In this document: piece after piece, positions 1 to 64,000 of the stretch | Layout: each line of letters starts with the position of its first letter | How positions within the stretch are numbered: the stretch's first letter is position 1 | Assembly (NCBI RefSeq): GCF_900116535.1 | Contig: NZ_FPAU01000004.1 | Location: forward strand, 310,001 to 374,000 | From: Kosakonia arachidis | Lineage (GTDB): Bacteria > Pseudomonadota > Gammaproteobacteria > Enterobacterales > Enterobacteriaceae | Reading direction: 5' to 3' | Length of the DNA stretch: 64,000 bases | Translations under genes and position numbers: made by a program | The notes under the pieces: generated by a model | Database searches by the model: none | Told to the model about the DNA's origin: nothing | The model's input: only the letters and a program-made list of their open reading frames with translations

Positions 1-1
1 T

Positions 2-199
2 GAACTGGACGTTGACTACTACCTGATGGCAAAACCCGGCATGACGGGGTTGTGGCAAGTTAGTGGCCGTAATGATGTGGATTATGAAACGCGCGTTTAT
101 TTTGACTCGTGGTATGTCAAAAACTGGTCACTATGGAATGATATTGCGATTTTGTTCAAGACTGTGAATGTCGTGTTACGTCGCGACGGTGCCTATTGA
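2..199 (+). CDS. wbaP: Undecaprenyl-phosphate galactose phosphotransferase WbaP, C-terminal part
   Basis: Only the last 65 codons are in the window; the gene starts before base 1 and stops with TGA at 197-199. The family moves a sugar-1-phosphate from a UDP-sugar to undecaprenyl phosphate at the inner membrane and so starts capsule or O-antigen repeat units. The visible part has the [15 protein letters not shown] segment of the cytoplasmic catalytic domain and the tail RRDGAY. I remember that tail as WbaP-like rather than WcaJ-like. Its place just before gnd fits the end of a capsule (K) locus. The WbaP rather than WcaJ assignment rests on memory of the two C-termini. Confidence 0.75.
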
Positions 200-350
200 T
201 ATATCTCTCCTCATTACGTCAATGGATAGCGTCGATGGCTAGCCGTGATGGCATCTTCCGCTATCCAGTCTCAACAAACATGAGTTAACATCTAAGCCAC
301 ATTTCAAGCCGCGCATAAGCCGCGGTGACCACACCTGACAGGAGTATGTA

Positions 351-1757
<1,407 letters not shown>

Positions 1758-1784
1758 TCTGAAATCATTCGTTTTATGAAGGTA

Positions 1785-1813
1785 AGCCCGGTTAGCGTAA
1801 CCGGGCTTTTTTT
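1785..1813 (+). terminator. Rho-independent terminator of gnd
   Basis: A perfect 10-base-pair stem (AGCCCGGTTA / TAACCGGGCT) with a GCG loop is followed by a run of seven T. It lies 27 bases after the gnd stop. Confidence 0.93.
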
Positions 1814-2022
1814 CGGCTACAGCGCGGCTTTTCAGTGCACTCATCTTTAATTTGTTGACATTTCGACATTAAACTTCACATCAACGCCGCTGTTGCAGGC
1901 TGGTTGTCACCTTGACAGTCCCTCAACAGAAGAGGTAAAAACCCCAACAGTTATTGATATTAAGTGGGTGGCGACAGGTTCGTCATCTCCGTTTTCATAC
2001 ACTCATAAAAGTTGCTTATCGA

Positions 2023-3189
2023 ATGAAAATAACAATCTCCGGAACAGGCTACGTTGGGCTATCAAACGGGATTCTGATCGCGCAGAACCATGAGGTCGTA
2101 GCGCTTGATATCGTACAATCCAAAGTTGATATGCTTAACCAGAAGATTTCTCCCATCGTTGATAAGGAAATCCAGGAGTATTTGCAGAATAAGCCGCTGA
2201 ATTTCCGTGCCACGACGGACAAGCAGGAAGCCTATCGCGGTGCCGACTTTGTGATTATCGCCACCCCAACGGATTACGACCCGAAAACCAACTACTTTAA
2301 TACCAGCAGCGTGGAATCAGTGATCCGCGATGTGCTGGAAATTAACCCTCAGGCGGTGATGATTATCAAATCCACCATTCCGGTGGGCTTTACCAAGTCG
2401 ATCCGCGAAAAATTCGGCGTGGATAACATCATTTTCTCGCCAGAATTTCTGCGTGAAGGGAAAGCACTGTACGATAACCTGCATCCATCACGTATCGTCA
2501 TCGGTGAGCGTTCTGAACGTGCCGAACGTTTTGCCGCGCTGTTGCAGGAAGGAGCAATTAAGAAAGACATTCGCGTGCTGTTTACCGACTCTACTGAAGC
2601 AGAAGCGATCAAACTGTTTGCTAACACCTATCTGGCGATGCGTGTTGCTTACTTCAACGAGCTGGACAGCTACGCGGAAAGCCTGGGACTCAACAGTCGT
2701 CATATTATTGAAGGCGTTTGTCTCGATCCGCGTATCGGTAACCACTACAACAACCCGTCATTTGGTTACGGCGGCTACTGTCTGCCAAAAGATACCAAAC
2801 AGCTACTGGCAAACTACCAGTCAGTGCCGAACAACATTATTTCGGCCATCGTTGACGCTAACCGCACACGTAAAGACTTTATCGCCGATTCCATTCTTTC
2901 GCGTAAACCGAAAGTGGTCGGCGTTTACCGCCTGATCATGAAGAGCGGTTCCGATAACTTCCGCGCGTCGTCCATTCAGGGCATCATGAAACGCATTAAA
3001 GCGAAGGGCGTGCAGGTCATCATTTATGAACCGGTGATGCCGGAAGATGAGTTTTTCCATTCCCGCGTAGTGCGCGACCTGGAGGCATTTAAGCAGGAAG
3101 CTGACGTGATTATCTCTAACCGTATGGCGCAGGAATTATCTGATGTTGCAGACAAAGTCTATACCCGTGATTTATTCGGTAACGACTAA
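2023..3189 (+). CDS. ugd: UDP-glucose 6-dehydrogenase
   Basis: Oxidises UDP-glucose twice with NAD+ to UDP-glucuronate, the precursor for capsule, colanic acid and aminoarabinose. The start at 2023 gives [16 protein letters not shown] with the Rossmann glycine motif at the very N-terminus and 388 residues, the E. coli length; the reading frame is open 23 codons further up, but that extension has no family counterpart. The catalytic cysteine is Cys253 in GGYCLPKD, and KSTIPVGFT (116-124) is a conserved active-site loop. It is transcribed after gnd from its own 265-base upstream region and converges on uge, which uses its product. Confidence 0.96.
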
Positions 3190-3203
3190 AGACGTAAAAT
3201 GAA

Positions 3204-3228
3204 AGCGGCCCAAAAGGGCCGCTTTTTT
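3204..3228. terminator. Bidirectional terminator between ugd and uge
   Basis: AGCGGCCC and GGGCCGCT form an 8-base-pair stem around AAAA, followed by six T on the plus strand. On the minus strand the hairpin lies directly after the uge stop codon, which itself falls inside the T tract. Confidence 0.88.
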
Positions 3229-4231
3229 ACACCTTATAAAAGTCTCTGTACCACTCAACAAAGCGTTTCACCCCTTCTTTAACCGAGGTTTGCGGTTTGA
3301 AACCGATCGTTTCGTACAACGGTTGAGTATCCGCGCTGGTCTCCAGCACATCGCCCGGTTGAATCGGCAGCATATTTTTCTGGGCTTCAATGCCAAGCGC
3401 CTCTTCCAGTGCCGTAATGTAATCCATCAACTCCACTGGCGAGCTATTGCCGATGTTATAGACGTGGTAAGGCGCAGAACTACTGGCTGGCGTGCCGGTT
3501 TCAACCGTCCAGGCCGTGTTAGCCTGCGGGATCACCTCCTGCATACGGACGATCGCTTCAACGATATCGTCAATATAGGTGAAGTCGCGCTTCATCTTAC
3601 CGTAGTTATAAACGTCGATGCTTTTGCCTTCCAGCATCGCCTTGGTGAATTTAAACAGCGCCATGTCTGGGCGGCCCCACGGGCCATAAACGGTGAAGAA
3701 ACGCAAACCGGTCGTGGGTAATCCGTAAAGGTGAGCGTAAGTGTGGGACATCAACTCATTGGCTTTTTTGGTTGCCGCATACAGTGAAACCGGATGATCA
3801 ACAGAATCCTCCGTGGAGAACGGCATTTTACGGTTCAGGCCGTAAACGGAACTGGAGGAGGCATAGAGCAGGTGCTGGACTTTATTATGGCGGCAACCTT
3901 CCAGTACGTTCAGATGCCCAATGAGATTTGATTCGGCATACACATGCGGATTTTCCAGCGAGTAGCGTACACCAGCCTGTGCCGCTAAATGGATCACCCG
4001 GTCGAACTTTTCGGTCGCAAACAGCTGCGCCATATTTTCGCGGTCAGCGAGATCAATCTTGTGGAAGCTGAAGCCAGGTGAGGCCAGCAGATCCAGACGA
4101 GCCTGTTTAAGACTCACATCGTAATACTCATTGAGATTATCAATCCCGACAACCTGGTGGCCTGCCTGCAAAAGGCGCTCGCTGGCGTGGAAGCCGATAA
4201 AGCCGGCCGCGCCGGTAACCAGAAACTTCAT
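3227..4231 (-). CDS. uge: NAD-dependent UDP-glucuronate/galacturonate 4-epimerase
   Basis: An extended short-chain dehydrogenase of 334 residues. The NAD-binding motif is TGAAGFIG (6-13), the catalytic pair is Tyr151-x3-Lys155 in YAATK, and YGPWGRPDMA is the sugar-nucleotide-binding motif typical of UDP-glucuronate 4-epimerases. It interconverts UDP-glucuronate and UDP-galacturonate, giving galacturonate for capsule or LPS core. The convergent neighbour ugd makes the substrate and wzz lies just beyond, which agrees with a polysaccharide role. The length matches Klebsiella Uge as I remember it. The exact substrate is inferred from family and context. Confidence 0.87.
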   Translation of the reverse strand: MKFLVTGAAGFIGFHASERLLQAGHQVVGIDNLNEYYDVSLKQARLDLLASPGFSFHKIDLADRENMAQLFATEKFDRVIHLAAQAGVRYSLENPHVYAESNLIGHLNVLEGCRHNKVQHLLYASSSSVYGLNRKMPFSTEDSVDHPVSLYAATKKANELMSHTYAHLYGLPTTGLRFFTVYGPWGRPDMALFKFTKAMLEGKSIDVYNYGKMKRDFTYIDDIVEAIVRMQEVIPQANTAWTVETGTPASSSAPYHVYNIGNSSPVELMDYITALEEALGIEAQKNMLPIQPGDVLETSADTQPLYETIGFKPQTSVKEGVKRFVEWYRDFYKV

Positions 4232-4436
4232 CTCTCATCCTTTATTATGACATCTAATACAATTGGCATATTGTATGATGCTGGCAGGCTAATCGCTATA
4301 AGTTATAGACATCAGAATAAGGTGAAATAATAAACAGCAAAACATATTTACATGTAATCTTATAGAAAAAAAAGCATGAATGGTTAAACTCGCGCTCTAT
4401 ACTATTTCTTTAACGCGCTTTTCATTTAGGGTTGCT

Positions 4437-5420
4437 ATGACGTACGAAGAAAAGAATCATCTGGCAAGATCCAGTACCGAGCCGGAACAGATTGATTTAA
4501 TTGATGTTTTCTTGCAAATATGGCGTGGAAAATGGCTCGTTGGCTCATTTGTTCTGTTGTTTCTGGTTATTGCTGTCGTTTATTTAAACGTTGCCAGGGA
4601 AAAATGGACTTCCGTCGCTGTGATCAGTTCGCCTGATGCCGGGCAGATTGCCAGCTATACAAACGCCATAAGTGTGCTGAACAATGATGGCAAATATGAC
4701 ATGCCTGACATTCAGCAGCGCGTAATTGGCCGTTTTAATGCGGCTTTTTCTGCGTTGGCTGAAACACTTAACAACCAGGATGTACCTGAAAAGCTGACCA
4801 TTGACCCGGCGGTGCAGGGGCAGCCTTTACCTCTCAAACTGACCTACCAGGGGCCATCAGCCAAAGAGGCCCAGCAAAAGCTTGCGCAATATATTGAGAA
4901 AGTGGATCAACAGATCGCTAAAGAACTGATCGATGATTTAACCACCAGCATTAAATCACGTTCGGCCGATTTGGTTGAAACACTCGCCGCGCAGGAAAAA
5001 GTGGCTCAGGAGCAAAAAGATCTGCGTATCAAGCAGATTTCTCAGGCTCTCACTGTTGCGAAGGAGGCTGAAGTACAGTCACCACAGGTGCGTCAGACAG
5101 AAAACGTGTCGCAGGATACGTTGTTCTTGCTCGGTAGTTCAGCGCTGGAGGCGATGATCAAGAATGAGTCTTCTCGTCCGCTGGCGTTCTCGGATGAATA
5201 CTACAAAATCAGACAAAACCTCCTGAATATTCAGACAATTAATGTGAATCCAGAAAATATTCATGGCTACCGTTACGTTATGAAGCCTACGGAGCCGATT
5301 CGCCGCGACAGCCCTAAGCTAGCACTGACTTTGGTACTGGCGGTTTTACTGGGGGTTATTATTGGTTCAGGCTATGTACTAATGCGTAATGCCTTCAGGA
5401 ATCATCAGTCAAACGCGTAA
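4437..5420 (+). CDS. wzz: Polysaccharide chain-length determinant protein Wzz
   Basis: A polysaccharide co-polymerase (class 1) of the inner membrane that sets the modal length of O-antigen chains made by Wzy. The protein has 327 residues from the ATG at 4437: a short cytoplasmic start, a first membrane helix at about 35-53, a large periplasmic domain rich in helix with coiled-coil stretches, and a second membrane helix (LALTLVLAVLLGVIIGSGYV) near the C-terminus followed by a short basic tail. An upstream in-frame ATG at 4380 would add 19 residues before the conserved start, so it was not chosen. The 205 bases upstream are AT-rich and hold its promoter region. Confidence 0.92.
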   Translation: MTYEEKNHLARSSTEPEQIDLIDVFLQIWRGKWLVGSFVLLFLVIAVVYLNVAREKWTSVAVISSPDAGQIASYTNAISVLNNDGKYDMPDIQQRVIGRFNAAFSALAETLNNQDVPEKLTIDPAVQGQPLPLKLTYQGPSAKEAQQKLAQYIEKVDQQIAKELIDDLTTSIKSRSADLVETLAAQEKVAQEQKDLRIKQISQALTVAKEAEVQSPQVRQTENVSQDTLFLLGSSALEAMIKNESSRPLAFSDEYYKIRQNLLNIQTINVNPENIHGYRYVMKPTEPIRRDSPKLALTLVLAVLLGVIIGSGYVLMRNAFRNHQSNA

Positions 5421-5423
5421 ATA

Positions 5424-5450
5424 AAAAACCGGGCAGCGCCCGGTTTTTTT
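5424..5450. terminator. Bidirectional terminator between wzz and hisI
   Basis: AAAAAACCGGGC and GCCCGGTTTTTTT flank a two-base loop, so the structure ends wzz on the plus strand and the his operon on the minus strand. Confidence 0.92.
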
Positions 5451-5455
5451 ACGCC

Positions 5456-6060
5456 TTACTGATGCCGCTTGCGCAGGTTCCCAATCACGGTGGTCAGATC
5501 CAACTGCTGATCCTGTAAGAGCACCAGCAAGTGGTACATCAGATCAGAGGCTTCATTCGTCAGTTCTTCACGGTCGTGTACGGTCGCCGCCAGCGCTGTT
5601 TCCACACCTTCTTCCCCGACTTTTTGCGCGATACGCTTGGTGCCGCTGGCATACAGTCTGGCCGTATAGGAGCTGGCCGGATCGGCGGTTTTGCGCGATG
5701 CCAGCAGCTCTTCAAGTTGATAGAGGAACAACCACTGATGGCTGTTATCGCCAAAGCAGCTTGAGGTGCCGGTATGGCAGGTCGGCCCGATCGGGTTTAC
5801 CAGTACCAGCAGGGTATCGTTGTCACAGTCCGGGGCAATATTCACCAGATTAAGGAAGTGGCCAGAGGTTTCCCCTTTGGTCCACAAACGCCCTTTGGTG
5901 CGGGAAAAAAAGGTCACTTTTCCGCTTTCCAGCGTCTTCGCCAGCGCCTCTTTGTTCATATAACCCAACATCAGCACTTCGCCGGAAACCGCATGTTGCA
6001 CCACGGCGGGCAGCAGTCCGTCGGTTTTTTCCCAGTCCAGTTGGGCCAGTTGTTGCTCTG

Positions 6061-6067
<7 letters not shown>
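5456..6067 (-). CDS. hisI: Phosphoribosyl-AMP cyclohydrolase / phosphoribosyl-ATP pyrophosphatase
   Basis: Bifunctional enzyme (HisIE) for the second and third steps of histidine synthesis. The N-terminal half (to about residue 115) is the Zn/Mg-dependent cyclohydrolase, with GPTCHTG and SCFG holding metal-binding residues. The C-terminal half is the pyrophosphatase of the MazG-like fold, with the acidic helices [10 protein letters not shown] and [11 protein letters not shown]. At 203 residues it matches E. coli HisI. It is the last gene of the operon, overlaps hisF by 7 bases and ends just before a strong bidirectional terminator. Confidence 0.98.
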
Positions 6068-11572
<5,505 letters not shown>

Positions 11573-11576
11573 AGTC

Positions 11577-12476
11577 TTACTCCATCATCTTCTCAATGGG
11601 CAGAACCAGGATGGAGCTGGCGCCTAGCGCTTTGAGTTTTTCCATCGTTTCCCAGAACAGGGTTTCGCTGCTCACCATGTGCATCGCCACGCGCTGCTGG
11701 TCACCCGCCAGCGGCAGAATCGTCGGGCGTTCGGCTCCTGGCAGCAGAGCGACAACTTCTTCCAGACGTTCGCTCGGCGCGTGCATCATGATGTATTTCG
11801 ATTCGCGGGCCTGAATAACGCCCTGGATGCGGGTCAGCAATTTATCGATCAATTGCTGTTTGGCGTCGCTCATCTCGCCGTCACGCTGGATAAGGCACGC
11901 TTTCGAGCGGTAAATCACTTCGACTTCGCGCAGACCGTTGGCTTCCAGCGTGGCACCGGTTGATACCAGGTCGCAAATCGCGTCGGCCAGACCAGCGCGC
12001 GGAGCGACTTCAACAGAACCGTTCAGCAGACAAGATTTGAAAGAGACGCCTTTCTGATCCAGGTAGCGTTTCAGCAGGTGCGGGTAAGAGGTGGCGATGC
12101 GTTTGCCATCCAGCGCGTCCGGGCCGTTCCAGGTTTCATCCACCGGCGTGGCCAGCGACAGGCGGCAGCCGCCGAAATCGAGACGGCGCAAGGTGAAGTA
12201 GCGCGGATCTTCGCCCTGAGCACGGCGGTTCAGCAACTCTTCTTCAAGCACGTTCTCGCCAATAATGCCCAGATCGACGACACCGTCCATTACCAGCCCC
12301 GGAATGTCGTCATCGCGTACGCGCAGAATATCGATCGGCATATTTTCCGCCAGTGCGATCAGACGCTGCGTGTGCAGGTTGATCTTAATGCCGCAGCGGG
12401 CCAGAAGTTCGCGTGAGTCATCGCTCAGGCGGCCGGATTTCTGAATAGCTATGCGTAAACGCGTGTTATCTAACAT
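11577..12476 (-). CDS. hisG: ATP phosphoribosyltransferase
   Basis: First, feedback-inhibited enzyme of histidine synthesis, joining ATP and PRPP. It is the long form (299 residues) with a C-terminal regulatory ACT-like domain, so no HisZ partner is needed. The start at 12476 gives [17 protein letters not shown]; the frame runs 39 codons further up through the attenuator hairpin, which is not coding. The PRPP-binding region [15 protein letters not shown] is present. It is the first structural gene after the leader and attenuator. Confidence 0.97.
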
Positions 12477-12510
12477 TCTGTTGTCCTCTTTATCCTGCTG
12501 AATTTGGTTC

Positions 12511-12548
12511 AAAAAAAAGCCCCCGGAAGAAGATCTTCCGGGGGCTTT
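12511..12548 (-). terminator. his operon attenuator
   Basis: On the minus strand AGCCCCCGGAAGA pairs with TCTTCCGGGGGCT and is followed by eight T. It lies between the leader peptide gene and hisG, which is the position of the classical histidine attenuator. Stalling at the His codons of the leader would favour an antiterminator instead. Confidence 0.93.
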
Positions 12549-12608
12549 CTCTGCATTCATGCACCACTGGAAGATCCAAACGTCTTCCAGCACACATCGC
12601 CTGAAAGA

Positions 12609-12659
12609 CTAGTCAGGATGATGGTGATGATGGTGGTGTTTAAACTGAACGCGGGTCAT
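12609..12659 (-). CDS. hisL: his operon leader peptide
   Basis: A 16-residue frame, MTRVQFKHHHHHHHPD, with seven consecutive histidine codons, ending in TAG. It agrees with the E. coli leader as I remember it. Ribosome stalling at the His codons when charged tRNA-His is scarce controls the attenuator about 60 bases downstream. Confidence 0.96.
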   Translation of the reverse strand: MTRVQFKHHHHHHHPD

Positions 12660-12697
12660 AAAATTCTCAATGAATGCTTATTCACATAATGTTGATT

Positions 12698-12727
12698 AAC
12701 CTAAACCACTTTAGCTGACAAACGCAA
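12698..12727 (-). promoter_or_regulatory. his operon promoter
   Basis: Read on the minus strand: -35 TTGCGT and -10 TAGGTT with 18 bases between them, about 40 bases before hisL. The stretch around the -10, GTGGTTTAGGTTAA, resembles the known E. coli his promoter from memory. Confidence 0.7.
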
Positions 12728-12836
12728 GGGCTTTTTTTAATCATTCATTCATTTCATATACATTGTATGAATTGTCAGTTGTCGCTGGCTGGCGTAGCCT
12801 TTAAGCGTCAGGTGCCGGAAAGGGAGGAGAGGAAGC

Positions 12837-13661
12837 ATGAAAAAGGTCGCTATTGTCGGGTTAGGATGGCTGGGCATGCCGCTGGCATTATCATTAAGGG
12901 CGCGAGGCTGGCATGTGACCGGCAGTAAAACCCGCCCCGATGGTGTGGAAGCAGCGCGTATGTGCGGCATCGAAAGTTATTTGCTGAACCTTGAACCAGA
13001 ACTAGTCTGTGATGCGGATGACCTCGACGCGCTGATGAATGTTGATGCGCTGGTGATTACGCTTCCTGCGCGGCGCAGTGGGCCTGGTGATGCGTTCTAT
13101 TTGCAGGCGGTGCAGGAAATTGTTGATAGCGCACTGGTGTGTCGTATTCCGCGCATCATCTTTACCAGTTCGACATCTGTATATGGCGATGCTGCTGGCG
13201 TCGTGAAAGAGAACACGCCGCGTAAGCCGGTAACGGCCAGCGGACGGGTACTGAAAGAGCTGGAAGACTGGCTACACAATTTGCCAGGGACTTCCGTTGA
13301 TATTCTGCGCCTGGCGGGGCTTGTCGGGCCTGCGCGTCACCCGGGGCGATTCCTCGCCGGAAAAACCGCGCCCGACGGTCAGCATGGCGTTAATCTGGTG
13401 CATCTGGAAGATGTCATTGCGGCTATCACGCTACTGTTGCAGGCGCCAAAAGGCGGGCATATCTACAATCTTTGTGCAGCCTCTCATCCCTCGCGGGAAA
13501 GCTTTTATCCGCAGATGGCGCGTCAGCTTGGACTGGCGCCGCCGCATTTCCTCGAACCCACGTCGCAGGATAGGGGCAAAGTGATTGATGGTAGCCGGAT
13601 TTGTAATGAGCTGGGCTTCGAATATCTCTACCCCGATCCGTTTAATATGCCGCTGGCGTGA
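12837..13661 (+). CDS. yeeZ: NAD(P)-binding epimerase/dehydratase-like protein YeeZ
   Basis: An atypical extended short-chain dehydrogenase of 274 residues, same length as E. coli YeeZ. The N-terminal nucleotide motif is VGLGWLGMPLA rather than TGxxGxxG. A TSSTSVYGD segment at about 108-116 and the downstream active-site region are kept. The start has a strong purine-rich ribosome site (GGAGAGGAAGC). The substrate is not known. It diverges from the his leader region, as in E. coli. Confidence 0.9.
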   Translation: MKKVAIVGLGWLGMPLALSLRARGWHVTGSKTRPDGVEAARMCGIESYLLNLEPELVCDADDLDALMNVDALVITLPARRSGPGDAFYLQAVQEIVDSALVCRIPRIIFTSSTSVYGDAAGVVKENTPRKPVTASGRVLKELEDWLHNLPGTSVDILRLAGLVGPARHPGRFLAGKTAPDGQHGVNLVHLEDVIAAITLLLQAPKGGHIYNLCAASHPSRESFYPQMARQLGLAPPHFLEPTSQDRGKVIDGSRICNELGFEYLYPDPFNMPLA

Positions 13662-13772
13662 ATTTTTTGTGCAAAAAATGCTATTAGTATGATTAATAAT
13701 TGATCTAATGATTAAAAATCAATCAGTTAGACATCATTAATCTCTGCGGCGGCCAGCACTGTATTGTCATTG

Positions 13773-13789
13773 TGCCTCAATCTGGTGCA
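13773..13789. promoter_or_regulatory. Possible NtrC-type site upstream of plaP
   Basis: TGCCTCAATCTGGTGCA agrees with the remembered NtrC consensus TGCACYANNNTGGTGCA at 12 of 14 defined positions. It lies in the 337-base gap before plaP. A weak GG-N10-GC pattern at 13950-13963 could be a sigma-54 promoter, but its -24 part is poor. Confidence 0.3.
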
Positions 13790-13815
13790 GAATACGCCGC
13801 TGCAAAAATAGAGAG

Positions 13816-13847
13816 TAACCGACCTTAATCCGTCGGTTATTTTTTTT
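13816..13847 (+). terminator. Intrinsic terminator in the plaP upstream region
   Basis: TAACCGAC and GTCGGTTA form a perfect 8-base-pair stem with an 8-base loop, followed by eight T. It sits 155 bases after yeeZ and 150 bases before plaP, so it could end yeeZ, a small RNA, or act as a leader attenuator. Confidence 0.82.
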
Positions 13848-13998
13848 GCGGGCAAAAACGTCATTCAATACAAAGAGGCCGGGCTTCGTACCGGATAGAT
13901 ACACATTTAAAAACCGACAGTCGTTGTCGCTGAGGAAAGAATACAAATGGGGCAATTTTTTGCTTTTGCGGCGGTATATACCGTTCTGGGGGATAACC

Positions 13999-15357
13999 AT
14001 GTCGCATAACGTTACTCCAAAAACCTCTCGCGTGGAATTACGTAAGACACTTACGTTAATTCCGGTTGTAATGATGGGCCTTGCCTATATGCAGCCAATG
14101 ACGCTGTTCGATACATTTGGTATCGTCTCTGGCCTGACCGATGGTCATGTCGCAACTGCTTATGCGTTTGCGCTGGTCGCAATCCTCTTTACTGCGTTGA
14201 GCTACGGTAAGCTGGTGCGGCGCTTCCCGTCCGCAGGTTCTGCATATACCTATGCGCAGAAATCTATTTCTCCGGCTGTCGGCTTTATGGTCGGCTGGTC
14301 ATCGCTACTGGATTACCTGTTCATGCCGATGATCAACATTCTGCTGGCGAAAATTTACTTCGAAGCGCTGGTGCCGTCCGTGCCCTCGTGGATCTTCGTG
14401 GTCGCGCTGGTGGCTTTCATGACCATCTCTAACCTGCGCAGCATCAAGACCGTGGCGAACTTCAATACGCTGATCGTGATCCTGCAAATGGGGATCGTCT
14501 CGGTCATCGTCGGCCTGATCATTTACGGTGTTTCACACGGTGAGGGCGCGGGTACGCTGGTCAGTTCCCGTCCGTTCTGGTCTGAAGGCGCGCATGTGGT
14601 GCCAATGATCACTGGCGCGACGATTCTGTGCTTCTCGTTCCTGGGTTTTGACGGCATCTCTTCTCTTTCTGAAGAGACCAAAGACGCTGAACGCGTGATC
14701 CCGCGTGCTATCTTCCTCACCGCGCTAATTGGCGGCGTGGTGTTTATCGCGGCATCTTACTTCCTGCAGCTCTACTTCCCGGACATCTCCCGCTTTAAAG
14801 ATCCGGACGCTTCCCAGCCAGAAATCATGCTGTATGTTGCCGGTAAAACCTTCCAGTGGGGCGTACTGATCTTCTCCAGCGTTACCGTACTGGCTTCCGG
14901 TATGGCGGCACATGCGGGTGTCTCCCGTCTGATGTACGTGATGGGCCGCGACGGCGTATTTCCGTCCCGTTTCTTCGGATATGTACATCCGAAATGGCGT
15001 ACCCCAGCGTGGAACGTCCTGCTGGTCGGCGCGATTGCACTGCTGGCGATTAAATTCGATCTGGTAACGGCAACGGCGTTGATTAACTTTGGTGCGCTGG
15101 TGGCATTCACCTTTGTGAACTTGTCGGTGATCTCGCAGTTCTGGATCCGTGAAAAACGCAATAAAACGCTGAAAGATCACCTCAACTACCTGGTTCTGCC
15201 GGTGTGCGGTGCGCTGACGGTGGGTGCGCTGTGGATTAATCTCGAGCAGAGCTCGATGATCCTTGGTCTTATCTGGGGCGCGATCGGCTTAGTCTATCTG
15301 GCCTGTGTCACCCGCAGCTTCCGCAACCCGGTGCCGCAGTACGAAGATATCGCGTAA
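13999..15357 (+). CDS. plaP: Putrescine importer PlaP
   Basis: APC-superfamily amino acid/polyamine transporter with about 12 membrane helices that takes up putrescine by proton symport. The ATG at 13999 ([19 protein letters not shown]) gives 452 residues, the E. coli length; the frame is open 51 codons further up, without family support. Conserved features are the helix-1 motif [15 protein letters not shown] and the [15 protein letters not shown] stretch in helix 6. It is preceded by a ribosome site in GGGGGATAACC and followed by a terminator. Confidence 0.93.
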
Positions 15358-15375
15358 ATCGCTTTACGTGGAGAC

Positions 15376-15408
15376 AAAAAACCGGAGGTCTGGGCCACCG
15401 GTTTTTTT
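15376..15408 (+). terminator. Terminator of plaP
   Basis: AAAAACCGG and CCGGTTTTTTT flank a GC-rich loop just after plaP. It may also serve sbcB from the other side because of the A tract. Confidence 0.75.
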
Positions 15409-15434
15409 ATGCTTTCTGGTCAGGCTATTCGTGC

Positions 15435-16859
15435 TCAGACAATCTCTTGCGCATATTGCCACAGCGCTTTCAGCAGCGCCTGTTTCTCACTGTTACCGTC
15501 GTGCTGCTGGAACAGCGCCTGGATTTGGTCGGCGTACTGTTGCAAATACTCCGGCGTGAAGACATTACGGCGATGCTGCAACCAGCGCTGCTGCTCGTTT
15601 TCATCCAGCGTGCCCGGGAAGTTGCGTGCCCGGTAGTTAAACAGCAGCTTTTCAATGCGCCCGTCGGCAAAAGTAATATCGAGCGCGGGCAGGTTACGTG
15701 GCTCGGTTTCGAGCAGGATTTTCATCGCTGCGCGGTCGGCATCGCTGAAAAAACCGTTGTAGATCTGCGTATCAACATTCTCTGACGGCACGAAGGGTTC
15801 GGCTTCGGCAAAAATAGCCAGCACTTTTTCCCGCACCTGCGGGTTATCACGCAGAATTTGCAGGTTATCAAGGCACTGCTGGCGGTTAATACCCAGCCGC
15901 TCGGCATCCTGCGGACGCAGCGTATTGGCCTGCGCCAGCACCGGGCATTTATTCAGATGTACCAGCTTCACCGGCACCGCCGCGCTCTCGCCAAGATCCG
16001 CTTTCGGCGTATACAAACGCTCGCGCAGCGCATTGGCATCTAACTCCAGCAGTGGCGACATATCGCCTGCGAGATCCACCATGATCACCGCGTTGCGGTT
16101 CTCCGGGTGCCAGGCCAGCGGTGCAACCCAACTGGTATTACCGCGCCATGCGCCGAACATGCCGGAAACGTGCACCAGTGGCTTCATTTGCGGAACATCA
16201 ATCAGTGCCGCCAGCTTCTGCTTGTTGCGATGGCTATAGAGATAGTCAAACAGCTTCGGCTGTTTTGCTTTAACTAACTGCGCCATCGCAATGGTGGCAT
16301 ACACATCGGCCATCGCATCGTGGGCATTGCTGTGTTCGATACCGTTGGCTTTCGTCAGATGCTCAAGGCGAAAACTTGGCAGGCCGTCGTCGTTCTCCGG
16401 CCAGTGGATGCCGTCCGGGCGTAGGGCGTAGCAGGCGCGCATCACATCCAGAAGATCCCAGCGCGAGTTGTTGTTCTGCCAGCTCCAGGCGTAGGGATCG
16501 TAAAAGTTGCGATAAAAGATATTGCGCGTGACTTCGTCGTCAAAACGCACATTGTTGTAACCGAGTACGCAGGTCTTCGGTACGGTAAAAAGATCGTGAA
16601 TACGCCGGGCGAACGCAGCCTCATTCTCGCCTTTGGCTCGAGCAATTTGCGGTGTGATACCGGTTATCAACACCGCTTCAGGCTGCGGCAGGTAATCATC
16701 CGCCGGTTTACAGTAGAAAACTTCCGGCTCGCCGATGACATTAAAATCGGCATCAGTACGCAGCGCGGCGAACTGCGCCGGGCGATCCAGCGCCGGGCGG
16801 GTACCGAAAGTCTCATAGTCGTGAAAGAGAAAAGTGGGCGTTGCTGCGGAATCAGACAC
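15435..16859 (-). CDS. sbcB: Exodeoxyribonuclease I
   Basis: Processive 3'-to-5' single-strand DNA exonuclease acting in mismatch repair and recombination; it interacts with SSB. The protein has 474 residues. The N-terminal DEDDh domain has Asp14 and Glu16 in FHDYETFGT, the second Asp near YNNVRFDDE, and HDAMADVYAT with His and Asp of motif III. SH3-like and helical ExoI C-terminal domains follow. It converges on plaP and diverges from dacD. Confidence 0.96.
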   Translation of the reverse strand: MSDSAATPTFLFHDYETFGTRPALDRPAQFAALRTDADFNVIGEPEVFYCKPADDYLPQPEAVLITGITPQIARAKGENEAAFARRIHDLFTVPKTCVLGYNNVRFDDEVTRNIFYRNFYDPYAWSWQNNNSRWDLLDVMRACYALRPDGIHWPENDDGLPSFRLEHLTKANGIEHSNAHDAMADVYATIAMAQLVKAKQPKLFDYLYSHRNKQKLAALIDVPQMKPLVHVSGMFGAWRGNTSWVAPLAWHPENRNAVIMVDLAGDMSPLLELDANALRERLYTPKADLGESAAVPVKLVHLNKCPVLAQANTLRPQDAERLGINRQQCLDNLQILRDNPQVREKVLAIFAEAEPFVPSENVDTQIYNGFFSDADRAAMKILLETEPRNLPALDITFADGRIEKLLFNYRARNFPGTLDENEQQRWLQHRRNVFTPEYLQQYADQIQALFQQHDGNSEKQALLKALWQYAQEIV

Positions 16860-17069
16860 CAGTTGCTCATCCTGTCAGTAAATATGTCGCTTATGGTAAA
16901 CCATCCCGCCCTGTGTGCCGAAGAAAAAACCGTCACTGTTCCACAGAACCTCGCAAAAACAGCGTGTTAAAACTGATCTATGTCACATTTTATTGCAATT
17001 TAACCAGGTAACGACACACGAAGTTCCGTAAAAAGGACGACGATTTTAGATGCTATTGAGGATATTTCA

Positions 17070-18230
17070 TTGAAACGCCGTTTGTTTGCTGCTTCTTTGC
17101 TGGCGATTTGCGTACATAACGCCCAGGCCGACGACTTACCTTTTGCCCCACAGCCACCCGCTATTCAGGCTGGCTCCTGGGTATTGATGGATTACACCAC
17201 CGGGCAAATCTTAACTGCGGGCAACGAGCATCAGCAGCGTAATCCGGCGAGTTTGACCAAACTGATGACGGGCTATGTGGTGGATCGGGCGATCGACAGC
17301 CATCGTATCAGCGCGGATGATGTCGTGACGGTGGGTAAGGATGCGTGGGCGAAAGGCAACCCGGTTTTTGATGGTTCATCCCTGATGTTCCTGAAGCCCG
17401 GCGACCACCTGACCGTGCGCGATTTGAGCCGTGGTTTGATTGTCGATTCAGGTAACGACGCCTGCGTGGCACTGGCGGATCATGTTGCGGGCGGCCAGCA
17501 ACAGTTTGTCGCTATGATGAATGATTATGTGCAGAAGCTGAATTTGCGCGATACCCACTTCGAAACGGTCCATGGGCTGGATGCACCAGGTCAGCACAGT
17601 TCGGCCTACGATCTGGCGGTGCTGTCCCGTGCCATCATTCACGGCGAGCCGGATTTCTACCACATGTATAGCGAAAAAAGCCTGACGTGGAACGGTATCA
17701 CCCAGCAAAATCGTAACGGGTTATTGTGGGACAAAACCCTTAACGTCGATGGGCTGAAAACCGGTCACACTTCAGGTGCGGGCTTTAACCTGATTGCCTC
17801 CAGTGTTGACGGTCAGCGCCGTCTGATTGCAGTGGTTATGGGCGCAGAGAGCTCGAAAGGCCGTGAAGATCAGGCGCGCAAATTACTGCACTGGGGACAA
17901 CAAAACTTCGATACTGTCGAAATTTTGCGTAATGGCAAAAAAGTCGGCAATGAGCGCGTGTGGTACGGCGATAAAGAGCAGATTGCGGTTGGTACGGATC
18001 AGGATCACTGGCTGGTGCTGCCAAAAGCCGAAGTACAGAACGTCAAAGCGAAGTATGTGCTGAGCAGTAAAGAGCTGGATGCGCCGCTGGCTGCACATCA
18101 GCAGGTGGGAGAGATTCAACTCTACGATCGCGACCAACTGATCGCTCACTGGCCGCTGGTCACCCTGGAAAGTGTTGGTAAAGGCGGCTTGTTCTCGCGT
18201 CTGAGCGACTGGCTACATCATAAAGGTTAA
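17070..18230 (+). CDS. dacD: D-alanyl-D-alanine carboxypeptidase DacD (PBP6b)
   Basis: Low-molecular-weight penicillin-binding protein that trims the terminal D-Ala from peptidoglycan pentapeptides in the periplasm. A signal peptide (MKRRLFAASLLAICVHNAQA) leads the protein. The three active-site motifs are SLTK (Ser61-Lys64), SGN (128-130) and KTG (231-233). The C-terminal beta domain ends in an amphipathic membrane-anchoring helix (GLFSRLSDWLHHK). It has 386 residues and begins with TTG at 17070, the only start that leaves a proper signal peptide; the site GAGGATATTTCA precedes it. Confidence 0.95.
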   Translation: MKRRLFAASLLAICVHNAQADDLPFAPQPPAIQAGSWVLMDYTTGQILTAGNEHQQRNPASLTKLMTGYVVDRAIDSHRISADDVVTVGKDAWAKGNPVFDGSSLMFLKPGDHLTVRDLSRGLIVDSGNDACVALADHVAGGQQQFVAMMNDYVQKLNLRDTHFETVHGLDAPGQHSSAYDLAVLSRAIIHGEPDFYHMYSEKSLTWNGITQQNRNGLLWDKTLNVDGLKTGHTSGAGFNLIASSVDGQRRLIAVVMGAESSKGREDQARKLLHWGQQNFDTVEILRNGKKVGNERVWYGDKEQIAVGTDQDHWLVLPKAEVQNVKAKYVLSSKELDAPLAAHQQVGEIQLYDRDQLIAHWPLVTLESVGKGGLFSRLSDWLHHKG

Positions 18231-18351
18231 CGCGCGTGCGGGCAGAGTGGCGGTGATGCGACTCTGCTCGCATAATTGATGACTCTGACATGCCAGGCGA
18301 TCGTCGGAACGCTATGCTGTATAAACAAACAGTGATGCTAAGGGAGTCAAC

Positions 18352-18825
18352 ATGAGCTACAACGTAACGCAACTCGAAAAACGGCGTATCGCCGGGTTCC
18401 ATCTGGTCGGCCCCTGGGATGTGACGGTGAAGCAGGGCTTTAAACAGCTAATGATGTGGGTCGACAGCAATAAGATTGCACCGCTGGAATGGGTGTGCGC
18501 CTATTACGATAACCCTGACGACGTGCCGCCGGAAAAGCTGCGCGCTGATGTTGCCATCACTGTTGATGCCGCTTTTCAAATCCCGGCAAATAGCGAAGGC
18601 GTGATCCTCACAGACATTCCGGGCGGCCAGTATGCAGTGGCGCAGGCGAGGGTGTACAACGAAGAGTTCGAAGCGTGCTGGGATCTCTTTTTTGATGAGT
18701 TGCTTAGCGATCAATCTGTGCAAATTGCCGCGGGTCCCTGCTTTGAAGTTTACCTGAACGATGCTCAACAGGATGGTTACTGGGAAATCGACATGCATAT
18801 CCCGGTTGAGCTGAAAAATCTGTAA
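18352..18825 (+). CDS. sbmC: DNA gyrase inhibitor SbmC (GyrI)
   Basis: A 157-residue protein of the GyrI-like/SHV fold that binds DNA gyrase and protects cells from gyrase poisons such as microcin B17. The N-terminus [20 protein letters not shown] and the motif [12 protein letters not shown] are typical of the family. GGGAGTCAAC gives the ribosome site. The gene sits between dacD and yeeA as in E. coli, and ends at a terminator. In E. coli it is SOS-induced; I did not find a clear LexA box here. Confidence 0.94.
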
Positions 18826-18842
18826 GCGATAAATTAACCAGA

Positions 18843-18877
18843 AGAGGTAACAGAGAAGCACTGTCGCCTCTTTTTTT
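18843..18877 (+). terminator. Terminator of sbmC
   Basis: AGAGG/CCTCT and ACAG/CTGT pair as an interrupted stem, followed by seven T. It lies 18 bases after the stop codon. Confidence 0.7.
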
Positions 18878-18951
18878 ATCGCAGAGGGTGCTATCTGAGT
18901 CCGAAAAATCCTACAATTGCGCCTTTGTCGGTTCAATCGGGGGAAGCGACT

Positions 18952-20010
18952 GTGCGTCGCGACAAATCACTCAGTCCTTTCGAAATTCGTCTTTACCGCC
19001 ATTATCGTGTCGTACACGGTGTGCGTATCGCGCTGGCTTTTATTCTGACCTTTTTGCTGATCCGTCTGCTGGCGGTGCCAGAAGGAACCTGGCCACTGAT
19101 CACGCTGGTGGTGCTGATGGGGCCGATCTCCTTTTGGGGAAATGTGGTTCCGCGCGCATTTGAACGCATTGGCGGCACAATTTTGGGTGCAGCGCTGGGC
19201 CTGGTGGCATTAAAACTGGAGCTTCTCTCGCTGCCCGTGATGCTGCTGTGGTGCGCGGTAGCCATGTTTCTCTGCGGCTGGCTGGCGCTGGGCAAAAAGC
19301 CTTACCAGGCGCTGCTTATTGGCATTACGCTATCGGTGGTGGTTGGCGCGCCAGCAGGTGATATGCATACCGCGCTGTGGCGCAGCGGCGATGTTATCAT
19401 CGGTTCGTTGCTGGCGATGCTGTTCACCGGCATCTGGCCGCAGCGGGCATTTTTGCACTGGCGTATTCAGATGGCCAACTATGTTACCGCCTTCAACCGC
19501 GTTTATCAGGCGGGTTTCTCACGTAACCTGGTTGAACGACCACGGCTGGAAAAACATCTGCAAAAAATCCTCAACGACGTGGTAAAAATGCGCGGACTGA
19601 TTGCGCCCGCCTGCAAAGAAACACATCTGCAAAAGGCGATTTTCGAAGCCATCCAGACCGTCAGCCGCAATATGGTCTGCATGCTGGAGCTGCAAATCAA
19701 TGCGCACTGGAGCTCACGTACCAGCCATTTTGTGATGATCAACGCGCATACGTTGCGGGATACGCAGTTAATGACTCAGCAAACGCTGCTGACCATTGCG
19801 CATGCGCTGTATGAAGGCAACCCGCAACCGATTCTGGCCAATACTGAAAAGCTCAATGAGATTGTGGCGGAATTGCGCCAGTTGAGCAGCGAGCATAAAG
19901 GCGATGCGCTGGCTGAAACCTCGATTCATGGTTACGTCTGGTTGAGCATGGAGTTAGCCCGTCAACTTGAATTGCTGTCACATTTGATCTGTCGGGCGTT
20001 GCGCAAATAA
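18952..20010 (+). CDS. yeeA: FUSC-family inner membrane protein YeeA
   Basis: Predicted inner membrane protein of the FUSC/aromatic-acid exporter-like family. Several N-terminal membrane helices (about residues 20-170) are followed by a helical cytoplasmic domain. The GTG at 18952 has a GGGGAAG ribosome site and gives MRRDKSLSPFEIR and 352 residues, which I recall as the E. coli YeeA length; a TTG at 18925 in the same frame lacks such a site. The transported substrate is unknown. Confidence 0.88.
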   Translation: MRRDKSLSPFEIRLYRHYRVVHGVRIALAFILTFLLIRLLAVPEGTWPLITLVVLMGPISFWGNVVPRAFERIGGTILGAALGLVALKLELLSLPVMLLWCAVAMFLCGWLALGKKPYQALLIGITLSVVVGAPAGDMHTALWRSGDVIIGSLLAMLFTGIWPQRAFLHWRIQMANYVTAFNRVYQAGFSRNLVERPRLEKHLQKILNDVVKMRGLIAPACKETHLQKAIFEAIQTVSRNMVCMLELQINAHWSSRTSHFVMINAHTLRDTQLMTQQTLLTIAHALYEGNPQPILANTEKLNEIVAELRQLSSEHKGDALAETSIHGYVWLSMELARQLELLSHLICRALRK

Positions 20011-20176
20011 CGGCCAGATAACTGCATACCGTTGTTGGGTTGTTTCGATTCAGCTACATTTACGGTTATGATAGCCGACAGGAAAAACCATTGTCTTATG
20101 CGGCCACATTGGGTAGGTTTGCCTCTAAGATGGTTGCTTTAACGAATCCGAATCTCACATTATCAGGGGTGTAAAA

Positions 20177-20512
20177 ATGGAAACAAGTAAGCCTTCATTC
20201 CAGGATGTTCTGGAGTTTGTGCGTCTGTTCCGCCGCAAAAATAAATTGCAGCGCGAAATCCAGGACGTGGAGAAGAAGATCCGTGATAACCAGAAGCGCG
20301 TGCTGTTGCTGGACAACCTGAGCGACTATATTAAACCAGGGATGAGCATAGAAGAGATCCATGGCATTATCGCCAGTATGAAGACCGACTACGAAGATCG
20401 CGTGGATGATTACATCATCAAAAATGCCGAACTTTCAAAAGAGCGCCGCGAAATCTCCAAAAAACTCAAAACCATGGGCGAACTGAAGCCAAGTGAGCCA
20501 AAAGCGGAATAA
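20177..20512 (+). CDS. yeeX: DUF496 protein YeeX
   Basis: A small, highly charged, mostly helical coiled-coil protein of 111 residues, nearly the same as E. coli YeeX in its first 100. The stretch [20 protein letters not shown] predicts a coiled coil. Function is unknown. AGGGGTGTAAAA is the ribosome site. The gene converges on pduX, with a GGTGAGAGG/CCTCTCACC hairpin at 20527-20548 in between. Confidence 0.93.
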
Positions 20513-20526
20513 CACCTCCAGCGAGC

Positions 20527-20548
20527 GGTGAGAGGTGCGCCTCTCACC
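20527..20548. terminator. Convergent hairpin between yeeX and pduX
   Basis: A perfect 9-base-pair stem GGTGAGAGG/CCTCTCACC with a TGCG loop overlaps the last codons of pduX. There is no T run, so termination is uncertain. Confidence 0.5.
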
Positions 20549-21410
20549 CTTCCAGTACGCCTCCTGCCACCATTTTCAGCAGATAATTTTGCGGCCAGTG
20601 CGCCGTCAACCCGGTCTCTTTCAACATCCGGCGAACGCTTTCTACATCATGGCGCTGACTATCAAGCAACAGCCCGACCACGCTTCCGCTGTGGGCAACA
20701 TTCAGTCCATACAGATCGCAACGCTCCACCAGTTCTATCAGAGCGGGAAACGCGGGTTTCGGCAGCAGCACCTGACTGGCAATCGCGCTTAACATCGCGG
20801 CTTCTCCCAGCCGCGCGGCATCATTTTCCACGCAAGCCTGCTGCAACAGGCACCATGCTTTATCCAGTATGAGGGCATTTTCCAGCAGTGCCTGCTGGCG
20901 CGGCAGACGATGATAAGCGGCCGTGGTCAAGGTTAGCGGACTTTCAAGCAGCAGCACGTCACACTCCGGCAAACCGCCGCAGGTAATCTGTGTTGCAGCG
21001 GTATTGTGATCGAACAGCGTCAGGCGAGAAAAGAGGGTACTGTCGGTCGGTTCCAGCGCCACGCACAGTTGTGCCAGCGTTTTCTCATCCAGCGGTTGCT
21101 CAAGATGACGGGCCGTTGCCATAGCGGTGGCGGCAATATCCGCAGTGCTGCTGGCCATGCCTTTGGCCATGGGAATGGTAGATCTGCACTCGATGCGCAG
21201 TGTGTGCGTCAGTGTTGCAGGTAACTGCCAGTGCGCCAGTAACTGATTAACCATACGACGCGTCAGCGGCCGTTCATTCACCTGAGGTTTGCCGTACGTT
21301 ACTTCGACACTGCTGTACCAGTCCACCGGGCAGGAGACCAGTTTTTCACCTCCCAGGATCCAGCCCTGGATTATTTCACCGCACGATGCGGGACAATGCG
21401 CCAACGCCAC
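20544..21410 (-). CDS. pduX: L-threonine kinase PduX
   Basis: GHMP-superfamily kinase that phosphorylates L-threonine. The product is decarboxylated by CobD to the aminopropanol linker of cobalamin. At 288 residues it is close to the Salmonella protein. The N-terminal CPASCGEIIQGW and the GHMP ATP-binding motif PMAKGMASSTADIAA (about 75-89) are present. In Salmonella pduX ends the pdu operon; here no other pdu gene is near and pduX diverges from the cbi operon, which agrees with a role in cobalamin synthesis rather than propanediol use. CobD and CobC are not in the window. Confidence 0.9.
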   Translation of the reverse strand: MALAHCPASCGEIIQGWILGGEKLVSCPVDWYSSVEVTYGKPQVNERPLTRRMVNQLLAHWQLPATLTHTLRIECRSTIPMAKGMASSTADIAATAMATARHLEQPLDEKTLAQLCVALEPTDSTLFSRLTLFDHNTAATQITCGGLPECDVLLLESPLTLTTAAYHRLPRQQALLENALILDKAWCLLQQACVENDAARLGEAAMLSAIASQVLLPKPAFPALIELVERCDLYGLNVAHSGSVVGLLLDSQRHDVESVRRMLKETGLTAHWPQNYLLKMVAGGVLEG

Positions 21411-21697
21411 GCTGTCACTCCCTTCACAATCAAAGCCCGGATAGTGTCACTTTGACACTGCGAACGCCAGAATTCACTACCTCTCACGGTACAATCAACG
21501 CAGGGGCATGAACTCAGCGGCCCCGCTATTTATCCAATGCCTTTCGCCAGATCTATTAACTGATTCCGCAAGAGTTTCGCCTGCAAAATAATGCAAATTA
21601 TGAGGGCGGTTAAATTTCCGTTAACAATATTTTGTTATTCCGAATGGGTCTGAGAACTGTCTGCAGCCTTAATATGCAAGGGTTTGATGAAAAGGGT

Positions 21698-21727
21698 GCG
21701 CAACAAATTGTCATAGCGCAACAAATT
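21698..21727 (+). promoter_or_regulatory. Direct repeats in the cbi control region, possible activator site
   Basis: The 12-mer GCGCAACAAATT occurs at 21698-21709 and again at 21716-21727, 18 bases apart. It lies about 50 bases before a possible -10 (TATAGT, 21777-21782) with a poor -35. Such an arrangement fits an activator of the AraC type such as PocR, but no pocR gene is in the window and the 18-base period is not the usual 21. The other bases from 21411 to 21829 show no gene. Confidence 0.4.
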
Positions 21728-21829
21728 ATTGTTTACCCAACTATAAACTGAACCCGTTTTTATTCCCCTGCTGCGATATAGTGCGCTCAGGGAAAATCAG
21801 GGCAATAATGACGAGCCGTGATTAAAAAT

Positions 21830-21987
21830 CTATCAGGTTTGCCGCAAGTGTTTTTGCGGCTGGGAAGGGGGTGTCAATCCCCCGCAGCCCCCGCTGCTGT
21901 GATGCTGACGACCCCGTAATCGCCACTGATCGTAAGATTGGGAAGGACGGGAGAGGATGACGCTAAGCCAGAAGACCGGCCTGATGG
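21830..21987 (+). ncRNA. Cobalamin riboswitch
   Basis: The conserved B12 box GCCAGAAGACC lies at 21967-21977. The closing helix P1 pairs ATCAGG (21832-21837) with CCTGAT (21980-21985). In between are the GCCGCAAG/TTTTTGCGGC hairpin, GGGAAGGGGGTG with its CCCCCGCAGCCCCCGC partner, and TGCTGACGACCCCG, all typical of the class. A GNRA hairpin (CGGTC-GAAA-GACCG, 22033-22046) and a GC-rich stretch up to the cbiA start at 22099 form the probable expression platform, so translation of cbiA is likely repressed by adenosylcobalamin. Confidence 0.93.
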
Positions 21988-22098
21988 ACATTATCAACAA
22001 CTTCGGTGGGAAGTGGGTTGCTCAGTCGCGTACGGTCGAAAGACCGGGTCAACACGCGTCCTGGCTCCGTTCTTCCTGACCGCCACGGGGTTACCGGA

Positions 22099-23478
22099 AT
22101 GTCAGACAGACGCAGCGCCTTTATCCTTGCCGGAACCGGCAGCGGCTGTGGGAAAACGACCGTCACGCTCGGATTGCTCACCTTACTGCAACGTCGCGGT
22201 TTACGTGTCCAGCCCTTCAAAGTGGGGCCGGACTATCTCGACACCGCCTGGCACAGTGCCGTTACCGGCGTGGCTTCCCGCAATCTCGACAGCTTTATGC
22301 TACCGCCGCCGGTGTTAAATGCGCTGTTTCGTCAACATTTCGCTACCGCCGATGTTGCTGTGATTGAGGGCGTGATGGGGCTCTATGATGGCCACGGCTC
22401 CGACCCCGACTATTGCAGCAGTGCAGCGCTGGCAAAACAGCTTGCGGTTCCGGTGATCCTGCTGGTCGATGGCAAAGCCGTATCCACCTCCATTGCCGCC
22501 ACGGTCATGGGATTTCAGCACTTTGACCCGCAGTTGCACATTGCCGGAGCGATCGTCAATCGGGTAAACAGCGATAGCCATTTTCAACTGCTGAAACACG
22601 CTATTGAGCATTACTGTCACTTACCGGTGCTGGGGTATGTTCCCGTTTCTCCGGGCGTAGCGCTGCCGGAACGGCATCTCGGTCTGGTCACTGCTCGCGA
22701 GTCGGTTGTCGACGCGCAGCCATGGCATGACTTTGCCACACGCCTGGAACAGACCCTTGATATTGACCGCTTACTCGCCCTGAGTCAGACAACCACGCTG
22801 CCACAGGGAAAGCTTCCTGCCATGCCCGCGCCAGCGGCGGGAGCAGGGTTGACGCTGGCGCTGGCCGACGACGAAGCCTTCAACTTTTACTACGCCGATA
22901 ATCTGCAACTGCTTGAATACGCCGGTGTGCGCATCGTGCGTTTTAGCCCGCTGCACGACCATGAATTGCCCACATGCCAGATGCTATGGCTGGGCGGCGG
23001 TTATCCGGAGTTGCACGCGCGTGCATTGTCGGCAAACCAGTCGATGCGGGATGCCATTCTCGCTGCGCACCAGCGTGGCGTGGCGATCTATGCCGAATGC
23101 GGTGGCCTGATGTATCTCGGCGATACGCTGGTGGATGCCACAGGCGATGAGTGGCCGATGGTTGGTGCTATCCCTGGCCACAGCCGGATGAACAATAAGC
23201 TCACCCGCTTTGGCTACTGCGAAGCCCGCGCAACGCAGCAGACCTTACTTGCTGCCGAAGGGGAAACCCTGCGCGGCCACGAGTTTCACTATTCTGATTT
23301 CACCCCGTGTGGCGATGCCGTGCTGGCGTGCCATAAAACGCGCGATGGCGAAGTGCTGAAGCGCTGGCAGGGCGGCTGGCAGGTGGGTAACACCTTTGCC
23401 AGCTATTTGCATCTGCATTTCGCCCAGCGTCCAACGATGCTGGAACACTGGTTCGCTGCAGCAAGGAGTGCGTCATGA
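22099..23478 (+). CDS. cbiA: Cobyrinate a,c-diamide synthase CbiA
   Basis: ATP- and glutamine-dependent amidation of the a and c side chains of cobyrinic acid. The N-terminal domain has the P-loop GTGSGCGKTT (about 12-21); the C-terminal class I-like glutaminase domain has Cys334 in YAECGGLMYLG. The start at 22099 gives 459 residues, as in Salmonella; the frame is open 31 codons further into the riboswitch, which is not coding. First gene of the cobalamin operon, 111 bases after the riboswitch; it overlaps cbiB by 4 bases. Confidence 0.97.
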   Translation: MSDRRSAFILAGTGSGCGKTTVTLGLLTLLQRRGLRVQPFKVGPDYLDTAWHSAVTGVASRNLDSFMLPPPVLNALFRQHFATADVAVIEGVMGLYDGHGSDPDYCSSAALAKQLAVPVILLVDGKAVSTSIAATVMGFQHFDPQLHIAGAIVNRVNSDSHFQLLKHAIEHYCHLPVLGYVPVSPGVALPERHLGLVTARESVVDAQPWHDFATRLEQTLDIDRLLALSQTTTLPQGKLPAMPAPAAGAGLTLALADDEAFNFYYADNLQLLEYAGVRIVRFSPLHDHELPTCQMLWLGGGYPELHARALSANQSMRDAILAAHQRGVAIYAECGGLMYLGDTLVDATGDEWPMVGAIPGHSRMNNKLTRFGYCEARATQQTLLAAEGETLRGHEFHYSDFTPCGDAVLACHKTRDGEVLKRWQGGWQVGNTFASYLHLHFAQRPTMLEHWFAAARSAS

Positions 23479-24431
23479 CGCTGCTGGCCTGGTGTTTCGC
23501 ATTTCTACTCGATCGCATACTTGGCGACCCGCCGCACTGGCCGCATCCGGTGCGTTGGATCGGCGCACTGATCAACCTCGTGCAAAGTGCCGTCCGGCGT
23601 GTGTGCCGCAGCGATACTGCATTGCGCATCGGTGGCGGCGTGATGTGGCTGCTGGTGGTGGGTATCACCTGGAGCGTTGCCTGGGGAGTGCTCGTGCTGG
23701 CGCGGACAATGAATCCCTGGTTCGGCTGGTGCGTGGAGGTCTGGATGATTTACACCCTACTTGCCACACGTTGTCTTGCGGATATGGCACGGGAAGTGGA
23801 GCAGGCGCTGCGCTTCGGTTCTCTCGCCGAAAGCCGCGAAAAGCTGTCGTGGATTGTCGGTCGCGATACCGCGCAGCTCCAGCCGCCGCAAATCACCCGC
23901 GCGGTAGTGGAGACTGTCGCGGAAAACACCGTCGATGGCGTGATTGCGCCGCTGTTCTTTTTATTGCTTGGTGGCGCGCCGTTGGCAATGGCTTACAAAG
24001 CGGTCAATACCCTGGATTCGATGGTGGGCTACAAGCATGAAAAATACCGCGCAATCGGCATGGTCAGCGCACGACTGGATGATGTTGCCAATTTTATCCC
24101 GGCGCGTCTGAGCTGGCTGTTACTCAGTATGGCGGCATGGCTCGCAGGTCATCACGTGGGCAATGCACTGCGTATCGGTTTTCGTGACCGGCGCAACCAC
24201 AGCAGCCCCAACTGCGCCTGGCCGGAAGGAACAGTTGCCGGGGCACTGGGCGTGCGCCTTGGCGGGCCTAATGACTACTTCGGCCAGCGGGTCGAAAAAC
24301 CGTGGATTGGCGATGATCTCCATGCCATTACACCGGATGACATTCCCCGCACCATTCGCATGATGTGGCTTGCCGCCACGCTGGCGCTGGCGCTGTTTGC
24401 GCTGATACATCTTGCCCTTGCGGGCGCATAA
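23475..24431 (+). CDS. cbiB: Adenosylcobinamide-phosphate synthase CbiB
   Basis: Integral membrane enzyme that attaches aminopropanol phosphate to adenosylcobyric acid. It has 318 residues with several membrane helices and the conserved stretches DRILGDPPHWPHPVRWIG and AETVDGVIAPL-like (VAENTVDGVIAPLFF), then NTLDSMVGYKHEKY. The ATG follows AAGGAGTGCGTC. The amino-propanol phosphate it uses comes from the PduX-CobD branch, so pduX next door is functionally linked. Confidence 0.96.
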   Translation: MTLLAWCFAFLLDRILGDPPHWPHPVRWIGALINLVQSAVRRVCRSDTALRIGGGVMWLLVVGITWSVAWGVLVLARTMNPWFGWCVEVWMIYTLLATRCLADMAREVEQALRFGSLAESREKLSWIVGRDTAQLQPPQITRAVVETVAENTVDGVIAPLFFLLLGGAPLAMAYKAVNTLDSMVGYKHEKYRAIGMVSARLDDVANFIPARLSWLLLSMAAWLAGHHVGNALRIGFRDRRNHSSPNCAWPEGTVAGALGVRLGGPNDYFGQRVEKPWIGDDLHAITPDDIPRTIRMMWLAATLALALFALIHLALAGA

Positions 24432-24442
24432 GGATAAAGACG

Positions 24443-25081
24443 ATGGATTATTTGCAGCAACCGCAGGCTATTGAAGCCAAAAGTTTCGTCATTATCGGCG
24501 AGATTATCCAGCAAACCCGCCCCGATTATTGTTTTGCCAGTCCACTGCATGAGGCGGTAATCAAACGGGTCATCCACACTACCGCTGACTTCGACTGGCT
24601 TGATATTTTGTGGTTTTCCGATGATGCGCTGCAACATCTGTGCGGGGCGATAACGCAAGGCTGTACCCTTTATACCGACACCACGATGGCGCTCTCCGGC
24701 ATTAACAAGCGGTTGCTGGCGCAATCCGGCGGCGAAGTCCGTTGCTACATCTCCGATCCCCGGGTGGTGCGCAAAGCCAAAGAGGAGGGGATCACCCGCT
24801 CGATGGCGGCGGTCGATCTGGCGCTGGCAGAAGCGGAAGCAGAAGAGAAAATTTTTGTTTTTGGCAATGCGCCTACAGCGTTATTCCGCCTGCTGGAACA
24901 CAAGGTGCCGGTCAGCGGCGTGGTTGGCGTGCCGGTCGGTTTTGTCGGTGCTGCAGAATCGAAAGAGGCGTTGGTCGAGAGCGGTTTGCCCACCATTGCT
25001 TCGCGAGGTCGCAAGGGCGGCAGCAATGTGGCTGCGGCGATTGTTAATGCGCTGCTCTATCACTTGCAGGAAGCGCAATGA
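24443..25081 (+). CDS. cbiC: Precorrin/cobalt-precorrin-8 methylmutase CbiC
   Basis: Moves the C-11 methyl group to C-12, converting cobalt-precorrin-8 to cobyrinic acid. The start at 24443 ([15 protein letters not shown]) has the site AAGGATAAAGACG and gives 212 residues, close to the family norm of about 210; the frame opens 26 codons earlier inside cbiB. The conserved [13 protein letters not shown] region is present with the catalytic His (HTTADFD). It overlaps cbiD by 4 bases. Confidence 0.96.
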
Positions 25082-26214
25082 GCCAGACCTTCGACGATCC
25101 GGTGTGGCACAACGGCAAAGCCCTGCGCAAAGGCTATACCACCGGTTCCTGCGCCACCGCAGCGGCAAAAGTTGCGGCGTTGATGGTGCTGCGTCAGCAC
25201 ATCATTCACCAGGTCTCAATTGTCACCCCTTCTGGCGTCACCCTGCATCTGAATGTGGAATCGCCGCACATTGAAGGCCAGCAGGCGATTGCCGCCATTC
25301 GCAAAGACGGCGGCGACGATGTGGATGCCACCCACGGCATGCTGATCTTTGCCCGCGTCACGCTCACCGATGATGACCGGATTGTTCTGCGCGGCGGTGC
25401 AGGCGTCGGTACCGTCACCCGCAAAGGTATTGGTCTGGCGGTGGGGGAAGCAGCTATTAACCGCACTCCGCGCCAGACCATCGAAGCCGCCGTGCGTGAA
25501 GTGATTGGCCCTACGCGCGGTGCGCAGGTGGAAATTTTTGCCCCGGAAGGCGAAGAGCGAGCGAAGAAAACCTATAACGGCAGGCTCGGCATTATCGGCG
25601 GTATTTCGATTATTGGTACTACCGGTATCGTGACGCCGATGTCAGAAGAGAGCTGGAAACGCTCGCTGTCGCTGGAGCTGGAGCTGAAGCGCGCGGCCGG
25701 TATGGATCGGGTGATTCTCGTCCCGGGCAACCACGGCGAGCGCTTCGTGCGTGAGCAGCTTGGCGTCTCCGGCGAGCGGGTAGTGACGATGAGCAACTTT
25801 GTTGGCTACATGATTGAAGAGGCGGTACGTCTGGGCTATCGGCAGATCGTACTGGTCGGCCATCCCGGCAAGCTGGTGAAAATCGCCGCCGGCATTTTTC
25901 ATACCCACAGCCATATCGCGGATGCGCGGATGGAGACGCTGGTCGCACACCTGGCGCTGCTCGGCGCACCGCATGATCTGCTGCTGAAGGTCAGTGACTG
26001 CGACACCACCGAAGCGGCAATGGAGTACATCGACGCTGCCGGGTTCAGCCATCTTTACACGCATCTGGCGCAGCGAATCTGCCTGCGCATCGCGCAAATG
26101 CTGCGTTTCACGCAAGACCCGCCGCAGTGTGATGCGGTGATGTTCTCTTTTGATAACAACGTGCTGGGCGCGAATCGCCCAATTGAAGAGATTGTCGGAG
26201 AGCTGAAATGTTAA
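25078..26214 (+). CDS. cbiD: Cobalt-precorrin-5B C1-methyltransferase CbiD
   Basis: SAM-dependent methylation at C-1 in the anaerobic cobalamin route. It has 378 residues and the N-terminal signature [18 protein letters not shown]-like ([20 protein letters not shown]), followed by [14 protein letters not shown] and a C-terminal Rossmann-like domain with [11 protein letters not shown]-type sequence. CbiD marks the oxygen-independent pathway. It overlaps cbiC and cbiE. Confidence 0.97.
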
Positions 26215-26819
26215 CCATTGCCGGCATGGGACCGGGTAACCTCGCACTGATGACGCCGCAGGCACTGGAGGCCGTGGCGCAGGCAGACGTGCTGGTCGGC
26301 GGCAAACGCCACCTGGCACAGTTTGCCGATTTTTGCGGTGAAGTCCGTGTTCTGGATGCCGACATCCCCGGCCTGTTAGCGTGGCTTGAGCAACAACAGC
26401 AACAGCAACGGCGCGTGGTGGTGCTGGCTTCCGGCGATCCGCTGTTTTACGGCATCGGCACCCGTCTGGTCGCGCATTTTGGTATCGGGCAGTTGCGCAT
26501 TATTCCCGGTATTAGCGCCGTGCAGTATCTCTGCGCACGCACGGGCATCGATATGAATGATATCTGGCTCACCAGCAGCCACGGGCGGGTAGTGGATTTC
26601 GACGCGCTGGCCCGGGCGCGCAAAGTGGCGATGGTCACTGACGCAAAGTGCGGGCCAAAAGCGATTGCCGAGGCATTGATGGCGCGCGGTACAGAAAAGT
26701 GCTGGTTGGTGATCGGGGAAAACTTAGGGCTCGACGATGAGCGCATCCACCGGCTGCGTCCGGCGGAAGTACAGGCCGAATATGCGATGAATGTGGTGGT
26801 GATCCTCAATGAAAGATGA
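26208..26819 (+). CDS. cbiE: Cobalt-precorrin-7 C5-methyltransferase CbiE
   Basis: SAM-dependent tetrapyrrole methylase that methylates C-5; together with CbiT it does the work of aerobic CobL. It has 203 residues, the N-terminal [12 protein letters not shown] motif, the glycine-rich [13 protein letters not shown] loop and [12 protein letters not shown] run of glutamines (about 64-71) sits in a loop and is slightly unusual. It overlaps cbiD by 7 bases and cbiT by 11. Confidence 0.95.
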
Positions 26820-27378
26820 GCGGTTTATCCGTGGTGAAAAGGTGCCAATGACCAAAGAGGCAGTGCGTGCACTGGCGCTGTCGAAGCTGGAATTGCATCG
26901 TGCGCAGCACCTGATCGATATCGGCGCGGGTACCGGTAGTGTCAGTATTGAAGCGGCGCTGGCACATCCGGGCTTGCAGGTCACCGCCATCGAGCGTAAC
27001 CCGGCGGCGTTAAGCCTGCTGGAAGAGAACTGCCTGCACTTTGGCTGCCACAATATCGCCATCGTCACCGGTGTTGCGCCACTGTTTGTCGATCGGCCTG
27101 CCGATGCGGTGTTTATGGGCGGCAACGGCGGCAACCTGGCGAAACTGATTGACTGGTCGCTGGTGCAGCTTAACCCCGGGGGGCGGTTGGTGATGACCTT
27201 TATTTTACAGGAGAACCTTAATAGCGCGCTCTCACACCTGCACACCCTGCGGGTTGCCGCGCTGGATTGCCAGCAAATCCAGACCTCCCAGCTTACCGGG
27301 CTGGGCAGCGGCCATTACTTCAAAGCGAATAATCCTGTCTTTTTGATTTCCTGCGAAAAGGAGAAGCCGCATGGCTGA
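26809..27378 (+). CDS. cbiT: Cobalt-precorrin-6B C15-methyltransferase (decarboxylating) CbiT
   Basis: Class I Rossmann-fold SAM methyltransferase that methylates C-15 and removes the C-12 acetate carboxyl. It has 189 residues with the SAM motif [16 protein letters not shown] (about 36-51) followed by the acidic residue at [22 protein letters not shown] is the usual N-terminal helix. It overlaps cbiE by 11 bases and cbiF by 8. Confidence 0.95.
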
Positions 27379-28144
27379 TAACGCTGATGCACAAACGGTC
27401 TGGTTTGTCGGTGCCGGGCCGGGCGACCGTGAACTGATCACCCTGAAAGGCTACCGGCTGTTGCAACAGGCTCAGGTGGTGATTTACGCCGGATCGCTCA
27501 TCAACACCGAACTGCTGGAGTATTGCCCGGCTGACGCGGTATGTCATGACAGCGCCGAACTGCATCTTGAGCAAATTATCGACCTGATGGAAGACGGAGT
27601 AAACGCCGGGAAAGTGGTGGTGCGCCTGCAAACCGGTGATGTTTCGCTTTATGGCTCCGTGCGTGAACAGGGTGAAGCGTTGACCCGGCTCGGCATACGC
27701 TGGCAGGTGGTGCCGGGCGTCAGCGCCTTTCTCGGCGCGGCGGCAGAGTTGGGCATTGAGTACACCGTACCGGAAGTGTCGCAGAGCCTGATCATTACCC
27801 GCCTGGAAGGGCGTACACCTGTACCAGAGCGCGAGCAGCTTGAATCCTTCGCCCGCCATCAGACATCTATGGCTATCTACCTTTCCGTACAGCGCATCCA
27901 CCGCGTGGCGGAGCGTTTAATTGAAGGCGGCTATTCACAGACCACGCCGGTGGCGGTGATCTACAAAGCCACATGGCCACAGAGCAAGACGGTACGCGGC
28001 ACGCTGGCTGATATCGGCGACAAAGTGCGCGAAGCAGGCATCCGTAAAACCGCACTGATTCTCGTTGGCGCATTTCTTGGCGAGGAGTACCACTACTCGC
28101 GGCTTTATGCAGCGGACTTTAGCCATGAATACCGTAAAGCCTGA
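27371..28144 (+). CDS. cbiF: Cobalt-precorrin-4 C11-methyltransferase CbiF
   Basis: SAM-dependent methylation at C-11. It has 257 residues with the tetrapyrrole methylase motifs [18 protein letters not shown] near the start, [15 protein letters not shown] (about 88-102) and [35 protein letters not shown] gives a strong ribosome site for the ATG at 27371. It overlaps cbiT by 8 bases and cbiG by 20. Confidence 0.96.
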
Positions 28145-29180
28145 ATCGATTGCGCTGTTCTGCCTGACACCGGGGGGCGTGGCGCTGGCAAGCCGTCTGA
28201 AAGCGGCGCTGCCGATGACCTGCTTTACCAGCGAGAAGCTGCTCACCGACGGCTTTCAGCCCTTTGAAGGCAGCTTTGCGCAGAGCCTGCGCGAGGCATT
28301 TTGCCACTACTCGGCGGTGGTGTTTATCGGCGCAACGGGCATTGCGGTACGGGCGATTGCACCGCTGGTCAACAACAAATTTCTCGATCCTGCGGTGATC
28401 GTTATTGATGAACGTGGCCAGCATGTGATCAGCCTACTTTCTGGCCACTACGGCGGCGCGAATGCGCTGACGCGTTATCTGGCGGGCGTACTGGATGCCG
28501 ATCCGGTGATCACCACGGCGACTGACGTAAACGAACTGGCGGCGCTGGACACACTTGCCTGCCAGCTTGATGCACGGATGGAGGATTTTCGCGCGGCGGT
28601 AAAGACCATCAACCACATGCTGGTAAGCGGGAAACGCATAGGCCTGTGGTGTGAAGAGGGGTTGCGTGAGGAGGTAGCAAGCTGCGACACGCGTGGTTTT
28701 ATCCCCGTCACGCGCCTTGATGTCCTGCCGGAGCTGGACGGGCTGGTCTGCGTGTCCACCCGTGCGCAACTGCCTGCGCTGCCCGTACCGGTGTTCAAAC
28801 TGGTGCCAAAGCGTGTGGTAGCGGGGATAGGCTGTCGGCGCGATACGCCGTTTTCCTTGCTGTTGGCGTTATTGCAACGCCAGTTTCAGGCACAGGCATT
28901 TGATCCGCTGGCGCTGCGGGCGATTGGCAGCATCAACTTAAAGCAGGATGAGAAAGGGCTACTGCAACTGGCGGAGAGCCTGCGGGTGCCGTTTGAAATT
29001 TTTACCGTGCAGGTGCTGCGTCAGCACGAACATCGCTTTCCGACCTCGGAATTTGTCCACAAGAGAGTGGGCGTGGGTAGCGTTTCCGGCCCGGTAGCCT
29101 GGCTGATGAGCCAGGGGCAACTGGTCGGTGAGACCCTGCGAGAGCAGGGGGTGACAATTACTTTGGGAGTATCGCACTGA
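28125..29180 (+). CDS. cbiG: Cobalt-precorrin-5A hydrolase CbiG
   Basis: Opens the delta-lactone ring of cobalt-precorrin-5A and releases acetaldehyde, a step particular to the anaerobic route. The ATG at 28125 ([18 protein letters not shown]) gives 351 residues, the Salmonella length; the frame is open 20 codons earlier within cbiF. The regions [16 protein letters not shown] and [15 protein letters not shown] belong to the N-terminal domain and [10 protein letters not shown] to the C-terminal domain. One-base overlap with cbiH. Confidence 0.96.
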
Positions 29181-29905
29181 TGTTGACGGTAATCGGGATT
29201 GGACCCGGCTCACAGGCAATGATGACCATGGAGGCCATTGACGCGCTACAGGCGGCGGAAATTGTGGTGGGCTACAAAACCTACACGCACCTCGTCAAAG
29301 CTTTCACCGGCGATAAACAGGTGATCAAAACCGGCATGTGCAAAGAGATTGAACGCTGCCAGGCGGCCATTGAGCTGGCGCAGGCCGGGCATAACGTGGC
29401 GCTGGTCAGCAGCGGTGACGCCGGGATCTACGGTATGGCCGGGTTGGTGCTTGAGCTGGTTAACAAGCAGCAACTGGATGTGGAAGTGCGGCTGGTGCCG
29501 GGTATGACCGCCAGCATTGCTGCCGCTGCGCTGCTGGGCGCGCCGTTGATGCACGATTTCTGCCATATCAGTTTGAGCGACCTGATGACGCCATGGGCGG
29601 TTATCGAAAAACGCATTATCGCGGCCGGTGAAGCGGACTTCGTTATCTGCTTCTACAACCCACGCAGCCGGGGCCGCGAAGGGCATCTGGCGCGAGCATT
29701 CGAACTGCTGGCGGCCAGCAAAAATGCCAACACGCCAGTGGGCGTGGTGAAATCTGCCGGGCGCAAGAAAGAGGAAAAATGGCTGACCACGCTCGGCGAG
29801 ATGGATTTTGCACCCGTGGATATGACCAGCCTGGTGATTGTCGGTAACCGCGCCACTTATGTGCAAAACGGTCTGATGATCACCCCACGAGGTTACACCC
29901 TGTGA
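29180..29905 (+). CDS. cbiH: Cobalt-precorrin-3 C17-methyltransferase CbiH
   Basis: SAM-dependent tetrapyrrole methylase that methylates C-17 with ring contraction. It has 241 residues, the motif IGIGPGSQAMMTMEA, SSGDAGIYGMAGL in the SAM-binding loop and the PGMTASIAAAALLGAPLMHDF stretch. CICFYNPRSRGR-like sequence (ICFYNPRSRGREGHL) follows. It overlaps cbiG by one base and cbiJ by 4. Confidence 0.96.
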   Translation: MLTVIGIGPGSQAMMTMEAIDALQAAEIVVGYKTYTHLVKAFTGDKQVIKTGMCKEIERCQAAIELAQAGHNVALVSSGDAGIYGMAGLVLELVNKQQLDVEVRLVPGMTASIAAAALLGAPLMHDFCHISLSDLMTPWAVIEKRIIAAGEADFVICFYNPRSRGREGHLARAFELLAASKNANTPVGVVKSAGRKKEEKWLTTLGEMDFAPVDMTSLVIVGNRATYVQNGLMITPRGYTL

Positions 29906-30687
29906 CGGCAGGCAAAGTGCTGGTGATTGGCGGCACCAGCGATGCGCGGCTGATTTGCCAGCAATTGGATGAAGCCGGAGTGCGTTACACACTGTCGGTC
30001 GCCACGCCGACCGGCACGCAACTGGCAGGCAACATTCGCGGTCAGGTGCGCTGCGGGCGGCTGGAGATGGGCGAGATGGTTACATGGCTCAGACAGAACA
30101 ACACGCGCTGGGTGATCGATGCTTCGCACCCCTACGCCGAAGTTGTCAGTCGCAATATTGCCCGCGCCTGTCACCAGGCGCAGGTGCTGCTGAGCCGTTA
30201 TCAGCGTCCGGAACAACAGCCGGAGCTGCAACATCCGCTGTTGTTCAACGTCGCCACGCTGGAGGAAGCCTGCGACAAAGCCCGTCACCTGGGTGAGCGC
30301 ATCTTGCTGACCACTGGCAGCAAAGATCTTGCGCGCTGGCGCGACGGATTGCCGGGGAAAACGCTGCTGGCGCGTGTTCTACCCGTGGCGGATGTGCTGG
30401 CGCAGTGTGCCGCGCTGGGGTTTGGCGTGGGAGAGATCTTCGCGCTGTGCGGCCCGTTTAGCGCCGAATTTAACGCCGCGTTTTATCGTCAGTACTGCGT
30501 TGAGGTGATGATCACCAAAGCCTCCGGCGCGGAAGGGGGTTATCTGGAAAAAGTACAGCCTGCGCTGGATGCTGGCATTCCGTGCATTGTGATTGCCCGG
30601 CCAAAACCGTTGGTTGTGGGCGACGAGTTACTTAACGGTCAGGATGCGTTTGCCGGACGTTTACAACGCTGGCTGGCGGCACAGTAA
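29902..30687 (+). CDS. cbiJ: Cobalt-precorrin-6A reductase CbiJ
   Basis: Reduces the macrocycle of cobalt-precorrin-6A with NADH. It has 261 residues and starts with GTG at 29902. The N-terminal motif VLVIGGTSDARLICQQL binds the nucleotide, VIDASHPYAEVVSRN is conserved, and ITKASGAEGGYLEKVQPA is near the C-terminus. It overlaps cbiH by 4 bases and is 10 bases from cbiK. Confidence 0.95.
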   Translation: MTAGKVLVIGGTSDARLICQQLDEAGVRYTLSVATPTGTQLAGNIRGQVRCGRLEMGEMVTWLRQNNTRWVIDASHPYAEVVSRNIARACHQAQVLLSRYQRPEQQPELQHPLLFNVATLEEACDKARHLGERILLTTGSKDLARWRDGLPGKTLLARVLPVADVLAQCAALGFGVGEIFALCGPFSAEFNAAFYRQYCVEVMITKASGAEGGYLEKVQPALDAGIPCIVIARPKPLVVGDELLNGQDAFAGRLQRWLAAQ

Positions 30688-30697
30688 GGAGAACAGA

Positions 30698-31492
30698 ATG
30701 AAGAAAGCCCTTTTGGTGGTGAGTTTTGGCACCAGTTATCACGACACGTGTGAAAAGAACATTGTCGCCTGCGAGCGCGATCTGGCGGCGAGCTGCCCGG
30801 ATCGTGTGCTATTTCGCGCCTTTACCTCCGGGATGATCATTCGCAAGCTCAAACAGCGCGATAACCTGCATATCGACACGCCGCTGGAGGCGCTGCAAGA
30901 GCTGGCTGAACAGGGATATCAGGATGTGGCGATCCAGTCGCTGCACATTATCAACGGCGACGAATACGAAAAAATCGCGCGTGAAGTCCAGACGCTGCGC
31001 CCGCTGTTCAAACGGCTGGTGATTGGCGCGCCGCTGCTCAACAGCCACGAAGATTATCTGCATCTGATGCAGGCACTCTCCCGACAGATGCCGCAGGTCG
31101 CTGCTGATGAGCGCGTGGTGTTTATGGGCCACGGCGCCAGCCATCACGCTTTTGCAGCTTACGCCTGCCTCGACCATATGATGGCTGCGCACCGTTTTCC
31201 GGCACGGGTTGGCGCAGTTGAGAGCTACCCGGAAATCGATCTGTTGATCGACGACCTTCGCCATGAAGGGGTGAAAGCGGTACACCTGATGCCGCTGATG
31301 CTGGTGGCGGGTGACCATGCGATCAACGATATGGCGTCGGATGACGATGATTCATGGAAGACGCAGTTTGAGCGCGTCGGTATTGCCGCAACGCCGTGGT
31401 TACAGGGCTTAGGCGAGAATGCCGATGTGCGTGCGATGTTCGTTCAGCATCTGCATCAGGCGCTGGCGCAGAGGATGGAGGTTGCAGCATGA
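30698..31492 (+). CDS. cbiK: Sirohydrochlorin cobaltochelatase CbiK
   Basis: Inserts Co2+ into sirohydrochlorin (or precorrin-2), which commits the tetrapyrrole to the anaerobic cobalamin route. The ATG at 30698 (MKKALLVVSFGTSYHDTCEKN) with AAGGAGAACAGA gives 264 residues, equal to Salmonella. The metal-binding histidines lie in MGHGASHHAF and near HLMPLMLVAGDHA. Upstream codons of the same frame lie in cbiJ. The presence of this cobalt-consuming enzyme makes the loss of the neighbouring cobalt transporter notable. Confidence 0.96.
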   Translation: MKKALLVVSFGTSYHDTCEKNIVACERDLAASCPDRVLFRAFTSGMIIRKLKQRDNLHIDTPLEALQELAEQGYQDVAIQSLHIINGDEYEKIAREVQTLRPLFKRLVIGAPLLNSHEDYLHLMQALSRQMPQVAADERVVFMGHGASHHAFAAYACLDHMMAAHRFPARVGAVESYPEIDLLIDDLRHEGVKAVHLMPLMLVAGDHAINDMASDDDDSWKTQFERVGIAATPWLQGLGENADVRAMFVQHLHQALAQRMEVAA

Positions 31493-32199
31493 GCGGTAAA
31501 CTCTATGCGCTAAGTACTGGTCCAGGTGCTACGGATCTGATCACCGTGCGCGGCGCACGTATTCTCGGACAACTCGATGTGCTGTATGCCCCGGCAGGGC
31601 GCAAAGGCGGCGACAGCCTGGCGCTTTCCATCGTGCGTGAGTACCTCGGTGTGCAGACCGAAGTGCGCTGTTGCCACTTTCCAATGAGCGCTGACAGTGC
31701 GGAAAAAGAAGGCGTATGGGACGAAGTCGCCGCTGCGCTGGCAGCGGAAGTGCAGGCTGGTAAACAGGTGGGGTTTATTACCCTCGGCGATGCGATGCTG
31801 TTCAGCACCTGGGTATTCCTGCTGCAACGGCTTGTCCAGCCGCAGTGGCTGGAGATTGTCCCTGGCGTCACGTCGTTTGCCGCCATTGCCGCACGCGCGC
31901 AGATGCCGCTGGCAATGGAGCAACAGTCGCTGGGTGTCGTGTCCTGTACCGCGCCGGAGGAGGAAATCCGCCAGGCGTTACAGCAACACGACAGCCTGGT
32001 GCTGATGAAAGTCTATGGCCGTTTTGCCCGTATCAAAACATTGCTGGCGCAAGCGGGGCTTTTGGAACACGCCCTGATGATGGCGGAAGCCACGCTGCCC
32101 GGCGAGCAGTGCTGGCGGCAGCTTAGCGAGGTCCGTGATGATCAACCGCTGCCCTATTTTTCGACCATTCTGGTGAATAAACAGTGGGAGAGAAGATAA
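31489..32199 (+). CDS. cbiL: Cobalt-precorrin-2 C20-methyltransferase CbiL
   Basis: SAM-dependent methylation at C-20. The ATG at 31489 overlaps the cbiK stop by 4 bases and gives 236 residues, the usual length. Motifs are YALSTGPGATDLITVRGARIL, ITLGDAMLFSTWVFL and IVPGVTSFAAIAA. The stop TAA at 32197-32199 overlaps the remnant of the old cbiM start, where ATG appears to have become ATA. Confidence 0.95.
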   Translation: MSGKLYALSTGPGATDLITVRGARILGQLDVLYAPAGRKGGDSLALSIVREYLGVQTEVRCCHFPMSADSAEKEGVWDEVAAALAAEVQAGKQVGFITLGDAMLFSTWVFLLQRLVQPQWLEIVPGVTSFAAIAARAQMPLAMEQQSLGVVSCTAPEEEIRQALQQHDSLVLMKVYGRFARIKTLLAQAGLLEHALMMAEATLPGEQCWRQLSEVRDDQPLPYFSTILVNKQWERR

Positions 32200-32535
32200 A
32201 AACGCAACAACCGAAACGGCTGTCGTACTGCGGGTTTGTCGCGGCGCGATTGCCCATGTCGAGGCTGGCGCGTGGGTGATGCAGGTAAAATCCTTGCTGC
32301 GGGCTGCGTCCACAGCCCGCCTGGCGCGTAGGGGGCAGATGTGATGATCTCCAGCCACAATATTGATTTGATTTATGAAATTTGTGATGCAGTCTATGTG
32401 CTGCATCACGGTGAATACCTACGCCAGACGCTGATGGAATAAACCGGGCTGACGCAGCCGTGGCGGGTAAAACTGCATAGCGAGTGGGGTTTGCCGCTGT
32501 GTAAACGTGAGATGAATTTTATGCCCGCGTGCGGG
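32196..32535 (+). pseudogene. Deletion scar of the cobalt transporter cbiMNQO
   Basis: From 32196 the frame ATA-AAA-ACG reads KTQQPKRLSYCGFVAARLPM, which aligns with the signal-peptide start of CbiM as I remember it; the ATG is ATA and a stop follows soon. From 32341 another frame reads VMISSHNIDLIYEICDAVYV, then an internal TAA at 32440-32442, then TGLTQPWRVKLHSEWGLPLC, matching the C-terminal end of the ATPase CbiO. All of cbiN and cbiQ and most of cbiM and cbiO are gone. This matters because CbiMNQO imports cobalt for the pathway. Confidence 0.85.
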
Positions 32536-32557
32536 CGATGCAGGTTAAGGAGGCGTC

Positions 32558-34081
32558 ATGACACTGGCGATTATGTTGCAGGGCACCGCCTCAGATGTGG
32601 GTAAAAGCGTGCTGGTGGCCGGGCTGTGCCGCATTTTTTATCAGAACGGGCTGAAAACTGCCCCCTTTAAATCGCAGAATATGGCGCTCAATTCTGGTAT
32701 TACGCCGGATGGCCAGGAGATGGGGCGCGCACAAATATTCCAGGCGGAAGCAGCGGGTATCGTGCCGGATGTGCGTATGAATCCGGTGCTGCTTAAACCC
32801 ACCAGCGACCATAAAGCGCAGGTGGTGCTGATGGGCAAAGTGGCGACCAACATGGATGCCGTTAGCTATCACGACTACAAACCGCATCTGCGGGCGCAAA
32901 TTATGCGTGTCTGGCACAGTCTGGCGCAGGAGTACGACGCGCTGGTGCTGGAAGGCGCTGGCAGCCCGGCGGAGATCAACCTGCGCGATCGGGATATCGT
33001 CAACATGGGCATGGCGGAAATGGCCGCGTGTCCGGTTATCCTGGTGGCGGATATCGATCGCGGCGGCGTCTTTGCGGCCATTTACGGCACGCTGGCGCTG
33101 CTACAGGAGCATGAGCGCTGGCGAGTCAAAGGGGTGATCATCAATAAATTCCGCGGCGACATTGCGCTACTGACACCTGGCATAAAACAGATTGAAGAAC
33201 TGACGGGTGTTCCGGTCATCGGTGTGATGCCGTGGCTGGACGTCGATCTCGAAGATGAAGACGGTGTGACGCTGCAACGTGGCAAATACCTGAACACCGG
33301 CGAGAGGGCGCTGGATATTGCAGTGGTACAGTTTCCGCATATTGCCAATTTCACCGATTTTAACGCGCTGGCGGCGCAGCCAGATGTGCGTGTGCACTAC
33401 GTGCTCTCGCCCGATGCGTTGCAGGGCGCGGATTTGGTGATTTTACCGGGCAGTAAAAACACCCTCGGCGATCTTCACTGGCTACGCGAAAGCGGTCTGG
33501 CGAAGGCGCTGCTTGCCAGGCATTGCGCGGGGGTACCTATGATCGGCATTTGTGGTGGCTACCAGATGCTCGGCGAGACGATCGTTGACGAGGTGGAGTC
33601 CGGGCTGGGTACGCAGCCAGGGCTGGGGCTGCTCGATACCGTCACCCATTTCGCACAGGATAAAACCACCACGCTTGTTGAGGCCCGTTTGCAAGAGACA
33701 TTGCCCGGCTGGCTGGCGAACTGCGCCGGGCTGGCGCTGCGTGGATATGAGATCCATATGGGCGAAACAACACGGCAAAGCCGTTGCCGCCCGGCACTGT
33801 GGTTAGAAAAAAACGGTCAGCGCGTCATGGATGGCGCAGTCAGTGATGACGGTCTGGTATTTGGCACTTATCTGCATGGCCTGTTCGACAGCGATGTGTT
33901 TACCCGCGCATTGTTGAACAGCCTGCGCGAACGTAAAGGTCTTGGGCCGCTCGATATTGCTGTCAATTATGCCGACTATAAAGCCCAGCAGTTTGATATC
34001 CTCGCCGACGCCATGCGCAAGCATGTCGACATCGATCGTATCTACCAGATTATGCAGCAACATCAGGAGAAATCATGTTAA
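32558..34081 (+). CDS. cbiP: Cobyric acid synthase CbiP
   Basis: ATP- and glutamine-dependent amidation of the b, d, e and g side chains of adenosylcobyrinate diamide. It has 507 residues. The N-terminal dethiobiotin-synthetase-like domain has the P-loop [11 protein letters not shown] (about 8-18). The C-terminal glutaminase domain has Cys332 in [11 protein letters not shown]. It starts 23 bases after the cbiO remnant, with the strong site AAGGAGGCGTC, so its expression does not need the lost genes. It overlaps cobU by 7 bases. Confidence 0.97.
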
Positions 34082-34620
34082 CCCTTGTTACCGGCGGGGC
34101 GCGCAGCGGCAAGAGTCGCCACGCTGAGTCGCTGGTCGCAGACGCCAGTCGCGTACTTTATATCGCCACTTCAGAGATCTTTGATGCGGAAATGGCGGCG
34201 CGTATTGCACACCATCGTACGAGCCGTCCGGCTCACTGGCGTACCGAAGAGCGCTGGCAGCAGCTGGCTGAGATCATTACTCCCAACAACGATAGCCGTG
34301 AAGCCGTGTTGCTGGAGTGCATTACCACGCTGACCACCAACCTACTGTTTGCCTTTGGCGGCGAGCGTGACCCGGAACAATGGGATTACATGGCGCTGGA
34401 AATGCAGGTACAGCAGGAAATTGAGGCGCTGATAGCCGCCTGCGTGGCCTGCCCGTCGCCAGTGGTGCTGGTCACCAATGAAGTAGGCATGGGCATTGTG
34501 CCTGAAAACCGCCTCGCGCGGCATTTCCGCGATATTGCCGGGCGCGTCAATCAGCGGCTGGCGCAGGCGGCGGATCACGTCTGGCTGGTGGTTTCCGGAA
34601 TTGGAGTCAAAATCAAATGA
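34075..34620 (+). CDS. cobU: Adenosylcobinamide kinase / guanylyltransferase CobU
   Basis: Phosphorylates adenosylcobinamide and adds GMP to make AdoCbi-GDP. The 181-residue protein has the P-loop GGARSGKS (7-14), the [17 protein letters not shown] region with the guanylylated His, and [17 protein letters not shown]. It overlaps cbiP by 7 bases and cobS by 4. Confidence 0.97.
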
Positions 34621-35354
34621 AACTGTTCTTCGCCACGCTGTCATTTATCAGCCGTCTGCCCGTGCCAGAGCGTTGGGTGCAGGGGCTGGATGTCGCAGAT
34701 TATGTGCGCGGGATTATCACTTTCCCCCTGGTCGGCGTGCTGCTGGGCGCTATTAGCGGCGGCGTACTGGTGATATTACAGCCGTGGTGCGGCGCTCCTC
34801 TGGCGGCGCTGTTCTGCGTGCTGGCACTGGCGCTGCTGACCGGCGGCTTCCATCTTGATGGCCTTGCCGATACCTGCGACGGCGTTTTTTCCGCCCGGCG
34901 GCGCGAGCGGATGCTGGAGATCATGCGTGATAGCCGTCTCGGCACACAAGGTGGCCTGGCGCTGGTATTTGTGCTGGCAGCGAAAATCCTCACCCTTAGC
35001 GAATTGCAACTGCGTGACGCGCCGATGATCGCAGCACTGGCGGCGGCCTGTGCCGCAGGACGTGGCTGCTCGGTGCTACTGATGTTCGGTCATCGCTACG
35101 CCCGCGAAGAGGGGCTCGGCAATCTGTTTATCGGCAAAGTTTCGGGGCGCGATACGTCAGTCACGCTCATCATTACCGCGCTGGTAACGATCGGGCTGCT
35201 GGGCGCGAAAGGGCTTATTGCGCTGCTGGTGACGCTGGCGGCGGTATTTCTGCTCGGGCAGATGTTGAAGCGCACACTTGGCGGTCAGACCGGCGATACG
35301 CTTGGCGCGGCCATTGAACTTGGCGAACTGATTTTTCTTCTGGCGTTGTTATAA
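34617..35354 (+). CDS. cobS: Adenosylcobinamide-GDP ribazoletransferase (cobalamin synthase) CobS
   Basis: Integral membrane enzyme that joins AdoCbi-GDP and alpha-ribazole, the last step of the nucleotide loop. It has 245 residues with about six hydrophobic stretches and the conserved acidic motif [16 protein letters not shown] (about 77-92), the metal-binding part of the active site. It overlaps cobU by 4 bases and is 27 bases from cobT. Confidence 0.96.
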
Positions 35355-35381
35355 ACAGCCCACAACATAACGAGAAGCAGC

Positions 35382-36440
35382 ATGCAGAGATTAACGACAT
35401 TACTGGCAAGCATTCCGGTACCCGATGACGTGGCGATGGCGCAGGCCCGGGTTCATCTGGATGGTTTACTCAAGCCGCAAGGCAGCCTGGGACGACTGGA
35501 AGCATTGGCGGTACAACTGGCAGGGATGCCGGGGCTGAAAGGTGCGCCGCGCATCGGCGAAAAGGCGATTGTGGTGATGTGCGCCGATCACGGCGTCTGG
35601 CATGAAGGTGTGACGATTTCACCGCAGGTGGTTACCGCCATTCAGGCGGCGAACATGACACAGGGCACCACGGGCGTCTGTGTGCTGGCGGCGCAGGCCG
35701 GGGCGAAAGTCCATGTGCTGGATGTCGGTATTGATGCCGATCCGATCCCTGGCCTCGTCAATATGAAGGTAACTCGCGGCAGTGGGAATATCGCCAGCGG
35801 CCCGGCGATGAGCAGCGCCCAGGCGCAGGAACTGCTGCTGGAAACGATGCGCTATACCCGCGAACTGGCAGCGCAGGGCGTGACGTTGTTTGGCGTTGGC
35901 GAACTGGGAATGGCCAACACCACGCCCGCAGCGGCGATTGTCAGCGTCCTGACCGGTGAAGCGCCGGAATCGGTGGTAGGTATTGGTGCCAATCTACCGG
36001 AAACGCTGCTTGGTCATAAAGCGCAGGTGGTACGCAGAGCCATTGCGGTGAACCAGCCGGATGCGGCCGATGGCCTTGATGTACTGGAGAAAGTGGGGGG
36101 GTATGATCTGCTCGGCATGACCGGGGTGATCCTTGGCGCGGCAACCTGCGGTTTGCCGGTGGTGCTTGATGGTTTCCTCTCTTACGCCTCGGCGCTGGCC
36201 GCCTGCCGTATTGCGCCGCAGGTAAAACCGTATCTGATCCCGTCGCATCTCTCGGCGGAAAAAGGGGCGCGCATCGCACTCGAACATTTAGGTCTGGAGC
36301 CGTATCTGAATATGGGCATGCGGCTCGGCGAGGGTAGCGGCGCAGCGCTGGCGATGCAACTGGTGGATGCTGCCTGCGCGATTTACAACAACATGGGTAC
36401 GCTGGCGGCGAGCAATATCGTGTTGCCGGAAACCAAATAG
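35382..36440 (+). CDS. cobT: Nicotinate-nucleotide-dimethylbenzimidazole phosphoribosyltransferase CobT
   Basis: Makes alpha-ribazole phosphate from dimethylbenzimidazole and nicotinate mononucleotide. It has 352 residues with the N-terminal [18 protein letters not shown], the [15 protein letters not shown] motif and the C-terminal [17 protein letters not shown] that holds the catalytic Glu. It closes the cobalamin operon; no clear terminator follows. Confidence 0.97.
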
Positions 36441-36605
36441 CTGCGGCAGCGCCGGGCAATGATGTTTAAACGAGAAAGGAAGCCTTCCATCCTGCCTCGC
36501 TGACTTATAAAGCGGGTGAAGGAAAAACGTTACGTGGGATCAGCGTTGGTAACTCGCCACCTGCCACCTTCAGCGAGTCAATGTTGCAGGTGGCGGTTGA
36601 CGGGC
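36441..36605. other. Gap between cobT and the ArsR gene, no gene recognised
   Basis: These 165 bases hold an open plus-strand stretch reading SLTYKAGEGKTLRGISVGNS without a start, which runs into the antisense of the ArsR gene. I do not recognise it. It may be the remnant of a gene broken when the block up to ldtA was inserted, or chance. Confidence 0.3.
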
Positions 36606-36914
36606 TTACGACCGTTGCATCACCTGCAACAGCGTATCCAGCAGCCCCGGGAAGCAGGCGTCCAGATCTTCCCGGCGCAGCGAAATCATATTTTCTCGCC
36701 CTTGTGGGCGCTGCCAGACCACGCCGCTGTCGCGTAATACGCGCCAGTGATGCGTCATGGTCGACTTCGCAACATCCTGCGGCCGCAAGGTATTGCAGCT
36801 CAGTTCAGCGCCATCGGCGAGCCGTTTGATCATCGCCAGGCGCAGTGGGTTACCGAGGGCGAAGAGCACATTTTCCAGGCGAAATTGCTCACGTTCTGGG
36901 TGATTAGCGATCAT
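36606..36914 (-). CDS. ArsR-type winged-helix transcription regulator
   Basis: A 102-residue protein with one winged-helix DNA-binding domain: the recognition-helix region is DVAKSTMTHHWRVLRDSGVV (about 47-66) and the wing is RPQGRENMISL. The N-terminal LFALGNPLRLAMIKRLADG is typical of ArsR/YgaV-like regulators. The classic CxCxxC metal site is not present; single cysteines are at about residues 40 and 88. The gene is divergent from the second elongation factor G with 219 bases between them, so it probably controls that gene or itself. A GTACATTTGTAC palindrome (37053-37064) in this gap is a possible operator. Confidence 0.83.
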   Translation of the reverse strand: MIANHPEREQFRLENVLFALGNPLRLAMIKRLADGAELSCNTLRPQDVAKSTMTHHWRVLRDSGVVWQRPQGRENMISLRREDLDACFPGLLDTLLQVMQRS

Positions 36915-37052
36915 AATATTCCTGTGTAGCGGTGGCCTGACTTAAGAGAGTCACGGTCGGGCCGGTACTATACGCAAACGCGATTTTTAAAGCCACGACG
37001 TCAGTTCTGACTCAACAATTGTTATAATAGCAAAAATAGTTCGAATATACTC

Positions 37053-37064
37053 GTACATTTGTAC
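37053..37064. promoter_or_regulatory. Possible operator in front of the second EF-G gene
   Basis: GTACATTTGTAC is an inverted repeat in an AT-rich stretch, about 70 bases before the EF-G start. A TATAAT at 37023-37028 is a possible -10 box with a poor -35. Confidence 0.3.
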
Positions 37065-37133
37065 TATGATACATGCCAATGAATTGCGGCCAATTCCGGC
37101 CGCGAACTGAAGTCAAATGACTAAGGACGCATC

Positions 37134-39236
37134 ATGCCCCGACCCATCCCCCTCGAACGTTATCGCAACATCGGTATCTCCGCGCATATCGATGCCGGTA
37201 AAACAACCACCACCGAGCGCATCCTGTTTTACACCGGGATGAGCCACAAACTGGGGGAAGTACATGATGGCGCGGCAACAACCGACTGGATGGCGCAGGA
37301 GCAGGAGCGCGGGATCACCATTACTTCTGCGGCGGTGAGCTGCTTCTGGCCCGGAATGGACAGAAGTTATGAGCCGCACCGCATCAATATTATTGATACC
37401 CCCGGGCACGTGGATTTCACCATTGAAGTGGAACGCTCCATGCGCGTACTCGACGGTGCAGTCATGGTGTATGACTCGGTGGGCGGCGTGCAGCCGCAAT
37501 CGGAAACTGTCTGGCGGCAGGCCAACAAATATCACGTGCCGCGTCTGGCCTTCGTCAACAAGATGGATCGCCCCGGCGCGGATTTCTTCCGCGTGGTGCA
37601 GATGATGATCGATCGTCTGAAAGCCAACCCGGTGCCGATCGTGATCCCGATTGGCGCTGAAGAGCATTTCACCGGCGTAGTGGATTTGATCAAAATGCGT
37701 GAAATCATCTGGGACGACGCCACGCAGGGTATGGTCTTCAGCTACGCGCCGGTGCCGGAAGAATTACAGGCGACTGCGCTGGAATGGCGGGAAAAAATGG
37801 TTTCTGCGGCGGCGGAAGCCAGCGAAGCGTTGATGGATAAATATCTGGAAACCGGTTCGCTAGACGAAGCCGACATCATTGCCGGTCTGCGCAAACGCAC
37901 GATCGCCGGGGAGATCCAGCCGATGCTGTGCGGCAGCGCCTTTAAAAACAAAGGCGTGCAGCGCATGCTTGATGCAGTTGTTGAACTGATGCCGTCGCCG
38001 CTGGATATTCCTGCCATTCAGGGCGTGGATGAAAAAGGCCGACCTGCGGAACGTCACCCGAGCGATGACGAACCGTTCTCGGCGCTGGCGTTTAAACTGA
38101 TGACCGACCCGTATGTCGGCCAGCTCACCTTTATCCGCGTCTATTCCGGTGTGCTGAAAAAAGGCGATGCGGTCTATAACCCGGTAAAAGGTAAGAAAGA
38201 ACGTATTGGTCGTATCGTGCAGATGCATGCCAACGATCGCCATGAAGTGGATGAACTGCGCGCCGGTGATATCGCGGCCTGTGTCGGGCTGAAAGATGTC
38301 ACCACCGGCGATACCTTAAGCGACCCGGATGCGGTGATCACGCTGGAGCGTATGGAATTCCCGGAACCGGTGATTTCGCTGGCTATCGAGCCGAAAACCA
38401 AAGCGGACCAGGAAAAAATGGGTATCGCGCTGCAACGACTGGCCTCCGAAGATCCGTCGTTCCGTCTGCACACGGATGAAGAGTCCGGCCAGACGATCAT
38501 TTCCGGTATGGGTGAACTGCACCTGGAGATTATCGTCGACCGTATGAAACGTGAGTTTGGCGTGGAAGCTAACATCGGTCGCCCGCAGGTGACTTACCGT
38601 GAAACGCTGCGTAAAACCGTGAAAGACATTGAAGGCAAGTTTGTTCGTCAGTCCGGTGGTAAAGGGCAGTATGGCCATGTGGTACTGACGCTCGAACCGC
38701 TGGAGCCGGGTAGCGGCTTTATCTTTGAAGATGCTACCAAAGGCGGCGTGGTGCCGCGCGAGTACATTCCTTCCGTGGAGAAAGGGCTGCGCGAAGCCAT
38801 GAACAGCGGCGTACTGGCTGGTTATCCGGTGGTGGATGTGAAAGCGACGCTGACATTCGGTTCCTACCATGATGTCGACTCGTCGGAAATGGCGTTCCGC
38901 ATGGCGGCCATCTTTGGTTTCAAAGAGGGTGCACGTAAAGCGGATCCGGCAATTCTGGAGCCGGTGATGCACGTAGAGGTGGAAACGCCGGAAGAGTACG
39001 CCGGTAACATAATGGGCGATCTCTCTTCCCGTCGCGGTATGGTGCAGGGTATGGAAGAGCGCTTCGGCAGTCAGATCATCCGCGCTGACGTTCCGTTGGC
39101 TGAGATGTTCGGTTACTCCACCACGCTGCGCTCCATGTCGCAGGGGCGTGCAACATACAGTATGGAGTTCCATCACTACGCAGAAGCGCCGCGCAATGTG
39201 GCGGACGAGATCATCGCCAGCCGCGCCAAAGCCTGA
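37134..39236 (+). CDS. Second elongation factor G (FusA paralogue)
   Basis: A 700-residue translational GTPase close to FusA along its whole length. The G domain has G1 AHIDAGKTT (17-25), G2 RGITI (59-63), G3 DTPGH (88-92), G4 NKMD (142-145) and G5 SAFKNKG. Domains II to V follow, with [12 protein letters not shown]-like [16 protein letters not shown]. It is not LepA, PrfC or a Tet(M)-type protein. The usual fusA lies in the str operon, not here, so this is an extra copy beside an ArsR-type gene. It may serve translocation or ribosome recycling under stress, or fusidic acid tolerance; neither can be read from the sequence. Start after AAGGACGCATC. Confidence 0.93.
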
Positions 39237-39369
39237 CCGTGATGTTCTGAAAGCAAACCCGCTTCGGCGCTGAGAAATTCCCAGTCATGGGCGGGTAAAA
39301 AGGTAAAAAAAGCGGCATAGAATGTTGTGATCTACTGAGTTATGCAACCCATTCAATGAGATCACGTCT

Positions 39370-39401
39370 ATGCCTGCTTACCTGGTATGTCAGATATTTT
39401 T
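39370..39401 (+). repeat. Direct repeat flanking the DedA gene, copy 1
   Basis: The stretch ATGCCTGCTTACCTGGTATG followed by TCAGATATTTTT recurs at 40077-40107 with only two substitutions and one missing base. It could also be read as the start of a 29-codon frame (MPAYLVCQIFFRP). The rest of the 319-base gap 39237-39555 holds no gene; an ACCCGC/GCGGGT pair at about 39256-39297 may end the EF-G transcript. Confidence 0.8.
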
Positions 39402-39555
39402 CCGTCCTAACCCCCTGGCCAGAACTTACCCGAATAGAGTGCGGGTTTATTCGCGCTGATTTATGGGCTCCCTCAGCCCGCGCGCTATACCCACATTTGG
39501 TGAACCATAAAAAATGTTGGTATAAAAACGTTTACGAAAGGGAGAAGGAGCATTG

Positions 39556-40065
39556 ATGGAGTGGGTAAACGTTCTGATGAGCCATGTAGCGCTTCATCCA
39601 TTCAGACTGTGGGGGCTTCTTTTTGCAATAGCATTCACAAAATCGACGTTCCTCATTTCAGCGGTATTACCGCCAGCATCTGTCATGTTGGTCGCGGTCA
39701 TTTCCGTTGGTAAGGCGACGCTTTCGTCATGGGAAGCGGGCATTGCTGTCATGGTCGGTGCATGGTGCGGGACAATCGTTAATTATCATCTGGGTATGAT
39801 GACAGGGCATCTCCCCTGGTTTGCACGCATAATGTCACGTCATGCCGATACGGTCGTGCGGGTTCGCCGTCGGTTGCAAAACAGTGCTGTACCGGTACTT
39901 TTCACTTCTCGCTTTATTGCTGTGCTGCGTTACATTGTGCCATTGGTGGCTGGCGTGTTGCGGCTTCATCCGGTGAAAGTATATGCAGTCAGTCTGATCT
40001 CTGCGGCGAGCTGGTCAGCGCTTTATGTTGGCGGTTTTAGTCTCGTGTTGCCTTTATTTAGCTAA
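39556..40065 (+). CDS. Small DedA/VTT-family membrane protein
   Basis: A 169-residue inner membrane protein with three or four hydrophobic segments. FTSRFIAVLRYIVPLVAGVL (about 117-136) is the DedA signature, with the conserved arginines. The family includes flippase-like transporters for undecaprenyl phosphate and phosphatidylethanolamine; this member is shorter than YqjA or YohD. The ATG at 39556 fits the site GAGAAGGAG better than the TTG one codon earlier. It lies between two direct repeats and may be an acquired unit. Confidence 0.8.
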   Translation: MEWVNVLMSHVALHPFRLWGLLFAIAFTKSTFLISAVLPPASVMLVAVISVGKATLSSWEAGIAVMVGAWCGTIVNYHLGMMTGHLPWFARIMSRHADTVVRVRRRLQNSAVPVLFTSRFIAVLRYIVPLVAGVLRLHPVKVYAVSLISAASWSALYVGGFSLVLPLFS

Positions 40066-40076
40066 GCCGATCATAA

Positions 40077-40107
40077 ATGCCTGCTTGCCCGGTATGTCAG
40101 AATTTTT
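40077..40107 (+). repeat. Direct repeat flanking the DedA gene, copy 2
   Basis: ATGCCTGCTTGCCCGGTATG followed by TCAGAATTTTT, begins 12 bases after the DedA stop. It can also be read as a 20-codon frame (MPACPVCQNFYRAYSIRHAR). No ribosome site precedes either copy. Confidence 0.8.
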
Positions 40108-40249
40108 ACCGCGCGTATAGTATTCGCCACGCACGATAAACCGGGAGTGTAAGTTTTTCTCGCTACGTCATAACGTGCTGTAAAAAAGAAGAAAATGTAT
40201 AAAACGGGCTATGCTTATTTTATCTCCGCCGTTTTTAAGGAATGCTGCC

Positions 40250-41194
40250 ATGCGCCGTGTAAAACTGCTTTGCTGCCTGCTTGCCTTGATCTCAACCCGC
40301 GCTGCGCTGGCAGTCAGCTACCCTTTGCCTCCCGAGGGCAGCAGACTGGTGGGAAGCCCACAAACCATCACTATCGAGCAGGGCAATACCTTGCCGCTGG
40401 AAGCCTTTGCCGCAAAGTACGGACAGGGATTGAGCAATTTGCTGGAAGCGAACCCCGATGCCGATCCGTTCCTGCCAAAAGCGGGTTCACAGCTGATTAT
40501 TCCCCAGCAGGTAATCCTGCCCGATACGGTGCGTGAAGGCATTGTCGTCAACGTCGCGGAGATGCGCATTTACTATTACCCGAAAGAGGGCAACACGGTA
40601 GAGATTCTGCCAATCGGCATTGGTCAGGCGGGGCGGGAAACGCCGCGTAACTGGGTTACCGCGGTGGAACGTAAACAAGAAGGGCCGACCTGGACGCCGA
40701 CGCCAAAAACCCGTCAAGCCTATGCCGCAGAGGGGAAAACCTTGCCCGCTTTTGTGCCCGCCGGGCCGGACAACCCGATGGGGCTGTATGCTATCTATAT
40801 CGGCAAGCTGTACGCCATTCACGGTACTAATGCTAACTTCGGTATTGGGTTACGCGTCAGTCAGGGCTGTATTCGCCTGCGTAATGCGGATATCAAATAT
40901 CTTTTTGATAACGTTCCGGTCGGAACGCGCGTGCAGGTGATCGATCAACCGGTGAAGATGACCACCGAGCCAGATGGCAGCCGCTGGCTGGAAGTTCACG
41001 AACCACTCTCGCGCAATCGCGCGGAGTTTGAATCCAGCAATAAAGTTCCATTACCGGCCACGCCGCTACTGCAGGCGCTAATGAAAGGCGGTGAGGTCAA
41101 TGTTAGCCGGGCATCTGCCGAACTTAAACGCCGTTCGGGGATGCCGGTGAATATTAGTATTCAGCCCGGACAGACCGATAAACAACGCCTGTAA
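40250..41194 (+). CDS. ldtA: L,D-transpeptidase LdtA (ErfK)
   Basis: Periplasmic enzyme that attaches Braun lipoprotein to meso-diaminopimelate of peptidoglycan. A signal peptide ([21 protein letters not shown]) is followed by a LysM-like region and a YkuD domain with His in [12 protein letters not shown] and catalytic Cys207 in SQGCIRLRN. The ATG at 40250 follows AAGGAATGCTGCC and gives 314 residues, against 310 in E. coli; an ATG 13 codons earlier would spoil the signal peptide. In E. coli ldtA lies next to cobT, so the ArsR-EF-G-DedA block separates an old pair. Confidence 0.95.
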
Positions 41195-41409
41195 GCGGCG
41201 CCATTTTATTTATAGAAATATTCTGAAAAATAAACTCCACAAAATGAAGAAAGTGTGGATTGTTTATGTTTTTATTTTTACTGAATAATGATTTTGTTAT
41301 TTCTTTTTATTTCAACGCACGGAATGGCAATATTGCGCACTGTGAACGGACGGTAGGATATTCCTTCCTATCCTGGTTATTCGTGTTCCGGCAGCAGGGC
41401 AACAACATA

Positions 41410-42867
41410 ATGAGAACTCCGGCAGTAAATAAACAAGCCATGACCGTACTGGCTGCTCTGGTATTAACCAGTTGCGCCACATCTGAAGGGCTTCATACTC
41501 ACAATAAAATGTTAAACCCGGATTCGCTGGCGGCGAAAAATACGCTGTCGCAAGTCACTTTAAGCCCGGCAAACTGGCCCAAAGGTAACTGGTGGGAGCG
41601 TTTTAACGATCCACAACTTGATGTGCTGATCCGCGACGGGCTGGCGTCCAGCCCCAGCTTGCAGGAAGTGAACGCTCGTGCGGATCAGGCCAATGCCATG
41701 GTAGTCAGCGCCAGAGCTGCACAATTGCCTGATATTAATATGGATGCCAGCATTACCCGCTCCCGCGTCGCTCGCGTCGATGATCCTTTGCTGGTGGGTA
41801 AAACTTACAGCACGCTGCGCACTGCCTCACTCGGCACCAGCTATGAGCTGGATCTATGGGGCGGCAAGAAAGCGGCCTGGCAGGCGGCTTTAGGCAATGC
41901 CAAAGCGGCGGAGCTGGATAAACAAGCCGCTGCGCTCGGTTTATCGGCCAATATTGCTCGCGCATGGAATAGTTTAAACCTTGCCTGGAAATTAGAAAAA
42001 ATAGCGGCCGCCAATGCCGAACGTTTGGCAAAAATAAGCGCTATTCAGCGTCAGTTTTATCACGGTGGTATTTCACCGGAATATCAATACAAACAGGCAA
42101 TGGCTAACGATAAAGATGCCCAAACCGCATTATTACAGGCGCAGGAAAATGTCACCGCGGCGGGAATCAAGTTATCCACGCTGGTCGGTAAGGGACCGGA
42201 TTATTGGCACCATCTGAAACCGTCAGAGAGCAACCCGGCAATGCAAACGACACTGCCGTCGAGCATTCCGGCGGAGTTAGTCGGGCGCAGGCCGGATGTA
42301 GTTGCCGCGCGCTGGCGTGTAGAAGCGGCGGAAAAACAGATTAAAGCCACGAAAACCGAGTTCTACCCCAATATCAACCTCGTTGCTGAAGCCGGTACGC
42401 GCAATCTTCTCGGCGATGCGTTTGTCGGCGCGCCGAGTCAGTTTTTCAATGTCGGGCCGACGCTTTCGCTGCCAATTTTCGACGGAGGCAAGCGTCGGGC
42501 GGATTTAGCGGGCAGTAACGCAGAGTGGGATCTGGCGGTCGCTCACTATAACAGCCTGCTGATTTCATCACTGGGCGATATCAGCACCTCGATTGTGAAT
42601 TTGAAATCGCTGGAGCAGCAGATTGCACAAACGGAAGATGCCGACAAACTCGCGCACAGTGCGTGGGACGACGTTTCCGCACAGTTTAAAGCTGGATTGC
42701 GACCGTGGCTGGACGTTCTCTCATTGCAAGATCAGCTTCTGGCATCAGATCGCAGTGTCGCGCAGCTGCAAGGCGACATGATGGATCAGAATATTTTGCT
42801 GATTGAACAGCTTGGCGGTGGGCTGGTTACGCAGTCGGAGAGCCACCCCGCAGCGAGCATCAATTAA
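41410..42867 (+). CDS. Outer membrane efflux lipoprotein (NodT/OprM family)
   Basis: A 485-residue outer-membrane channel of tripartite efflux systems. The signal peptide ends in a lipobox LTSC (18-21), so Cys21 is probably lipidated. Two OEP domains repeat, each with helices of the periplasmic barrel; VGRRPDVVAARWRVEAAEKQ and LSLPIFDGGKRRAD are typical. The frame is open 50 codons upstream, but the lipobox sets the start at 41410. No pump or adaptor gene adjoins it; the nearest possible partners are FUSC/HlyD at 49.8-52.9 kb. Confidence 0.88.
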   Translation: MRTPAVNKQAMTVLAALVLTSCATSEGLHTHNKMLNPDSLAAKNTLSQVTLSPANWPKGNWWERFNDPQLDVLIRDGLASSPSLQEVNARADQANAMVVSARAAQLPDINMDASITRSRVARVDDPLLVGKTYSTLRTASLGTSYELDLWGGKKAAWQAALGNAKAAELDKQAAALGLSANIARAWNSLNLAWKLEKIAAANAERLAKISAIQRQFYHGGISPEYQYKQAMANDKDAQTALLQAQENVTAAGIKLSTLVGKGPDYWHHLKPSESNPAMQTTLPSSIPAELVGRRPDVVAARWRVEAAEKQIKATKTEFYPNINLVAEAGTRNLLGDAFVGAPSQFFNVGPTLSLPIFDGGKRRADLAGSNAEWDLAVAHYNSLLISSLGDISTSIVNLKSLEQQIAQTEDADKLAHSAWDDVSAQFKAGLRPWLDVLSLQDQLLASDRSVAQLQGDMMDQNILLIEQLGGGLVTQSESHPAASIN

Positions 42868-43027
42868 TTTGATGTTTAACGTTAAATAAATGATATTTAT
42901 TTGCATCATAGAGTGCGTAGAGTAGGGGAACTAAAAGGCGGGATGAGTGGCGCACATATCATCATGTGGCGTAACTATATTCATTCATTCCGCCTGCCGC
43001 TTTTTTCCTAAAAGGACCCCCGAAGCC

Positions 43028-44053
43028 ATGAAAAAGATCGGATTCTTGACCTTTGGTCACTGGACGCCTTCTGCCCAATCCGCCACTCGTTCAGCCGCTG
43101 ATGCACTGTTGCAATCTATCGATCTGGCGGTTGCCGCCGAAGAGCTGGGCGCCGACGGCGCCTATTTCCGCGTCCACCATTTCGCCCGTCAGCTCAGTTC
43201 TCCTTTCCCGCTACTGGCAGCCATCGGTGCGAAAACCCGCAATATCGAGATCGGCACCGGTGTTATTGATATGCGTTATGAAAATCCGCTCTATATGGCT
43301 GAAGACGCAGGCGCGGCAGACCTCATTTCCGGCGGTCGCCTGCAACTGGGGATCAGCCGGGGCTCGCCGGAGCAGGTGATTGATGGCTGGCGTTATTTCG
43401 GTTATCAACCTGCCGAAGGCGAAAGTGAGGCCGACATGGCGCGTCAGCGCACCGAAACGTTGCTGGAGATCCTGAAAGGTGAAGCGTTCGCCACGCCAAA
43501 TCCGCAGCCGATGTTTCCGAATCCGCCAGGACTTTTACGTCTGGAGCCTTATTCCGCGGGGTTGCGTGAGCGTATCTGGTGGGGAGCCGGTTCGAATGCG
43601 ACCGCCGTCTGGGCAGCAAAACTGGGAATGAATTTACAAAGCTCTACGTTGAAAGATGATGAAACCGGCGAGCCGTTCCACATTCAGCAGGCGCAGCAGA
43701 TCCGCGCGTATCGCGCGGCCTGGGCGGAGGCGGGGCACCAGCGTACACCGCGCGTTTCCGTTAGCCGCAGCATTTTTGCGCTGATGGACGATCGCGACCG
43801 CGCTTATTTTGGCAGTAGCCGGAACGATCAGGACAAAGTGGGGTTTCTTGATGAGAAAACCCGTGCAGTCTTTGGTCGTAGCTACGCAGCAGAGCCGGAA
43901 AAACTGGTTGAAATGCTGAAACAGGACGAGGCGATTACCGAAGCCGATACCTTATTGCTGACCGTGCCGAATCAGTTGGGCGTAGATTACAACGTGCATG
44001 TTATCGAATCGATTCTTAAGCATGTGGCCCCGGCTATGGGCTGGCGCGATTAA
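43028..44053 (+). CDS. Luciferase-like FMN-dependent monooxygenase
   Basis: A (beta/alpha)8 flavin enzyme of the bacterial luciferase-like family with 341 residues. Motifs are GFLTFGHW at the start, GADGAYFRVHHFARQLSSPFPLL, the RLQLGISRGSPEQVIDGWRYFG stretch and VPNQLGVDYNVHVIESILKH. Start at 43028 lies after AAAGGACCCCCGAAGCC; an upstream extension of 27 codons has no family look. Its substrate cannot be told. It stands alone between the efflux lipoprotein and the porin. Confidence 0.84.
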   Translation: MKKIGFLTFGHWTPSAQSATRSAADALLQSIDLAVAAEELGADGAYFRVHHFARQLSSPFPLLAAIGAKTRNIEIGTGVIDMRYENPLYMAEDAGAADLISGGRLQLGISRGSPEQVIDGWRYFGYQPAEGESEADMARQRTETLLEILKGEAFATPNPQPMFPNPPGLLRLEPYSAGLRERIWWGAGSNATAVWAAKLGMNLQSSTLKDDETGEPFHIQQAQQIRAYRAAWAEAGHQRTPRVSVSRSIFALMDDRDRAYFGSSRNDQDKVGFLDEKTRAVFGRSYAAEPEKLVEMLKQDEAITEADTLLLTVPNQLGVDYNVHVIESILKHVAPAMGWRD

Positions 44054-44198
44054 TGTGAAAAATCAGGCGTGAAATATTGCGTGAGTTCACAAAATAACGC
44101 AAACGAGTGATTCGTCGCTTGTCAGAGCATTAAATGCCAGTATCCTGTCGCAGGACAAACTGGATTGCTACCGTATTATTCTCTGACCCATACGGGCA

Positions 44199-44256
44199 AA
44201 ACCTGAATCGTTTTTCTGAGCATTTACTGCCAGAAAAAGTGATTCAGGTTTTTTTT
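44199..44256 (+). terminator. Long hairpin with T run between monooxygenase and porin
   Basis: AACCTGAATC and GATTCAGGTT pair, an inner TTTTTCTG/CAGAAAAA pair follows, around an AGCATTTACTGC loop, and eight T follow. The position, about 150 bases after the monooxygenase, fits a terminator of that gene or of a small RNA. The rest of the 512-base gap 44054-44565 is AT-rich and without a convincing gene. Confidence 0.7.
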
Positions 44257-44505
44257 GCTTTGAAATGCCATCGTATTTTCATCAGGAGGTGCGAACAACG
44301 GAACATACCGATGATCTGCCGTTTAGGTAAAATGTGAAATGCTCTGATAGCCGTTGCAGAGTATTTTGTGAACGACTCCGGTTTCTATAATGAATGATTT
44401 TAACTATATGCTATTTGCCGGGGTAATTCGTCGTTCATGTTACTGGTACAGATAATTAAATACCTGATCTCGATTCAGTTCATCAGGTGGGGTTGTATTG
44501 CCTGA

Positions 44506-46188
<1,683 letters not shown>

Positions 46189-46205
46189 TAAATTAAAAAT
46201 TCTGC

Positions 46206-46229
46206 GCCTGCACACAGCAGGCCTTTTTA
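46206..46229 (+). terminator. Terminator of the porin gene
   Basis: GCCTGC-ACACA-GCAGGC followed by CTTTTTAT, 17 bases after the stop codon. Confidence 0.88.
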
Positions 46230-46241
46230 TTCAAAGGTATT

Positions 46242-46443
<202 letters not shown>

Positions 46444-46447
46444 GAGC

Positions 46448-47344
46448 CTAATGGGATAGGCTCTTAAGCATATGATCGAGAAAGGCGCGTACCGCAGGAT
46501 TGGCACGACGGCTTTCATGCCAGAGAGCCGAAATATTGTTGCGCTCTACCGCAAAATCTGCCAGCACGGGAACTAACTTTTTATCCCTTACCAGGGATGC
46601 CACCATAAAATTCGCGGCCATGCCTATTCCGGCCCCGGCAGCCGTTGCGGCTATGGCGGCTTCGCTTGCGTCAACAATGACCGTTGACGAAGGTATAATC
46701 TCAATTTCCCGCTCTCCGACGCGGAACGGCCAGCGAAAAAGTTGCCCCGTATTCTGGTAACGCAGATTAATTGTTTTATGCCCAATTAAGTCGTTCGGAT
46801 ATTCCGGAGGTGCGCAACGCGATAAATATTCAGGCGAGGCATAACAACCTATCAGATAGGGCGGGAGGCGACGCGACAGGAGACTGGAATCCGCAAGCTC
46901 ACCCATGCGAATCGCAATATCAATATGCTCATCAACAAGATTTATCCTGTGGTCGCTTAAGCGCAGGTCAATCATCACTTTGGGGTGAAGCGCGCAAAAT
47001 TGTGGAAGAACAGGGGCAATCAAATGGATACCTGTTGGTAACGACGCCGCGATGCGTAACGTCCCTGCGGGTTCAGCGCGGGTACGTTTGGCTACCTGTT
47101 CGATCTCTTCCGCATCCCGTAACAACCGTAACGCCCGTTCGTGCAGTTCGCGGCCTTCGGCAGTCAAAACCAGCGAACGCGTCGTTCGCGTGAACAGGGT
47201 AATGCCGAGATGCTTCTCCAGCCGCTGAATACTCTTACTGATGGCGGAAGGTGAAACGGAAAGCGAACGGGCAGCCGCAGTATAGCTGCCCAGCGCGCCT
47301 GCACGAGCGAATGCAATGAGACCGGTGAGTCGTTCAAAAGCCAT
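46448..47344 (-). CDS. LysR-family transcription regulator
   Basis: A 298-residue LysR regulator: the N-terminal winged HTH ([20 protein letters not shown], about 21-40) is followed by the linker helix and the two-lobed ligand-binding domain. It belongs to the group (like DsdC/YafC-type CrgA relatives) that often controls a divergent oxidoreductase. The ATG at 47344 has AAGGA four bases upstream; a second ATG four codons earlier has none. It diverges from the quinone-oxidoreductase-like gene with 102 bases between them and probably controls it. Confidence 0.87.
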
Positions 47345-47446
47345 TTGTTCCTTCATGGCATAATTAAAGCGAAATTGAGCCTAATTATCAATCCAGAATA
47401 TTCATCGTATGATCTGACACCTGAGCATTTTTAGAGCGAGGTTGTT

Positions 47447-48463
47447 ATGAGTGAAACGATGAAAGCAGTACAACTTCATGCATTTGGCGGGCCGGAAAAC
47501 CTACTGTATGAAGAGACCCGGAGACCGGTAGCGGGTAGCGATGAGGTTCTTGTCCATGTCCAGGCGGCCAGCATCAACCCGCCAGACTGGTATCTGCGTG
47601 ACGGTTATCGCGCACTTCCGCCTGAATGGTGGCCTGAACCCACTTTTCCACTCATTTTGGGAACTGACGTATCAGGCGTCGTCGCTGCGGTCGGTAAAAA
47701 TGTTACCGGGTTTAGCACGGGTGATGAGGTCTATTCGATGGTGCGCTTTCCGCAAAGGCTAATGGAAGGCAGTGGCGGCTATGCACAATATGTCAGCGTG
47801 CCTTCATCCGAGCTGGCATTAAAACCCCAGGGGATTGACCATATTCAGGCTGCCGGGGCACCGATGTCACTCCTCACAGCCTGGCAGTTTCTTGTCGAAA
47901 CGGGGCATGACGCGCCGAATCCTTTCCAGACTTTTCCTCATCAAGCCGTGCCATTAAAAGGCCGGACCGTGCTGGTCAATGGTGCGGGTGGTGGCGTTGG
48001 GCACCTTGCGGTTCAGGTTGCCCGCTGGAAAGGGGTACGGGTTATTGCCGTTGCGTCTTCCCGCCATGAGGCGCTATTACGTGATTTGGGGGCGGATGAG
48101 TTTATCGACTACACCAAAACGGCACCAGAGCACGTAGTCAACAATGTTGATCTGGTACTTGATGCGGTTGGCGGTGCAAATATGGAGCGCTTTCTGCACT
48201 GTATAAAGCCAGGCGGTGCATTATTTCTGGTTAACCCTCTGGGTTTTTCCGCATGGAGTGAGGCCGCCAAAAAAGCGATTACAGTGTCATCAACACAAGT
48301 TCGTTCCAATGGTGCGCAATTATCAGAAGCAGGTCGTCTTCTGGAAAAAGGCATTATCCGGGTGGTCATTGATAGCACCTATCCATTAGCAATGGCATCG
48401 GCTGCCCATCAGCGTGCTGCCACGGGAAGTCTTCAGGGCAAAATTGTGCTGACAAACTATTAA
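47447..48463 (+). CDS. NADP-dependent oxidoreductase (quinone oxidoreductase-like MDR)
   Basis: Zinc-free medium-chain dehydrogenase/reductase with 338 residues. The GroES-like N-terminal part has ASINPPDWYLRDG and GTDVSGVVAAVGKNV; the nucleotide motif is VNGAGGGVGHLAVQVAR (about 177-193). No catalytic zinc cysteines are present, so reduction of quinones or enones is likely rather than alcohol oxidation. It is followed after 58 bases by an ABM-domain protein and is divergent from a LysR gene; the three may form a small response module for reactive carbonyls. The substrate is not known. Confidence 0.87.
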   Translation: MSETMKAVQLHAFGGPENLLYEETRRPVAGSDEVLVHVQAASINPPDWYLRDGYRALPPEWWPEPTFPLILGTDVSGVVAAVGKNVTGFSTGDEVYSMVRFPQRLMEGSGGYAQYVSVPSSELALKPQGIDHIQAAGAPMSLLTAWQFLVETGHDAPNPFQTFPHQAVPLKGRTVLVNGAGGGVGHLAVQVARWKGVRVIAVASSRHEALLRDLGADEFIDYTKTAPEHVVNNVDLVLDAVGGANMERFLHCIKPGGALFLVNPLGFSAWSEAAKKAITVSSTQVRSNGAQLSEAGRLLEKGIIRVVIDSTYPLAMASAAHQRAATGSLQGKIVLTNY

Positions 48464-48521
48464 TCACTTCCCCGATTTGTCATGCATTGCAATCGGGGAT
48501 AGGCAGAAAAAGGAAAGCGTT

Positions 48522-48824
48522 ATGCTCATCGTCTCCGGCTATATACATATTGAGCCCGCTTGCTTACAGCAATTTATGGCCGATATAGAATTACTGGCTC
48601 AACGCGTGCGAAAACGTGAAGGCAACCTCTCGTATGATATTGCAGTGGGCGATCCTCTGACGGGAAGATTACTGATATCTGAACGCTGGAAAGATCAGGA
48701 GGCACTCACGGCGCATCTTGCCGCTACCCACACCCGGGCATTTATCACCCGATGGCAGGAACGAATGACGGGTGAGGTTTTGAAATATGACGCCTTTAAC
48801 GAAAGGGGGTTGTTCGATGTGTAA
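48522..48824 (+). CDS. Antibiotic biosynthesis monooxygenase (ABM) domain protein
   Basis: A 100-residue ferredoxin-fold dimeric alpha-beta barrel protein. MLIVSGYIHIEP and EGNLSYDIAVGDP followed by ISERWKDQEALTAHLAATH show the ABM pattern; the family includes quinol monooxygenases such as YgiN. The ATG at 48522 follows AAAGGAAAGCGTT; 15 further codons upstream lack a ribosome site. It probably shares a transcript with the oxidoreductase before it. Confidence 0.85.
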   Translation: MLIVSGYIHIEPACLQQFMADIELLAQRVRKREGNLSYDIAVGDPLTGRLLISERWKDQEALTAHLAATHTRAFITRWQERMTGEVLKYDAFNERGLFDV

Positions 48825-48906
48825 TGACCCTTTGATACCCGTTGCATTTATTATGCCTGGCGCGTCAGTCACCGTTTTACCGGCAGTTTCGCGCACAAAA
48901 TCTGAA

Positions 48907-49701
48907 TTAGCGTGCGCTTATTTTCCGTTCGGCAAAATAGTGGGCAGGCGTGCTGCCCATCGTTTTCCTGAACATGGTGATAAAGGCATTCACGGACTCA
49001 TACCCCAATTTAGCCGCCACATTTTGCACGGATACGCCGCTGGCCAACTCCTGTAGCGCAATAATCAAATGGAGCTGCTGGCGCCATCGTCCAAAGGTCA
49101 GCCCTGTTTCGCGCAGCATCAACCGTGCCAGGGAACGCTCACTTATCGCCAGCCGTTTCGCCCACTCTTTAAACGTGCTCCGATCCTCCGGCTGGCTTAC
49201 CAGCGTATCGGCCATGGTACGTATTTTGGGATTCGAAGAGACAGGCAGACTCAATTTCTGCTGCGGCATGGTGGCTAATTCGTCGAGCGTCACTCGGGTT
49301 AGCCTTGCAACGTGGCTATCCGGCGGGTAATCAATGCTCTCGTGGGTTAAACGGTCAACTAATTCTTTAATCAGCTGAGAAATGGCCAGCGTGCAACACT
49401 TCTCCGGGAGTGCTACGGCGCCGGGTTCAATGAATAAATAATTCAGATGCGCGTTCCAGGTCGCTTTTGCGCTATGCGGGATCCCGCCTGGGATCCAGAC
49501 AGCGCAGTGCGGTGGCACGATCCATATGTCATTTTCCGCGCGACAGATAACGGCGCCATACAGCGCAATAATTAATTGCCCTTTACGGTGCGTATGCACG
49601 GGCACTTCGGCTGCGTAATCAACGAACTCGAGATGGCGAGCCACGGCCGGGCACGGTGTGGCGTCAGGATCAAACACTTGCGTCGCATCATTGGTCTTCA
49701 T
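48907..49701 (-). CDS. AraC-family regulator with cupin sensor domain
   Basis: A 264-residue regulator: an N-terminal cupin-like domain (HTHRKGQLIIALYGAV, WIPGGIPHSA) and a C-terminal double HTH (FKEWAKRLAISERSLARLML, then VQNVAAKLGYESVNAFITMF). This layout is the AraC_N/AraC type seen with efflux and catabolic genes. It is divergent from the FUSC efflux operon, which it probably controls. Confidence 0.88.
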   Translation of the reverse strand: MKTNDATQVFDPDATPCPAVARHLEFVDYAAEVPVHTHRKGQLIIALYGAVICRAENDIWIVPPHCAVWIPGGIPHSAKATWNAHLNYLFIEPGAVALPEKCCTLAISQLIKELVDRLTHESIDYPPDSHVARLTRVTLDELATMPQQKLSLPVSSNPKIRTMADTLVSQPEDRSTFKEWAKRLAISERSLARLMLRETGLTFGRWRQQLHLIIALQELASGVSVQNVAAKLGYESVNAFITMFRKTMGSTPAHYFAERKISAR

Positions 49702-49852
49702 TGTATTGGCAACATTTAGGGATTTTTTGACAGAATAGAGTATTTAAGCGAGTACGCAAGTCGGTAATAATCCCGGCATGAACAAAATAAACGTCTGTCA
49801 CTGCCGCTTTGGGCGGGCTATCTCCAACGTGTTCCACCGTACCGGCGTCATC

Positions 49853-51841
49853 ATGGCTTCATTGACGCTGCAAAATGACGCCAATGCGTTGCTCTATTCC
49901 ATCAAGAGCTTTGCAGCCGCGATGCTCGCTTATTACATCGCCTTATCGATCGGTCTTGAAAGACCGTCCTGGTCAATCATTACTGTTTATATTGTTTCGC
50001 AGACCTCGGTTGGCGCGTCACTCAGCCGATCCCTTTATCGCCTGGCCGGAACCGTTATCGGTGCCGCGGCGACCGTGCTGATTGTGCCCACGTTCGTGAA
50101 TATGCCGATTTTTTGCAGCGTGGTGCTTACCGGCTGGATCACCTTCTGCCTTTACTTATCCCTGCTTGAACGCACCCCCCGCGCTTACGCTTTTGTTTTA
50201 GCCGGTTACACAGCGAGCCTGATCGGTTTTCCTGCGGTAGTGCATCCCGGCGCGATATTTGACACCGCAATCGTCCGGGTACAGGAGATCGTGATTGGTA
50301 TCCTCTGTGCGTCGCTGCTTCACCGCTATGTTCTGCCAAAACGGATATCCGGCCTGTTCAACAGCAAATTATCGGAAACGCTACGCTCGGCACGACAGAC
50401 CCTTGCTGACGCGCTGGCAGGCAAATCCGACAAGGCGTCAAACAGTCTGCATCTGGCACTGGCGTTACAGTACCTTCAGGGCGTCAGCCACCACATTCCC
50501 TATGACTTCGCCCTTTCTGTACCAATCCGGCACGCCAGAAATGCCCTGCATGACAAGCTGGCCCGATTGTTAATCGTCATCTGCGAATTACGCGATCGCG
50601 TGCAGATGATTGAAGCGATGCCGGACGATCTGTACAGACTGCTGTGTGATGTTCAGCACTGGCTCGCCTGTCAGGATGAGCGGGAACGAAAAATTACAGC
50701 AGAAACGCTAAGAATACGTAGCGAGCAGGTAACGGCGCAGCAGGCTAAACACGCGCTGACGTTGCAAGATGCCGTGCAAGCGAGTTTTGCCCGTCATCTG
50801 ACGGAAGCCATCCTCCTGATACAGCAATGCGAGCGTCTTGCTGGCGCCATCCATCACGCGAAACCCGCGCCTGCGCAGATGCAGGACCATGTGGCAAAAG
50901 GCTATGTTTTCCATCGCGATCATTTGGCCGCTGCACGCACTGCGCTGGGGGCGTTCGTGATCATCCTGAGCGGCTGCCTGGTATGGATTTTCTCGGCCTG
51001 GCCTGATGGCGGGACGGCAGTGTCTATCCTTGGCGTCTGTTGTACGTTGTTTGGCAGTTTCGACGCCCCGGCTCCGCATATTGTGAAATACATTATTGGC
51101 TCCTTCTGGGGCGTATTGATAAGCCTGATCTATAGCTTTGCCCTTCTTCCACACGTTACTGAGTTCACTGTGTTGGTTGCGGTGTTTGCCCCGGCATATC
51201 TGCTGGCCGGATCGCTCCAGGCGCGGCCGCCCACCACGTTTATGGCCATGGGGATCACCCTCACGCTGCCTGTTTTGTGCGAGTTAGATGCCCACTACAG
51301 CGGAGACTTCGCTGTGGCTGTCAACACCGCCATCGCCTTATTTGCCGCGACCGGCTTTGCCGTGATCGGTATGAGCTTGCTGCAAACCGTGCAGGCAGAC
51401 GCGGCCATAAATCGTCTGCTGAAGCGTTGCCACCGCGATATACGACGCAACGTGAAAGGCACCTTTAAAACTGATGAAACGTACTGGACTAATTTAATGA
51501 TCGACAGAACGGCCTTGTTACTTCCGCGTTTGCAGCGTAGCAGGCAATCGCCAGCGCAGACGCTTAACCAGATGCTGCACTATCTGCGAATTGGCCTCGG
51601 CGTGATGCATTTACGCCGTGGCGATTCCCCGGCAGGCGGGGATATGGGGAAAGCGATCAACGAGGTGTTTTACCTACTCAGCCGCGCGACGGATACCGCT
51701 ATCTTGCGCCAGCGTATTGCCGCAATGATTGGACTCTGTTTGCCTGCCGGGCAGCAACAATCGCAGCAATTCATTGGCAGGTTGGTTGATTTGTACTGCG
51801 CATTGCAGGAGCAGAACAGAGAGCAAACCGATGATCAATGA
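49853..51841 (+). CDS. FUSC-family (AaeB/MdtO-like) efflux pump
   Basis: Inner membrane exporter with two repeats of about five or six membrane helices, each followed by a cytoplasmic helical domain, 662 residues from 49853. The N-terminal SIKSFAAAMLAYYIALSIGL and LERPSWSIITVYIVSQ match the family start. An ATG 25 codons earlier (49778) is also open; neither has a strong ribosome site, so the start is uncertain. The family exports aromatic acids and other small molecules. It is coupled to DUF1656 and HlyD genes, as in the aaeXAB and mdtNOP types. Confidence 0.88.
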   Translation: MASLTLQNDANALLYSIKSFAAAMLAYYIALSIGLERPSWSIITVYIVSQTSVGASLSRSLYRLAGTVIGAAATVLIVPTFVNMPIFCSVVLTGWITFCLYLSLLERTPRAYAFVLAGYTASLIGFPAVVHPGAIFDTAIVRVQEIVIGILCASLLHRYVLPKRISGLFNSKLSETLRSARQTLADALAGKSDKASNSLHLALALQYLQGVSHHIPYDFALSVPIRHARNALHDKLARLLIVICELRDRVQMIEAMPDDLYRLLCDVQHWLACQDERERKITAETLRIRSEQVTAQQAKHALTLQDAVQASFARHLTEAILLIQQCERLAGAIHHAKPAPAQMQDHVAKGYVFHRDHLAAARTALGAFVIILSGCLVWIFSAWPDGGTAVSILGVCCTLFGSFDAPAPHIVKYIIGSFWGVLISLIYSFALLPHVTEFTVLVAVFAPAYLLAGSLQARPPTTFMAMGITLTLPVLCELDAHYSGDFAVAVNTAIALFAATGFAVIGMSLLQTVQADAAINRLLKRCHRDIRRNVKGTFKTDETYWTNLMIDRTALLLPRLQRSRQSPAQTLNQMLHYLRIGLGVMHLRRGDSPAGGDMGKAINEVFYLLSRATDTAILRQRIAAMIGLCLPAGQQQSQQFIGRLVDLYCALQEQNREQTDDQ

Positions 51842-52046
51842 CATGAATATTGGCGGTGTCTTTTTCCCGGGCTTGTTGATTATCGCGGTTCTGGCCCTGG
51901 TCTTTACCCTGTTGTGCGTGCCGCTTTTCTCTCTCAGCAGGATTTACCGGCGTTTGCCTTATCGCCCGCTGATGGACTTCTCAATCTATATCGTTACCTT
52001 TTCCCTGCTTATCCAGGGGCTGAATGCGTTGGGGTTATTCGCATGA
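51831..52046 (+). CDS. DUF1656 small membrane protein (AaeX-like)
   Basis: A 71-residue protein with two hydrophobic helices (FFPGLLIIAVLALVFTLLCV and FSIYIVTFSLLIQGLNALGL). AaeX-like proteins always accompany FUSC/HlyD exporters; their role is not known. The ATG at 51831 overlaps the pump stop by 11 bases, and its own stop overlaps the HlyD start by 4. Confidence 0.88.
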   Translation: MINDMNIGGVFFPGLLIIAVLALVFTLLCVPLFSLSRIYRRLPYRPLMDFSIYIVTFSLLIQGLNALGLFA

Positions 52047-52906
52047 AATCTTTGCTATCTCTTTTTGGACGCTATGCACTGACATTAAGCGCAGTGGCGG
52101 TGGCAGCACTTCTGGCTTTTATGATGTGGAAACATTATGCGCAGATACCCTGGACCCGCGATGGTCGGGTGCGTGCTGATGTGGTGCAGATTGCGCCTGA
52201 GGTTTCCGGGCCGGTCAACAGTGTGATAGTCAAAGATAATCAGTGGGTTAATCGTGGTGATGTGCTCTATACGATCGATCCCCGCTGGTTAAAGCTGGCG
52301 GTGGCCAGCGCGCAGGCTGACGTTGAGGCAAAACGCCATGAGATGGTAATGCGCCAGGATGCCGCAACAAGACGTTCCCGCATAAAGGGCGTGATTTCCA
52401 GCGAGGATTTGCAGCAAACAGACAGCGCGGCGAACGTCGCGGTGGCGAACTATCATGGTGCGCTGGCCGCGCTGGAACTGGCACAGCTTAATTTATCCCA
52501 TGCCACGGTTCGCTCACCGGTTGCAGGCTATGTCACGCATCTGCGGCTTCGCGCTGGTGATTATGCCACCGCGGGCGAAACAACAGTGGCTATCGTCGAT
52601 GCTAACAGCTTCTGGGTTGTCGGTTATTTCGAGGAGACCAAACTGCGCCATATTCGTGTAGGAAGTAGCGTACAGATAGCGTTGATGGGGTTTGAGCCCG
52701 CCATTACCGGCCATGTTGAGAGTATCGGGCATGGGATCGGTGACAGTAATGACGAGACGGGCGGGCTTGGCCTGCCGGAAGTGGAACCGACATTCAGTTG
52801 GGTACGGCTCGCGCAGCGTATTCCGGTGCGCATTCATATTGACACCTTACCGGCGGGAATTGATCTGGTGGCTGGCCTGTCTGCGAGCGTGTTGATTACG
52901 CCATAA
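52043..52906 (+). CDS. HlyD-family membrane fusion protein (AaeA-like)
   Basis: Periplasmic adaptor with 287 residues. One N-terminal membrane helix (about 10-29) is followed by a lipoyl-like half (EVSGPVNSVIVKDNQWVNRG), a short coiled hairpin (about 85-130), the second half (VRSPVAGYVTHLRLRAGDY) and a beta-barrel domain. It links the FUSC pump to an outer-membrane channel; the NodT-type lipoprotein at 41.4 kb is a candidate partner. ATG at 52043 overlaps DUF1656. Confidence 0.9.
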   Translation: MKSLLSLFGRYALTLSAVAVAALLAFMMWKHYAQIPWTRDGRVRADVVQIAPEVSGPVNSVIVKDNQWVNRGDVLYTIDPRWLKLAVASAQADVEAKRHEMVMRQDAATRRSRIKGVISSEDLQQTDSAANVAVANYHGALAALELAQLNLSHATVRSPVAGYVTHLRLRAGDYATAGETTVAIVDANSFWVVGYFEETKLRHIRVGSSVQIALMGFEPAITGHVESIGHGIGDSNDETGGLGLPEVEPTFSWVRLAQRIPVRIHIDTLPAGIDLVAGLSASVLITP

Positions 52907-52954
52907 CCGCATAACGTTTCTGGTCAATATTCCGCACACGTTGAGTTTAACGCT

Positions 52955-53329
52955 ATGAACCACAGAAAAGAACTTATCATCAATTTAATCGCATGGATTA
53001 ATCGCAATATTCAGTCGCCAATGAAAATTGATGATGTCGCGGCAAAGTCTGGCTATTCAAAATGGCACTTACAGCGACTGTTTTTTGCGGAGACGGGCCA
53101 GAATCTGGGCCAGTTTATCAGGGAGCGAAAGCTAAGTTTAATTGCCGAGCAGCTGATCAGCTCCAATGAATCATTAATTAGTCTGGCAATGAAATACGGC
53201 TTTGATTCTCAGCAATCATTAACCCGGGCATTTCACAAAAAATATCAACTGCCGCCGCATAAATACAGAAAGACATTTTTCCGTCAGCATTTCGATGATT
53301 TTCATACCGACGTAAAACCACGCAAATAA
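52955..53329 (+). CDS. MarA/SoxS/Rob-like AraC-family activator
   Basis: A single-domain AraC regulator of 124 residues, the size of MarA. The first HTH is IDDVAAKSGYSKWHLQRLFF (about 25-44), the second SLISLAMKYGFDSQQSLTRA, and PHKYRK closes the domain. SGYSKWHLQR and PPHKYR are hallmarks of MarA, SoxS and RamA. It lacks a ligand domain. It begins 48 bases after the HlyD gene and could be cotranscribed, so it may link the efflux operon to a mar-type regulon. Confidence 0.88.
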   Translation: MNHRKELIINLIAWINRNIQSPMKIDDVAAKSGYSKWHLQRLFFAETGQNLGQFIRERKLSLIAEQLISSNESLISLAMKYGFDSQQSLTRAFHKKYQLPPHKYRKTFFRQHFDDFHTDVKPRK

Positions 53330-53433
53330 TCAACCGACTAATAGTTGGGGGCCAGTCTTCTATTACCAGGCCGGGTGACGGTTCAGGAATATCTCTTTAA
53401 AAAGCAGGACGCCTTGACGGAATAACGCGCTTT

Positions 53434-53450
53434 TGTACCACGATGGTGCG
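53434..53450. promoter_or_regulatory. NtrC-type enhancer site 1
   Basis: TGTACCACGATGGTGCG agrees with the remembered consensus TGCACYANNNTGGTGCA at 12 of 14 defined positions. Its centre is about 109 bases before the start of transcription expected from the sigma-54 promoter downstream. Confidence 0.65.
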
Positions 53451-53453
53451 CAC

Positions 53454-53470
53454 TGCATTGCCATAGTGCG
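53454..53470. promoter_or_regulatory. NtrC-type enhancer site 2
   Basis: TGCATTGCCATAGTGCG is a weaker match (10 of 14 defined positions). Its centre is 20 bases from that of site 1, two helical turns, which suits cooperative NtrC dimers. Confidence 0.5.
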
Positions 53471-53524
53471 TGTTCACCTCGCCATCCAGCCCGTTTATTC
53501 GCTTTCTCTGCTGTTTCTTAAAGT

Positions 53525-53540
53525 TGGCGCGTTAATTGCA
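53525..53540 (+). promoter_or_regulatory. Sigma-54 (RpoN) -24/-12 promoter
   Basis: TTGGCGCGTTAATTGCAT (53524-53541) matches the TGGCAC-N5-TTGCA consensus with GG at 53526-53527 and GC at 53538-53539, ten bases between. Transcription would start near 53551. With the two NtrC-type sites this suggests nitrogen-limitation control. Confidence 0.72.
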
Positions 53541-53573
53541 TGATCAACGATACCGCATCCTGCATGGCAGGAA

Positions 53574-53589
53574 CAGGCACCGTAGCCTG
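53574..53589 (+). promoter_or_regulatory. ANTAR-type hexaloop hairpin in the leader RNA
   Basis: CAGGC-ACCGTA-GCCTG: five base pairs and a six-base loop with A at position 1 and G at position 4, the signature of RNA bound by ANTAR proteins such as AmiR, NasR and EutV. A second, bulged hairpin CAGGC-GAAGAA-GCCCTG (53632-53648) overlaps the terminator stem and could be the antiterminator; its loop has G at 1 and 4. Confidence 0.6.
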
Positions 53590-53642
53590 GTAAGCGGCTT
53601 GTGGCGAATCGCCACTCCAGTACATCGATTTCAGGCGAAGAA

Positions 53643-53678
53643 GCCCTGCCGGCAATGCTGTCGGCGGGGCTTTTTTTT
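53643..53678 (+). terminator. Leader attenuator of the permease-nitrilase operon
   Basis: GCCCTGCCGGC pairs over 11 bases (two G-U) with GTCGGCGGGGC around an AATGCT loop, followed by eight T. The ribosome site GGAG and the ATG at 53690 come directly after the T tract, so the operon can only be expressed by read-through. That its loop is also six bases with A1 and G4 is notable. Confidence 0.9.
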
Positions 53679-53689
53679 GGAGTAAATCT

Positions 53690-55183
53690 ATGAGCAAGTT
53701 AAAAGCATGGTTTCAGGGTCCACAAGATATCACCGAAGCCGAAGCCGTTGAGGATTACGCGGTCGGCCGCGTGCCGTCGCACTATCGCTGGCCTATTCCG
53801 GCCATTATTCTGGTGTTGCTCGGCAACTCTACCGCCATGTTCTGGTTTAGCCTTGGCGCGGACATGAGCTATCAGGTCGGCTGGCCCATGTTGCTGCTGC
53901 CGATTGGTTATATGGTGGTGTTCGCCACCTTAATTGGCTCCTGTATTATGAAGATGGCGAGTAAAGAGGGACTTTCACTCAATTTGATGACGCGCGGGCT
54001 GGGATTCGGCTATATGGGATCGGCCTTCACGTCGCTGATTTACGCCGTGAATTTCATCTTCTATTTCCTGTTCGAAGGCACCATCGTCTCTCACGCTATC
54101 GCCAACTATGCGGGCGTGCCAGTCAACTCGGCTGCCGGTATCGCCATCTTTGCGCTAATGGGGCTGGCCGCCATCTGGTTTGTCTGGAAAGGCATGTCAT
54201 CCATGCAATTTCTGCAAACCTGGGGCGTTCCCATTTTTATTGTGTTGTTTGGCTTTTGTATCTGGCAATTAACGCACCATTATCCGGCGGTCGGCTTCAG
54301 CGGCTGGCAGCCAAAAGGGGAGATCGACAGTAACGCATTGTGGCTGGTGATGAATATGGCCAACGGGCAGATTGTCTTCCAGGGATTGATGGCCACCGAT
54401 TACGGTCGTTTTGCCCGTCCGGGTATCAGCCATAAAGGCACTGCCACCATCATGCTGGGGATGCTGATCCCGATTGTGGTGGTGATGCTGTTTGGCGCGT
54501 TTATGGCCTACACCTTGATGCCGCATATTCAGGGAGAGGATGTCTGGTCGCTGGCGCTCGATCCGGGCTTTGTCTTCCCGCTGATTATTGGTTTGACCGG
54601 CGTGTTATTTGCGGTGATTACCCAGATCCGCATCAACGTGCTCAATCTTTACTCGGGTTCGATTGCACTGTCGAATACGATGGATATGGCGTTTAACTAT
54701 CGCCCGGGACGTCAGTGGTGGATGCTGCTGGTTTGGTTGCTTGGTGTGGTGTTCTATATCTGCAATATTTTGCAGTATACCGGCACTTTCCTTTCTATTA
54801 CGGGCATTCTCACCAACACCTGGGTGTTTATTATCCTCGCTGATTACTTTATCTGCCGCAAAGTGCTGCACCTTGCGCCATCCGATTTCGTGGAGTTCCG
54901 TAAAGAGTATCTGCGTATGTGGAACCCGTCCGGCGTGATTGCACTGTGTGCTGCTGTTGCGATAGGCGCGGCTGGTGTGCTGGGCCTGTATCCGATGGTG
55001 TATGCCTCGTTTATCGCCATGCTGGTTGGCCCGGTGCTGCACGTTGCGATCAGCGTTGCCACCCGCGGCAGCTATTACTTCAAAACCTTCCCTGAGGATA
55101 TGCAAACCAACTGGAAACCCGCCGATGCTTATCAGGGACCAAAACCGGTATTTAATCCATTACTGAGCAAGGAGGCTGAATAA
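53690..55183 (+). CDS. NCS1-family permease (cytosine/allantoin/purine type)
   Basis: A 497-residue membrane transporter with about 12 helices. The N-terminal HYRWPIPAIILVLLGNSTAM region and ATDYGRFARPG (about 240-250) are typical of the CodB/NCS1 family, which imports nucleobases, hydantoins and allantoin by cation symport. It is the first gene of an operon with a nitrilase and AmiC/AmiR-like regulators, so it probably takes up the nitrogen compound that the nitrilase cleaves. Its stop overlaps the nitrilase start by one base. Confidence 0.9.
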   Translation: MSKLKAWFQGPQDITEAEAVEDYAVGRVPSHYRWPIPAIILVLLGNSTAMFWFSLGADMSYQVGWPMLLLPIGYMVVFATLIGSCIMKMASKEGLSLNLMTRGLGFGYMGSAFTSLIYAVNFIFYFLFEGTIVSHAIANYAGVPVNSAAGIAIFALMGLAAIWFVWKGMSSMQFLQTWGVPIFIVLFGFCIWQLTHHYPAVGFSGWQPKGEIDSNALWLVMNMANGQIVFQGLMATDYGRFARPGISHKGTATIMLGMLIPIVVVMLFGAFMAYTLMPHIQGEDVWSLALDPGFVFPLIIGLTGVLFAVITQIRINVLNLYSGSIALSNTMDMAFNYRPGRQWWMLLVWLLGVVFYICNILQYTGTFLSITGILTNTWVFIILADYFICRKVLHLAPSDFVEFRKEYLRMWNPSGVIALCAAVAIGAAGVLGLYPMVYASFIAMLVGPVLHVAISVATRGSYYFKTFPEDMQTNWKPADAYQGPKPVFNPLLSKEAE

Positions 55184-56889
55184 TGCGCATCACCGTTGCA
55201 ACCATCCAGTTTGAACCAACGCAGTTTAGAAAAGAGGAAAACGTTGCTCGCCTGCTGGCATTAGCAACCCAGGCCGCGCGTGATGGCGCGCGCTTAATCG
55301 TCATGCCGGAAATGGCCACCACCGGCTATTGTTGGCTGGATCGCGCGGAAGTCGCCCCTTATGTAGAAACGGCGGACGGCGCCACCAGCCAGGCATTTAC
55401 TGCCGTTGCGCGTGAATTTAACTGCTTTTTGGTCTTTGGCATGCCGGAGCGGGATCCGCTGACCGATCTTTACTATAACAGCGCTGTTCTGGTTGGGCCG
55501 CAGGGCGTGATGGGTGTCCATCGTAAAACGCACCCTTATATATCGGAGCCGAAATGGGCGGCTAACGGCAATAGCGGACATCAGGTATTTCACACGGAGA
55601 TCGGCAATATCGCGCTGTTGATCTGTATGGATATTCACTTTATTGAAACCGCCCGGCTGGCCGCGTTGGGCGGCGCGCAAATCATATGCCACATCAGCAA
55701 CTGGCTGGCTGAACGCACGCCCGCACCTTACTGGCTCACGCGTGGTTGGGAGAACGGCTGCACACTGATCGAAAGTAACCGTTGGGGGTGGGAGCGGGGC
55801 GTGCAGTTCAGCGGTGGCAGTTGCATTGTGGATAGCCACGGCAATCTGCTGGCCAGTTGTGACAGCGGCGACCAGGTGCTCAGCACGGAATTACCACTGC
55901 CTGCGGAGAACCCGCAACTGAATAAGCGTCGGCCTGAGTTGTATCACCGTTTGATGACCAACACGTTTCAGTGGAATCCAAAGGACTTTTTTGGCTTATA
56001 CGGACGTAATCCCCTGCCTGACGGCAAAGCGTCCCGTATTGCCGTAGCACAGTTCCGCCCGCAAAACGATGTTGATGCCAACCTGTCACAGATTCGGCAC
56101 TGGGCCGAACAGGCGAAATCGGAGAGTGCGGAACTGCTGGTATTGCCGGAACGTGCGCTGACCGGCGGTAAGGGTAGCCGCTACGCACTGGCGCTGGATG
56201 ATGCGCCAGTACAGGCGCTGATCGCGCTGGCGATAGAACTCGATATCGCGCTGCTTGCGGGGTTTGCCGAGCGGGAAGGGGAGCAGTGCTATAACAGTGC
56301 GGTGCTGGTGAGCAGTGCCGGGCTCGCTGCGCACTATCGGCAGATTCACCTTAGCGAAGAGGATCGGCAATGGGCCTGCGCAGGAAATCAGTGGGTGACC
56401 TGTGATCTCCCTTGCGGGCGGGTCGGTATCTTGCTGGGTGAAGATCTGCTGGTGCCGGAAGCTGCACGTATTCTGGCGCTGGAAGGCTGCGACATTATCG
56501 CGTGCCCCGCGCAGCTCAATTCCCCTGCGCCAATGGCACATGCTGGCACGGCGATCCCCCATGTCTGGCCAATTCCGCGCGGGGCCGATCCTTACCACTG
56601 GCTACTGCCGCGCGTTCGTGCGGGTGAGAATAATGTCTGGCTGGCTTTTGCCAACTGGCCTGCGGCTGAAGGAGAAAGTTTTGGCCTGAGCGGGGTATTC
56701 GGCCCGGATACGTTTGCTTTTCCGCGTCAAGAGGCGAAAGCCACAGGTGCGAAAGGGCTGGCGGTGCTGGATATCTCCACAGGTTCAGCCGATACCACCT
56801 GGCCCGATCATGTGGTAAGACGTAAAGAGCTGGTGCTGATGCGTCAGCCACATTACTACACTGCGCTGGTTGCTCAACCACCGCGATGA
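55183..56889 (+). CDS. Double-domain nitrilase-superfamily hydrolase, second domain inactive
   Basis: A 568-residue fusion of two carbon-nitrogen hydrolase domains. In domain 1 (about 1-265) the Glu-Lys-Cys triad is complete: Glu43 (PEMATTGY), Lys115 (HRKTH) and Cys148 (LLICMD). In domain 2 (about 285-555) Glu323 (PERALTGG) is kept, but the Lys position is Gln387 (YRQIH) and the Cys position is Gly419 (ILLGED). Domain 2 is therefore probably structural or regulatory. The family cleaves nitriles, amides or ureides to acid and ammonia. It follows the permease with the site AAGGAGGCTGAATA. Confidence 0.88.
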   Translation: MRITVATIQFEPTQFRKEENVARLLALATQAARDGARLIVMPEMATTGYCWLDRAEVAPYVETADGATSQAFTAVAREFNCFLVFGMPERDPLTDLYYNSAVLVGPQGVMGVHRKTHPYISEPKWAANGNSGHQVFHTEIGNIALLICMDIHFIETARLAALGGAQIICHISNWLAERTPAPYWLTRGWENGCTLIESNRWGWERGVQFSGGSCIVDSHGNLLASCDSGDQVLSTELPLPAENPQLNKRRPELYHRLMTNTFQWNPKDFFGLYGRNPLPDGKASRIAVAQFRPQNDVDANLSQIRHWAEQAKSESAELLVLPERALTGGKGSRYALALDDAPVQALIALAIELDIALLAGFAEREGEQCYNSAVLVSSAGLAAHYRQIHLSEEDRQWACAGNQWVTCDLPCGRVGILLGEDLLVPEAARILALEGCDIIACPAQLNSPAPMAHAGTAIPHVWPIPRGADPYHWLLPRVRAGENNVWLAFANWPAAEGESFGLSGVFGPDTFAFPRQEAKATGAKGLAVLDISTGSADTTWPDHVVRRKELVLMRQPHYYTALVAQPPR

Positions 56890-56932
56890 ACCACAGGCGC
56901 GGCCTACGGGCCGCGTTGATTCAGGAGCCATT

Positions 56933-58090
56933 ATGTCTGCCACTCAGCCGCTGCCTAAACGCGTTATTCCGGTCGGTATTCTCTATTCTGTTTCAGGCGA
57001 TTATGCGGTTATCGGGCGCGAGATGCTCAACGGCATTCTGCTGGCGATTGAGGAGATAAACGCCAATCCCGCCCATGAATTTACCCTTGCTCCGGTGATC
57101 CGGGATCCTCAGGGTTCTCTGGATCTTTACTACGAATATTGCCATGACTTGCTTTATCGCCACGGCGTGCGCCATGTGATCGGCTGCTACACTTCCGCGG
57201 CACGTAAAACCATTCTGCCGTTAATCGAAGGCGCAAACGCGCTGCTGTGGCACTCCGCGCGCTATGAAGGGTTTGAGAGCAGCAACAGCGTCATTTACCT
57301 TGGTGCCACGCCCAATCAGCATATCTTGCCGATGCTTAGCTGGCTGTTACAGCAGCAGGCGGCGGAAATCTATCACGTCGGTTCTAACTATGTCTGGTCC
57401 TGGGAGATGGATCGCATCACCCGTGAAGCCGTGGTCCCTGCAGGCGGCCGCGTGGTGCAGAGTAAATTACTGCCGCTGGGCGACGAAAATGTGGAGACGT
57501 TAATCGCTGATATTATCGCCTGCCGCCCGAAAGTGCTGCTGAATACCATGGTCGGCAAAAGTGCCTACAGTTTTTACCGCGCCTGGCATCAGGCCTGCCA
57601 GCAACAACCGTGGTTAAACGAGGTGCTGAAGCTAAGCCTGACGCTGTGTGAGCCGGAAGTTCAGTTAATTGGCTCAGAGGCATTAGAGGGGTATCTGGTC
57701 TCCGCAAGCTGGTTTCAGTCGATTGACAGCGACGCCAACCGGCGTTTTCTGAGCAGCTATCGCCAGCGCTTTGGTGAACATGTCTCGCCGTCCGTGGACA
57801 GTGAGAGTGCCTGGCTGGCTGGACATTTGCTGGCGAGAGCCATTGCACGCCACGGCAATGCCGATGTTGAAGGCGTACGCAATGCCGTATTGCAGGATGA
57901 GATGGATTCACCAGCCGGGCGGATCCGCCTCGATGCCGACAATAATCACTGTTGGCTTACCCCGCATCTGGCGCGATGTCACAACGGCAGGCTGGTGAGT
58001 TTCTGGCAGACTGATGCTGCAGTGAAACCCGATCCCTGGCTGGCCTGGGTGGATCTCGCGAGTCTCACGCATCGCGGAGGCAGTGCATGA
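56933..58090 (+). CDS. AmiC-like cytoplasmic ligand sensor
   Basis: A type I periplasmic-binding fold protein without signal peptide, 385 residues, the length of Pseudomonas AmiC. The first lobe starts VIPVGILYSVSGDYAVIGREMLNG, followed by HVIGCYTSAARKTILPLIE. Such proteins bind the inducing amide or urea derivative and hold back an AmiR-type antiterminator. The ATG at 56933 has the site AGGAGCCATT. A CGCGGCC/GGCCGCG hairpin precedes it. Its stop overlaps the AmiR-like gene by 4 bases, which supports a stoichiometric complex. Confidence 0.9.
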   Translation: MSATQPLPKRVIPVGILYSVSGDYAVIGREMLNGILLAIEEINANPAHEFTLAPVIRDPQGSLDLYYEYCHDLLYRHGVRHVIGCYTSAARKTILPLIEGANALLWHSARYEGFESSNSVIYLGATPNQHILPMLSWLLQQQAAEIYHVGSNYVWSWEMDRITREAVVPAGGRVVQSKLLPLGDENVETLIADIIACRPKVLLNTMVGKSAYSFYRAWHQACQQQPWLNEVLKLSLTLCEPEVQLIGSEALEGYLVSASWFQSIDSDANRRFLSSYRQRFGEHVSPSVDSESAWLAGHLLARAIARHGNADVEGVRNAVLQDEMDSPAGRIRLDADNNHCWLTPHLARCHNGRLVSFWQTDAAVKPDPWLAWVDLASLTHRGGSA

Positions 58091-58695
58091 GCCGAAAAAA
58101 TGTGCAGATGCGCGGATTAAAAGTGTGTGTGATTGGCTGCTCCGATCGTGATAACCAACACCTGGCGCAGCAGTTTAGCCGCATAGGGATTGAGGGCATG
58201 TTCTGTGCTACGTTTCCTGATGAGAGCCAACTGGCTGACCAACAACTCCTGTTGTTTGACGGTGATAACTCCACCCTGTTTCACCCCACAAACCTGCTCC
58301 CCTGGCCCGCGCTGCCAAAGATTGCGCTCACCGCTATTGAAACGCCATCGCGTTTACAGTGGATTGCTGAGCAGAAGATAGACAGTTATATGCGCAAACC
58401 GGTACGTTTTGATGGTGTGATGACGGCTTTTACGCTGGCGCTTAATAATGCTGCGCGTATCAACCAACTGGAAGCGCAACTCCGGCGGCAGGAAGAGCGA
58501 CTGCGTGCTCGGAAGTTTCTGTTTTCCGCACAATTGCGGGTTATGCACGCGCTACGGCTGGAGGAAGATGATGCCTACAGTTTGTTGCGCCGTGCCTCGA
58601 TGGCGCAACACATGACCATTGAAAACCTCAGTTGTGAGTTGTTGAACGACACGGAGTCCTGGCTCAACCGGTTGAAATCACTGCTGGCGGAATAG
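58087..58695 (+). CDS. AmiR-like ANTAR-domain transcription antiterminator
   Basis: A 202-residue protein with a degenerate receiver-like N-terminal domain (VCVIGCSDRDNQHLAQQF; no phospho-acceptor pattern), a coiled-coil helix (INQLEAQLRRQEERLRARK) and a C-terminal three-helix ANTAR domain (VMHALRLEEDDAYSLLRRAS, about 150-190). AmiR binds leader RNA and prevents termination when released by AmiC. The leader of this operon has a matching hairpin and terminator, so the protein most likely controls its own operon. Confidence 0.9.
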   Translation: MSRKNVQMRGLKVCVIGCSDRDNQHLAQQFSRIGIEGMFCATFPDESQLADQQLLLFDGDNSTLFHPTNLLPWPALPKIALTAIETPSRLQWIAEQKIDSYMRKPVRFDGVMTAFTLALNNAARINQLEAQLRRQEERLRARKFLFSAQLRVMHALRLEEDDAYSLLRRASMAQHMTIENLSCELLNDTESWLNRLKSLLAE

Positions 58696-58730
58696 CGTAC
58701 CGCGTTAACGTAATTTAGCAACATGCTGTG

Positions 58731-58756
58731 CAAAAAACGGCCTCAATACGAGGCCG
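58731..58756 (-). terminator. Terminator of the LprI/Sel1 gene
   Basis: On the minus strand CGGCCTC-GTATT-GAGGCCG is followed by six T. It lies 26 bases after the stop codon of the minus-strand gene and may also stop the AmiR-like transcript. Confidence 0.85.
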
Positions 58757-58782
58757 GAGGGAACGGGATTTCACTGTTCGGC

Positions 58783-59901
58783 TTAGTTTCTGACCTTAAT
58801 CACACCGTCTTTTGACGCTTGATCCTGAAACACCACTTTACCGCTGTCATTTTTGACAATCTTCACCATTAACACATCGTTATCCATGCTGTTTTGCGCA
58901 AATACGCTAAAGTTTTCCGGCAGTTTGATATGTAATCCATCGGAGAATGCCTCGCCAGCCGTGCTGGGGTAATTTCCGCTGCTCATGTTATAAAGCGTGG
59001 TGATATTGTCTTTGGTGATTTTCAGGTCGCTGTCGTTAAAGCAGTTATCGACATATCCCGGCGCGGTAACCGGGCCACAGGTCACGATTGCAGTATAGCC
59101 ATTGCGGTATTTGGCCTCTTCTTCCATGTTGGATTTTATCGCCGCAATATTTTTATCCGCTAAAGGGCTGCCATTCGCTTTTGCCTTTTCATACCACGCC
59201 AGCGATTGCTGATAATCCTTTTCGACGCCAATCCCGTTGGCATAGTTGTAACCCAAATCAATTTGCGCATTCGCATCATTGGCTTCGGCTGCTGCACGGG
59301 TTAACGCAACACCTTTATTGATATCCTGAGCAACGCTTTTCCCGTAGGTATAGAGAAAACCCAACCGCTGCATGGCCGCCGGATTTTTTTGCGCCGCTGC
59401 GGATTCCAACCAGTGAATGGCTTCGCTTTTTTGCTGCGTCGTGCCCTTACTGAGCTCAATTCCCCACGCGGCCTGCGCAGCGATATCGCCCGCTTCAGCT
59501 TTCATTTCAAGTTCCGATTTGGCGGCAACAGGCGCAGGCTGCGGAGCAACAGGGGCAGGATCAGGTTTCGTCTGAACTGGTTCAGTTTTGGTACCCAGCA
59601 GTGTTTGCAGGTCCTGAATGCGGGACTGATACGCGGTTTGCAGCGACTCAATTGTCGTCGCCTTATTACGAATATCTTTCAGCCATGACAACTGGGATTT
59701 GCGCAGCAGGACTTTATTTTCCGGTTGCTGCTGAAGTAGCTGGTTATAGCGCTCGTTAAGCTGGCTATCCATCTTCGACAGCGCAGGCGTGGAGCAAATG
59801 GTAAGTTCGACAAAACCTGCGGCTTTTTCGCAATTAAACGAGGCGCTGCTGGCCATTTGCGAAATGCAGCACAGCAAGCCTGCCAGAATGACTTTCTTCA
59901 T
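58783..59901 (-). CDS. Periplasmic LprI/DUF1311 and Sel1-repeat protein
   Basis: A 372-residue exported protein. A signal peptide (MKKVILAGLLCCISQMASS) is followed by a DUF1311/LprI domain with paired cysteines (FNCEKAAGFVELTIC, about 22-36), a Pro-rich linker, about three Sel1-like repeats (AWGIELSKG, LGFLYTYGK, LGYNYANGIG) and a C-terminal beta-rich part with two more cysteines. LprI-type domains can inhibit lysozyme and Sel1 repeats bind proteins, so a protective or adaptor role in the periplasm is possible. Start at 59901 has GGGCAAGATT upstream; a 41-codon extension is not family-like. Confidence 0.82.
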   Translation of the reverse strand: MKKVILAGLLCCISQMASSASFNCEKAAGFVELTICSTPALSKMDSQLNERYNQLLQQQPENKVLLRKSQLSWLKDIRNKATTIESLQTAYQSRIQDLQTLLGTKTEPVQTKPDPAPVAPQPAPVAAKSELEMKAEAGDIAAQAAWGIELSKGTTQQKSEAIHWLESAAAQKNPAAMQRLGFLYTYGKSVAQDINKGVALTRAAAEANDANAQIDLGYNYANGIGVEKDYQQSLAWYEKAKANGSPLADKNIAAIKSNMEEEAKYRNGYTAIVTCGPVTAPGYVDNCFNDSDLKITKDNITTLYNMSSGNYPSTAGEAFSDGLHIKLPENFSVFAQNSMDNDVLMVKIVKNDSGKVVFQDQASKDGVIKVRN

Positions 59902-60216
59902 AATCTTGCCCTTTTTGAGTTTGAATATCTCTATCGGGCTGAAACTAAAAAGCTTTAGGGCAAACAGCGATACTTTGTACGTGGTAATGGCGGAAACGAG
60001 ATAACAGACTGACCAGACGGGCACAGCAGAGGATTGACGGGTGGATATCGCAAAAAAATGTGTGAGACTAAAACGGGTTTGCCTACCGTTCGACCGTCAG
60101 TGAATTCTCTCACGCATACATTCCAGCGCAGCATAGCGGTTATGCCTGCGCAGATGTTTCTGGCCTATGCATGTCTCTTTATGCTTCGTTCACCATTCCA
60201 GTAGAGAAGAGACAAA
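59902..60216. other. 315-base divergent gap, no gene seen
   Basis: This space between the LprI/Sel1 gene and the Old Yellow Enzyme gene holds the promoters of both. I see no convincing operator, repeat or small gene in it. Confidence 0.5.
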
Positions 60217-61329
60217 ATGAATGCATTATTTACCCCTGTTATGGCAGGAAAACTGCGTCTTCAACATCGTGTTGTTATGGCGCCGACAACGCGGATGCGC
60301 ACGGATAAAGGCGGTGTACCCGGAGATTTAATGGTTGAGTATTATCGCCAGCGCACCAGTCTGGGAGGTCTGCTGATTGCGGAAGCGACCGCGATTTCAC
60401 CTTTCGCGAATGCTTACGCTGATGCCCCTGGCATTTTTAATCCTGCACAACAGGCGGGATGGAAACGTGTTGTTGATGCGGTGCATGAGCAAGGCGGCCA
60501 GATTGTGTTGCAACTTTGGCACCCAGGACGCCAGTCCTTGCCGGAACTCTCCGAAGGGCAGGCTCCTGTCGCGCCCTCTGCACTGATAGCGCAGGATACC
60601 TACGGTATGGTCAAAAATGAAGACGGAACTTATGAAGGGAAACTGTTCCCTGAACCCAGGGCCCTTGAAGAGCGTGAAATTGTCGGGATCATTGCGGCGT
60701 TCGGGCTTGCGGCGAAACGCGCGAAAGCTGCCGGTTTCGATGGCGTTGAACTCCATGCGGCGAACGGCTATCTGCCGGAGCAATTTCTGCTGGATGGCAG
60801 TAACTTACGCCGGGATAAATGGGGCGGAAGCCTGGCAAATCGAACACGTTTTTTACTGCAGGTTGTGACTGCACTCATAGACGTTTGGGGTGCAGGGCGA
60901 GTCGCTGTGCGTATTTCACCAAGTGGGATTTATGGCGATATGCGTGACAGCGATCCGGCGTCGACATTTTGTTATTTGGCCGAAAAGCTAAATGATTCGG
61001 CACTGGCTTACCTGCATATTATTGAGCCTCGCATTGTGGGACCGGAAGATCGTGACAGTGGTTATTATGCTGAACCTATTGCCAGCCATCAGTTGCGCGC
61101 GTTTTACCATGGCACGATTATCGCTGCGGGTGGGTTCAAACCCGAAGCCGCTGAGCAGATGCTGGCGGCGAAGGATGCCGATTTAATTGCATTTGGTCGC
61201 TTATTTACCGCTAACCCGGATCTGCCTGTACGTATTCAATATGGTTACCCGTTAACGCCTTATCAACGCGAAACGTTTTTTGGTGGTAATGGGCACGGAT
61301 ATATTGATTTTCCTACCTGGCAGCCTTAA
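60217..61329 (+). CDS. Old Yellow Enzyme-family alkene reductase
   Basis: FMN-dependent ene-reductase (NemA/OYE type) of 370 residues. VVMAPTTRMR binds FMN near the start, WHPGRQS holds a flavin ligand, and the substrate-binding and proton-donor residues His180, Asn183 and Tyr185 lie in HAANGYLPEQFL. The usual DxYGGS motif reads DKWGGS, with Trp for Tyr. NADPH-dependent reduction of enones, nitroesters or maleimides is likely. GTAGAGAAGAGACAAA precedes the ATG. A terminator follows; the gene converges on the SDR-crotonase-GST operon. Confidence 0.9.
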   Translation: MNALFTPVMAGKLRLQHRVVMAPTTRMRTDKGGVPGDLMVEYYRQRTSLGGLLIAEATAISPFANAYADAPGIFNPAQQAGWKRVVDAVHEQGGQIVLQLWHPGRQSLPELSEGQAPVAPSALIAQDTYGMVKNEDGTYEGKLFPEPRALEEREIVGIIAAFGLAAKRAKAAGFDGVELHAANGYLPEQFLLDGSNLRRDKWGGSLANRTRFLLQVVTALIDVWGAGRVAVRISPSGIYGDMRDSDPASTFCYLAEKLNDSALAYLHIIEPRIVGPEDRDSGYYAEPIASHQLRAFYHGTIIAAGGFKPEAAEQMLAAKDADLIAFGRLFTANPDLPVRIQYGYPLTPYQRETFFGGNGHGYIDFPTWQP

Positions 61330-61338
61330 TAAATAATA

Positions 61339-61373
61339 AAATCGGGCACATGGCGGTTGCCCGATTTGTTGTT
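61339..61373 (+). terminator. Terminator of the Old Yellow Enzyme gene
   Basis: AAATCGGGCA and TTGCCCGATTT pair around CATGGCGG, followed by GTTGTTTTT. Confidence 0.8.
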
Positions 61374-61468
61374 TTTATATACGCCAGCTCACGTAAGCAT
61401 CGCTGATATTTTGCGGTTTCTCTTGCTTCTCAACAGCACGTCCCGTTGACTGTTTACCTGACGATTCG

Positions 61469-62194
61469 TTAGAGCTGTGATACGCCTATTGACGCACCAC
61501 CATCAACGTACAGTGTCTGCCCGGTAATAAATCCAGCATCGTCACTCAGCAAGAACTGAGCGGCCGCGGCTATCTCCTCGGGCTGGCCCAAACGTTTCAT
61601 CGGAACACCGGCAAGGTAGCGCTGCTCACCCTCACTTCCAGCGGCGTTGTTGGCCCGAAACAGCGCTGTTTCTGTCGGCCCCGGAGCCACTGCATTCACG
61701 GTAATCCCTTGCGTAGCCAGTTCCAGCGCCCAGCTACGTGTGAAACTGACTAACGCGGCTTTGGCGGCAGCATAGGATGTCCGCTGCGGTACGCCGAGTA
61801 CCGTCAGGCTGGCAATGTTCATAATTCTCCCCCAGCCGCGGGCGCGCATACCCGGTAAAGCGCTTTGAACCGCCAGCAGTGCGGGATGCAGGTTAACCCT
61901 CAAGACCTCATCAAGCGTATCTGTCGTGACATCAGGCAGCCATTGCGGGCGTACCAGGCCGACGTTATTGATGACGCCATCCACCCTGAACGCCGCATTT
62001 ATCTTGCTGAATTGCTGTTGTACCGCCGGGGTATCGGCAAGATCGAGGGCAATAAATTGCCCCGGATAACCCTGTTCAGGCGCATGGCGAGCAATCCCGA
62101 TAACATGATGCCCGGCACTGGCCAGACGTTCAGATAAAGCGAAACCGATACCTTTACTGGCTCCGGTAATGAGAAATGTTCTTTGCTGATTCAT
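61469..62194 (-). CDS. Short-chain dehydrogenase/reductase
   Basis: Classical SDR of 241 residues: cofactor motif TGASKGIG (10-17), NNVG (76-79) in place of NNAG, and the active site Ser129, Tyr141 and Lys145 (YAAAK). The ending DDAGFITGQTLYVDGG is typical. It oxidises or reduces an alcohol/ketone pair with NAD(P). It is the last gene of a likely operon GST-crotonase-SDR, 74 bases after the crotonase. The substrate is not known. Confidence 0.89.
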   Translation of the reverse strand: MNQQRTFLITGASKGIGFALSERLASAGHHVIGIARHAPEQGYPGQFIALDLADTPAVQQQFSKINAAFRVDGVINNVGLVRPQWLPDVTTDTLDEVLRVNLHPALLAVQSALPGMRARGWGRIMNIASLTVLGVPQRTSYAAAKAALVSFTRSWALELATQGITVNAVAPGPTETALFRANNAAGSEGEQRYLAGVPMKRLGQPEEIAAAAQFLLSDDAGFITGQTLYVDGGASIGVSQL

Positions 62195-62268
62195 CTAATC
62201 CTCCGCGATGCGCAATGACAAAATCCGGCGTTGTGATGCGCCGGATAAGTAGAAATTACTGAGCGGGA

Positions 62269-63039
62269 TTAAGGCGCAATGGCCGCCTGTAATGCCACAT
62301 CGGCAGCACTGATGCCTTCCAGTGCCAAGCCGTAACCTGCACCTTCATCAATGATGCGACGAAGTTTCTGCGTGAGTGCGATACGAGTGTAACGGCTTGT
62401 CAGTGGCGGCAATGCGGCAAGCGATTCTGCCAGCTCATGTGCGCGGGGCAGCAGCCTGTCCCGCGGCAAAATTTCATTCACCACACCCCAGTCTTTGGCC
62501 GTCGTTGCATCCAGTTCCTGACGCGTCAGCAGAAAATAACGGCCGCGCACGCTGCCGATGACTTCCGGCCATAAGAGATTGACCCCATCCCCCGGCACAA
62601 TACCGAATTCGAAATGTGGCTTGTCCTGGAACACGGTATCAGGGGTGGCCAGCACGATATCAGACAGTAAAGCGTATTCTGAATGCAGGCGAACCGGGCC
62701 GTTCAGTGCCGCTATCACAGGTACTTCAATATCCAGCAGATTCATCAGCACCTTCTTGCCTTCGCGATAAATCTTGTCGTAGCCGCGAGGAGTGAAAAAA
62801 TCGAAACCATCGGGACTGATATTTTCCATAAATGCCTCACCTGCGCCTGTCAGGATAATCACCCGGTTATCCGGATCGGCTCCGATTTGATGAAACAGTT
62901 CGACAAATTCTTCGTGGGTGTGGCCGTTAAACAGCAACGAACTACCTTCCGTGTGTAGCATGACTTCAAGCACCCCACTGGCTGAGCGGGTAAGGCGCGC
63001 GTGAGTAAAGCGATGACGGTAATGTTCGAAACGGGACAT
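62269..63039 (-). CDS. Crotonase-superfamily hydrolase, 6-oxocamphor hydrolase-like
   Basis: An enoyl-CoA-hydratase-fold protein with 256 residues. The usual CoA enzymes have an oxyanion-hole GG pair and acidic catalytic residues. This one instead has His42 (GHTHEE), His119, His142 (QDKPHF) and Asp151 (VPGDGVN), plus Glu240. Remembered 6-oxocamphor hydrolase residues His45, His122, His145, Asp154 and Glu244 fit with an offset of three (four for Glu). That enzyme cleaves a beta-diketone by a retro-Claisen reaction without CoA. A similar role is inferred. It starts 19 bases after the GST stop. Confidence 0.85.
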   Translation of the reverse strand: MSRFEHYRHRFTHARLTRSASGVLEVMLHTEGSSLLFNGHTHEEFVELFHQIGADPDNRVIILTGAGEAFMENISPDGFDFFTPRGYDKIYREGKKVLMNLLDIEVPVIAALNGPVRLHSEYALLSDIVLATPDTVFQDKPHFEFGIVPGDGVNLLWPEVIGSVRGRYFLLTRQELDATTAKDWGVVNEILPRDRLLPRAHELAESLAALPPLTSRYTRIALTQKLRRIIDEGAGYGLALEGISAADVALQAAIAP

Positions 63040-63058
63040 GATAGTGATTCCTCGGTTA

Positions 63059-63682
63059 TCAGTTTTCGGTTAAAGCATTCAGTTTTGCAACGGCGCGCAC
63101 CACAGCGGGGCGTGCTGATAGGGTTTCAAACCAGTGTTTAAGATGGGGCATCTCTTCAAGGCTGATACCGGCGAACTGACGTCGCCACATCCAGCCGTAA
63201 TGTGCGATATCCGCAATGGTGTATTCATCGCCCGCAACCCAGCGTGTTGCTGCAAGCTGGCGCTCCAGCAAACGGGTCACTCTGATGGCTTCCTGGTTAA
63301 AACGCGCTTGTGCCAGCGGTTGAGGCTCGTGGGCAGGCCGGGTAAAGAAACCGGCCTGCCCGAAAGCGGGACTGACAGCCGAAGCATGAAAAAATAGCTG
63401 TTCAAACACCCGCGCCCTGGGCTTCCCGCCAGAGGGCAGCAGGTTTGCGTGCTTTTCGGCCAGATAAACCAGAATGGCCGCCGACTCGCGCAGTACCATC
63501 TCGTTGTCCGGATCGTGCAGTACCGGCACCTTACCGTTGGGATTCAGCGCCAGAAAAGCATCCTGATTTTGCTCACCCTGGCGAATATTGATGCCGCGCA
63601 ACTGCCACGGCAGGGCAAGCTCCTCCAGCAGAATGGCGGGCTTAATACTGTTTGGCGTGGCGAAGGCGAAAAGTTCGTACAT
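63059..63682 (-). CDS. Glutathione S-transferase (nu-class, YfcG-like)
   Basis: A 207-residue GST. The N-terminal thioredoxin-like domain has TPNSIKPAILLEE, NPNGKVPVLHDP and ESAAILVYLAEK; the C-terminal helical domain has the N-capping motif YTIADIAHYGW. The TPN-x-x-K start and general layout resemble YfcG. The ATG at 63682 follows TGGAGTCAGACT; five codons upstream are open but lack a ribosome site. First gene of the likely GST-crotonase-SDR operon, divergent from a LysR gene. Confidence 0.9.
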   Translation of the reverse strand: MYELFAFATPNSIKPAILLEELALPWQLRGINIRQGEQNQDAFLALNPNGKVPVLHDPDNEMVLRESAAILVYLAEKHANLLPSGGKPRARVFEQLFFHASAVSPAFGQAGFFTRPAHEPQPLAQARFNQEAIRVTRLLERQLAATRWVAGDEYTIADIAHYGWMWRRQFAGISLEEMPHLKHWFETLSARPAVVRAVAKLNALTEN

Positions 63683-63817
63683 AGTCTGACTCCACATTTG
63701 GCGTTTAAACGGGAGGGGTAATTTCTGCCCGCTGTCGTTGAAGTAGAGTATCTGCTAATGTCGGTGGGTAATGGCAGATGGCTAAATGTGATAATTGCTA
63801 TTCCATGGAGGAATATG

Positions 63818-64000
63818 ATGGACCGCTTTCAGGCGATGCAGATGTATGTTCAGGTGGTTGATGCCGGTTCTTTTTCCGCCGCCGCGCGTATTTTGAATAT
63901 TGGGCAGCCAGCCGTATCCAAGACGATTGCTCAACTGGAAAAGCATCTTGACGTACGGTTGTTGCTGCGTACCACGCATGGCCTGACACCCACGGAAGCG
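63818..64000 (+). CDS. LysR-family transcription regulator, N-terminal part
   Basis: The first 61 codons only; the gene runs out of the window. MDRFQAMQMYVQVVDAGSFS and AARILNIGQPAVSKTIAQLE form the LysR HTH. The ATG at 63818 lies at a good distance from the GGAGG at 63807-63811; the ATG one codon earlier is a little close. It is divergent from the GST-crotonase-SDR operon and probably controls it. Confidence 0.88.
   Translation, partial: MDRFQAMQMYVQVVDAGSFSAAARILNIGQPAVSKTIAQLEKHLDVRLLLRTTHGLTPTEA

What the first reader, a model, noticed from the sequence alone, without database searches (positions are those of the whole stretch)
53430..58695. Nitrogen-controlled permease / double nitrilase / AmiC / AmiR operon with complete cis-control
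One transcript unit appears to join an NCS1 permease, a nitrilase-family hydrolase, an AmiC-like sensor and an AmiR-like ANTAR antiterminator. In Pseudomonas the sensor pair controls an aliphatic amidase; here the partner is a different enzyme class and an NCS1-type importer. Upstream lie NtrC-like sites, a sigma-54 promoter, an ANTAR hairpin and a terminator, so the sequence reads as a two-lock device: nitrogen shortage starts transcription and the ligand lets it pass. The substrate is unknown; nitriles, ureides, hydantoins or N-heterocycle amides are candidates.
Basis: partly seen in the sequence, partly recalled or inferred. Interest (0 to 1): 0.85.

Follow-up and report, generated by a model that had tools for sequence, protein, structure and literature searches.

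The report
Amide-scavenging operon with two locks
A plant-associated bacterium carries a four-gene operon that probably imports and splits a small amide for its nitrogen, switched on only when nitrogen is short and the amide is present; the switch is of a known type, but the enzyme and its exact food are uncharacterised.

Summary
Window 53434-58695 (Kosakonia-like genome) has NtrC-like sites, a sigma-54 promoter, an ANTAR-type leader with terminator, then permease, double nitrilase, AmiC and AmiR. The leader occurs in 14 of 14 permease-hydrolase-AmiC-AmiR operons compared, and is missing in one relative without AmiC/AmiR. Its P2+terminator pattern hits 9 of 394 Enterobacterales genomes, each next to this permease, an ANTAR gene or a nitrite-reductase-like gene. 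The two-lock logic is known from Klebsiella nasF; AmiC input and cargo differ. 'Different enzyme class' is wrong: Pseudomonas AmiE is also a nitrilase-superfamily amidase. The double nitrilase has one active site: the C-half has Gly for the catalytic Cys in 86 of 86 rows. In five relatives a nitrile hydratase, with its own copy of the leader, stands in place of the permease, and their AmiC shares the window's pocket motif; in 41 of 80 loci an FmdA-type amidase gene lies nearby. I infer that a small amide, imported or made from a nitrile, is inducer and substrate. New variant of a known kind; substrate unresolved, no expression data.

The parts
53434..53450 (+). NtrC-like site TGTACC-N5-GGTGCG (2 mismatches to a recalled consensus); a weaker one (4 mismatches) at 53454-53470
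   Evidence: set-wise support; not significant alone
53525..53540 (+). sigma-54-like -24/-12 promoter; transcription start inferred near 53551
   Evidence: 14 of 14 operons
53553..53597 (+). three-way junction in the leader: outer stem CCGC/GCGG (53553-53556 / 53594-53597) enclosing hairpins P0 and P1
   Evidence: folds; outer stem 4/4 paired in 14 of 14, P0 5/5 in 12 and 4/5 in 2, (arms delimited by hand)
53574..53589 (+). ANTAR hairpin P1, CAGGC-ACCGTA-GCCTG (hexaloop A1, G4)
53601..53615 (+). linker hairpin between P1 and P2 (Kosakonia/Pantoea type)
53634..53645 (+). ANTAR hairpin P2, GGC-GAAGAA-GCC, overlaps 5' arm of the terminator
53638..53678 (+). intrinsic terminator with U run
53690..55183 (+). 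NCS1-like permease, 497 aa
   Evidence: divergent: TIGR00800 59.8 bits against cut-off 353.1; no PDB sequence relative at E <= 0.001
55183..56889 (+). nitrilase-superfamily hydrolase, 568 aa, N-half with E43, K115, E122, C148; C-half with G419 at the Cys place and Q387 at the Lys place
56933..58090 (+). AmiC-like sensor, no signal peptide seen
58087..58695 (+). AmiR-like ANTAR antiterminator
   Evidence: sequence match to solved AmiR weak (E 0.022)

Best explanation
A nitrogen-scavenging amide operon. Under nitrogen limitation NtrC-P activates the sigma-54 promoter (inferred). Most transcripts stop at the leader terminator. AmiC in the cytoplasm holds AmiR; when AmiC binds its ligand, a small amide, AmiR is freed and binds P1 and P2, and because P2 uses the 5' arm of the terminator, read-through follows (inferred from AmiC/AmiR and ANTAR precedent; the mutually exclusive folds are computed here). 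The permease imports the amide and the N-half of the hydrolase releases ammonia; the C-half is a structural or regulatory pseudo-enzyme. In five relatives the amide is made from a nitrile by a nitrile hydratase under the same kind of leader.
For: Leader with sigma-54-like site, P1, P2 and terminator in 14 of 14 operons, absent from L045, which has permease and hydrolase but no AmiC/AmiR. P2+terminator pattern: 9 of 394 Enterobacterales genomes, no hit for the reversed control; 2 precede this permease; 4 lie beside an AmiR-like hit (19.6-22.9 bits), of which the one examined (L114) has an ANTAR gene and then an NMT1-type binding protein and permease as in nitrate importers; 3 precede genes with nitrite/sulfite reductase domains, one with a NIT+ANTAR gene nearby. 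Five loci with hydrolase-AmiC-AmiR and then nitrile hydratase (CTLCSC, the cobalt-type motif as recalled) have a P2-like element and terminator before both hydrolase and hydratase in 5 of 5. Their AmiC proteins share the window's pocket motif (17 of 30 aligned have it), and their hydrolases lie in one clade with the permease-type ones (SH-aLRT 99, quick tree). E43, K115, E122, C148 invariant in 86 of 86 rows. The hydrolase model best matches an amidase (6ypa, glutaramide bound); the AmiC model best matches a urea-binding protein, then AmiC. 41 of 80 loci have an FmdA-type gene.
Against: No expression or binding data. P1-P2 spacing is 44-61 nt, whereas eut linkers are 5-12 nt and lengthening one to 14 nt impaired induction (PMC3369931, passages). 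Loop position 1 is G, not A, in window P2 and in both loops of four Pantoea leaders (L023, L024, L025, L028). In L034/L035 P1 has only 3 pairs. No P1 hexaloop was recognised by eye in the nitrile-hydratase-type leaders; L032's hydrolase leader and L033's hydratase leader deviate from the strict P2 pattern and L036's hydrolase sigma-54 site has a mismatch. L067 shares the AmiC pocket motif but its genome has no strict P2 hit, nor have the seven ABC-type genomes with AmiC/AmiR. AmiC differs from Pseudomonas AmiC at Y104H, T106A, P107R, so the ligand need not be acetamide-like. Single NtrC and sigma-54 matches are within chance. The window genome's own nitrile hydratase lies in a separate aldoxime operon without this leader.
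Confidence: 0.65

Rival explanations
1. Same switch, but the substrate is a ureide or cyclic nitrogen compound (hydantoin, pyrimidine product, carbamoyl compound): the permease belongs to NCS1, and nitrilase-superfamily enzymes include carbamoylases.
For: PF02133 match; carbamoylases among fold matches from rank 7 on; closest AmiC structure is a urea-binding protein.
Against: Nitrile hydratase under the same kind of leader with the same AmiC pocket motif; FmdA-type gene in 41 of 80 loci; best enzyme matches are amidase/nitrilase structures; permease too divergent to carry a substrate name.
Confidence: 0.2
2. The hydrolase is a true nitrilase (nitrile to acid directly) and the inducer is the nitrile.
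For: NCBIfam archaeal nitrilase model at 226.4 bits (cut-off 500); nitrilase 3ivz among the best structures.
Against: Co-regulation with a nitrile hydratase would be redundant; the second catalytic Glu (E122; C-E-E-K tetrad, seen as a title in the reference list of PMC10781810) is invariant in 86 of 86 rows; nitriles rarely need a permease (general knowledge).
Confidence: 0.12
3. The leader is decayed or idle: AmiR no longer acts on it, and the operon is simply Ntr-controlled.
For: P1-P2 spacing outside the eut range; AmiR match to solved AmiR weak (E 0.022).
Against: P2 is invariant among 14 operons but for loop position 1, with covarying stems upstream; L045 without AmiR lacks it.
Confidence: 0.06

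Closest known systems
Pseudomonas aeruginosa amidase operon (amiE-amiB-amiC-amiR-amiS; gene order recalled)
   Same: AmiC receptor plus AmiR ANTAR antiterminator; nitrilase-superfamily amidase; leader terminator
   Different: No sigma-54/Ntr control that I recall there; AmiE has no fused dead half; here an NCS1-like permease; AmiC pocket motif altered
Klebsiella oxytoca nasF operon / NasR
   Same: Ntr-dependent transcription plus ANTAR antitermination (PMC5424462, passages); the same P2+terminator pattern stands before nitrate/nitrite-type genes
   Different: NasR senses nitrate by its own NIT domain; cargo is nitrate assimilation
Formamidase clusters: fmdA with urtABCDE (e.g. Pseudomonas veronii, PMC13209695, passages)
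   Same: Short-amide use; UrtA/AmiC-type receptors; FmdA-type gene near relatives of this hydrolase in 41 of 80 loci
   Different: Window operon has neither FmdA nor ABC importer; the paper found no amiC/amiR in that chromosomal cluster
Pyrococcus horikoshii amidase (6ypa, 1j31) and the hyperthermophilic nitrilase 3ivz
   Same: N-half fold and catalytic residues
   Different: Single domain; no fused inactive half

Membership tests
AmiC/AmiR receptor-antiterminator pairs | AmiC-type binding protein without signal peptide, next to AmiR with pseudo-receiver and ANTAR | tested here: met
   signal peptide judged by eye only
AmiC/AmiR receptor-antiterminator pairs | ligand-dependent release of AmiR | not testable with these tools
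   needs biochemistry
ANTAR RNA targets | two hairpins with hexaloops, A at 1 and G at 4, C:G closing pair | tested here: inconclusive
   both hairpins, closing C:G and G4 in 14 of 14; position 1 is A or G
ANTAR RNA targets | second hairpin mutually exclusive with terminator | tested here: met
   in 14 of 14, forcing P2 cuts the terminator stem back from the U run; the terminator form is lower by 10.6-12.3 kcal/mol in 12, by 6.8 in L034 and 7.1 in L035
ANTAR RNA targets | short linker between hairpins (5-12 nt in eut) | tested here: not met
   44-61 nt; linker hairpins may shorten the distance
sigma-54 promoters | -24/-12 element (consensus recalled) | tested here: met
   14 of 14 operons
NtrC-activated promoters | upstream NtrC sites (consensus recalled) | tested here: inconclusive
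   set-wise excess over shuffles, single site not significant, distance varies 68-146
nitrilase superfamily amidases | Glu-Lys-Cys triad plus second Glu | tested here: met
   N-half, 86 of 86 rows
nitrilase superfamily amidases | both halves with catalytic residues (as 'double nitrilase' implies) | tested here: not met
   C-half Cys is Gly in 86 of 86; Lys is Gln in 49, Lys in 37; Glu kept in 79
NCS1 permeases | match to family models | tested here: inconclusive
   Pfam cut-off passed, TIGR00800 cut-off not passed

The most novel reading that the evidence does not exclude
A single, undescribed nitrogen compound is used through this one enzyme family (active half fused to an obligatorily dead half) across Pseudomonadota including SAR11, Bacillota, Spirochaetota, Planctomycetota and Thermodesulfobacteriota, with swappable supply modules (NCS1 permease, Urt-like ABC, nitrile hydratase) and a dedicated AmiC pocket; the leader is a long-range ANTAR target in which a three-way junction and linker hairpins bring distant P1 and P2 together.
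Probability: 0.25. Interest if true: 0.72.

Novelty: new variant of a known kind. Interest (0 to 1): 0.5.

Why it matters
It gives a testable handle on a widespread uncharacterised amidase family (the 80 relatives kept span at least five phyla; 105 plasmid records hold a relative): leader and AmiC pocket point to one inducer, so a reporter strain can reveal the natural substrate. It also shows the nas-type 'nitrogen shortage AND inducer' logic rebuilt with an amide-type receptor, and offers an ANTAR target whose hairpins lie far apart.

Tried and rejected
Rfam search of 50000-62000: nothing. Nitrile hydratase of the window's own genome as partner: it lies on another contig in an aldoxime dehydratase/amidase operon; I read its surroundings by eye and the strict leader pattern occurs only once in the genome, at the operon, so it is no evidence. 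The homologous region fetched from G003 (L113) was not examined, nor L115 and L118. Looking for the leader in seven ABC-type genomes (L061, L069, L073, L075, L078, L081, L090) with a loose pattern gave 25 hits against 18 for the reversed control, that is noise; the strict pattern gave none there. A Klebsiella plasmid relative (L145) has a terminator before its receptor gene but its GGC-AATAGA-GCC loop lacks G4; a Rhizobium one (L144) has GGC-AAGGAT-GCC with a terminator; both read by eye only. First guess that P0 was the partner hexaloop hairpin: rejected, its loop is not conserved. Papers: searches were seen as listings, some cut (20 of 129, 20 of 32, 8 of 13 and 10 of 20 rows); no listed title or abstract start reports this operon, ANTAR control of a nitrile hydratase, or an enzyme with a dead half. 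PMC3369931, PMC7496416, PMC5424462, PMC13209695 and PMC10781810 were seen as passages only. Supplements could not be read, so the ANTAR target lists of PMC3369931 may already hold some of these leaders. In the P0 permutation test (2 of 720 as high, one of them the observed pairing itself) the arms were delimited by hand after folding.
Full report
WHAT IS THERE. The window is a stretch of a Kosakonia-like genome (G000:C14:310001-374000; nearest named relative Kosakonia sacchari L021, 94% identity in the hydrolase). Four genes on the + strand, 53690-58695, overlap or are closely spaced: an NCS1-like permease, a 568-aa hydrolase with two CN_hydrolase stretches, an AmiC-like receptor and an AmiR-like ANTAR protein. 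Upstream lie efflux-type genes and a MarA/RamA-like regulator (below the curated cut-offs), downstream a convergent Sel1/LprI gene. In the genus the operon's hydrolase is present at 94-100% in 4 of 15 genomes (G000, G003, G004, G009). No match in the E. coli genome collection (megablast).

THE LEADER. Fourteen operons with the gene set permease-hydrolase-AmiC-AmiR were compared (window, L021-L030, L034, L035, L097; L002-L004 were too short to hold the leader). All 14 have TGGYRY-N5-TTGC, P1 (CAGGC-R-N-CG-N-N-G), P2 (GGC-RAAGAA-GCC) and a terminator, in that order. P1 and P2 lie 44-61 nt apart. Folding gives a junction stem around P0 and P1; the outer stem pairs 4/4 in 14 of 14, including a different CATG/CATG version in Mangrovibacter, and P0 pairs 5/5 in 12 and 4/5 in 2, with six distinct arm pairs (29 of 30 cells paired, permutation mean 18.0, 2 of 720 as high, one being the observed pairing; arms delimited by hand). 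In 14 of 14 the terminator form is the lower in energy, by 10.6-12.3 kcal/mol in 12 and 6.8 and 7.1 in Mangrovibacter, and forcing P2 cuts the terminator stem back. In L045 (Pseudomonas sp.), which has permease and hydrolase but no AmiC/AmiR, the region lacks these elements.

SPECIFICITY. The pattern GGCRAAGAWGCCC-N5-35-GGGCTTTTT occurs once in the window's genome, at the operon, and in 9 of 394 Enterobacterales genomes, with no hit for the reversed control. Two of the nine precede this permease (L101, the window itself, and L109). Four (L102-L105) lie beside an AmiR-like hit (19.6-22.9 bits); the one examined further, L114, has an ANTAR protein and then an NMT1-type binding protein and an ABC permease, as in nitrate importers. 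The other three precede a reductase with nitrite/sulfite-reductase domains (L116, L117, L119), and L116 has a NIT+ANTAR gene nearby; no ANTAR gene was looked for at L117 and L119. So the element appears to belong to ANTAR-controlled nitrogen assimilation. The sigma-54 and NtrC sites are weak singly and rest on comparison.

THE ENZYME. Of 117 relatives found, the best 80 were kept. In an 86-row alignment (these 80, five loci, one of which is the window's own copy, and the window) E43, K115, E122 and C148 are invariant; in the second half the Cys place is Gly in 86 of 86, the Lys place Gln in 49 and Lys in 37, the Glu place Glu in 79. 94 positions of residues 1-280 and 42 of the rest are the same in at least 84 rows. 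The AlphaFold model (mean pLDDT 88.0) matches 6ypa, an amidase with glutaramide, best. So 'double nitrilase' means one active and one dead half.

CONTEXT. Among the 80 loci (flanks of 5 kb or less, so undercounts): AmiC-AmiR in 31, adjacent NCS1 permease in 14, FmdA-type gene in 41, Urt-like ABC label in 57, nitrile hydratase in 5, none of these in 4. The Urt label rests on a single ATPase hit in at least four loci (L033, L036, L067, L089) and is doubtful there. Rhizobium johnstonii pRL12 has an AmiC-type receptor, ANTAR protein, a second receptor, urtBCDE and hydrolase in one row; public annotation calls the window-type proteins 'nitrilase-related carbon-nitrogen hydrolase' and 'cytosine permease'.

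THE NITRILE HYDRATASE LINK. L031, L032, L033, L036 and L037 carry hydrolase-AmiC-AmiR followed by nitrile hydratase genes with the motif CTLCSC (cobalt type, recalled), in L031 and L033 with a NicO-type gene. Before both the hydrolase and the nitrile hydratase stand a sigma-54-like site (one mismatch before the L036 hydrolase), a P2-like element and a terminator in 5 of 5; the strict pattern finds both in three of the five genomes, one in each of the other two, and nothing elsewhere in them. Their AmiC proteins share WH-x-[AP]-R, GS[ND]Y-[VI]-W and TLCE with the permease-type ones, unlike the ABC-type ones of Yersinia and kin. The hydrolase tree (quick method) places the five within one clade with the permease-type ones (SH-aLRT 99). 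This suggests one amide, either imported or made from a nitrile. Against: L067 (Paraburkholderia) shares the pocket motif without permease, hydratase or strict leader pattern. The numbers Y104, T106, P107 of Pseudomonas AmiC are counted on the alignment; that they line the pocket is recalled.

HOW IT WORKS AND WHAT IS KNOWN. Shown: anatomy, conservation, mutually exclusive predicted folds, loss of the catalytic Cys in the C-half. Inferred: NtrC activation, AmiC release of AmiR, antitermination, amide as ligand and substrate. The logic equals that of nasF (Ntr plus NasR; PMC5424462, passages), with the AmiC/AmiR input of the Pseudomonas amidase operon (PMC3369931, passages). It is therefore a new variant of a known kind. 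Open points: long P1-P2 spacing, G or A at loop position 1 (NasR SELEX prefers A; PMC7496416, passages), no recognised P1 in the nitrile-hydratase-type leaders, substrate.

Noticed in passing
window 49778-53329: FUSC-type and HlyD-type efflux genes followed by a small AraC regulator close to RamA/MarA (below the curated cut-offs), just upstream of the operon.
   Followed up: no
L112 (window's own genome, other contig): Haem-type dehydratase (aldoxime dehydratase, inferred), MetA-pathway porin-like gene, amidase, nitrile hydratase alpha and beta, CbtA cobalt transporter. Nitrile hydratase alpha was found in 2 of 15 genomes of the genus, both of which also carry the window operon's hydrolase.
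   Followed up: partly
L116, L117, L119, L102-L105: Leaders of nitrate/nitrite-type genes share nearly the same P2+terminator as the window, so cross-talk between nitrate and amide antiterminators is possible where both occur.
   Followed up: no
window 56890-56932: A strong GC-rich hairpin lies between hydrolase and AmiC; several relatives show GC-rich inverted repeats of other sequence there, perhaps lowering AmiC/AmiR output.
   Followed up: partly
L082-L084: In Pelagibacter-type genomes the hydrolase is followed by a DUF1989 gene and divergent from a Urt-like ABC operon.
   Followed up: no
L145 8214-9194: In a Klebsiella michiganensis plasmid an ISKpn26 element is annotated between the AmiC-type and ANTAR genes of the ABC-type version.
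   Followed up: no
L094: A Lachnospiraceae locus has a glutamine synthetase gene between the FmdA-type gene and the hydrolase.
   Followed up: no
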